Assembly: GCA_945919465.1 (NCBI GenBank)
Contig: CAMEJG010000022.1
Location: 1 to 34,692, forward strand
From: an uncultured Anaeroplasma sp.
Lineage (GTDB): Bacteria > Bacillota_I > Bacilli_A > Acholeplasmatales > Anaeroplasmataceae
Reading direction: 5' to 3'
DNA length: 34,692 nucleotides
Positions 1-34,692 of this stretch are shown in pieces. Numbering within the stretch: the first letter of the stretch is position 1; the number at the start of each line of letters is the position of its first letter. Below the pieces are notes generated by a model. It was not told the origin of the DNA, did no database searches, and was given only the letters and a program-made list of their open reading frames with translations. A program made the translations under genes and the position numbers.

Positions 1-130
1 CAATTTCATAATTTAGTTCATCTTTAATATAAATTAAAAATAATTTAATAGTGTCACGATAAGAATAAATTGTATTTTTTGAAAAATTTCTTTGAAAAGG
101 TAAGTAATCACCTAAGAAATTATGATAACA
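1..130 (-). pseudogene. Tyrosine recombinase N-terminus, no start codon, cut by window edge
   Basis: On the minus strand this stretch reads as the start of a phage-integrase-type SAM-like domain: FLGDYLPFQRNFSKNT followed by IYSYRDTIKLFLIYIK. The pattern YLP-x-QR-x(3)-S-x-NT-x(3)-YRDT-x-K is typical of core-binding domains of transposon-type tyrosine recombinases. The catalytic R...HxxR...Y part would lie beyond base 1. No ATG, GTG or TTG occurs between the in-frame TAA at 131-133 and the domain, so as it stands the gene cannot start normally. It is in the same frame as the HTH gene directly upstream and separated from it only by that stop codon. I read it as a truncated mobile-element gene joined to another element, though readthrough cannot be excluded. 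Confidence 0.6.
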
Positions 131-367
131 TTAATTAAAGGAAATTTCAATACTTTCTTTTGTAACATTAATAAAATCATTATTGTTAATTACTGATGGT
201 GTTTCCGCTAGGAAGGAAGAATTGTATTTTTCAACCCACTGTGAAATTGTAGTTCTAGGAATATTATGTGTTCTGGCATATTTAGTTAGCGGTAATCCAC
301 TTGAGAAGTAATCTTGTACAATACCATATTTTTCTTCTGGCGTCCTTTGAGTATATTGTCTTGGCAT
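131..367 (-). CDS. Transposase-associated HTH protein, probably truncated
   Basis: A 78-residue protein with a strong ribosome-binding site (AAGGAGG about 7 bases before the ATG). Residues 8-50 form a helix-turn-helix of the kind found in IS3/IS66 accessory proteins: RTPEEKYGIVQDYF, then LTKYARTHNIPRTTISQWV. The tail (FINVTKESIEISFN) resembles the end segment of IS66-type TnpA, where a short beta segment of the form F-x-V...IEI-x-hydrophobic-NG follows the HTH. Here it stops at ISFN, earlier than I would expect. It lies directly downstream of the polysaccharide cluster and is followed in the same frame by a start-less tyrosine recombinase, so this looks like a degraded or composite insertion. 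No transposase catalytic domain is visible. Confidence 0.6.
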   Translation of the reverse strand: MPRQYTQRTPEEKYGIVQDYFSSGLPLTKYARTHNIPRTTISQWVEKYNSSFLAETPSVINNNDFINVTKESIEISFN

Positions 368-496
368 AGCTTAACCTCCTTAATATACTTAAATGATTCC
401 AAAATTATTATAAAATGGTAGGGTGGTTAAAATTTGTGGTCACATACTATTTCTCTACTTTGGAGATAGCATATCAGTAATTTGAAGTTTTTATTA
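368..496 (-). other. Junction between mobile-element debris and the polysaccharide cluster
   Basis: This 129-base gap holds the AAGGAGG ribosome-binding site of the HTH gene at its left end. A TATAAT-like hexamer lies near 407-412 (minus strand). There is an imperfect hairpin, CTATCTC facing GAG-AA-ATAG, around 450-470. I see no T-rich tail that would make it a convincing terminator for the polysaccharide operon. No clear terminal inverted repeat or target duplication could be delimited, because the other end of the element lies outside the window. Confidence 0.35.
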
Positions 497-1519
497 TTAT
501 CTTTTTTTATAATTTTCATTCATAAATCTCATATACTCACCAGATAGAATATTATTAATCCATTCTTGGTTTTCTAAGTTCCACTTGATTGTTGGTCCAA
601 TTCCTGTTTCAAATGTATATTTAGGCCTCCAACCTAGTTCATTCATTAACTTTGTTGGGTCCATTGCGTATCTTAAGTCATGTCCTGCTCTATCTTTAAC
701 ATAAGTAATTAAAGATTCAGGTTTACCTAATTCTTTAAGTATTGTTTTAACTACTTCTAAGTTAGTTCTTTCGTTATGACCACCCACATTATATACTTCA
801 CCATCTCTACCTTTTCTTACTATTAAGTCAATAGCGGTACAATGGTCATATACATGTAACCAATCACGCACGTTTGCTCCATTACCATAGACTGGAAGTG
901 ATTCATCAGCTAATGCTTTTTTGATAATTAAAGGTATAAGCTTTTCAGGGAAATGATATGGTCCATAGTTATTTGAGCATCTTGAAATTGTACAAGGTAA
1001 TCCAAATGTTCTATGATATGCCATTACTAATAAATCGGCTGATGCTTTAGATGCAGAATATGGAGATGATGTATGAATTGGAGTATCCTCAGTAAAGAAT
1101 AAATCTGGTCTATCTAAAGGTAAATCTCCATATACCTCATCTGTTGATACCTGATGATATCTCTTAATTCCATATTTACGACATGCATCCATTAATGTTT
1201 GAGTACCTATAATATTAGTTTCTAAGAAAATACCTGGATTTTCAATTGATCTATCTACATGTGATTCTGCAGCAAAGTTTACTACATAATCAAACTTTTC
1301 TTCTTCAAATAATTTAAACACTGCATCTCTATTACAAATATTTTCATGAACGAACTTGAAGTTAGATTTTTTCATAATAGGTTCTAGTGTTTCTAGATTT
1401 CCTGCATAGGTTAATGCATCTATGCAAACAAAATTATCCTCCGGATATGTATTTACCATATAATGGCAGAAATTACCACCGATAAATCCTGCTCCACCTG
1501 TTATTAAAAACTTAGACAT
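497..1519 (-). CDS. rfbB: dTDP-glucose 4,6-dehydratase
   Basis: This extended short-chain dehydrogenase converts dTDP-glucose to dTDP-4-keto-6-deoxyglucose, the branch point for both dTDP-rhamnose and the 4-amino sugar predicted here. The 340-residue product matches the usual family length. GGAGFIGG at residues 8-15 binds NAD, the catalytic Thr-Asp-Glu is at 126-128 in STDEVYG, and Tyr154-xxx-Lys158 lies in SSPYSASK. I chose the ATG at 1519 because GGAG sits 10 bases before it. An in-frame TTG three codons upstream lies almost on top of that ribosome-binding site. It is the last gene of the polysaccharide operon and is separated from rfbA, rfbC and rfbD by seven or more kilobases in some cases, an unusual split of the rhamnose genes. 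Confidence 0.97.
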   Translation of the reverse strand: MSKFLITGGAGFIGGNFCHYMVNTYPEDNFVCIDALTYAGNLETLEPIMKKSNFKFVHENICNRDAVFKLFEEEKFDYVVNFAAESHVDRSIENPGIFLETNIIGTQTLMDACRKYGIKRYHQVSTDEVYGDLPLDRPDLFFTEDTPIHTSSPYSASKASADLLVMAYHRTFGLPCTISRCSNNYGPYHFPEKLIPLIIKKALADESLPVYGNGANVRDWLHVYDHCTAIDLIVRKGRDGEVYNVGGHNERTNLEVVKTILKELGKPESLITYVKDRAGHDLRYAMDPTKLMNELGWRPKYTFETGIGPTIKWNLENQEWINNILSGEYMRFMNENYKKR

Positions 1520-1535
1520 ATTATTCAATCTCCTT

Positions 1536-2912
1536 TTAAATTAAATCTTTACTCATATAAAATGATGTATTTGTAGCTTCACCAATTATTCTATAACCAA
1601 GCTTCTCGTAAAATCGTTGAGCAACTATGTTTTCTTTTCTAACTTCTAATTTAATTTTTTTCATTCCGCAGTTTCTAGAATAATCTTCAGCTTTTTTCAT
1701 TAATGAGTATCCTATTTTTTTACCTCTATATTCTTTATTAACAGATAAAATGGATATATACGCGGTATATTCAATATAATCATTAAAGTATCCGCCAATA
1801 ATTGATATTGGAGTGCCAAAATTATAATGTGCCCATATTTTACCATATTTAAATAATTTGTTTGAATAATCAATCAAATTTATATTTCTTTCACACAATG
1901 AAGGGACTAAATTTTGTTCCAACTTTGAAATCACTGCGGTTAGCAAATCATAATCATTAATCTCTACTAATTTAAGGGAATTAATGTAATCAAAAAATAA
2001 AGGGGTACCTCCAGTATGAATAAAAAGTATTTTTTTCCCTTTAATATTGTTTTTGTTTAGATACTTAAGCATTCCATAAAATGCTTTTCCTGTATAAGTA
2101 GGATCTAATGGAATACCATTTTTTGTTAATTGTTTTAATATTATATTTTCAATTTCAAAATTATAGTTTCCATAGCCATCACACAAATTTGAGTCGTCTA
2201 CATATATATATTCTTGATTAAACTCTTCTAATTTTTCAATTTTATCATTATAAGATTGAATCATGTTTTTTATCACGTTAATTTCTGTAATAGTATCACG
2301 TGCAATTGAGATACCAATTATTTTTTCATTACCTTTATTTGCTATTTTTCCTACAATCAGGCCACTTTGTGTCATGCCAGTCCCAGTCGCCAAGAATATA
2401 TAATCATATTTATCTTTTATTTCTTCATATACTTTTTTATATGCTTTAACAGGAATATGCTCGTTTCCTTTTCCTGAGGAATCACCATATATATAATAAG
2501 GCTTTAATCCCTTATTTTTTAAGTATTGCAGAACCTCTTCAACTGTAGCTTTTACATTTTGTTTTTCACAAAAAATAAAATTAGCTTCACAAGATTTTAC
2601 AATTTTACTATTAAATGTATCAATCCTAGTGCCATCTTCTTCTGCAGGAGAAATTATGTAACAGGGTATTAAATATTTATTACAAATATTGGCCAATGCT
2701 CTACTTAAATTTGAACGAGCGTTACCATACCCAACAATACAATTTTTATTTTGAGAAAACATATCATCTATAAATTCTAAAGCAATTCGTACCTTATTTC
2801 CACCAAAAGAAAAAGGCAATAAATCATCTCTTTTAATAAATAGTTCATTATTTTCACAATTTATTTGAATGATAGGTGTAAACAAGTTATCCATCGAAAA
2901 TAATTTTTCCAT
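1536..2912 (-). CDS. PLP-dependent D-cysteine desulfhydrase-like enzyme fused to GNAT acetyltransferase
   Basis: A two-domain protein of 458 residues. Residues 1 to about 310 form a fold-type-II PLP enzyme of the D-cysteine desulfhydrase/ACC deaminase group: IKRDDLLPFSFGGNK gives the PLP lysine (Lys40), ATGTGMTQSGL is the phosphate-binding loop, and FIHTGGTPLFF is the family's C-terminal motif. From about residue 315 a GNAT domain follows, with the acetyl-CoA loop RGKKIG and the usual end VAQRFYEKLGYRIIGE. The start is the ATG at 2912, preceded by GGGAGGAT at good spacing; an ATG eight codons upstream has no such site. It lies between an ATP-grasp ligase and rfbB. The substrate is unknown. 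I infer that it forms or selects an amino acid and N-acetylates either that amino acid or the amino sugar. Confidence 0.85.
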   Translation of the reverse strand: MEKLFSMDNLFTPIIQINCENNELFIKRDDLLPFSFGGNKVRIALEFIDDMFSQNKNCIVGYGNARSNLSRALANICNKYLIPCYIISPAEEDGTRIDTFNSKIVKSCEANFIFCEKQNVKATVEEVLQYLKNKGLKPYYIYGDSSGKGNEHIPVKAYKKVYEEIKDKYDYIFLATGTGMTQSGLIVGKIANKGNEKIIGISIARDTITEINVIKNMIQSYNDKIEKLEEFNQEYIYVDDSNLCDGYGNYNFEIENIILKQLTKNGIPLDPTYTGKAFYGMLKYLNKNNIKGKKILFIHTGGTPLFFDYINSLKLVEINDYDLLTAVISKLEQNLVPSLCERNINLIDYSNKLFKYGKIWAHYNFGTPISIIGGYFNDYIEYTAYISILSVNKEYRGKKIGYSLMKKAEDYSRNCGMKKIKLEVRKENIVAQRFYEKLGYRIIGEATNTSFYMSKDLI

Positions 2913-2941
2913 TATATCCTCCCGATATATATTCAATAGGC

Positions 2942-3946
2942 TTATATTTTAGTAATCTCAATTTCTTTAAATGCAATGACTCCTGTCTCGCAAGTCAACA
3001 TATCTTTGCTAACATTTTCGCCTTTTACCCAATTAATAATTGCCTTTGGTAAATTGCAACCTGCAATATGAGAAAATGGATATCCACCGCCAAACCTTGC
3101 ATTAATTTCTAAAATGTAAGGTTCCTCATCAACTAAAAATATATCACAATCCATATTGCCAATATGCTTTGTAATTCTTCCCAACCTAAATAAGACATTA
3201 CTAATATTTGGTTCATCAACAATTTCTGCAATATCAGTTTCTCCAGAACGCATTGCAATTTTTTTCCTAACATTAACATTCATAACTTGACTATCAAGAT
3301 TGTTAATAATATCAGCACCATATTCTTGACCTATTAAATACTCTTGATAAATAATCTTTTCAAGTGTCACAGCTGACTCATATTTCAAATAAGAATTCTC
3401 AATTTCTTTTGTTATCTTTTTAGTCAAATAATAAAGATCATTTTCATCGTACGCAATTGCCACTGATAGTGAACCACAACCAAACCTCGGTTTAACAACT
3501 ATAGGATATTTTAAAAATCCATTTTTTATATCAGCAATTACATCATAAACTTTTAAATAAGAGATAGGAACTTTGAATCCATTTTCTTTCAAAAATATAT
3601 AAGTTTTCCACTTATCATTACATATTTCAATTATTTTAGGATCACTAACAATAACTTTAGTACCTATTTCCTCAAATTGTTTTTTATGTTTAGCAAGTAT
3701 TAACAAATCAATATCAAAAAGAGAGATTAAGATACCTATATTATTCTCTTTACAATAATTTAATAAAAATGGAATATAATTCTCATCGTAAATCAATGGA
3801 GAAATAACTTTTTTATCTGCGTATTTAAAAGCAATAGATTTATTATCAGAATTACAGACATGAACTAATCCTTCTTCTTTAACCAATTCTTTGAAATATT
3901 TTACCATATAAGCACGTCTTCCTACTGAAGTTAATAATATATTCAT
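2942..3946 (-). CDS. ATP-grasp ligase (carbamoyl-phosphate-synthase-like) of the polysaccharide cluster
   Basis: A 334-residue ATP-grasp protein. The N-terminal Rossmann-like pre-ATP-grasp domain begins MNILLTSVGRRAYMVKYF. The ATP-grasp fold follows from about residue 110, with the lysine/glycine loop KYPIVVKPRFGCGS and the Mg-binding segment YILEINARFGGGYP (Glu-x-Asn-x-Arg). The family joins a carboxylate to an amine or thiol through an acyl-phosphate. Relatives of this type are common in capsule and O-antigen clusters and are often mislabelled as carbamoyl phosphate synthase. It has its own strong ribosome-binding site (AGGGGGG) 34 bases after the aminotransferase gene. Inference: it attaches an amino acid, perhaps made or acetylated by the neighbouring PLP-GNAT enzyme, to the 4-amino sugar made by the VioA-like enzyme. 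Confidence 0.85.
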   Translation of the reverse strand: MNILLTSVGRRAYMVKYFKELVKEEGLVHVCNSDNKSIAFKYADKKVISPLIYDENYIPFLLNYCKENNIGILISLFDIDLLILAKHKKQFEEIGTKVIVSDPKIIEICNDKWKTYIFLKENGFKVPISYLKVYDVIADIKNGFLKYPIVVKPRFGCGSLSVAIAYDENDLYYLTKKITKEIENSYLKYESAVTLEKIIYQEYLIGQEYGADIINNLDSQVMNVNVRKKIAMRSGETDIAEIVDEPNISNVLFRLGRITKHIGNMDCDIFLVDEEPYILEINARFGGGYPFSHIAGCNLPKAIINWVKGENVSKDMLTCETGVIAFKEIEITKI

Positions 3947-3980
3947 AAAGCCCCCCTAATTAATTGAATACAAATATTTT

Positions 3981-5078
3981 TTATTTTAATATGATTTTAC
4001 AAATCCTATTGACATCATCAAAGGTTAAATCAGAATATAAAGGTAATGTCAAAATTCTATCAGCAATATATTTAGCTATAGGAGTTTTTTCACCACCACT
4101 TGTTCTAAAATCCTTATAGCAATCCATATTATTTACAAGAGGATAAAAATATTTTCTAGCAGTTATGCCTTCCGCCTTTAACTCATCAAAAATTTCATCT
4201 CTAGTCTTTTTGAAATTGTCAAACAAAACAGGTAAATAAGCGTAATTGGGTTTAACATTGTCTTGAACAGGACAAAATTTAATACCATCTATATTTTTCA
4301 AATTCTCTTTATAAAGTTCTACAATTCTTCCTCTTTTTTCAATTTCTTTTTCTAAATGTCTTAAATTACAAATTCCCATTGCAGCTTGGAACTCATTCAT
4401 TTTAGCGTTTCCACCAATATACATGGTTGATTCAGGGCCATGAATACCAAAATTTTTTAAGTCATTCAAAATACTAACATAGTCGTCTTTTCTAAAACAA
4501 ACTGCACCACCTTCAATTGTGTTAAAAACTTTTGTCGCATGAAAACTAAACATTGAAAAATCTCCAAAACAAGCAGTTGAGATGTTTTTATATTCCACGT
4601 TAAATGCATGAGCAGAATCATAAACAACTTTTAAATTATATTTTTTCGCAATTGCATCAATTGTTTCAACATCACATATATTACCATAAACATGAACAGG
4701 ACAAATTGCAACTGTTTTATCTGTGATTAAATCTTCGATCTTATTAACATCAATACAATATGTATTAGGATTAATATCACAAAAAACAGGAACTAACCCT
4801 TTTCGAACAAATGCATGAATAGTCGAACAAAAAGTAAATGGAGTCGTAATAACTTCACTTCCACTTGGAAAATTTAAGCATTCCCAAATTGCCTCTAGTG
4901 CTAAATGACCATTAGTATACAACGAAACATGAGGTATTCCTAATATTCTTTCCAGTTTCTCTTGAAACTCCTTATGCTTAATTCCCATATTAGTCAACCA
5001 ATGACTATCCCATAAATCCCTAATCTCCTCACAATACTCTTCAAATTCCGGCATTGAAGATCTAGTTACATTAATCAT
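3981..5078 (-). CDS. DegT/DnrJ/EryC1 aminotransferase, VioA-like dTDP-4-amino-4,6-dideoxyglucose synthase
   Basis: A 365-residue PLP sugar aminotransferase. SFHATKVFNTIEGG carries the Schiff-base lysine (SFHATK), VVYDSAHAFN holds the PLP-binding Asp, and the N-terminus MINVTRSSMPEFEEY resembles VioA, which transfers an amino group from glutamate to C4 of dTDP-4-keto-6-deoxyglucose (the product of RfbB) to give dTDP-viosamine. A 3-amino or WecE-like stereochemistry cannot be excluded from sequence alone. The start is the ATG at 5078, because GGAGGAGAAAGA sits just before it; the open frame extends 12 codons further without a better site. Its first 8 bases overlap the end of wzx, implying coupled translation. 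Confidence 0.88.
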   Translation of the reverse strand: MINVTRSSMPEFEEYCEEIRDLWDSHWLTNMGIKHKEFQEKLERILGIPHVSLYTNGHLALEAIWECLNFPSGSEVITTPFTFCSTIHAFVRKGLVPVFCDINPNTYCIDVNKIEDLITDKTVAICPVHVYGNICDVETIDAIAKKYNLKVVYDSAHAFNVEYKNISTACFGDFSMFSFHATKVFNTIEGGAVCFRKDDYVSILNDLKNFGIHGPESTMYIGGNAKMNEFQAAMGICNLRHLEKEIEKRGRIVELYKENLKNIDGIKFCPVQDNVKPNYAYLPVLFDNFKKTRDEIFDELKAEGITARKYFYPLVNNMDCYKDFRTSGGEKTPIAKYIADRILTLPLYSDLTFDDVNRICKIILK

Positions 5079-6531
5079 TCTTTCTCCTCCTAAATAACTT
5101 CTTAATATAATCATAAATGAAAATAAATGATTTGTTTTTCAATAATAAACTAATAAATAGATATGAACTACATCCAATAGTTATTTCAACTATTAGTTTA
5201 AAAATATTATCAATTTTTATAAATGAAATAGCAAAAACGCAAACAGCCATAAATAATACTGAAATAAAATTTGGCATCAAATCCATAATTTGTTCATAAA
5301 TGCTATAATTAATAAATTTTTTATTAGGAAATGCATTTATAAAATAGCAAATTATACTAACAATTAGCATTGATACTGCAATCCAATATACCCCAAACCA
5401 CATTGATATAAGTATACTAGAAAAACCAATAGCCTTTTTAATAATTTCTAATTTCAAAAAAATATCACTTCTACCTAATGCTTGAAATGCAGTTAAATTA
5501 GCTGCTTGCATTGGCATCAAAGCATATATGAAACACATAATTTGTAAATATGGCACCATTGGAAGCCATTTTTCAGTAAGTACAACTAATACAAATTCTT
5601 TAGCTACAAGAGCTAAACCAATCATACATGGCATTATAATATATGAACTTATTTGAATAGCCTTTCTCGTAGCATTCTTAACTTTTTCTAGATCATATTG
5701 CACTTTTGCCATTGCAGAAAGCATAACACTTGTTATTGATGAATTTAAATTATTAACTAATATACTCGGATATTTTTTTCCTTGATCAAAAAAACCTAAT
5801 TCTGATGATGAATACTTGGCACCAATAATCAGGCTTCTTATTTCATTGTAAGTTGTATCAATTAGTGAAGCTATCAATATCTTCCAACCAAAACCAAGTA
5901 ATTTTTTTAATTTTTGCCAAGAAAACAATAATTTAGGACGCCAATCTATCACAATAAATAATATTATCGTATCTATTGTAACATTTGATAAATATTGTAC
6001 AACCAATGCCCAAATACCATATTTTTTATATGCTAAATATATACCTAATGCACCAGATATTACAGTTCCAACTAAAGTAGCAACAAAAAATTTTCTAAAC
6101 TGCATCTTTTTTTGTATATATGCTTGTTGAACTGAATTAATTGCAGCTATTGGCAATCTTAATCCCATAATTCTTAATACAGGAGTCAGTACAGGATTAC
6201 TATATAATTTAGATATTAGTGGTGCAACAAAAAATAATATTGCATATAAAAAAATTGAAATAATTATGCTAGCATAAAATACTGATGAAAAATCTTTGTC
6301 ATCGGAGTCAATTTTTTGAACTAGTGCAGTTCCAAATCCACTAGATACAAATACATTACAAATAGTAATAAAAATAGTAACTAATGCAACGATTCCATAG
6401 TCTTCAGGCAATAATATTCTGGCTAATACAATACCAACTATTGTAGTAACTAACTGAGCAGAAATTCGTTCTAAAAATTTCCAAACTACTCCAGACATTG
6501 TTTTATTGGTTAACTCGGAATTTTTTTCCAT
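5071..6531 (-). CDS. wzx: Wzx-type lipid-linked repeat-unit flippase (WzxC/PST family)
   Basis: A 486-residue integral membrane protein with about 12-14 hydrophobic helices and a short charged C-terminus (KKLFRRRKND). The N-terminus MSGVVWKFLERISAQL followed by GIVLARILLPEDYGIVAL is characteristic of the polysaccharide transporter (PST) branch of the MOP flippase superfamily, as in WzxC, EpsK and TuaB relatives. It would move the undecaprenyl-linked oligosaccharide from the cytoplasmic to the outer face of the membrane, where Wzy joins it. It sits between rfbD and the amino-sugar genes, 12 bases after rfbD, and its stop overlaps the aminotransferase start. Its substrate cannot be read from sequence. 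Confidence 0.93.
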   Translation of the reverse strand: MEKNSELTNKTMSGVVWKFLERISAQLVTTIVGIVLARILLPEDYGIVALVTIFITICNVFVSSGFGTALVQKIDSDDKDFSSVFYASIIISIFLYAILFFVAPLISKLYSNPVLTPVLRIMGLRLPIAAINSVQQAYIQKKMQFRKFFVATLVGTVISGALGIYLAYKKYGIWALVVQYLSNVTIDTIILFIVIDWRPKLLFSWQKLKKLLGFGWKILIASLIDTTYNEIRSLIIGAKYSSSELGFFDQGKKYPSILVNNLNSSITSVMLSAMAKVQYDLEKVKNATRKAIQISSYIIMPCMIGLALVAKEFVLVVLTEKWLPMVPYLQIMCFIYALMPMQAANLTAFQALGRSDIFLKLEIIKKAIGFSSILISMWFGVYWIAVSMLIVSIICYFINAFPNKKFINYSIYEQIMDLMPNFISVLFMAVCVFAISFIKIDNIFKLIVEITIGCSSYLFISLLLKNKSFIFIYDYIKKLFRRRKND

Positions 6532-6543
6532 ATCTTTCCCTCA

Positions 6544-7419
6544 TTATGAAATATTAGACATATATCTTGACAAAGCATCTTTCCAATAAGGAAGTCTATG
6601 AAAACCTGCATCATCTAATGACTTTTTACTCAGTCTTGAGTTTAAGGGTCTTTTTGCCTGCTGAGGTACAATCTTTATATACTCTTCAGTGGTAACATCA
6701 TTAACTATTACATTCTTACCTGCCAACCTGAAGATTTCTCTTGCAAATTCAGCCCAAGAAATATAACCTTCATTAGTTGCATGATATGTACCATATTTTT
6801 CAGTTTCAATCATATCACATATTAATTGTGATAAATCATAAGTATATGTAACAGAGCCAATTTGATCACATACTATATTTAATTCAGTCTTTCCCATATT
6901 AGCCAGCTTTAGCATCGCCTTAACAAAGTTATTACCATTCTTTCCAAAGACCCAAGATGTTCTAACTATAAAATGCTTTTCCAGATTTTCTCTAACAAAT
7001 TCTTCGCCCTTTGCTTTAGTAATTCCATAAACAGATAAACCTTCCATTGGATCATTAATCTCAAATGGAGAATTTCCTGAACCATTAAATACATAATCAG
7101 TTGATATATATACCATCTTAGCATTAGCTTTCTTGCAAGCTTCTGCAATATATTTTGACGCTAATGCATTTATCTCATAAACCTTATCAGGGATCTCTTC
7201 TGCCTTATCTACAGCTGTCCACGCTGCATTATGCATTACAACATCAGGGTTATAATCACTAATATATTCTTTTACATCAGATTCTTTTGTTAAATCTAAA
7301 TCATCAATATCTATGCCCTTAACATTTATGTAACCACGCTTTGTTAACTCATGTACACAATCATAGCCTAGCTGACCTTTGAATCCAGTTACAAGAATCT
7401 TTGCATCTTTTGTTAGCAT
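6544..7419 (-). CDS. rfbD: dTDP-4-dehydrorhamnose reductase
   Basis: This enzyme catalyses the last step to dTDP-L-rhamnose, reduction of the 4-keto group with NAD(P)H. The 291-residue SDR protein has the nucleotide-binding TGFKGQLG at residues 11-18, the conserved NAAWTAVDKAE segment, Ser106-Thr107-Asp108 and the catalytic Tyr131-xxx-Lys135 in YGITK. Length and motifs are normal. It follows rfbC by 24 bases, with an AAGGAAGTG ribosome-binding site, and works with rfbA, rfbB and rfbC of the same operon. Confidence 0.97.
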   Translation of the reverse strand: MLTKDAKILVTGFKGQLGYDCVHELTKRGYINVKGIDIDDLDLTKESDVKEYISDYNPDVVMHNAAWTAVDKAEEIPDKVYEINALASKYIAEACKKANAKMVYISTDYVFNGSGNSPFEINDPMEGLSVYGITKAKGEEFVRENLEKHFIVRTSWVFGKNGNNFVKAMLKLANMGKTELNIVCDQIGSVTYTYDLSQLICDMIETEKYGTYHATNEGYISWAEFAREIFRLAGKNVIVNDVTTEEYIKIVPQQAKRPLNSRLSKKSLDDAGFHRLPYWKDALSRYMSNIS

Positions 7420-7443
7420 AAAAAATTCACTTCCTTATAAATA

Positions 7444-8007
7444 TTAAAATTTAATTTTTGAATCCTTAATTGATGGATGCACTTTATCTTTTTCAGACAA
7501 AATTATTTCACCATCAAATGGCCATTCAATACCAATCTCAGGATCATTCCACATAATTCCACCCTCATCTTCAGGATGATATAATTCATCACACTTATAT
7601 GCAATTGTTGCAGTCTCTGATAAAACAACAAAACCATGAGCAAAACCTCTTGGAACCATAAACATATTCCCTTTTTCAGCTGATAAAATAACACCAGCCC
7701 ATTTTCCATATGTAGATGAGGATTTTCTTAGATCAACACAAACATCAAACACCTTTCCCTCCAAGCATCTAACTAATTTAGCCTGAGGATAATTTATTTG
7801 AAAATGCAACCCCCTTAACACACCAGCTTTTGACTTAGACTGATTATCTTGTACGAATTTATAATCTAAACCAGCCTCTATAAAATCTGACTCCTTATAT
7901 GTTTCCATAAAATAGCCACGGTTATCTCCATATCTTTTTACTTCGATTTCATATACATCCTTAATAACCGTTTCAATGAAAATATAATTACCAATTACCC
8001 TATCCAT
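7444..8007 (-). CDS. rfbC: dTDP-4-dehydrorhamnose 3,5-epimerase
   Basis: A cupin-fold epimerase of 187 residues that converts dTDP-4-keto-6-deoxyglucose to its L-lyxo form. The family signature is GDNRGYFMETY near residue 27, the catalytic His68 lies in VLRGLHFQ, VPRGFAHGF is at 118-126, and the active-site tyrosine is in AYKCDELYHP near 137-143. The N-terminus carries about ten residues more than common homologues (IGNYIFIET). The ATG at 8007 is the only good start in the region, with AGGTAGG about 10 bases upstream inside the end of the preceding gene. Two bases separate the two genes, so translation is likely coupled. Confidence 0.96.
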   Translation of the reverse strand: MDRVIGNYIFIETVIKDVYEIEVKRYGDNRGYFMETYKESDFIEAGLDYKFVQDNQSKSKAGVLRGLHFQINYPQAKLVRCLEGKVFDVCVDLRKSSSTYGKWAGVILSAEKGNMFMVPRGFAHGFVVLSETATIAYKCDELYHPEDEGGIMWNDPEIGIEWPFDGEIILSEKDKVHPSIKDSKIKF

Positions 8008-8009
8008 GC

Positions 8010-8981
8010 CTAATACCTACCTTTTTTCTTCTCAATATGAAACAATATTTTTGAAGGCAATACCAATCTAATCCAAAAAATTAATTTCTTTTTTATTGAA
8101 TACTCTTTATATCTATTTCTATATGCATTATTTTTATTTAAAATACCAACATATGGTCTTCTTAATATCGAATCAATATATACGTTTCTAGCCAAAAAGA
8201 AATCATCTTCATATTTACATTCTGAGAACTCATTAATTTCGTTCATTAAATTAAAAAACTTCAACCATAATAATTCATTATCTTTTTTGCCAATTCTATT
8301 CCATTTGAAAGTCATAGAATCTTTTACACCATAATTATATTGTACTAAATTTTCTTTTATATAATGTGCGTATCCATACAACGTAGACATTAACTTTATT
8401 TTTTGATCTCCATTAAAAGAATTATCTATCAAAACAATTTTTTTATAAATCTCTGATTTAATTACAAAACTAGCAGTTGGTATAAAACCAAGCAGTGCCA
8501 ATTCCCCAGCATTAAAATCGTCATAGTTTAAAACCTTTTTGTCAATTACACTACTTTCACATATCATTGTCGATTTATACCCTGTTGATACATTATACTT
8601 TATAGCATTTGAAAAGCATAGAGTACAATTTTGATTATTCTCCATATAATCAATTTGCTTTTGAAGTTTATTAAAATCTAGCCAGTAATCATCACCTTCA
8701 CAAATCGCAATATACTTTCCTCGTGTTTTTGGTAATAATATATCTTTCGAAACACTAATTCCTTTAGAATATTGATTTTCATTTTGGTAAATAACTATCA
8801 AATTATTAAATTTCAATTCTAACTGCTTTAAAATATCAGCAGTATTATCGTTTGAGCAATCATCATTAACAATAATCTCAAATTCAAAATTTGTTACTTG
8901 TTCAGCAATACTTGTTATTGTCCTTTTTATGTATTTTTCATGATTGTATGCCGTACAAATCACCGAAACTAACGGATTCAT
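8010..8981 (-). CDS. GT2-family glycosyltransferase
   Basis: A 323-residue GT-A fold family 2 glycosyltransferase. The N-terminal SVICTAYNHEKYIKRTI binds the nucleotide sugar, EIIVNDDCSNDNTADIL supplies the first acidic motif, and the metal-binding motif is EGDDYW near residue 96. There is no membrane segment apart from a weakly hydrophobic C-terminus. It probably adds one sugar of the repeat unit on the cytoplasmic face of the membrane; donor and acceptor cannot be told. Its first 44 bases overlap the end of the polymerase gene in another frame, a long overlap for this operon. Confidence 0.92.
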   Translation of the reverse strand: MNPLVSVICTAYNHEKYIKRTITSIAEQVTNFEFEIIVNDDCSNDNTADILKQLELKFNNLIVIYQNENQYSKGISVSKDILLPKTRGKYIAICEGDDYWLDFNKLQKQIDYMENNQNCTLCFSNAIKYNVSTGYKSTMICESSVIDKKVLNYDDFNAGELALLGFIPTASFVIKSEIYKKIVLIDNSFNGDQKIKLMSTLYGYAHYIKENLVQYNYGVKDSMTFKWNRIGKKDNELLWLKFFNLMNEINEFSECKYEDDFFLARNVYIDSILRRPYVGILNKNNAYRNRYKEYSIKKKLIFWIRLVLPSKILFHIEKKKGRY

Positions 8982-10143
8982 TTATTCTCACTTCTTCCTT
9001 AACATCACTTATTTTTAAATAATAACTAATTGCGATTATGAAGTAAAAAAATACATTATTTCTATAAACTTCTGTAAGCATTGCTAATAAAAAAATAAAA
9101 TATATGCAATCTAAGAAAAAATAATTAGTCTTATTTTTATTTTTTTTGAACATAAAGAATTGTAGAAAAAACCATAAAACTAATCCACTAATTCCATTTT
9201 CTAAAATGATAAATAACACGTGGTTATGCGTATGAATATCTTGCATTAAAGTGTTACAATAGAAATAATAACCATCTCTTACACCAGTTCCAAAGAATAA
9301 ATTAAATTCTCTAGAAGAAATGTATTTAATAAAATCACTCCAGATATATGTTCTTCCAGATAAAGTTGTTGTTCTATCAAGTGCATTTAATATACCTGTA
9401 AATATGTCAAGTTTATTACAAACAACTATCAATACAAATATTATCATGAATATCCCAAAAAATATTTTTGAATAAGAAATGCCTTTTATTCTAATCCTAA
9501 ATAGTATAAAAGCAATAGAACCAATAACAATAGCTACCATAGCTGTTGCAACCCACAATATAAACAATTGTATAACACCAATTATAATCATTACAATAGT
9601 TTTTTGTTTTGATGTATAACCAAGTAAGAAACTAACACCATTCAATGCTATTGAAAGAAAAATCCATGGAGCTAGTAAATTATCAACATCTAATAAATTA
9701 CAACCTCCGGCTACAGTTTTAATTATGCCATTAGGAAAGAAAATTAACAATATACCATTAACTATAATATATATATTTAGTAATTTTCTTATAGATGAAA
9801 TACAGGATTTTTTATCATACAAAATCCAAATGTATAAAATTCCAACAGGTACAAAATTAATGCATGTAGTCATAAAAAATCTAATAAGACTCCCACCCAT
9901 CAGTAACGTTCCAAAAAAAGACCAAATTTGCATAATTAAAATAAAGATAATCAATTTACTTTTTAATAATTGCTTACAAAACAATGCAACCGTTAGTCCA
10001 AAAGAAGCAAATCTTAAAATATTAAAAATATTATCAATCACATCAATATTTTCGAAAATACCAGGCTTAAAAAAAGGGAAAATTAATAAAAATAGTAAAA
10101 AGTTTTTTTTATCAAAATTAACCTCACCATATCTTCTCATCAT
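8938..10143 (-). CDS. wzy: Wzy-type O-antigen/capsule polymerase
   Basis: A highly hydrophobic protein of about 401 residues with roughly ten membrane helices, as expected for Wzy. The Wzy_C-type loop is visible at about 250-320: LSGRTYIWSDFIKYI, then FGTGVRDG, then HTHNHVLFIILENGISGL, a long periplasmic-side loop with the Arg and His residues usual in the family. It would join flipped repeat units into the polymer. The start is ambiguous: tandem ATGs at 10143 and 10140, with an in-frame TTG at 10149 as a further option. I take 10143. It overlaps the end of the preceding glycosyltransferase and the start of the next, so all three are probably co-translated. Confidence 0.87.
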   Translation of the reverse strand: MMRRYGEVNFDKKNFLLFLLIFPFFKPGIFENIDVIDNIFNILRFASFGLTVALFCKQLLKSKLIIFILIMQIWSFFGTLLMGGSLIRFFMTTCINFVPVGILYIWILYDKKSCISSIRKLLNIYIIVNGILLIFFPNGIIKTVAGGCNLLDVDNLLAPWIFLSIALNGVSFLLGYTSKQKTIVMIIIGVIQLFILWVATAMVAIVIGSIAFILFRIRIKGISYSKIFFGIFMIIFVLIVVCNKLDIFTGILNALDRTTTLSGRTYIWSDFIKYISSREFNLFFGTGVRDGYYFYCNTLMQDIHTHNHVLFIILENGISGLVLWFFLQFFMFKKNKNKTNYFFLDCIYFIFLLAMLTEVYRNNVFFYFIIAISYYLKISDVKEEVRINESVSFGDLYGIQS

Positions 10144-11254
10144 TTTCAACTCTTTCTATATAGAATTTTTCTAACATACTTGATATATCATCTTCATTAT
10201 ATCCATTTTTTTCAACGTAATAATAAGCTGTACTTCTATCAAAAATATCAACATTTTTCATTTGTTCTATCCATGATTTCTCATTGTCCAATGATAGCAT
10301 ATAAATGCAATTAGATACTTTAACCTCGTCACTAATATTTGTTGATACAATACATTTAGTCCCTGAACATTGTGCTTCAATCGCGGCAACAGGTAATCCC
10401 TCATACAATGAAGGCATAATATAAACATCAGCTGCAGATAAATATTTATAAACATCATTCCTAACACCTAAAAAAGATACATACTTATCAATATTTAATT
10501 CATGTACCATAAGTTCCGCCTTATTCTTTAATGGGCCATCACCTAAAAATATAAAATGAACATTTTCATTGAAATGAATTAAATTGGGAATAAGTTTAAT
10601 TGTCCAAAGTTGATTTTTTTGTTCTGTAAATCTTCCAACTTGAACATATAAAATTTCATCATTTATTCCTAATTCTATTCTTTTCTCATTTCTATAATTC
10701 AAATTATATTTAAATTTATTGATGTTTATACCATTTTTTATTATTCTTGAATTATTTTTTGCTGTTTTCTTAGTAAAAACCCAATCAGCAGCAATTTGTG
10801 AACAAGCAAAAAAATCTGTAGCATAATGATTCAATTTTATTGCTTCAAATTTATAAATTATCCTTTTTAATAAATTTTTCCCCATAACATATCCACTATG
10901 AGAATGATAAATTCTAATTTTTACTTTTGCCTTTTTAGCAACTTTCATCAATGAAGCTCTCATAGACGTTGTATAGTGCAAATGTACAATTTGATAATTA
11001 TGTTCTAATAAAAAAGATTTAAGTGCTTTTCCTTCTTCTCGTATTTTCAAAAATAAATTTGTTTTTTTAATATCATTTTTGTATATTATTCCACCTAAAT
11101 CTATTATTTCATTCTCGTAATATTCATTTTCATTTCTTAGCACAAAAAAATCAAATTGAACTTTATTCCTATTAATTTTTCGATAATTATTCATAATAAA
11201 TGATTCAATTCCAGCAGCAGAAAGTTCTTCTACTATATGCAATACTCTTATCAT
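10124..11254 (-). CDS. GT4-family glycosyltransferase (EpsF-like)
   Basis: A 376-residue GT-B fold enzyme. The N-terminal domain begins RVLHIVEELSAAGIESFIMNNY, the glycine-rich acceptor segment seen in EpsF and related capsule enzymes. The C-terminal nucleotide-binding domain has QVGRFTEQKNQ near residue 205 and the donor-binding ADVYIMPSLYEGLPVAAIEA, which gives the Glu-x7-Glu motif of GT4. It is a soluble, peripheral enzyme expected to extend the lipid-linked repeat. A strong AGGGGGGGA ribosome-binding site precedes the ATG. The sugar donor is unknown. Confidence 0.93.
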   Translation of the reverse strand: MIRVLHIVEELSAAGIESFIMNNYRKINRNKVQFDFFVLRNENEYYENEIIDLGGIIYKNDIKKTNLFLKIREEGKALKSFLLEHNYQIVHLHYTTSMRASLMKVAKKAKVKIRIYHSHSGYVMGKNLLKRIIYKFEAIKLNHYATDFFACSQIAADWVFTKKTAKNNSRIIKNGININKFKYNLNYRNEKRIELGINDEILYVQVGRFTEQKNQLWTIKLIPNLIHFNENVHFIFLGDGPLKNKAELMVHELNIDKYVSFLGVRNDVYKYLSAADVYIMPSLYEGLPVAAIEAQCSGTKCIVSTNISDEVKVSNCIYMLSLDNEKSWIEQMKNVDIFDRSTAYYYVEKNGYNEDDISSMLEKFYIERVENDEKIW

Positions 11255-11273
11255 ACTATCCCCCCCTTTTATG

Positions 11274-12230
11274 CTAAATCATTGAAATTAAGTACATGAA
11301 ATAATATAGCTTATGTCTAAATAAAAATAAACAAATGGAGTGTATAAAAGGTAATTGATTATATTGTAAATGTTTTAAAATAGTAATTGTCAAATTGTCA
11401 CTTCTTAATTTTTTCAATGCATTTTTTTTATCTTTATATTTTGCTTTATTTTTTTTATTCAAAATAACATTAAAAGCTATAACATTAAAAACAATTAAGC
11501 AAAATACAATAGCATCACTTTCGTATGACTTATTTAGACAATTATTATAAATCATATTAATTGATAGAAGATACTTATTTGTTTTTTCAATGTTAAATGA
11601 ATGAATTGCTGATGTATCAAGATAATAATAATTATATGTAACATCTGGAATATAGGAGCACTTTTTAGCCTTTGAAAAAACTCTATAGTTAAATTCTGCA
11701 TCTTCGCAATAAGACAATTTTGTATTAAATTCACAATTTTGTAACAGCTCTCTTTTATAACATTTCCCCCATACAGTACCAACTAACCTGTGGTAATAAA
11801 CATTAAATTCATCTTTTTCATCTTTTATATTAATTTTTTTTCTATCAAACAAAACACATGACTTTTTCTTATTTTTATAAATCTTTAAAAATGACGAAAA
11901 TATTATGTCAGAACCAGATATTTCAATTTCTTTTTTATACAAATCAAGAGCATTCAAACATAATTCATCGTCAGAATCTAAAAAAATGACATAATCACCA
12001 GTTGCATTTTGTAAACCAAGATTTCTTGCTTTTGACACACCACTATTTTTAGTCGTAAACAAATTAATACTAGGATAATTTTTTCTAATTATTAATTCAG
12101 TGTTATCACATGATCCATCATTAATCACAAGTATTTCTATGTCATCATATTTTTGATTTAAAATACTACTAATACACCTATCAATTGTTTTCTCACAATT
12201 ATAAGCAGGAATTATTATTGAAAATTTCAT
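11274..12230 (-). CDS. GT2-family glycosyltransferase
   Basis: A 318-residue family 2 glycosyltransferase. The order of motifs is FSIIIPAYNCEKTIDRCI, EILVINDGSCDNT, NSGVSKARNLGLQNATGDYV and the metal-binding FLDSDDE near residue 90. The GT-A core ends at about residue 200, followed by an AT-rich, Asn- and Lys-rich region and a weakly hydrophobic C-terminus that may associate with the membrane. It lies between rfbA and the GT4 gene, 14 bases after rfbA, and probably adds one sugar of the repeat. Confidence 0.92.
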   Translation of the reverse strand: MKFSIIIPAYNCEKTIDRCISSILNQKYDDIEILVINDGSCDNTELIIRKNYPSINLFTTKNSGVSKARNLGLQNATGDYVIFLDSDDELCLNALDLYKKEIEISGSDIIFSSFLKIYKNKKKSCVLFDRKKINIKDEKDEFNVYYHRLVGTVWGKCYKRELLQNCEFNTKLSYCEDAEFNYRVFSKAKKCSYIPDVTYNYYYLDTSAIHSFNIEKTNKYLLSINMIYNNCLNKSYESDAIVFCLIVFNVIAFNVILNKKNKAKYKDKKNALKKLRSDNLTITILKHLQYNQLPFIHSICLFLFRHKLYYFMYLISMI

Positions 12231-12244
12231 AAAGCCTCCTACTT

Positions 12245-13129
12245 TTACTTTAATACCTTACCTTCTGCAACATTAATTAAATGCTTTCCATATGAATTCT
12301 TTTCCATTGTATTACCAATTGCAAATAACTGTTCTTTTGAAATCCAACCTTGTTCATATGCAATTTCTTCAGGACATGAAATCATTAATCCCTGATGTTC
12401 TTCAACCATCTTTACAAAGGCTGTAGCCTCTGCTAATGATTCATGAGTTCCTGCATCTAACCATGTAACACCTCTACCAAATGTAATTACATCTAAATTA
12501 TTCTCGTCTAAATACATCTGATTTAATGTTGTTATTTCTAATTCTCCTCTTGCTGAAGGCTTTATTACATTTGCCTTTGCTGATACTCCTTTTGGATAGA
12601 AATATAATCCAATTACTGCATAATTTGATTTTGGCACCTTTGGCTTTTCCTCAATAGAAATTGCCCTTCCATTTGAATCAAATTCTACTACACCGAATCG
12701 TTCTGGGTCTGGTACATAATATCCAAATACAGTTGCCTTACCGGCCTCAGCATTTTTAACTGCTGATTTTAATGACTTAATCATACCATTTCCGTATAAT
12801 ACATTATCTCCTAAAATCATACATGCAGCATCATCACCGATAAATTCCTCACCTAAGATAAAAGCCTGTGCTAATCCATCTGGAGATGGCTGTACCTTAT
12901 ATTCTAAATGAAGACCAAATCTAGAACCATCACCTAATAATGCTTCCATTCTTGGTGTATCCTCTGGCGTTGAGATAATTAAAATATCTTTTATACCAGC
13001 AAGCATCAAAATGCTCATTGGATAATAAATCATCGGCTTATCATAAACAGGTAATAACTGTTTTGATGTTACCATTGTTAATGGGTAAAGGCGTGTTCCT
13101 GAACCGCCTGCTAAAATTATCCCCTTCAT
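12245..13129 (-). CDS. rfbA: Glucose-1-phosphate thymidylyltransferase
   Basis: Makes dTDP-glucose from glucose-1-phosphate and dTTP, the entry step for all dTDP sugars in this cluster. The 294-residue protein has the nucleotidyltransferase signature [16 protein letters not shown] at residues 3-18, [15 protein letters not shown], the metal-binding [11 protein letters not shown] and [18 protein letters not shown]. Length and motifs are those of the long RmlA type. It has higher GC and more regular codon use than the adjacent glycosyltransferases, which is common for conserved nucleotide-sugar genes inside variable clusters. Confidence 0.97.
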
Positions 13130-13141
13130 AAGAGTCCCCTC

Positions 13142-14290
13142 CTACATTTCTTTTTCATAATTCGTAACTATTAAATTCCAATTATATCTATCAATAATAA
13201 CATTTGTCGATTTTAAATCATAATCTTTAATTGTCTCATTAGATAATGAATCACAATTATTTAATAAATCTGATAGACTTCCATCATCACATGACCAATA
13301 AAGTGAACTATCTTGTCCGACTTCTTTATTAAAACCACAATCGAATAATAAATTCAATTGAGTAGATGCTAATGCCTCTAATAAGCTTGGATTAGTTCCA
13401 CCAACAGAATGTCCATGTATATAGCCGTAAGCATCTTCTCTAATCTTTTTAAGATATTCAGGCTGATAAACAGTTCCAACAAACTTTATTCTCTTATCAT
13501 TTTCAAAATGAAGTTTATCCTTCAATTCATCATATAGCTTATTATCTTTATAATTTGTAACAATGACTAAATCTTTTTCAATTTTTGATTTCATGAATTC
13601 TTTAATCATTGTCTCATAATTATTTTCTGGAACAAATCTACCAACAATTAAATAATAATTTTTCGGTTTAATGTCAAAAGATTTCATCCAATCATCAACC
13701 CAAGTATCATTTGATTCAATTTTAGCTTTTGATACATCTGCACCATATGCAATGAATGTTGTCTTAGGATTATATTTCGAATACTCTGTCTTAATATATT
13801 CTTCAATATTAACTGAATCACATATTAATAAATCAGCATATCTAACCATCTTACCTTCTGAATATTTCCAGTATTTCTTAATAGGCTTAGACCATTTTGA
13901 TCTTTTCCACTCATGTCCATCAGGATTAACTATTACTTTACCACCTAACTTATGAGCTTTCTTTACATATTTTTTAAAAACAATTCCCATTCTACAAGCA
14001 AGTACTAATACTTTAAAATCTTTAATGTCATTTTTCTTAACATATTTAAGAAGATATTTAAAAGCCATTATATCCGCATACATTGCTCTTGCAGGTCCAA
14101 AATGTGGAACCTTCATTTGAAAACAATGAGCACCATTATACTCATATTCTTTTTCTTCATCACCAATACATGCTACATGATATTTTATTTCTTTATTAAT
14201 TTGTCTCTTTGTTAAATTTTCAACAAATGTTTCATAGCCACCATAATTAGCAGGGATACCTTTACATCCTAAAATAAATACATTTTTCAT
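13142..14290 (-). CDS. DUF1972/GT4 glycosyltransferase, probable rhamnosyltransferase (Cps2T/RgpA type)
   Basis: A GT-B enzyme of 382 residues. The N-terminal half has the DUF1972 signature FILGCKGIPANYGGYETFVE, and the middle holds VNPDGHEWKRSKWSK, typical of the Cps2T/RgpA group that usually adds the first rhamnose to the lipid-linked primer sugar. The C-terminal GT4 part has LIVGRFVPENNYETM and VGGTNPSLLEALAS. I start it at the ATG at 14290, 8 bases after GGAG; an upstream in-frame ATG at 14311 overlaps the previous gene and lacks a good site. With dTDP-rhamnose genes in the same operon, transfer of rhamnose to the first sugar is a reasonable inference. Confidence 0.9.
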   Translation of the reverse strand: MKNVFILGCKGIPANYGGYETFVENLTKRQINKEIKYHVACIGDEEKEYEYNGAHCFQMKVPHFGPARAMYADIMAFKYLLKYVKKNDIKDFKVLVLACRMGIVFKKYVKKAHKLGGKVIVNPDGHEWKRSKWSKPIKKYWKYSEGKMVRYADLLICDSVNIEEYIKTEYSKYNPKTTFIAYGADVSKAKIESNDTWVDDWMKSFDIKPKNYYLIVGRFVPENNYETMIKEFMKSKIEKDLVIVTNYKDNKLYDELKDKLHFENDKRIKFVGTVYQPEYLKKIREDAYGYIHGHSVGGTNPSLLEALASTQLNLLFDCGFNKEVGQDSSLYWSCDDGSLSDLLNNCDSLSNETIKDYDLKSTNVIIDRYNWNLIVTNYEKEM

Positions 14291-14291
14291 A

Positions 14292-14963
14292 TTACTCTCC
14301 ACTATGATCAAATAAAACCATAAAAAACCCTTTCATTATAATTTTAAAATCAAGCCATAGACTTCTTTTTTCAATATACTCTAAATCAAGCTTTACCCAT
14401 TCATCAAAGGATAGATTATGTCTATTAGGTTGAATTTGCCATAAACATAATAATCCACCTTTAACAAGCAATCTTTGTTTTTGCTTATTTGTATATTCTA
14501 AAGTTTCTTCATAGATTGGAGAACGTGGCCCAACAATAGATATTCTCCCAACAAAAATATCCCATATTTGAGGAAGCTCATCAATTGAAGTCTTTCTAAG
14601 AAATTTCCCGAATTTAGTTATTCTTGGATCATCCTTTATTTTAAAAACAGGACCATCAGCTTCATTTAATCCTTGTTTGATCAATTCATCTTTTTCCTTA
14701 TCAGCATTAGGTATCATTGATCTAATTTTATGAAATTTTATTTTTTTTCCATCTTTACCGACTCTTTCAGAAGTATAAATTGGATTATGACCATCTTCAC
14801 AAAATTTAATAAACATCATAAGTAAAATAAACCAACCAAAAACAATCAATACTAATCCAGATAATAAAATATCAAAGAATCTCTTAAAGAATTGATAAAT
14901 ATATTTTTCTTTATAATTTATGGTAATAATTCCACCATAAAAAACCAATCTTTTTTGATTCAT
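14292..14963 (-). CDS. Phosphoglycosyl transferase starting the repeat unit (short WcaJ/WbaP-type)
   Basis: A bacterial sugar transferase of 223 residues that moves a sugar-1-phosphate onto undecaprenyl phosphate, the committed first step. It is the short monotopic form. Residues about 30-60 hold the re-entrant hydrophobic helix (FFDILLSGLVLIVFGW), followed by the amphipathic core with SERVGKDGKKIKFHKIRSM, DPRITKFGKFLRKTSIDELP (catalytic Asp-Glu pair) and VGPRSP. I use the ATG at 14963, with GAGG 8 bases upstream; the longer open frame would run through a perfect inverted repeat in the leader and is unlikely to be coding. It is the first enzyme gene of the polysaccharide operon. Confidence 0.94.
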   Translation of the reverse strand: MNQKRLVFYGGIITINYKEKYIYQFFKRFFDILLSGLVLIVFGWFILLMMFIKFCEDGHNPIYTSERVGKDGKKIKFHKIRSMIPNADKEKDELIKQGLNEADGPVFKIKDDPRITKFGKFLRKTSIDELPQIWDIFVGRISIVGPRSPIYEETLEYTNKQKQRLLVKGGLLCLWQIQPNRHNLSFDEWVKLDLEYIEKRSLWLDFKIIMKGFFMVLFDHSGE

Positions 14964-15019
14964 AAAGACCCTCATCTCTTTAATCAAATAGAAACATCTA
15001 ATTCTATTTATAAATACAA

Positions 15020-15043
15020 ATATGTGCACGATTGTGCACATAT
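15020..15043. repeat. Perfect inverted repeat ATATGTGCAC-GATT-GTGCACATAT, probable operator or RNA hairpin
   Basis: Two 10-base arms are exact reverse complements around a 4-base GATT. The GC-rich core (GTGCAC) stands out in a region otherwise close to 80 per cent AT. It lies 57 bases upstream of the phosphoglycosyl transferase start and about 28 bases after a TATAAA hexamer. No T-run follows on the minus strand, so it is not an intrinsic terminator. A dimeric repressor site, or a hairpin controlling processing or translation of the glycan mRNA, would fit. The spacing resembles Rex-type dyads only loosely. Confidence 0.7.
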
Positions 15044-15204
15044 ATTACTGCTGAAATTAATAAATATGAATTTATACTAACAGCTATATAGTGAAACATC
15101 TGTTGGAAGTAGCGGTCTAGATTCAAAATTAAATAATTATTTATTTTAATAACTAGTCCATCTACTTCATTTTATTTTGTTTAATTATTTATTATTTTTC
15201 TTTA

Positions 15205-15321
15205 TCAGCATAATGTAGATAGAGAGAATAATATGTTAAATCTAATATTTGTGAATCTATAAACGATACCATTATTTGATGCTATTATATGATATTGATT
15301 ATTAGTTTCAATATCTTCCAT
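15205..15321 (-). CDS. Possible 38-residue leader peptide
   Basis: The frame starts with ATG at 15321, preceded by AAAGGAGGG at ideal spacing, and ends with TGA followed at once by TAA. The product begins MEDIETNNQYHIIASNN, has a more hydrophobic second half (FNILFSLSTLC) and shows no family I recognise. It is the only frame in the leader region with a strong ribosome-binding site. It could be a translated leader that influences expression of the polysaccharide operon, or the remnant of a lost gene. Chance is possible in DNA this AT-rich, but the ribosome-binding site argues against it. Confidence 0.4.
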   Translation of the reverse strand: MEDIETNNQYHIIASNNGIVYRFTNIRFNILFSLSTLC

Positions 15322-15522
15322 ATTTTCCCTCCTTTAAGTTTCAATATATTAACAAATAACATTTAAGATATAATTAAATAATATATTAATATATTAAATA
15401 AGAAAAATTAATATATTTTTAATTATGGATAAATACCCATAATGTATGATTATTTTACAATAATATACATTTTTATACAATATATTGACTAAAAAAAATT
15501 TAAAATTGCCCACTTTTTGCAG

Positions 15523-15536
15523 TGAAAACGTTTATT
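15523..15536. promoter_or_regulatory. Catabolite-response-element-like site
   Basis: TGAAAACGTTTATT fits the CcpA operator pattern TGNAANCGNWNNCW at all fixed positions except the C near the 3' end. It lies about 45 bases upstream of the weak TTGTAT/TAAAAT promoter of the glycan leader, a position where CcpA can activate. A second near-identical core occurs upstream of the lipoprotein gene at the other end of the window. One mismatch and low complexity make this tentative. Confidence 0.35.
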
Positions 15537-15576
15537 TTTATCAATATATTTTTTATATTTCTTAATTTTATTTTAA

Positions 15577-16179
15577 TTATAAATTAATTTTATTAGAAAT
15601 GGAAGATAATGGTAATATTTTAGTATTTTTATTTAGTACTGTACCAGGATTAATTACTGAATTGCAGCCTATTTCAGAATTATCTCCTATTAATGCTCCT
15701 AGCTTTTTTAGATTTGTATTTATATTATCTATTATTATTTCTTTTTTATCTAATCTTTGATTTGATATTATTACTCCTGCACCTAGATGAGTTTTATAAC
15801 CTAATATAGAATCTCCCACATAATTAAAATGTGGGATTTGGACATTATCAAAGATTATTGAATTTTTAATTTCTACTGAATTACCTATTACTGAATTAGA
15901 CCCTATAATTACATTACCTCTAAGATAGCTAGAGTGTCTAATTTCTGTGTTTTCTCCTATTATTACTGGAGGTATTATACATGCGGTAGGATATAATTCT
16001 ACTGTATTATGAATCCAAATATTAGGAGATATTTCTTTATATTCTTCTTTTGGTAAGCTTTTACCTATCGTTAGTATTATATTATTAAGATCTTTTAATA
16101 TTTCCCAAGGATAGGTATAGTTTAATAAATAGTCTTTTAGAATTGTATGATTTAAATCAAACAGATCAGTTATTTTCAT
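15577..16179 (-). CDS. Left-handed beta-helix acetyltransferase paired with GlmM (stand-alone GlmU C-domain-like)
   Basis: A 200-residue protein of hexapeptide repeats (isoleucine-rich triplets such as PPVIIGENTEIRHSSYLRGNVIIGSNSVIGNSVEIKN, split over about residues 69-105). The N-terminal segment ITDLFDLNHTILKDYL...YPWEILKDL is typical of a clostridial/bacillar family annotated as UDP-N-acetylglucosamine pyrophosphorylase-related. It lacks the nucleotidyltransferase domain of GlmU, so the likely reaction is acetylation of glucosamine-1-phosphate. NYVGDSILGYKTHLGAGV and GDNSEIGCNSVINPGTVL match the GlmU acetyl-CoA site region. It overlaps glmM by 4 bases (ATGA). The C-terminus is about 20-30 residues shorter than homologues I remember. 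Confidence 0.8.
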   Translation of the reverse strand: MKITDLFDLNHTILKDYLLNYTYPWEILKDLNNIILTIGKSLPKEEYKEISPNIWIHNTVELYPTACIIPPVIIGENTEIRHSSYLRGNVIIGSNSVIGNSVEIKNSIIFDNVQIPHFNYVGDSILGYKTHLGAGVIISNQRLDKKEIIIDNINTNLKKLGALIGDNSEIGCNSVINPGTVLNKNTKILPLSSISNKINL

Positions 16180-17471
16180 TTAGATTCCTCATTTATTTTA
16201 GATATTATATTTAATAATTCTAAAGAATATTTATCTACTAATTCTTTAGTTTTAGCCATTACTAATAATCTAACTAAATCTTCTGTACCAGAAGGTCTAA
16301 CAATGATTTTACAATCATTATTAAGAGTATTTTTAATTGAATTAATTTTAGATATTAATTCTTTATTATTTATTATATTTTTATTAGTTTTTATATTTAT
16401 TAATTTATTTGGGTAATAATTAATATTATTAAAATATGTATTTAAATTTATATTTGTTTCTTCTATTATTTTAATTAATAATAATGCTGTTAATAATCCA
16501 TCCCCTGTAGGAAGAATTTCAGGAATAATTATATGTCCTGAATTTTCTCCACCTAGGGATAGATTATTTTTATTTAATATTTCTATGATATTTTTATCTC
16601 CTACATTAGCTTCTATTACATTTATTTTATTTTCTTTTAATTTATTTATTATTCCTATATTACTCATTATTGATAATACTACTGTATTATTATTTAATCT
16701 ATTTTTAGATTTTAAATATAAAGAAATTAAATATAATATTTTATCTCCATCTATTATTTCTCCATTATTATTTACTACTAATAATCTATCTCCATCTCCA
16801 TCAAAGGAAAAGCCAATATCATAATTTAGAGATTTAATAGTATTAATTAATAATTGAGGGTATAAAGAACCACAATTATTATTAATATTAATTCCATTAG
16901 GATTATTAGATAATACTAATAGCTTATTAGTTATTTTATTAAATATATAGGGTGCTGTTTTATAGGTTGAGCCATTAGCACAATCTATTACTATTTTGAG
17001 ATTTGTTTTAGTTAGATATTTAGATAAATAATTATAATAGAATAATTTAATATCTTGTTTTTTATATATTCCTATTAATTCTTTATTGATTATTTGATTA
17101 TCTATAAAGGATTCTATTTTTAATTCTTCTTCATTTGTTAATTTATTACCTTTATTAACTATTTTAATTCCATTGTCATAATAAGGATTATGACTTGCTG
17201 TTATTATTATTCCTGTTGCTTGTTTTAATTTAGAATAATATATTAATGCAGGAGTAGGAAGTATTCCTACATTAATAGCATTCATTCCCATTGATAATAT
17301 TCCAGATATTATTGCTGTTTTAAGCATATCCTTTGATATTCTTGTATCAGTAGCAATATATACATTTTTATTATTTAATATTGATAAGCTCATTCCTACT
17401 TTTGATGTAAATTCTACTGTTAGAAGCTTATTAGGAATTCCTCTAATTCCATCAGTACCAAAATATTTCAA
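16176..17471 (-). CDS. glmM: Phosphoglucosamine mutase
   Basis: Interconverts glucosamine-6-phosphate and glucosamine-1-phosphate for UDP-GlcNAc, hence peptidoglycan and glycans. The 431-residue protein has the four alpha-phosphohexomutase hallmarks: FGTDGIRG at 4-11, the phosphoserine Ser93 in TASHNP, the metal-binding DGDGDR (Asp224, 226, 228) and the phosphate-binding RPSGTEDLVR near 395-404. It starts with TTG, preceded by AAGGTGAT at good spacing. Codon use is extremely AT-biased, with long Asn/Ile/Leu stretches, more so than aspS or the rfb genes. It is followed by an acetyltransferase that would perform the next step. Confidence 0.95.
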   Translation of the reverse strand: MKYFGTDGIRGIPNKLLTVEFTSKVGMSLSILNNKNVYIATDTRISKDMLKTAIISGILSMGMNAINVGILPTPALIYYSKLKQATGIIITASHNPYYDNGIKIVNKGNKLTNEEELKIESFIDNQIINKELIGIYKKQDIKLFYYNYLSKYLTKTNLKIVIDCANGSTYKTAPYIFNKITNKLLVLSNNPNGININNNCGSLYPQLLINTIKSLNYDIGFSFDGDGDRLLVVNNNGEIIDGDKILYLISLYLKSKNRLNNNTVVLSIMSNIGIINKLKENKINVIEANVGDKNIIEILNKNNLSLGGENSGHIIIPEILPTGDGLLTALLLIKIIEETNINLNTYFNNINYYPNKLINIKTNKNIINNKELISKINSIKNTLNNDCKIIVRPSGTEDLVRLLVMAKTKELVDKYSLELLNIISKINEESK

Positions 17472-17531
17472 TCTATCACCTTAAAAAATATATATTCATT
17501 AATAATATGTATAATAATATATATTAATTAC

Positions 17532-17562
17532 AAAAAAAATATAGATATCAGCGATATCTATA
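17532..17562 (-). terminator. Rho-independent terminator of the T-box operon
   Basis: On the minus strand TATAGATATC-GCT-GATATCTATA forms a perfect 10-base-pair stem with a 3-base loop, followed by eight T residues. The hairpin begins inside the last codons of the VanZ-like gene, whose TGA lies near the loop (17548-17550). Confidence 0.85.
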
Positions 17563-18072
17563 AATTAAATTATTATATTTAAATTTAATATTTCTCTTAT
17601 AATAATAAATTAATAATATTATTGAAAGAATAAAAGATAAAGTAGAAAAGCCTAAATAATCAAGTCCTACATCATTAATATTAGGTCCTCTACCAGATGA
17701 TACTGCTTGAAACCAAAATTCAGTCATTAGGGCATATATTAGACCTGTAGAAAAATGAATAATATAACGATATTTTAGTTTTAATTCCTTTATTGAAAAA
17801 TATAATAGGGAAGATATAAAGCCTAAAGCTACAAAATAGCTATAGTGACCTATATATTTTCTAACTGAAGTTTTAAAGGATTCGGTTTTTTCTACAGGCT
17901 TTTGAGTAACATTTTCTATTATATCTGCAGTAATATCAGATATTTTATCTGATGATGCTGAAGATTGTAATCCTGTTTCTAAGGATTTTATTGTATAAAA
18001 TACTAATAATCCTATATATGAAATTAATAATATTATTTGTATAATACGATATATTAGTATTTTATTTTTCAT
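17548..18072 (-). CDS. VanZ-like membrane protein
   Basis: A 174-residue protein with about four hydrophobic helices: residues 5-30, 85-100, 105-125 and 145-165. Between the last two is GRGPNINDVGLDYLGF, matching the VanZ motif Gly-Arg...Asp-Val...Asn/Asp-x-x-Gly. The extracytoplasmic loop at about 35-70 is Ser/Lys/Glu-rich. VanZ-family proteins occur widely and the prototype gives low-level teicoplanin resistance; the role of chromosomal relatives is unclear. It is the last gene of the T-box operon, one base after rluD, and its final codons are part of the terminator hairpin. Confidence 0.8.
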   Translation of the reverse strand: MKNKILIYRIIQIILLISYIGLLVFYTIKSLETGLQSSASSDKISDITADIIENVTQKPVEKTESFKTSVRKYIGHYSYFVALGFISSLLYFSIKELKLKYRYIIHFSTGLIYALMTEFWFQAVSSGRGPNINDVGLDYLGFSTLSFILSIILLIYYYKRNIKFKYNNLIYRYR

Positions 18073-18073
18073 A

Positions 18074-18976
18074 TTATTTCTCCTCTAGAGTATTTAAAAA
18101 GCTTGTGAAATATTCTGGTAATTCAGATGAAAACTCCATATATTCATTTGTTGAGGGATGAATAAAGCCAATTGTTTTAGCATGTAGGAATTGACCTAAA
18201 GAACCAATTACCTTTCTTCTTCCGTAGGTTTGATCTCCTACTAGGGGATGGTCTATATATTCAAGATGTACTCTAATTTGATGAGTTCTTCCTGTTTCAA
18301 GCTTACATTCTATTAATGTAAAGCCTTTATATCTTTTTAATACTGTAAAATTAGTAACTGCTGGTTTTCCTTCCTTATCAACAGCCATTTTCTTTCTATC
18401 TTCTTTACTACGAGCAATAGGGGCATTTATTCTTCCTCTATTTTCTGCTATTTCTCCATAGACTAATGCTATATATTTTCTATTACAGGTATGATTTTTT
18501 AATTGTTCTGATAAAGAAATCATTGCTTTTTCTGTTTTTGCTACCATAACAAGACCTGTAGTATCCTTATCTATTCTATGAACGATACCAGGGCGTAATA
18601 CACCATTAATTTCTGGTAAATCCTCCATTTCATATAATAGACCATTTACCATTGTATTATCATAATTACCAGCACCAGGGTGTACTACCATACCCTTAGG
18701 CTTATTAACTATTAAGACATCATCATCCTCATAGATGATGTCTAAATTCATATCTTTTGCTTCAATAGTTAATTCTTTAGGTTCGATATCTAGAATTGTT
18801 ATTTCATCATTTAATGATGCCTTTAGGCTTGGCTTAAAGGTTTTATTATTTACTAATATTTTTCCATCTTCAATACATTTTAAAACATAGGTTCTAGTTT
18901 TATCCTTTAGATAATCAGTAATTACCTTATCTAATCTAATACCAACTTTATCATCAGTTATTTTGAAGGTTGTCAT
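18074..18976 (-). CDS. rluD: RluD-family 23S rRNA pseudouridine synthase
   Basis: A 300-residue RluA/RluD family enzyme. The S4 RNA-binding domain occupies about residues 12-70 (IRLDKVITDYLKDKTRTYVL). The catalytic domain has VHRIDKDTTGL with the nucleophile Asp136, followed by TGRTHQIRVHLEYIDHPLVGD. It would isomerise uridines in helix 69 of 23S rRNA if a true RluD; other RluA-family targets are possible. It overlaps lspA by 4 bases, the common lspA-rluD arrangement of Bacillota. Confidence 0.94.
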   Translation of the reverse strand: MTTFKITDDKVGIRLDKVITDYLKDKTRTYVLKCIEDGKILVNNKTFKPSLKASLNDEITILDIEPKELTIEAKDMNLDIIYEDDDVLIVNKPKGMVVHPGAGNYDNTMVNGLLYEMEDLPEINGVLRPGIVHRIDKDTTGLVMVAKTEKAMISLSEQLKNHTCNRKYIALVYGEIAENRGRINAPIARSKEDRKKMAVDKEGKPAVTNFTVLKRYKGFTLIECKLETGRTHQIRVHLEYIDHPLVGDQTYGRRKVIGSLGQFLHAKTIGFIHPSTNEYMEFSSELPEYFTSFLNTLEEK

Positions 18977-19482
18977 TGTTTTCTCCTTTCAGCAAGGAAT
19001 AATAAATCAATTGAGAAGATTATTAAGCCTATAACTAAATAAACATCAGCAAGATTAAAGATAGGGAAATGCTGTTTAAATAATAAATACCATAAATTAT
19101 CTAAAGGATTTAATATTATCATATCTACAACTGCTTTTCTACCTGTAGGGAATACTACTGATACAAATCTATCAAATAGATTACCTACACATCCAGAAAA
19201 TGCTAGGGTAATTCCAATTGAATAAAGCTTTTTATTTTTCCAATCACATTTATAACAAAAATAACCTAGTATTATTGAAGCTATTAGGGATACTATTACT
19301 AATAACCAAGTAGCATCACCAAACATTCCCCAACCAGCACCAGTATTATAGATTTTTGTTAATGTTAGAATATGAGGAATAACCTCTTTTGTTTTTCCTA
19401 ATGCGATATTAATATCTGCAAGGTATTTTGTTACTTGATCTAATATTAATAATATTAAAATTAATAATGCAGTTATTAACAT
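18973..19482 (-). CDS. lspA: Lipoprotein signal peptidase II
   Basis: A 169-residue inner-membrane aspartyl protease that removes signal peptides from diacylglyceryl-modified prolipoproteins such as the two encoded further upstream. It has four hydrophobic helices, DQVTKYLAD at 15-23, GNLFDR at 100-105, and the two catalytic aspartates in VVDMI (Asp120) and FNLADVYLVIG (Asp146). It shares one base with the preceding gene (TAATG) and overlaps rluD, so all three are co-translated. Confidence 0.96.
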   Translation of the reverse strand: MLITALLILILLILDQVTKYLADINIALGKTKEVIPHILTLTKIYNTGAGWGMFGDATWLLVIVSLIASIILGYFCYKCDWKNKKLYSIGITLAFSGCVGNLFDRFVSVVFPTGRKAVVDMIILNPLDNLWYLLFKQHFPIFNLADVYLVIGLIIFSIDLLFLAERRKQ

Positions 19483-19832
19483 TAAAATACCCCCAAATTA
19501 AATAATATATAAATGAATATTAATAATATAAAACTTACTATTGATGTATTAGTAATATAAATATAATAAAGCTTATTTATCTTTTTTTGAGTAATACCAT
19601 TTAAATAAAAATAATAAATTAAAAATATTAATAATGAAAAGAAAAACCATAAGCCTAATACTAATAATTTTCTTAGATTAACATAAATCATTAAATTAAT
19701 TATTAAGGTAATAGGACCTGATGTAATTAATAATGCTATTAATATTGTGGTTAATAAAGTAAGAGCTTTTGTTTTAAATGGGATATTTAAGCTTTCTATT
19801 TCATTAGAAATTTCTTCATATCTTGAAATCAT
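19482..19832 (-). CDS. Small four-helix membrane protein of unknown function
   Basis: A 116-residue protein with a short polar N-terminus (MISRYEEISNEIESLNIPFK) and four hydrophobic stretches at about 23-40, 42-55, 58-78 and 92-114. I recognise no family. Its start overlaps the end of the protease gene by 17 bases and its stop shares a base with the lspA start, so it is embedded in a coupled run and is very likely translated. A membrane function linked to its neighbours is all that can be said. Confidence 0.7.
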   Translation of the reverse strand: MISRYEEISNEIESLNIPFKTKALTLLTTILIALLITSGPITLIINLMIYVNLRKLLVLGLWFFFSLLIFLIYYFYLNGITQKKINKLYYIYITNTSIVSFILLIFIYILFNLGVF

Positions 19833-20874
19833 TTTTATAGCCCTCCATTAAATAATTTATTGCATCATCTAAGGTTTCAACACAAACCATTTTCATCTTA
19901 TTTCTATTAGGAATGGTATTATAAGCTTTTATTGCATCCTCAAAGTTATCCTTAGGGCAGAAAAAGATATCAATATCATCATCGAATGCTGTAGGTACCT
20001 TTTGAGTGATACCACCAATCGCACCTACCATACCATTGTAGGCTATTGTACCTGTACCAGCTATTTTAAGTCCATGAGTTAAATCTATAGGAATTAACTT
20101 ATTCAAAATTGATAATGTTTGAAGAAGACCACCAGATGGTCCTCCTGTTAGATTATCCTTGAATTTAATTGTAGGATTTGAATTATTGTAATCAATATCA
20201 TATCTACTATAAGCATAAAAATTATCATCAATTGTAAGAGTAATAGTCATTTCTTTATTATCTCTTATAATTGTATATTCATCACCTACAAATCTAGATG
20301 AATTTATTTGGGTTCTAAATGATGCCTCATCTAAATATGATACTTCTTTATAAACTTTATTATCTTCAGTTGATTTTTCTAAATCAATTGTTTTTATTTT
20401 GATTATTCTATCATTAATTCTAAATTGAGAATTTTTTGTATAATAAGTAATCATGAATCCATTAAAGCTATAATTTAAGGAAATATTAGAATCATATTCC
20501 TTTGCCTTTTTATAGGCAACTACTAATGCATTTTCAATACTTGAATAAAATTGAATTTTACCTGCATTATAGTTTTCTAAATCACTAATATGAGTTGTTG
20601 AGGAGGATAATTCATTTTTATCTACGATTGGATCAAAATCTGCAAAGATATTTTGTAATAAAGTTGAATGATTCATTGAAATAACATAAATTGAAGAAAA
20701 AGAACCTTTTTCTTCATTTTCGGTTTCAATTGAAACAACACTATTAAATAGAGTGGTATCTCCCTTTAGGGTTAATGAATAATTAGTTCTAGTTATACCT
20801 AATACAAATAAAGGTATATTAATAATACAGGCAAAAATTATTAAATGCCAATATTTTTTTAATAAATATTTCAT
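19816..20874 (-). CDS. Membrane-anchored PDZ/Lon-type S16 protease (YlbL/SepM-like)
   Basis: A 352-residue protein with one N-terminal anchor helix (residues about 10-28), a central region of about 100-215 consistent with a divergent PDZ domain, and a C-terminal Lon proteolytic domain. The catalytic serine is Ser247 in GGPSGGL and the catalytic lysine is Lys292 in GAIGGITQKVPTA. No AAA domain is present, as in the YlbL/SepM family, which cleaves extracytoplasmic peptides or membrane proteins. Its ATG overlaps the comEB stop by one base. The substrate is unknown. Confidence 0.88.
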   Translation of the reverse strand: MKYLLKKYWHLIIFACIINIPLFVLGITRTNYSLTLKGDTTLFNSVVSIETENEEKGSFSSIYVISMNHSTLLQNIFADFDPIVDKNELSSSTTHISDLENYNAGKIQFYSSIENALVVAYKKAKEYDSNISLNYSFNGFMITYYTKNSQFRINDRIIKIKTIDLEKSTEDNKVYKEVSYLDEASFRTQINSSRFVGDEYTIIRDNKEMTITLTIDDNFYAYSRYDIDYNNSNPTIKFKDNLTGGPSGGLLQTLSILNKLIPIDLTHGLKIAGTGTIAYNGMVGAIGGITQKVPTAFDDDIDIFFCPKDNFEDAIKAYNTIPNRNKMKMVCVETLDDAINYLMEGYKNDFKI

Positions 20875-21332
20875 TATTTTACAAATACCTCAAAATTATC
20901 CATTTTAGTATATTTAATACCTGCTGCATCAAGCATCCTTTTAGAGGCTAAATCTGATGAAGTACCTCTATGCTTATCTGACATATATACAATATTTGTA
21001 ATTCCTGATTGAATTATAAGCTTAGCACATTCATTACAAGGAAATAATGTAACATATAATGTTGCATTTTTTGTTGATGCAGTTGTATTTAATAAGGCAT
21101 TTGTTTCTGCATGAACAACATATGGATATTTAGTCTCTAGTGGATTTTCGCTTCCCTTTCCCCAAGGAAAGACATCATCACTACAGCCTCTTGGAAATCC
21201 ATTATAGCCTATACCAATTATTCTTTTATCTTCATTAACTATACAAGCACCTACCTGTGTAGAAGGATCCTTACTTCTTTTTGCAGACAGTAGTGCCACT
21301 CCCATAAAATATTGATCCCAACTAATATGCAT
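20874..21332 (-). CDS. comEB: dCMP deaminase, ComEB family
   Basis: A 152-residue cytidine/deoxycytidylate deaminase. The zinc site is His74-Ala-Glu76 in VVHAETNALL together with Cys99 and Cys102 in PCNECAKL. The N-terminal WDQYFMGVALLSAKRSKDPSTQVG and GYNGFPRGC are typical of dCMP deaminase, which makes dUMP for thymidylate synthesis. The ComEB name comes from its position in some competence operons; nothing here suggests a competence role. It lies 23 bases after aspS with no terminator between. Confidence 0.94.
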   Translation of the reverse strand: MHISWDQYFMGVALLSAKRSKDPSTQVGACIVNEDKRIIGIGYNGFPRGCSDDVFPWGKGSENPLETKYPYVVHAETNALLNTTASTKNATLYVTLFPCNECAKLIIQSGITNIVYMSDKHRGTSSDLASKRMLDAAGIKYTKMDNFEVFVK

Positions 21333-21355
21333 AATTACCTCCTAATTATTTATAA

Positions 21356-22657
21356 TTATGGATTTAAACGATCTGGTCCACGGAATATGAACATAGCATC
21401 CTTGATACCTTCATTAAATAGAATCATTGTGATTCTATCAACTCCAATACCAAAGCCTCCATGAGGAGGACAACCATATTTAAAGAAATCTAAATAGAAG
21501 GCAACATCATCATGAAGTCCCTTCTCTTCTGCTTGACGACACAATACATCATAACGATGTTCACGTTGAGCACCAGTTGTGATTTCACAGCCCTTCCAAA
21601 TTAGATCATAACCACATGGTACACCCTTTTCATCTCTCATATGGTAGAATGCTCTACATTCTTTACTATATCCAGTAATGAATAGGAATTCATGACCAAA
21701 CATATCCATAGATAGTTTTTCTACTAATCTTTCACCCTCAGTAGTTAAATCACCCTTTTCAGATTCAGGAACTACATAACCATATCGAGCCTCTAGTTCT
21801 TTATAAACATCATGTAAATCCATTACAGGGAATGGTAAAGTAGGTACTACTACATCAATACCATAAACATTTTTAATTTCTTCACCATATACCTCTTTAA
21901 CTGCCTTTAATGCATAAGTAAGCATTTCTTCTTCCATATGCATTACATCATGAAATGATTCAATATATGAAAATTCTAAATCAAAGCCAGTAAATTCAGT
22001 TGCATGCTTACGAGATGCAAACTTTTCAGCTCTAAATACTGGACCAGATTCAAAAATTCTTTCAAATCCAGCAGCCATTGCCATTTGCTTATAGAATTGT
22101 GGTGATTGTGCTAAATAAGCATTTCTATCAAAATAATCTACCTTAAATACACCAGCACCTGATTCACTTTCAGCACCAATTAATTTTGGAGAATGAATTT
22201 CAATAAAATCATTATTAACTAAAAACTCTCTACATTTATTTACAAATAATGATTGAGTCTTAAACATTAAGGTATTCTTATCAGTACGTAAATCAATCCA
22301 ACGATAATCTAATCTCAAATCAATATTAGTCTCTTCACCTTTAGGTGCGACAATTGGAGATGGAGCAGCAACAGATAAGACATTAACTGTATCTGGATAC
22401 ATTTCCATATGATTTAGTTTAACATATTCACTTTCTAAAATTAATCCTTCAGCTTCAATTACACTATCAATAGTAATTGATGTTAAAACATCTTCAAGTT
22501 CTGGATGCTTAGCTTTTTCTATTGTAAGCTGAAGCTTACCTGAAATATCTCTTAATACAATAAAACACATTGATTTTTTGTTACGAATGTTTTCAACAAA
22601 TCCAGCAACATGATTTACTTCACCTAATTTAATATTTTTAATATTTACTCTTTTCAT
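21356..22657 (-). CDS. aspS: Aspartyl-tRNA synthetase of the archaeal/eukaryotic type, possibly non-discriminating
   Basis: A 433-residue class II synthetase. The OB-fold anticodon-binding domain is at 1-100 (VAGFVENIRNKKSMCFIVLRD), motif 1 in RLDYRWIDLR near 115-124, motif 2 in FRAEKFASRKHATEF (208-222) and motif 3 in GGFGIGVDRITMILFN near 400. It is about 150 residues shorter than the standard bacterial AspRS and lacks its GAD insertion, so it belongs to the archaeal-type lineage that occurs in some Bacillota. Such enzymes often charge both tRNA-Asp and tRNA-Asn, the latter then being amidated by GatCAB. It is the main synthetase gene under the T-box, whose specifier reads GAC (Asp). Confidence 0.92.
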   Translation of the reverse strand: MKRVNIKNIKLGEVNHVAGFVENIRNKKSMCFIVLRDISGKLQLTIEKAKHPELEDVLTSITIDSVIEAEGLILESEYVKLNHMEMYPDTVNVLSVAAPSPIVAPKGEETNIDLRLDYRWIDLRTDKNTLMFKTQSLFVNKCREFLVNNDFIEIHSPKLIGAESESGAGVFKVDYFDRNAYLAQSPQFYKQMAMAAGFERIFESGPVFRAEKFASRKHATEFTGFDLEFSYIESFHDVMHMEEEMLTYALKAVKEVYGEEIKNVYGIDVVVPTLPFPVMDLHDVYKELEARYGYVVPESEKGDLTTEGERLVEKLSMDMFGHEFLFITGYSKECRAFYHMRDEKGVPCGYDLIWKGCEITTGAQREHRYDVLCRQAEEKGLHDDVAFYLDFFKYGCPPHGGFGIGVDRITMILFNEGIKDAMFIFRGPDRLNP

Positions 22658-22659
22658 TT

Positions 22660-23418
22660 TTACACCTCACTACAGTTATTACATTTAGAAAATGCAAACA
22701 TTTTTTTCATAACATAAGGATAGATTTCATCAATATCTATTTCTTCAATCTCCTGGGTTAGCATATCCTTAATATTAACAGTATGATTTTTAGTTGTTTC
22801 TTCATCAAAATCAACTAAGAATTTTGTTGGCTCTATTTCAGAATCATCAAAATCCTCATATACCATTTTACAGGTAAGACCACACATTCTACAAACATTC
22901 ATTGCCTGATAACAAAGCTTACTAGCTTTTTTATCAGTAATAAAAATTACATGTAAATAATCATTAATTATTATAGCTTTACCTTTTGATAAGATTAAAT
23001 TAAAGAAATTATTTAAATCTATAATAGCATTAAAGGTATTATCAATGTAATTAATTTCACCTAATACTATTGAATTAGATTTTATTAATATTTTTTCTAT
23101 TTCATTATTTAATTCAATAATTTCAGGATTACAATATAAATTAATTAATTCATAATTATTAGCTTTAGGATTTATTTCAATATTTAATCTTAAAGAAAAA
23201 GCTCTTAATATTGCTTCTATAAAAGATATTCCTTCTACATATTCAAAATCCTTTGAAGCATTAAAGCATATTGATAAATTATTATTATCAATATAATAAC
23301 TACCTTTAATTTTAATGTTTAAATTATGAATATAATTAAAACAATACATTTTAGCTACCTTATCAATAGTAGCTATCATTTTCCTATATTTCTTTTCTAA
23401 TACTATTTCTTCATTCAT
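22660..23418 (-). CDS. Histidyl-tRNA synthetase-like protein with eroded catalytic core
   Basis: A 252-residue protein with no obvious full-length family match. The C-terminal 90 residues resemble the HisRS anticodon-binding domain: VIFITDKKASKLCYQAMNVCRMCGLTCKMVYED split at about 155-190, then FLVDFDEETTKNHTVNIKDML like the family's 'G-E-D-E...G-x-V-T-V-K-D-L' segment. The region near 60-85 (FIEAILRAFSLRLNIEINPK) resembles the HisRS stretch after motif 2. HisRS motifs 1-3 and the histidine-binding RGLDYYT loop are not visible, and the length is about 170 residues short. A position before aspS under a T-box is the normal hisS place in Bacillota. I infer a degenerate paralogue, perhaps regulatory or tRNA-binding. 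Confidence 0.55.
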   Translation of the reverse strand: MNEEIVLEKKYRKMIATIDKVAKMYCFNYIHNLNIKIKGSYYIDNNNLSICFNASKDFEYVEGISFIEAILRAFSLRLNIEINPKANNYELINLYCNPEIIELNNEIEKILIKSNSIVLGEINYIDNTFNAIIDLNNFFNLILSKGKAIIINDYLHVIFITDKKASKLCYQAMNVCRMCGLTCKMVYEDFDDSEIEPTKFLVDFDEETTKNHTVNIKDMLTQEIEEIDIDEIYPYVMKKMFAFSKCNNCSEV

Positions 23419-23959
23419 TACATATCACCTCGTTTGGATATAGACTATAATAATAGCCTATATGATAACCATTTTTAAGTTCTACAAGCTTTTCATATTC
23501 ATAATGAAAGCCACAAGCTTTTATGACACTTTCACTTTGAGTGTTTTCTTTAATTGTACCTACTAAAAGCTTACTATAACCTAAATGATAGAATCCTATT
23601 TCTATCATTTTTCTTAAAGCTTTTTTCATTATTCCTCTTCCCCAATAATTTTCATCTAGGATATAGCCAATTTCAACTGAATTATCAGCTTGATAATAGG
23701 TATGAAAATCTATCATTCCTATCATATGTCCCCTATATCTAATTGCGTATCCTACTGGTAAATTATCTAATGGTCTTTTATAGAATATTTCATTAATAGT
23801 CCATAATGCTTCATTAGGATTAATAAATGGTCCCCAGTTTAGATATTTTGTAGTGTTAGGGGATTTACCTATGTTGTAATAATCTAGGTAATCGCTTGGC
23901 TCTATCTCAGATAGACTAATACCTCCTGTTAAATTTATTGGTGGTAAATTTAGATTCAT
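23411..23959 (-). CDS. GNAT acetyltransferase, RimJ/RimL type
   Basis: A 182-residue GNAT protein. SVEIGYILDENYWGRGIMKKAL near 95-115 contains the beta4 strand and acetyl-CoA loop (W-G-R-G-x-M), and TIKENTQSESVIKACGFHYE near 140-158 is the conserved helix preceding beta6-7. This matches the RimJ/RimL group, whose known members acetylate N-termini of ribosomal proteins, but many paralogues act on small molecules. It is the first gene after the T-box terminator, with AAGGAGAGA upstream of the ATG, and overlaps the next gene by 8 bases. Being under amino-acid control with a synthetase is unusual for this family. Confidence 0.88.
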   Translation of the reverse strand: MNLNLPPINLTGGISLSEIEPSDYLDYYNIGKSPNTTKYLNWGPFINPNEALWTINEIFYKRPLDNLPVGYAIRYRGHMIGMIDFHTYYQADNSVEIGYILDENYWGRGIMKKALRKMIEIGFYHLGYSKLLVGTIKENTQSESVIKACGFHYEYEKLVELKNGYHIGYYYSLYPNEVICNE

Positions 23960-23973
23960 AAATATCTCTCCTT

Positions 23974-24190
23974 AAAAAAAAGTCCATATATATTACATAA
24001 TATATAAGGACGATTAATCGTGGTGCCACCTTAATTCAGCTAAATGCTCTCATTGCCGTTAACGCCTGGTACGTCTTTTTTTAAAAGCTTTCTAAAGTGT
24101 CCCTATTTATATTATATGAATGCTCACACCAACCATTCTCGCTTAAATATAATTTATATAAATAGTCTCTTCTTCATCAATTTATACAAC
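23974..24190 (-). promoter_or_regulatory. T-box riboswitch with terminator, Asp specifier (GAC, overlapping CAC)
   Basis: The leader carries the T-box sequence AAGGTGGCACCACG (24019-24032). AAGG pairs with CCTT downstream to give the antiterminator. The bulge TGGC is complementary to tRNA ends with discriminator G73 (Asp or Asn), not to the C73 of bacterial tRNA-His. In Stem I, CTATTTATAT pairs exactly with ATATAAATAG, and directly after it comes GGGACAC; GAC at 24099-24101 followed by A fits an Asp specifier. GCGAGAATGG and GGTGTGAG mark the distal part. The terminator is GTCC...GGAC with a 14-pair AT-rich stem and a run of eight T at 23974-23981. Uncharged tRNA should allow readthrough into the nine-gene operon. 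Confidence 0.92.
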
Positions 24191-24194
24191 ATAG

Positions 24195-24223
24195 ATTTTA
24201 TCATTTCTAGTTATTTTTTTCAA
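24195..24223 (-). promoter_or_regulatory. Sigma-A-type promoter of the T-box operon
   Basis: TTGAAA at 24218-24223 and TAAAAT at 24195-24200 on the minus strand, with an exact 17-base spacer, ending just before the start of T-box Stem I. Each hexamer has one mismatch to consensus. Confidence 0.8.
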
Positions 24224-24264
24224 GAAATATAATTATATTAATGAAAAATAATCCAATATATAAT

Positions 24265-24288
24265 AAAAACTAATGGAATATCCATTAG
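24265..24288 (-). terminator. Rho-independent terminator of the BY-kinase gene
   Basis: CTAATGGA-TAT-TCCATTAG on the minus strand forms an 8-base-pair stem followed by TTTTTATTAT. It lies 16 bases after the end of the BY-kinase gene and separates it from the T-box promoter. Confidence 0.85.
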
Positions 24289-24303
24289 CTTTTATAATTA
24301 ATT

Positions 24304-25659
24304 TTATTTTTCTGATGAATAATAGTAATATTCATCCTTTTTTTCTTTATAGGCTTTTGTTATTACAAGACCTATAATCTTAATACCAAGATTCTTTAAA
24401 GATCTAATTGATTCTTGAATATCCTTCTTTTTAGCATGATTTATTGCAACATTGTATACTATTCCATCAGCAAGCTTAGCAGCAACAAAAGAATCTGTTG
24501 TGATAACTGGAGCTGAATCTAGTAATACATAATCATATTCTGATTTTAATTCTTCTATTAAATCTTTAAGCTTCTTACTTTCTAAAACTACTAATGGATT
24601 TAATACATTTTGACCAATTGTAATTACATCAATACCTTCATCTGTATGTTTGATTATTTCATCTTTTTCCATTGTACCATCTAAATAATCAACTAATCCA
24701 TTTTCCTTTTGAAGATTAAATGCCTTATGAACACATGGTTTTCTTAAATCTAAGTCTATAAGAATTACCTTTTTCTTATTTAATACTAGTGAATATGCTA
24801 AATTAACACATACTGTAGATTTTAATTCATCTATTATTGTAGATGTAAATAAGATAGATTTATAAGGATTATCAAGATTAGAATACTTAATATTTGTAGC
24901 TATTTTATTATATGGTTCTAGGCTCTTTAAATCATTTTGAACTAAATGAACATCATTATCTATCTTATTCTTTTTATTATCAAATAATAATCCAATAACA
25001 TCTTCATTTATTGTAGCTTCAATTTCTTTTCTATCTTTATATTTATTGCTTAACAATTCAATGACAAATATAACAGCAACACCTAGTACAACACCTAATA
25101 CTAATGAAACAAGTAAATATAAGGTTTTATTAGGACTATTGTATGCAGCTTTATCTACAGTTGATGTTTGACGAACTGTAACATTAAATACTTTTATAGC
25201 ATCATTAATACCAGTTTGTTCTTCTAAGCTGTCACAAATTTCATTTGCTAGTAGAGCTGCTAAATTAGCATCCTTATTAACAACTGAAATAGTAAAGATA
25301 TATTTTGTGTTACTTGTTGATGTAGATACCATTTTATATAATGATTCCCATGAAATATTATGAGCTTCTGCAACTGGCTCTAGTACTGCTTTATCTGTTG
25401 CGTATGTAGCAACAGTTTCAACTATTTTTAATGAGTTTGTATAGTCAATATCAGTACCTATAGAACCTGGACCTTTATCTATTGCGACAATAACAGATGT
25501 TGTAGCTTTGTAGGTAGGTTTTACGATTACTAATGTATATATCATACCTAATACAAATACTGCTAAAGTAATAGATATTAATAGAATTAGATTCTTTTTT
25601 AGAATTCTAAAAATATCATTTAACGTAATTGAATTATCTTGCATATTATTTTTTTCCAT
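24304..25659 (-). CDS. Fused polysaccharide chain-length regulator and BY-type tyrosine kinase with atypical Walker A
   Basis: A 451-residue single-chain Wzz/Wzc-like protein. The Wzz domain has membrane helices at about 24-45 and 180-202 flanking an outside loop. The cytoplasmic BY-kinase domain follows from about residue 240: Walker A' ILIDLDLRKP at 299-308, Walker B YDYVLLDSAP near 375-384, and a C-terminal tyrosine cluster DEYYYYSSE at 443-450 for autophosphorylation. The P-loop reads TSTIIDELKST instead of the usual TSxxPGEGKST: Lys280-Ser-Thr remain, but both glycines and the proline are replaced. In Bacillota the two halves are usually separate proteins. It has its own promoter and terminator and lies 9 kb from the glycan cluster it presumably controls. 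Confidence 0.9.
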   Translation of the reverse strand: MEKNNMQDNSITLNDIFRILKKNLILLISITLAVFVLGMIYTLVIVKPTYKATTSVIVAIDKGPGSIGTDIDYTNSLKIVETVATYATDKAVLEPVAEAHNISWESLYKMVSTSTSNTKYIFTISVVNKDANLAALLANEICDSLEEQTGINDAIKVFNVTVRQTSTVDKAAYNSPNKTLYLLVSLVLGVVLGVAVIFVIELLSNKYKDRKEIEATINEDVIGLLFDNKKNKIDNDVHLVQNDLKSLEPYNKIATNIKYSNLDNPYKSILFTSTIIDELKSTVCVNLAYSLVLNKKKVILIDLDLRKPCVHKAFNLQKENGLVDYLDGTMEKDEIIKHTDEGIDVITIGQNVLNPLVVLESKKLKDLIEELKSEYDYVLLDSAPVITTDSFVAAKLADGIVYNVAINHAKKKDIQESIRSLKNLGIKIIGLVITKAYKEKKDEYYYYSSEK

Positions 25660-25682
25660 AAATAACCTCCAGAAATACTTGT

Positions 25683-25711
25683 ATAATATATTTTTTTATC
25701 AATTTTGTCAA
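25683..25711 (-). promoter_or_regulatory. Sigma-A-type promoter of the BY-kinase gene
   Basis: A perfect TTGACA at 25706-25711 and TATTAT at 25683-25688, 17 bases apart, on the minus strand. The start codon at 25659 follows GGAGG. The 5' untranslated region would be only about 17-20 bases. Confidence 0.82.
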
Positions 25712-25746
25712 ATATTGAGTGAATAATATTGTAAAAATAACATATT

Positions 25747-25779
25747 AATACATTATTTTATATAATAATACATTATTTT
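25747..25779. repeat. Two direct copies of AATACATTATTTT
   Basis: Identical 13-base units at 25747-25759 and 25767-25779, spaced 20 bases start to start, about two helical turns. They lie just after the small lipoprotein gene and upstream of the BY-kinase promoter. Spacing suits a pair of protein sites, but the sequence is low-complexity and could repeat by chance. Confidence 0.35.
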
Positions 25780-25788
25780 TATATATTA

Positions 25789-25986
25789 TTAGAATGGTTC
25801 ACCTTGCCAAACATCACCATCATCATAGTCCATAAGTGGACGTGTAGTTGATGAAGATGTCTTTTTGCTTGAAGATGATTTTATACTTGATTTAGTAGTA
25901 TTTGAATAGTATGGATCTGGATCATTATTACATGAAATTAATAATAATATTAATGAAAATCCAATGATTAATAAAAACTTTTTCAT
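25789..25986 (-). CDS. Small lipoprotein of unknown function
   Basis: A 65-residue product with a type II signal peptide: MKKFLLIIGFSLILLLISC, with lipobox LISC and Cys19 as the lipidated residue. The mature part is about 47 residues, with a Ser/Thr/Lys-rich low-complexity section (SSIKSSSSKKTSSSTT) and an acidic tail DYDDGDVWQGEPF. GAGG precedes the ATG. It follows the secreted-protein/small-peptide pair, with only a hairpin between, and could be expressed from the same c-di-GMP-controlled message by readthrough. No family recognised. Confidence 0.75.
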   Translation of the reverse strand: MKKFLLIIGFSLILLLISCNNDPDPYYSNTTKSSIKSSSSKKTSSSTTRPLMDYDDGDVWQGEPF

Positions 25987-26006
25987 ATATACCTCACTTA
26001 AAATAA

Positions 26007-26032
26007 TTAGGATGTCAAAATTGACATCCTAA
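26007..26032 (-). terminator. Perfect hairpin with weak T-tail after the 51-residue peptide gene
   Basis: TTAGGATGTCAA and TTGACATCCTAA form exact 12-base arms separated by two bases, followed on the minus strand by AATTATTTTAAG. The T-tail is interrupted, so this may be a leaky terminator that partly separates the small lipoprotein gene from the operon. The stem includes the stop codon of the peptide gene. Confidence 0.65.
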
Positions 26033-26184
26033 TAATATATTTTATAGATCTTGAGAATCACAGAATCACCACTTAAATCAAATGCTTCTGCAATTGCAGA
26101 TATAACATTTGAAGCAGCCATTATATCTTCTGTCTCTACTATTTCTAATTCAATAGTTGGTTTTACATAATTTTTCATATTCAT
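26029..26184 (-). CDS. 51-residue peptide translationally coupled to the secreted-protein frame
   Basis: The ATG at 26184 shares its A with the TAA that ends the extended secreted-protein frame (TAATG), and AAGGAG lies just before it. The product begins MNMKNYVKPTIELEIVETED and continues IMAASNVISAIAEAFDLSGD. This pattern (K-x-Y-x-K-P-x-I-E...E-x-x-D-I-x-x-x-S) recalls small orphan proteins widespread in gut Bacillota, whose function I do not know. There is no signal peptide. The tail KIYKIYY ends inside the hairpin at 26007-26032. Too short for most gene finders, but position and ribosome-binding site support it. Confidence 0.65.
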   Translation of the reverse strand: MNMKNYVKPTIELEIVETEDIMAASNVISAIAEAFDLSGDSVILKIYKIYY

Positions 26185-26186
26185 TA

Positions 26187-26369
26187 TTCTCCTTGAGCAA
26201 TTGTTGATGTAAATTCTGGCAATGTAATGTTTTCATGTGCTACTGTTTTTGATGAACCATCAGAAAATGTTATAACTAATTCAAGATTAGATAAAGATTT
26301 ACCTTTATATGCTTCTTTATTAATATTATTTAATGTATATACAGCATATAAAGTATTTTCTTTGGCAGA
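26187..26369 (-). pseudogene. In-frame continuation of the secreted protein beyond a TAG codon
   Basis: After the TAG at 26370-26372 the same frame stays open for 61 codons until TAA at 26184-26186. The conceptual product (SAKENTLYAVYTLNNINK, then YKGKSLSNLELVITFSDGSS, then NITLPEFTSTIAQGE) has the same Ser/Thr/Asn-rich beta-type composition as the upstream part. The next gene is coupled to its end by TAATG, not to the TAG. Both facts say the original gene ran to 26184. It is either a recent nonsense mutation, a sequencing error, or a readthrough site. Confidence 0.7.
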
Positions 26370-27113
26370 CTAATCACCAGTACTTGAATTTATTATACTC
26401 TTATATACATATGAAACATTACATACTCTTACTTCATCAGTTATAAATTTAAATGTAAATGCAATAGAAGCTATATTCTTATAATCGTCATATGATATAC
26501 CGTTTATTGTAGCAATAAATCTTAGTTTTGTACTATCAGCAGGTGTTGCTGCACTATATTGAGCTTTAAAGGATGCAGTTGCACCATCAGCAACATTTGT
26601 AACTACTAAATCTAAAATATTTGCATAATAAGCAGTAATAATAGTTGTTCCAGCTTGAATAATTATTGATTCAGTAGTTAATTCAGAAGAAGTCAAAGCA
26701 TAAGTTTTTGTAAACTCTTCACCTGTAGATGAAGAAGTATTTTTAATAGTTAAATCGTTAGACTTAGTATTATATGCAGTAAAAGTTAATCTTGTAATTT
26801 TATCTACTGTAAATGATATAGAAGTGTTATCATCTCTTAAGTGAAATTCATTTGTATAATTTTCTACAAGTGCTTTATTAGAAGATTCTAATTCAGTTCC
26901 TGCTGGACGATATCTATATTTTCCATTCACAACAAAAATACCAAAATTTTTATTGGAAGCAGTCACATTTTTATCTTTCGCTGATTCACTTGAAAACTCA
27001 TTCATTAGACTATATTTTTCTGTTAGATAAACTGCATTTACCCCAACTCCTACAACACTAAACGTAAACAATCCAATGAATGCAGCTATTAGTGCTTTAA
27101 ATTTGTTTTTCAT
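26370..27113 (-). CDS. Secreted surface protein under c-di-GMP riboswitch control, cut by an in-frame TAG
   Basis: A 247-residue product with a classical signal peptide: KNKFKALIAAFIGLFTFSVVG, likely cleaved after VNA near residue 28. The mature part is Ser/Thr/Asn-rich and predicted beta-strand. The end of the pre-TAG part, KLRFIATINGISYDDYKNIAS then IAFTFKF...VCNVSYVYKS, resembles a repeat often found in surface proteins of uncultured gut Bacillota. AAAAAAGGGGGA precedes the ATG. A TAG ends the frame, but coding continues for 61 more codons. No anchor motif or enzymatic residue is seen. Control by c-di-GMP suggests a role in attachment or biofilm. Confidence 0.8.
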   Translation of the reverse strand: MKNKFKALIAAFIGLFTFSVVGVGVNAVYLTEKYSLMNEFSSESAKDKNVTASNKNFGIFVVNGKYRYRPAGTELESSNKALVENYTNEFHLRDDNTSISFTVDKITRLTFTAYNTKSNDLTIKNTSSSTGEEFTKTYALTSSELTTESIIIQAGTTIITAYYANILDLVVTNVADGATASFKAQYSAATPADSTKLRFIATINGISYDDYKNIASIAFTFKFITDEVRVCNVSYVYKSIINSSTGD

Positions 27114-27167
27114 ATTATTTTCCCCCTTTTTTAATACGAATAAATAATTTTTTAATTTAATATTAAC

Positions 27168-27221
27168 AAAAAAATCTGCAATAAATTTTAATGACTGCGA
27201 AAATCATTAAATTTAAATTGC
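27168..27221 (-). terminator. Riboswitch expression-platform terminator
   Basis: On the minus strand GCAATTTAAATTTAATGA pairs with TCATTAAAATTTATTGC around the loop TTTTCGCAG, then AGATTTTTTTG follows. The first five bases of the stem (GCAAT) also close helix P1 of the c-di-GMP aptamer, so ligand binding should compete with the base of this terminator. Confidence 0.82.
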
Positions 27222-27298
27222 AGCTGGCTAACCTAACACTATATAGGTCCCTATAGTTTTGCGTCACTAAATTACACTAGCTTTGCTAATATTAAATT
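27217..27298 (-). ncRNA. Cyclic-di-GMP-I (GEMM) riboswitch aptamer
   Basis: On the minus strand the conserved elements appear in order: GCAAAGCTAGTG (P1 end and start of P2), GTGACGCAAAACTATAGGG (the GACGCAAA core and GGG), ACC with the P3 stem, and GGTTAGCCAGCTGC (the tetraloop-receptor/GCCAG segment and 3' P1). P1 can be drawn as ATT[A]GCA with TGCAAT. Class I aptamers of this type bind cyclic di-GMP. A terminator follows immediately and then the secreted-protein gene. Sharing of GCAAT between P1 and the terminator suggests an ON switch, which is inference. Confidence 0.88.
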
Positions 27299-27334
27299 AT
27301 TACGGAAAAATAGAAAACAGTTTCATTATTTCCT

Positions 27335-27364
27335 TATATAAATTATACCGTACCATTTTGTCAA
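27335..27364 (-). promoter_or_regulatory. Sigma-A-type promoter of the c-di-GMP riboswitch operon
   Basis: A perfect TTGACA at 27359-27364 with TATATA at 27335-27340, 18 bases apart, about 40 bases before the aptamer. A TATAAT hexamer also occurs closer to the -35 but at unsuitable spacing. Confidence 0.65.
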
Positions 27365-27445
27365 TCTATTTATTTTCGCAAAAACGACACATTTTGACAC
27401 AATATAATATAAACTTAATAGATTTTGCTTCATTTCTTTGTAAAC

Positions 27446-27472
27446 AAAAAAGCCTTAGAAAATATCTAAGAC
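27446..27472 (-). terminator. Rho-independent terminator of the spoVA operon
   Basis: GTCTTAGA and TCTAAGGC form an 8-pair stem (one G-T pair) with a short T-rich loop, followed by TTTTTTG on the minus strand, about 50 bases after spoVAE. Confidence 0.8.
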
Positions 27473-27519
27473 TATATAAATATCTAGTTAAAATAAATTG
27501 CTAGATTATAAATATTAAA

Positions 27520-27870
27520 TTATCTTTTAGGTTTAAAGAATATACCTAAGAATAATGATAAGAAAATAGTGAATGCTATACCAGGTGCAGTAGTATTATA
27601 AATTCCTTTAAAAATACCAATAAACCCTTCTTCTTTAGCACATTCAATAGCACTATCAACTAAAGAATGACCAAAACTAATAATTGGGAGTGTTGCGCCA
27701 ACACCACAATATTCAATTAGAGTATCATAAAAGCTTCCAAATCCAAATAAAGTACCTATTATTACAAATATTACAGTAACTTGTCCTACTGTTAATTTAA
27801 ATATAATTTTTATAAGCTCTGCCATTGCACAAATAAAACCACCAAGTAAAAATGCATATAAAAATATCAT
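27520..27870 (-). CDS. spoVAE: Stage V sporulation protein AE
   Basis: A 116-residue membrane protein with about three hydrophobic helices. The family signature is CGVGATLPIISFGHSLVDSA near residues 55-74, and it ends in the usual lysine-rich IFFKPKR. With SpoVAC it forms part of the inner-membrane channel that moves dipicolinic acid into the forespore and releases it on germination. Its ATG overlaps the spoVAD stop by 4 bases. It corresponds to the short SpoVAEb form. Confidence 0.93.
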   Translation of the reverse strand: MIFLYAFLLGGFICAMAELIKIIFKLTVGQVTVIFVIIGTLFGFGSFYDTLIEYCGVGATLPIISFGHSLVDSAIECAKEEGFIGIFKGIYNTTAPGIAFTIFLSLFLGIFFKPKR

Positions 27871-28844
27871 TTTACTACCTCCATTACAAATAAATGTGCT
27901 ATTGAAGGTATTGATTCTTTTTCTAAAATTATATTTGAATTTAGTAAAGCTCCTGTAGATACAACTAATACTTTATTAAATTTACCCTTTAGCATTTCTT
28001 TTTTTACATATGATAATACCACTCCACTAGAACAGCCCGGTCCACTACCTCCAGCATTTACCTTTTGTCTTTCAATATCATATATTAATAAACCACAATC
28101 CTTATAGTTATCTGAATAATGAAATTCTTTTTCTAATTCTTTTTTAACTATCTCATAACCATATTTAGATAAATCTCCTGTTAATATTAAATCAAAATCC
28201 TTTGGAGATTTTTTAGTTTTACTAAAATATTCTAATAATACCTCTATTGCTGCTGGTGCCATACATCTACCAAAATCAAGTGCATCACTAAATCCAAAAT
28301 CTATTACCTTACCAATTACTCCTTCTGTAATTCTTATTTGAGATTCTTCATTTGATAATATTGCAGCTGAAGCAATTGTTACTGTTTGAGTTTGAGTTTC
28401 TTCTTTTGGTCCTCCATACTCATTAGGGTATCTAAATTGTCTTTCTGCATTTTGAGTATTACTAGATGTAGTAACTAAAATATTAGAAGCTTTATTACTA
28501 TCAATTATAATTGATGAAATTATTACTTCTAGTGCAAAGGATGCACAAGCAGAATAAATATTAATTAATGGAATTTGAAAGCCTCTATAAGTATAGCTTG
28601 ATACAGCAAGCTGATTAGATAAATCAGCTGATATTGCAAGATCAAGCTTATTAATAGAAATATCATTTACTTCAATTAAAGAATCTATTGCTTCTTTTAA
28701 AGAATATATTTCATTTCTATTAAATGAAGCTTCATCAAATTTCATAATTCTATTAAAATATACCCCTAAAGGTCCTTCACCTTCAAGCTTACCAGATATT
28801 ACATATGAGGAGTTTAAATATACATTATTAAATTTAAGATACAT
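27867..28844 (-). CDS. spoVAD: Stage V sporulation protein AD (dipicolinate-binding, thiolase fold)
   Basis: A 325-residue protein with the family pattern: early GPLGVYF...ASFNRNEIYSLKEA, the pseudo-catalytic NIYSACASFALEV near residue 95, GRCMAPAAIEVL near 200 and AGGSGPGCSSGVVLSYV near 270. SpoVAD resembles thiolases/KAS enzymes but serves in dipicolinic acid binding and uptake. One base separates spoVAC from it and it overlaps spoVAE, the conserved AC-AD-AE order. Confidence 0.95.
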   Translation of the reverse strand: MYLKFNNVYLNSSYVISGKLEGEGPLGVYFNRIMKFDEASFNRNEIYSLKEAIDSLIEVNDISINKLDLAISADLSNQLAVSSYTYRGFQIPLINIYSACASFALEVIISSIIIDSNKASNILVTTSSNTQNAERQFRYPNEYGGPKEETQTQTVTIASAAILSNEESQIRITEGVIGKVIDFGFSDALDFGRCMAPAAIEVLLEYFSKTKKSPKDFDLILTGDLSKYGYEIVKKELEKEFHYSDNYKDCGLLIYDIERQKVNAGGSGPGCSSGVVLSYVKKEMLKGKFNKVLVVSTGALLNSNIILEKESIPSIAHLFVMEVVK

Positions 28845-28845
28845 A

Positions 28846-29283
28846 TTATACTACCTCTATAAAATATCTAATTGTAGCTACAATAATAGCCATAACAGTA
28901 CCAAAGACAATTACACTTCCAGCAAGCTTAAGAGTATTAGCACCCACACCAAGGATAATACCCTCACTACGATATTCCATCGCACTAGAAACAGAACTAT
29001 TACAAAACCCTGTAATAGGTATTGCAAGACCCATTCTTGCAATACTCTCTAATTCATCATAAATTCCAAATGCAGTTAATACTCCACTTAAGAAAATCAT
29101 TATTAAGGAAACATACATATATGCATCCTTTTTATCTACATAATTATTAATTATTGTAAATAAAAATTGTCCAAATAAGCATAATAAGCCTCCAAAAATA
29201 AAAGAATAAATTATTCCTTTTATTTTATTTGTATTATCCTTAACCTTTGTTATTTCTTTATAATATTCTAATTTATGTTCCAT
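28846..29283 (-). CDS. spoVAC: Stage V sporulation protein AC
   Basis: A 145-residue membrane protein with four hydrophobic segments (about 25-45, 55-75, 80-100 and 118-140). The characteristic central part is LGLAIPITGFCNSSVSSAMEYRSEGIILGVG near residues 85-115 (split here: MGLAIPITGFCNS, then AMEYRSEGIILG). Known SpoVAC behaves as a mechanosensitive channel in dipicolinate release. A GAGG site and a forespore-type promoter lie upstream. SpoVAA and SpoVAB are absent, as in many Clostridia. Confidence 0.93.
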   Translation of the reverse strand: MEHKLEYYKEITKVKDNTNKIKGIIYSFIFGGLLCLFGQFLFTIINNYVDKKDAYMYVSLIMIFLSGVLTAFGIYDELESIARMGLAIPITGFCNSSVSSAMEYRSEGIILGVGANTLKLAGSVIVFGTVMAIIVATIRYFIEVV

Positions 29284-29299
29284 ACTATCGCCTCAGGTA

Positions 29300-29331
29300 T
29301 AGTATGGTATATTTTTAAATTAATTATTACA
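29300..29331 (-). promoter_or_regulatory. Putative sigma-G/sigma-F (forespore) promoter of spoVAC-AD-AE
   Basis: CATACTA at 29300-29306 matches the forespore -10 pattern CATnnTA exactly, and TGTAATA at 29325-29331 resembles the TGAATA-type -35, with an 18-base spacer. It lies in the 52-base gap between spoIIAB and spoVAC, where the known spoVA operon has its sigma-G promoter. Confidence 0.55.
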
Positions 29332-29335
29332 AATA

Positions 29336-29752
29336 TTACCAATTTTTTTCAATATGAAGCTTAGTACCACAATTTACTTTACTTTCAATTTCTAAATAAT
29401 CAGAAAACAATTCCATTATAGTAAAGCCTAAGCCACTTCTTTCCTCATCAGCCTTTGATGAGTAAAGGGGCTCTTTGGCTTTTTCTATATCAGGTATACC
29501 TTTTCCTTTATCAATAATATCAATACTTATTTTTTCTGGAGTAATTTCAATATTTAAATCTACATATTCATTTTCTCTATTATCATAACCATGTACAATA
29601 GCATTTGTAACTGCTTCACTAACAACAGTTTTTAATTCATTAATAAATGTAATTGTAGGATTATTTTCAATTAATAAAGCTCCAAGCATATTTCTTATTG
29701 CTGCTATATTACATCTTTTTGACAAGAATGTCATTTTGATTATATTATCCAT
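29336..29752 (-). CDS. spoIIAB: Anti-sigma-F factor and serine kinase
   Basis: A GHKL-type kinase of 138 residues. The N-box EAVTNAIVHGY holds Glu46 and Asn50, the G1 box is DKGKGIPD at 81-88, and the G2 box is RSGLGFTIM at 106-114. SpoIIAB binds sigma-F and phosphorylates SpoIIAA. I use the ATG at 29752, which shares its A-T with the SpoIIAA stop (TAATG) and follows GGGGG; the longer frame lies inside spoIIAA. Its usual partner gene, sigF, does not follow; spoVAC does. Confidence 0.95.
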   Translation of the reverse strand: MDNIIKMTFLSKRCNIAAIRNMLGALLIENNPTITFINELKTVVSEAVTNAIVHGYDNRENEYVDLNIEITPEKISIDIIDKGKGIPDIEKAKEPLYSSKADEERSGLGFTIMELFSDYLEIESKVNCGTKLHIEKNW

Positions 29753-30102
29753 TAATATCCCCCTAATGCGTTTATACAAACCTCTTCATTTTCTCTAATC
29801 ATACATATTTTAGTTAATCCAGAAAGCATAATTATTCTTTCTATCTTGGGATTAATAGAAACTATAGAGATATCTCCATAATTTCTTTTTAATTGATGAT
29901 ATCTACCAATAATAAAGCCAATACCAGATGAATCTAAGAAATTAAGCTCATTAACATTAATAATTAAATGCTTAATTTTATAATCATCAATATATTTTGA
30001 GATTTTCATTCTCATATCAGAAACTGTTACATCATCTAATTCCCCCTTTAATCTTAATATTAAATAATTCTTTTTAATATAAACTCCAACTGTTAGTCCC
30101 AA
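29752..30102 (-). CDS. spoIIAA: Anti-sigma-F factor antagonist
   Basis: A STAS-domain protein of 116 residues. ELNFLDSSGIGFIIGRY contains the phosphorylated serine (Ser58 in DSSG). Unphosphorylated SpoIIAA frees sigma-F from SpoIIAB in the forespore. The start is a TTG preceded by GGTGAT, the same start type seen in glmM; no ATG fits the family N-terminus. The stop overlaps the spoIIAB start. A Spo0A-type box lies 49 bases upstream. Confidence 0.94.
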   Translation of the reverse strand: MGLTVGVYIKKNYLILRLKGELDDVTVSDMRMKISKYIDDYKIKHLIINVNELNFLDSSGIGFIIGRYHQLKRNYGDISIVSINPKIERIIMLSGLTKICMIRENEEVCINALGGY

Positions 30103-30118
30103 TTTATCACCAATTAAG

Positions 30119-30157
30119 ATTATAAATAATAAATATTAAAAATAAAGAGCTTCGACA
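30119..30157 (-). promoter_or_regulatory. Spo0A box and promoter of spoIIAA-spoIIAB
   Basis: The minus strand carries TTTGTCGAA, an exact Spo0A core (TGTCGAA) at 30151-30157. A TATAAT lies at 30119-30124; a 17-base spacer puts a poor -35 (CTTTAT) at 30142-30147, directly beside the Spo0A box. A weak -35 with an adjacent activator site is what a Spo0A-activated promoter looks like. No clear sigma-H hexamers were seen, although the B. subtilis operon uses sigma-H. Confidence 0.65.
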
Positions 30158-30192
30158 AAGGTAGTCAAATGTTTCAATTTACATAATATTAC

Positions 30193-30223
30193 AAAAAAAT
30201 ATGGTCATCAAAAGATGACCATA
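30193..30223 (-). terminator. Rho-independent terminator of the ABC transporter operon
   Basis: TATGGTCATC-TTTT-GATGACCATA on the minus strand is a perfect 10-pair stem followed by seven T. It begins 5 bases after the permease stop. Confidence 0.92.
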
Positions 30224-30227
30224 AAGT

Positions 30228-31823
30228 TTACTCATTAATTTCAATTTTATTAATGAAATAATCTAATTTATTTTTAGTAGTATTATATATTATTATAGCT
30301 AATATTAATGGTATTAATATAATATATATCATTGAAAAATAAATACTTAAAAATGCTAGAGGGATAGATCCTGCAAGTAGTATTGTAAGACCTATTGATG
30401 CAAGCATTGAAATTATTACTGCACTAGAATTTTTTACTACCTCTTGTTCATTTGTCCAATTTAATTTATAGTTTGTTAGATTAATTCTAAATCCAATAAT
30501 TGATACTAATGTAATATATATTATTGGAGCTATAATTACAAATATAGCTCTAATAATATTCATTTCAAAAAATATTATTAATAAAATTGAAGAAATAATA
30601 GAAAATACTGATAGTATTGATATTGATAGTAATAATTTTGCTTGATATAGTTTTTTATAATCAATTGGGGATGATTTTATTAGCCACATATTTTTTCCTT
30701 CAATAGATATTGAAACTGAAGCTGGAGTGGCTATACCTATTCCAAAAAATATTATTAATACAAATAATGGTGAAAAATTATATAAAATCGATAAGCTTTC
30801 AACATCTAGTTCAGCTTTTAAGTTATTTAAAGTAAATGATATTGTTACTACAAATATTAATGATACTACTCCTGAAGATATTGTATTGATACAATATATT
30901 TTAGAAGAAAAATATCTTTTTATTTCATGGAAAAAGAGATTTTTAAATTCTCCTTTATTTTCTAGAGTTTTTCTAACATATTTATTATTAGATACTGTTG
31001 ATGAGGCAATTATTCTAGCCTTATCAAAGAAAAAGGCTAAAATAAAGATTCCAATAGCTGATAGTATAATATTTGATAATATAAATAATAAATAAAATAA
31101 GGGATTAAGTGAATAGGATAATCCTACTAATAATATTGTAGGATTAAAATATGAGAAGATGTTACCCATATTAATGAATGTATTTATTGTTTCTTCATCT
31201 GTAGATGTATTATTAATTTGGAAGGTTATAAAGAATATTCCTACAAAATATAATAAATATAATATTAATGAAATAATATTACCATATTTATATTTTTCAA
31301 AAAATAAAGTAACAATTAATCCAAATAGGGTACCAATAACTATTGGTAGGGCTGGGATTAGTATTGTCAATATTAATGAAGATAATAAATATAAAATATT
31401 AGATGTATAAATAGATAATATTACACCATTTGGTATCATTAGTATAGCTGCATAAATAGTTTCTATTAGATACATTGTTAATATTTTGGATATTATTATT
31501 TCACTTTTTTTTATTGGCATACTTGATAACATATCAAAATCCTTTGATATGAATAAAGCCTTTGATCTTGTTATTGAGGTAAATAATACTAATATTGAAG
31601 CAATACCTGTAAATAAATAGATAATATAGATATAATCTGCATTAAATTCATTAAATAATGAAATATATATATAGCTATATAAAGATGATATACCAATAAA
31701 TAATAGACCTATTAAGAGAATGAATGATAGAAAGGATATTGTTTTTCCTTTATTTTCTTTCATTTTTCTTGTATCTAGGGTTTCAATTAGATTAACTTTT
31801 ATTAATGATAATAAATTACTCAT
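30228..31823 (-). CDS. ABC-2-type exporter permease
   Basis: A 531-residue polytopic membrane protein with about 12 hydrophobic helices, in the size range of YthQ/EcsB-type and ABC exporter permeases. Near residue 95-115, DFDMLSSMPIKKSEIIISKI matches the cytoplasmic coupling segment common in putative ABC exporters of Bacillota, and a second copy, MWLIKSSPIDYKKLYQAKLL, near 375-395 marks the second half. I start it at the ATG at 31823, after GAGGAAAAT; this overlaps the ATPase gene by 8 bases. Substrate unknown. Confidence 0.85.
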   Translation of the reverse strand: MSNLLSLIKVNLIETLDTRKMKENKGKTISFLSFILLIGLLFIGISSLYSYIYISLFNEFNADYIYIIYLFTGIASILVLFTSITRSKALFISKDFDMLSSMPIKKSEIIISKILTMYLIETIYAAILMIPNGVILSIYTSNILYLLSSLILTILIPALPIVIGTLFGLIVTLFFEKYKYGNIISLILYLLYFVGIFFITFQINNTSTDEETINTFINMGNIFSYFNPTILLVGLSYSLNPLFYLLFILSNIILSAIGIFILAFFFDKARIIASSTVSNNKYVRKTLENKGEFKNLFFHEIKRYFSSKIYCINTISSGVVSLIFVVTISFTLNNLKAELDVESLSILYNFSPLFVLIIFFGIGIATPASVSISIEGKNMWLIKSSPIDYKKLYQAKLLLSISILSVFSIISSILLIIFFEMNIIRAIFVIIAPIIYITLVSIIGFRINLTNYKLNWTNEQEVVKNSSAVIISMLASIGLTILLAGSIPLAFLSIYFSMIYIILIPLILAIIIYNTTKNKLDYFINKIEINE

Positions 31824-32541
31824 AATTTTCCTCTTTATTCTCATATAAATCTAGGAATATTTCTTCAAGAGTATCATTACCCTTTATTTCTTCTGTATTA
31901 CCTGATACTATTATTTCTCCATTTTTTATTATTGCTATCTTATTACAAAGCTTTTCTACTACCTCAAGTACGTGACTAGAAAAGAAAATACTAGTTCCAT
32001 TTTGACATAATTCTCTCATTATTTCCTTTAAGTCAAAGCTAGCCTTTGGATCAAGTCCAACAAAGGGCTCATCTAATACTATTAGTTTTGGTTTATGTAC
32101 TAATGCTGCTATAAGTGCTATTTTTTGTTTCATACCATGTGAATATGATTTAATTGGATTTGCTAGATCATTTTCTATTTGAAACATTGAAGCATATTTA
32201 TGAATTAAATCATTTTTTTCTTCTTTAACACCATAAATGTTACAAATAAAATCAATGTAGCCAATTCCAGTTAAATGCTCATATAAATCAGGATTATCTG
32301 GTACATAGGCTAATTGTTTTTTAAATTCAATTGGATTATCTCTAATTGATAATCCATTTAATATAATATCACCTTCAAAATCATGAATACCAACAATAGA
32401 CTTTATTGTTGTAGATTTTCCAGAACCATTAGGTCCTATAAAACCATAAATATCTCCATCCTCTATTGTAAGATTGATATTATTTATAGCTTTTTTCTTT
32501 GACTTTAAATATGTTTTACTTACATTAATTAATTCAAGCAT
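31816..32541 (-). CDS. ABC transporter ATP-binding protein
   Basis: A 241-residue ATPase. Walker A GPNGSGKST is at 36-44, the signature SYSHGMKQK near 132-140 (the SHGMKQ variant of natural exporters), Walker B LIVLDEP at 153-159 with catalytic Glu158, the D-loop VGLDP and the H-loop His190 in SSHV. This NatA/CcmA-like type normally pairs with ABC-2 permeases, and the permease follows with an 8-base overlap. GGAG lies about 8 bases before the ATG. Confidence 0.96.
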   Translation of the reverse strand: MLELINVSKTYLKSKKKAINNINLTIEDGDIYGFIGPNGSGKSTTIKSIVGIHDFEGDIILNGLSIRDNPIEFKKQLAYVPDNPDLYEHLTGIGYIDFICNIYGVKEEKNDLIHKYASMFQIENDLANPIKSYSHGMKQKIALIAALVHKPKLIVLDEPFVGLDPKASFDLKEIMRELCQNGTSIFFSSHVLEVVEKLCNKIAIIKNGEIIVSGNTEEIKGNDTLEEIFLDLYENKEENYE

Positions 32542-32592
32542 AATTATAATCTCCTAAATATAAAATTTAAATATGTAATAATTTACGCAAAT

Positions 32593-32621
32593 ATTTTATC
32601 ATAATATCTTATTAGAGTAAA
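32593..32621 (-). promoter_or_regulatory. Sigma-A-type promoter of the ABC transporter operon
   Basis: TTTACT at 32616-32621 and TAAAAT at 32593-32598 with a 17-base spacer on the minus strand, about 50 bases before the ATPase start. Confidence 0.65.
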
Positions 32622-32653
32622 GAAATATAGGATTAATATAGATTAAATGTAAT

Positions 32654-32685
32654 CAAAAAAAATTAGGAGGGATTATCCCTCCTAA
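32654..32685 (-). terminator. Rho-independent terminator of the large lipoprotein gene
   Basis: TTAGGAGGGA-TAA-TCCCTCCTAA on the minus strand gives a 10-pair stem followed by eight or nine T. It begins about 6 bases after the lipoprotein stop codon. Confidence 0.93.
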
Positions 32686-32691
32686 TAATTA

Positions 32692-34287
32692 TTAATTGTT
32701 ATATGGTGTTGGTGTATCAGCTGCACCTGGGTTAAGTAATGATAAAATATCAACTGCTGAATCATTATTTAATAATGCATCTGGAACAACTACATCTTTT
32801 GTTTCAATTACTACTTCACCCTTAACATAATCAGTAGTAATACTAGAACCTGAACCTACTGCTTCAACTAGTACTTTTGGATAAACAGTTACTTTACCAT
32901 CAGTTACATAATTGTTTGCAAAATTAACTTCTGCTTCAATGAATGAAGTTTTATTTAATTTTACATCTAATTTTAATTGGCTAGGTGCTAGTGTTAATAA
33001 AACATTAGCTGATAAATTGAATACTTCTTCATTAGCTGAAGTTGCTTTAGCAGTTAATGCTAATTCATTAGTAAATTCTTTCTTTAATACATCTAGCTTA
33101 TTTGTATTTGTAAAATTAACTGTTAATGTATCTACATGTTCTTCAGTTCCTATTACTACATAATTCTCATCATATATATCATTAGTGACAATATTTGAAA
33201 AATCTATATCTAATGATAATGAGCTTTCAACTAATAATGGTGTTATATTGCATGAGAACTCAAAAGAAGCATCTAAATAAATATCATCTGTTGTAGTATT
33301 TTTTACATCAGCTACTACGCTAAAATCAATTTGAGCTGAAGCAAAAATATTTTTAAGATAATTTAATGTTAAATTGAATGATAATGAAACATGACTATCA
33401 TCAGAAATTGAAGCTATAACATCTTCAGTAGCTAATAGTGATGCTATATTCTTAACATTAATTTCTATTTCAACATTAAATTCAGTAAATTTTTCTCCAT
33501 CATATTTGATATTAATTTCAAATTTTGTTAAAAATAAATTTACATAAGTAGAAATAATTGTTTGTGTTTCTTCATCATTAATTTCTAATACTTTTACTAG
33601 ATAATTGATTAATGATATTTTATCAAATGTAAATACACCATTTTCATATGAAAAATCATCAACATTGAAATTAATATATCCTAAATAAGTATCTATATCA
33701 AAATTAGGATCTGTGATATTTAATGATGATAAAATTAAAGCTACATAATCAACTTCTTCTGTTTGGTCTGGTGATTGAGGAAGAAGCTCAGTAATTGCAG
33801 CTAAATCTAAATAATAAGATTCTACTGCATCATTATTATTGCTGCCAAAATAGATTTTAGTACCATCTTGCCATTGATAATAAGTTTGTGTAGTTACAGA
33901 ACTATCTTCCTTAGTAGAATTAACTGATACCTTTGTAGCTGGTAGGTTAACTTCAGAAATTAATTTATCAAAATCAACATCAGAAGCTTGTGATAAAGCA
34001 TTCTTAATGTAGCTATTGATTGAAGCTTTTGATAAAGAAACCTTTGAAATTTCTTTATTGAAGTTTTCTTTAATTTCTGCATCTGACTTTACTGGAGTGG
34101 TTGTAGGTGTAGTAGTTACAACACTTGTTCCAGTTGTAGGTGTAGATGTTACCTGTGTAGTTGAAGTTGTAGAATTAGCACTAGCAGATGATGAAGACTC
34201 TGTTGGTACTTGATTACATGCAGCAAGTGTAAATATAAACAAAAATGAAGTAATTGATGCGAAAATCAATTTAAAAAATTTTTTCAT
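32692..34287 (-). CDS. Large lipoprotein of unknown function
   Basis: A 531-residue surface lipoprotein. The signal peptide MKKFFKLIFASITSFLFIF ends at lipobox LAAC (Cys24). Residues about 25-67 are a Ser/Thr/Pro/Val linker (SSSSASANSTTSTTQV, then TTPTTTPVK). The remaining 460 residues are rich in Asp, Asn, Leu and beta-branched residues and appear to form repeated beta-type units (FDIDTYLGYINFNVDDFSY; LSLDIDFSNIV; LALTAKATSANEEV). No catalytic motif or known domain is recognised. The composition fits a surface-exposed, transport-independent lipoprotein of the type abundant in Erysipelotrichia-like genomes. It is a single-gene unit. Confidence 0.88.
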   Translation of the reverse strand: MKKFFKLIFASITSFLFIFTLAACNQVPTESSSSASANSTTSTTQVTSTPTTGTSVVTTTPTTTPVKSDAEIKENFNKEISKVSLSKASINSYIKNALSQASDVDFDKLISEVNLPATKVSVNSTKEDSSVTTQTYYQWQDGTKIYFGSNNNDAVESYYLDLAAITELLPQSPDQTEEVDYVALILSSLNITDPNFDIDTYLGYINFNVDDFSYENGVFTFDKISLINYLVKVLEINDEETQTIISTYVNLFLTKFEINIKYDGEKFTEFNVEIEINVKNIASLLATEDVIASISDDSHVSLSFNLTLNYLKNIFASAQIDFSVVADVKNTTTDDIYLDASFEFSCNITPLLVESSLSLDIDFSNIVTNDIYDENYVVIGTEEHVDTLTVNFTNTNKLDVLKKEFTNELALTAKATSANEEVFNLSANVLLTLAPSQLKLDVKLNKTSFIEAEVNFANNYVTDGKVTVYPKVLVEAVGSGSSITTDYVKGEVVIETKDVVVPDALLNNDSAVDILSLLNPGAADTPTPYNN

Positions 34288-34312
34288 ATATTTTTCCTCC
34301 TATATATACTTA

Positions 34313-34321
34313 ATTATATCA
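34313..34321 (-). promoter_or_regulatory. Extended -10 promoter of the large lipoprotein gene
   Basis: TGATATAAT on the minus strand, a perfect TATAAT with the TG extension, 25 bases before the start codon. The -35 region is poor (TATTTA). AGGAGGAAA precedes the ATG. Confidence 0.7.
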
Positions 34322-34375
34322 TTTTTTTGATTAGATAAATACATTAAATTAATTAAATTTTAATAAAATTTATGT

Positions 34376-34389
34376 TGAAAACGTTTTAT
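34376..34389. promoter_or_regulatory. Second catabolite-response-element-like site
   Basis: TGAAAACGTTTTAT shares the core TGAAAACGTTT with the site at 15523-15536 and deviates from the CcpA pattern at the same 3' C. It lies about 55-70 bases upstream of the -10 of the lipoprotein gene. From here to the rRNA terminator (about 220 bases) I see only low-complexity AT-rich DNA with no gene. Confidence 0.35.
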
Positions 34390-34611
34390 AATATATCTTT
34401 AATATATCTATACCAAAAATAGTAATTAATTTTAAACAAAAATAAATAAAATTATTTAATTTCTAAAAATAGATATACTACTAAATAAATATTATTTTAA
34501 ATTTCTTTTGGTAATGTTTTGGTGTTACAATTTTATTTTTAAAAAACATAGAAATATTAATTTGTATGGTAAAGAATAAAAATATTTATTTGTATTTATA
34601 ATCTAATAATG

Positions 34612-34637
34612 AAAAAAAACTCCAAATATTTTGGAGT
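34612..34637 (-). terminator. Terminator of the rRNA operon
   Basis: ACTCCAAA-ATA-TTTGGAGT on the minus strand forms an 8-pair stem followed by seven or more T, 14 bases after the 3' end of the 5S rRNA. Confidence 0.9.
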
Positions 34638-34651
34638 AATTCAAAGAGAAA

Positions 34652-34692
34652 GCCTGGCAACTTCCTACTCTCGCACTATTTAAAGTACTACC
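34652..34692 (-). rRNA. rrf: 5S ribosomal RNA, 3' part
   Basis: The minus strand at the right edge reads GGTAGTACTTTAAATAGTGC, then GAGAGTAGGAAGTTGCCAGGC, the conserved 3' third of bacterial 5S rRNA (loop E/helix IV and the closing helix I strand). The 5' part, and presumably 23S and 16S, lie beyond the window. The terminator just downstream supports it as the last gene of an rrn operon. Confidence 0.95.

Follow-up and report, generated by a model that had tools for sequence, protein, structure and literature searches.

Does the riboswitch at this locus tie a second messenger to the make-up of the cell surface, and is the copy that we see here in working order? The locus lies in a stretch of 34,692 nucleotides (the window), contig C22 of genome G000, a 2.10-Mb draft in 89 contigs that is 97.7% complete. 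At odds of about two in three, we read it as a c-di-GMP-I ON switch over the genes for a surface protein, a small protein that we call the KP-microprotein and a lipoprotein. The genome carries this unit as two paralogous copies, the one on contig C46 intact and the one in the window probably impaired. Computation gives the aptamer match, the terminator that overlaps it, the recurrence of the module and the lesions seen on comparison with the paralogue and homologues.

When the window was searched with cmscan, RF01051 (c-di-GMP-I) was the sole RNA family found; the reverse-strand match at 27216-27297 scored 46.3 bits (E 3.9e-6), well clear of the required 35 (gathering score), and covered the full length of the model, positions 1-87. 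The riboswitch is real, and the class I aptamer of the original prediction is borne out by this search. In the RF01051 alignment the base equivalent to Vc2 C92 is a C and the GACGCAAA junction is present, while the position of Vc2 G20 is taken by an A and not by the G typical of c-di-GMP selectivity (the Vc2 numbering is the one that we take to apply), a variant overlooked in the original prediction. The same A occurs in the C46 aptamer and in another on contig C2, and 20 of 99 related aptamers have it. As the family tolerates it (Bc2, PMC4933901), this base bears on ligand preference and not on RF01051 membership.

An intrinsic terminator does stand behind the aptamer, as had been claimed, with a hairpin of -15.2 kcal/mol and a z score of -4.4 against dinucleotide shuffles. 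The GCAAT said to be common to the two elements is there as well: the terminator 5′ arm, CUGCAAU (27217-27223), is the 3′ end of the aptamer, including the predicted ligand-pairing C. The C46 terminator is built in the same way, its 5′ arm likewise using the aptamer 3′ strand and this C. In an energy comparison that ignores the ligand and co-transcriptional folding, hairpins using the aptamer 3′ strand reach -13.9 kcal/mol in the window and -17.0 kcal/mol in C46, against -0.9 and -7.0 kcal/mol for the best separate hairpins. Because they share this strand, aptamer and terminator are mutually exclusive, and we predict a transcriptional ON switch, so that ligand-dependent readthrough stands as a prediction.

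Without ligand, the aptamer 3′ strand with its ligand-pairing C would fold into the terminator and transcription would stop at 27168-27174. With c-di-GMP bound, the aptamer would hold this strand, the terminator would be blocked, and RNA polymerase would read into the surface protein and KP-microprotein genes and then pass a second, leaky terminator into the lipoprotein gene. Since that second terminator would be leaky, the surface protein and KP-microprotein would be made in excess over the lipoprotein. Of the 31 riboswitches that precede another group of membrane-anchored proteins, 28 classify as ON. Three of the eight riboswitches associated with the microprotein, L190, L192 and L201, have no overlapping terminator and a fourth, L191, has a weak one, so the ON direction is not universal for the KP module. 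We also observed that GUUAAUAUUAAAUU, located after the terminator U-tract (about 27153-27170), shows near-complementarity to the 5′ strand of the aptamer (about 27285-27297), and does so in C46 too; this pairing could trap the aptamer in the read-through RNA.

Features of the riboswitch unit and its downstream neighbour (positions in the window)
Feature	Position	Strand	Details
Promoter hexamers	27342..27364	-	TTGACA (27359-27364), TATAAT (27342-27347); 11-nt spacer
c-di-GMP-I (GEMM-I) aptamer	27216..27297	-	RF01051 46.3 bits; A at 27287, C at 27220
Intrinsic terminator	27168..27223	-	hairpin 27176-27223, U-tract 27168-27174 (U7); z -4.4
Secreted surface protein ORF	26370..27113	-	247 aa; ends at in-frame TAG (26370-26372)
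Surface-protein frame continued past TAG	26187..26369	-	61 codons; second half of conserved Ig/FnIII-like C-terminal domain
KP-microprotein	26029..26184	-	51 aa; family start probably second Met, MKNYVKPTIELEIVETEDIMAAS...
Mid-operon hairpin before the lipoprotein ORF; probably a leaky terminator	26006..26033	-	z -5.9
Small Ser/Thr-rich lipoprotein	25789..25986	-	65 aa; lipobox LISC, C-terminal DDGDVW; recurrent module partner
BY-kinase / Wzz-type polysaccharide co-polymerase, separate unit likely	24304..25659	-	promoter-like site 25683-25711

Cell-surface proteins had been named as the targets of the riboswitch, and the unit does contain ORFs for a secreted protein and, beyond the hairpin, for the small lipoprotein. 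Like the ORF of the 51-residue peptide, the terminator and the hairpin, they stand at or close to the positions first given. What had been overlooked in the surface-protein ORF is the in-frame TAG, past which a further 61 codons can be read in frame. In alignments these codons match the C-terminal domain of homologues, and over residues 79-306 there is 38% identity to a homologue without the stop (in G012). The TAG falls inside a predicted Ig/FnIII-like domain (residues 173-302). Folded alone, the surface protein gave a pLDDT of 43, and a structure prediction with nine sequences was usable for residues ~173-302 only; this part has Ig/FnIII-like structural neighbours (VIA Z 8.4 or less) and Foldseek hits with low TM-scores, a resemblance that may mean only a common beta-sandwich. 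Recoding of TAG was considered and rejected: it is an ordinary stop, ending 5 of the 37 genes in the window including the surface-protein gene. At L204 (reverse-complement 1048-1131) another surface-protein gene is broken and encodes a peptide, MCVRDS, that resembles a translated sequencing adapter; this one is probably an assembly artefact.

The leader of the window copy is 87% identical to that of C46, with a 7-nt gap between -35 and -10, likewise overlooked in the original prediction, that leaves TTGACA-11-TATAAT where C46 has TTGACA-18-TATAAT. The best promoter match with 16-18-nt spacing is 8/12 in the window and 12/12 in C46, and 75 of 98 related sites reach at least 10/12 at that spacing. 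The shortened spacer and the TAG are probably two lesions, and because of them the draft sequence suggests that the window copy is impaired, with a weak promoter and a truncated surface protein, and that C46 is the intact, working one. We think it somewhat unlikely that the window copy is instead fully functional, driven by another promoter and with a TAG that is an assembly or strain error or a 247-aa protein that works as it is. In its favour, neither the microprotein nor the lipoprotein frame is broken, the microprotein gene possesses an AAGGAG of its own, and aptamer and terminator show good preservation. In a draft of 89 contigs, the TAG could indeed be an assembly or strain-level variant. 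TTGAC-11-TATAAT is found in two related leaders as well, with TTGATT-16-TATAAT as an alternative, and AT-rich sequence of this kind gives weak alternative promoters. The low spaced-promoter score relative to C46 and to most related sites speaks against full function, however, as does the loss through the TAG of the final strands from a domain that the homologues conserve. An impaired window copy beside an intact C46 copy is therefore the reading that we keep.

The 51-residue peptide, described in the original prediction as an orphan, is not one: it belongs to a genus- and family-wide family of 38-55 aa with nine invariant residues among seven members, a conserved N-terminal part of 25 residues and a variable C-terminal part. 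At E 0.01, 31 of 100 relatives have it, though a few of the matches are weak; at E 1e-4 it turned up in 9 genomes of a class-wide sample of 296. Its gene follows that of a secreted protein in nearly all loci read and often precedes that of a small Ser/Thr-rich lipoprotein, and the set of surface protein, KP-microprotein and lipoprotein genes recurs across the genus. For eight copies a c-di-GMP-I aptamer stands no more than 3 kb upstream (the riboswitches were confirmed), where random placement would give 0.16; elsewhere the family occurs without a riboswitch, on which the module therefore does not depend. The leaky-looking hairpin expected before the lipoprotein is present in the window as a 12-bp perfect stem with a weak T tail (z -5.9 against dinucleotide shuffles). 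A hairpin occurs at the equivalent place in all six lipoprotein-containing modules checked (z -2.7 to -5.9), mostly with different stems and usually followed by a U-rich stretch. This conservation of position supports a leaky internal terminator, with probable readthrough. In C46 the module is followed by a CotH kinase-domain lipoprotein (PF08757; L012:744-2606, reverse strand).

It is very unlikely, in our view, that the KP-microprotein is the precursor of a ribosomally made and modified peptide (RiPP). A conserved N-terminal part of 25 residues ahead of a variable part would suit such a precursor, and its YxKPxI start resembles what we take to be the YxxPxL leader of lasso peptides. The microprotein is regularly paired with surface-protein genes and not with modification enzymes, however, and it has no Pfam or NCBIfam match. 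A lasso-peptide precursor in particular was rejected, as the B2 protease (PF13471) has 0 matches in the genome and is above cut-off in 0 of 60 relatives.

The A at position 20 raises the other question of identity, namely whether these aptamers sense 3′,3′-cGAMP and not c-di-GMP, as GEMM-Ib riboswitches do; it could change which ligand is preferred. This position-20 base of GEMM-Ib is common to the aptamers of the window, C46 and C2, and in Geobacter, where the equivalent base sets cGAMP selectivity, it alone switches Gmet_0970 from cGAMP to c-di-GMP selectivity (PMC6456294). Yet the base has been termed a selectivity factor and not a hard filter (PMC9262584), and Bc2 of B. thuringiensis responds to c-di-GMP with an A at its predicted G-alpha base (PMC4933901). 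Nor was the Ser of Hypr enzymes found at the PleD D344 position in any of the nine readable GGDEF domains of the genome with an intact signature, all of which have Asp (degenerate domains were left out of this count). Given this lack of a Hypr signature and the response of Bc2, c-di-GMP is the likelier ligand of the window aptamer, and sensing of cGAMP is a reading to which we attach little likelihood.

Taken as a sensor, the riboswitch is of a known kind and its mechanism ordinary; the microprotein module is the interesting part. An A at position 20 occurs in 6 of 8 module riboswitches and in 14 of 91 others (Fisher 7e-4), which is a lead only, because the sites are not independent in phylogeny and the first 30 loci had been those with the best scores. 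A speculative extension, to which we would not give good odds, is that the secreted Ig-like protein, the cytoplasmic KP-microprotein, the leaky terminator and the acidic-Trp lipoprotein form an undescribed surface-display module with the microprotein as dedicated partner. This module would have been captured repeatedly by A20 riboswitches acting as lower-affinity sensors, so that it would be expressed only when c-di-GMP is high. Because the microprotein family recurs and its genomic partner is consistent, its function becomes testable.

One of the closest known systems is Bc2, a class I riboswitch experimentally proven to be an ON switch upstream of cap, which encodes a collagen adhesion protein. 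Within the part of the report drawn on (PMC4933901), Bc2 and the window riboswitch have in common a class I aptamer with an A at the predicted G-alpha contact, an intrinsic terminator and a surface protein target. The surface protein differs, the ligand and ON direction measured for Bc2 are predicted for the window, and the KP-microprotein and lipoprotein have no counterpart mentioned in that part of the report. The pilM GEMM-I riboswitch of Geobacter metallireducens is also an ON switch whose terminator sequesters the ligand-pairing C, as the window terminator is predicted to do; it senses cGAMP, however, and a Hypr GGDEF cyclase operates in Geobacter (PMC9262584), while none was detected in the genome of the window. 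The network of Clostridioides difficile likewise has many riboswitches per genome with surface adhesins among the targets, but its functional class I riboswitches are all OFF and its adhesins are on class II ON switches, whereas class I is predicted to be ON here (PMC11477304, PMC6366702). With this locus, control of surface proteins by c-di-GMP riboswitches reaches a genus represented here by draft genomes alone, and we infer a biofilm or adhesion role for the unit.

The spore genes and the BY-kinase invoked as context are both adjacent to the unit, and neither appears to be part of it. Between the unit and the spore genes, which are upstream and on the same strand, come a terminator-like site (27451-27473) and the -35 and -10 of the riboswitch itself; at 27520-30102 we recognized SpoVAE, SpoVAD, SpoVAC and SpoIIAB/SpoIIAA-like genes, by eye except for SpoVAD (PF07451). 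SpoVAD is patchy: of 27 genomes in the genus only 5 have it. It is thus neither general there nor tied to the module, and the spore link comes down to proximity. The BY-kinase has a strong promoter match of its own and is likely a separate unit. It follows the KP module also in G015 and G006, both with the riboswitch, and in G023, without it, so this neighbourhood is recurrent; it fits, without proving, a link to surface polysaccharide.

The genome contains seven RF01051 matches, the window one among them and all above the gathering score, and the c-di-GMP enzymes on which the original prediction had staked itself are present (16 GGDEF and 8 EAL matches). With the riboswitch and its surface targets, they uphold, as a prediction, the proposed tie between second-messenger signalling and cell-surface composition. 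The other riboswitches of the genome lie upstream of secreted or membrane-anchored proteins (C38, C9 twice, C39, C46) and, on C2 (L011:11048-11123), directly upstream of a GGDEF gene.

In a wider survey of 99 aptamers in related genomes, eight precede GGDEF genes, assigned by hmmscan in four cases and by motif in the others (L011, L067, L210, L211, L216, L229, L237, L240), and at least nine precede EAL genes (L206, L207, L209, L212, L222, L225, L228, L241, L242). Class I riboswitches before c-di-GMP cyclases and phosphodiesterases have been called rare (PMC6366702), against which this survey shows both. Among the seven GGDEF-upstream platforms assigned by the motif test, six are OFF-like and one is unclassified, with terminators mostly separate from the aptamer. 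The eighth (L229) is classified as ON at -14.0 kcal/mol, with a separate hairpin nearly as stable (-11.9 kcal/mol). This suggests that c-di-GMP may switch its own synthesis off, a possible negative feedback, while switching surface proteins on. Three leaders (L205, L058 and L061) carry two or three c-di-GMP-I aptamers in tandem.
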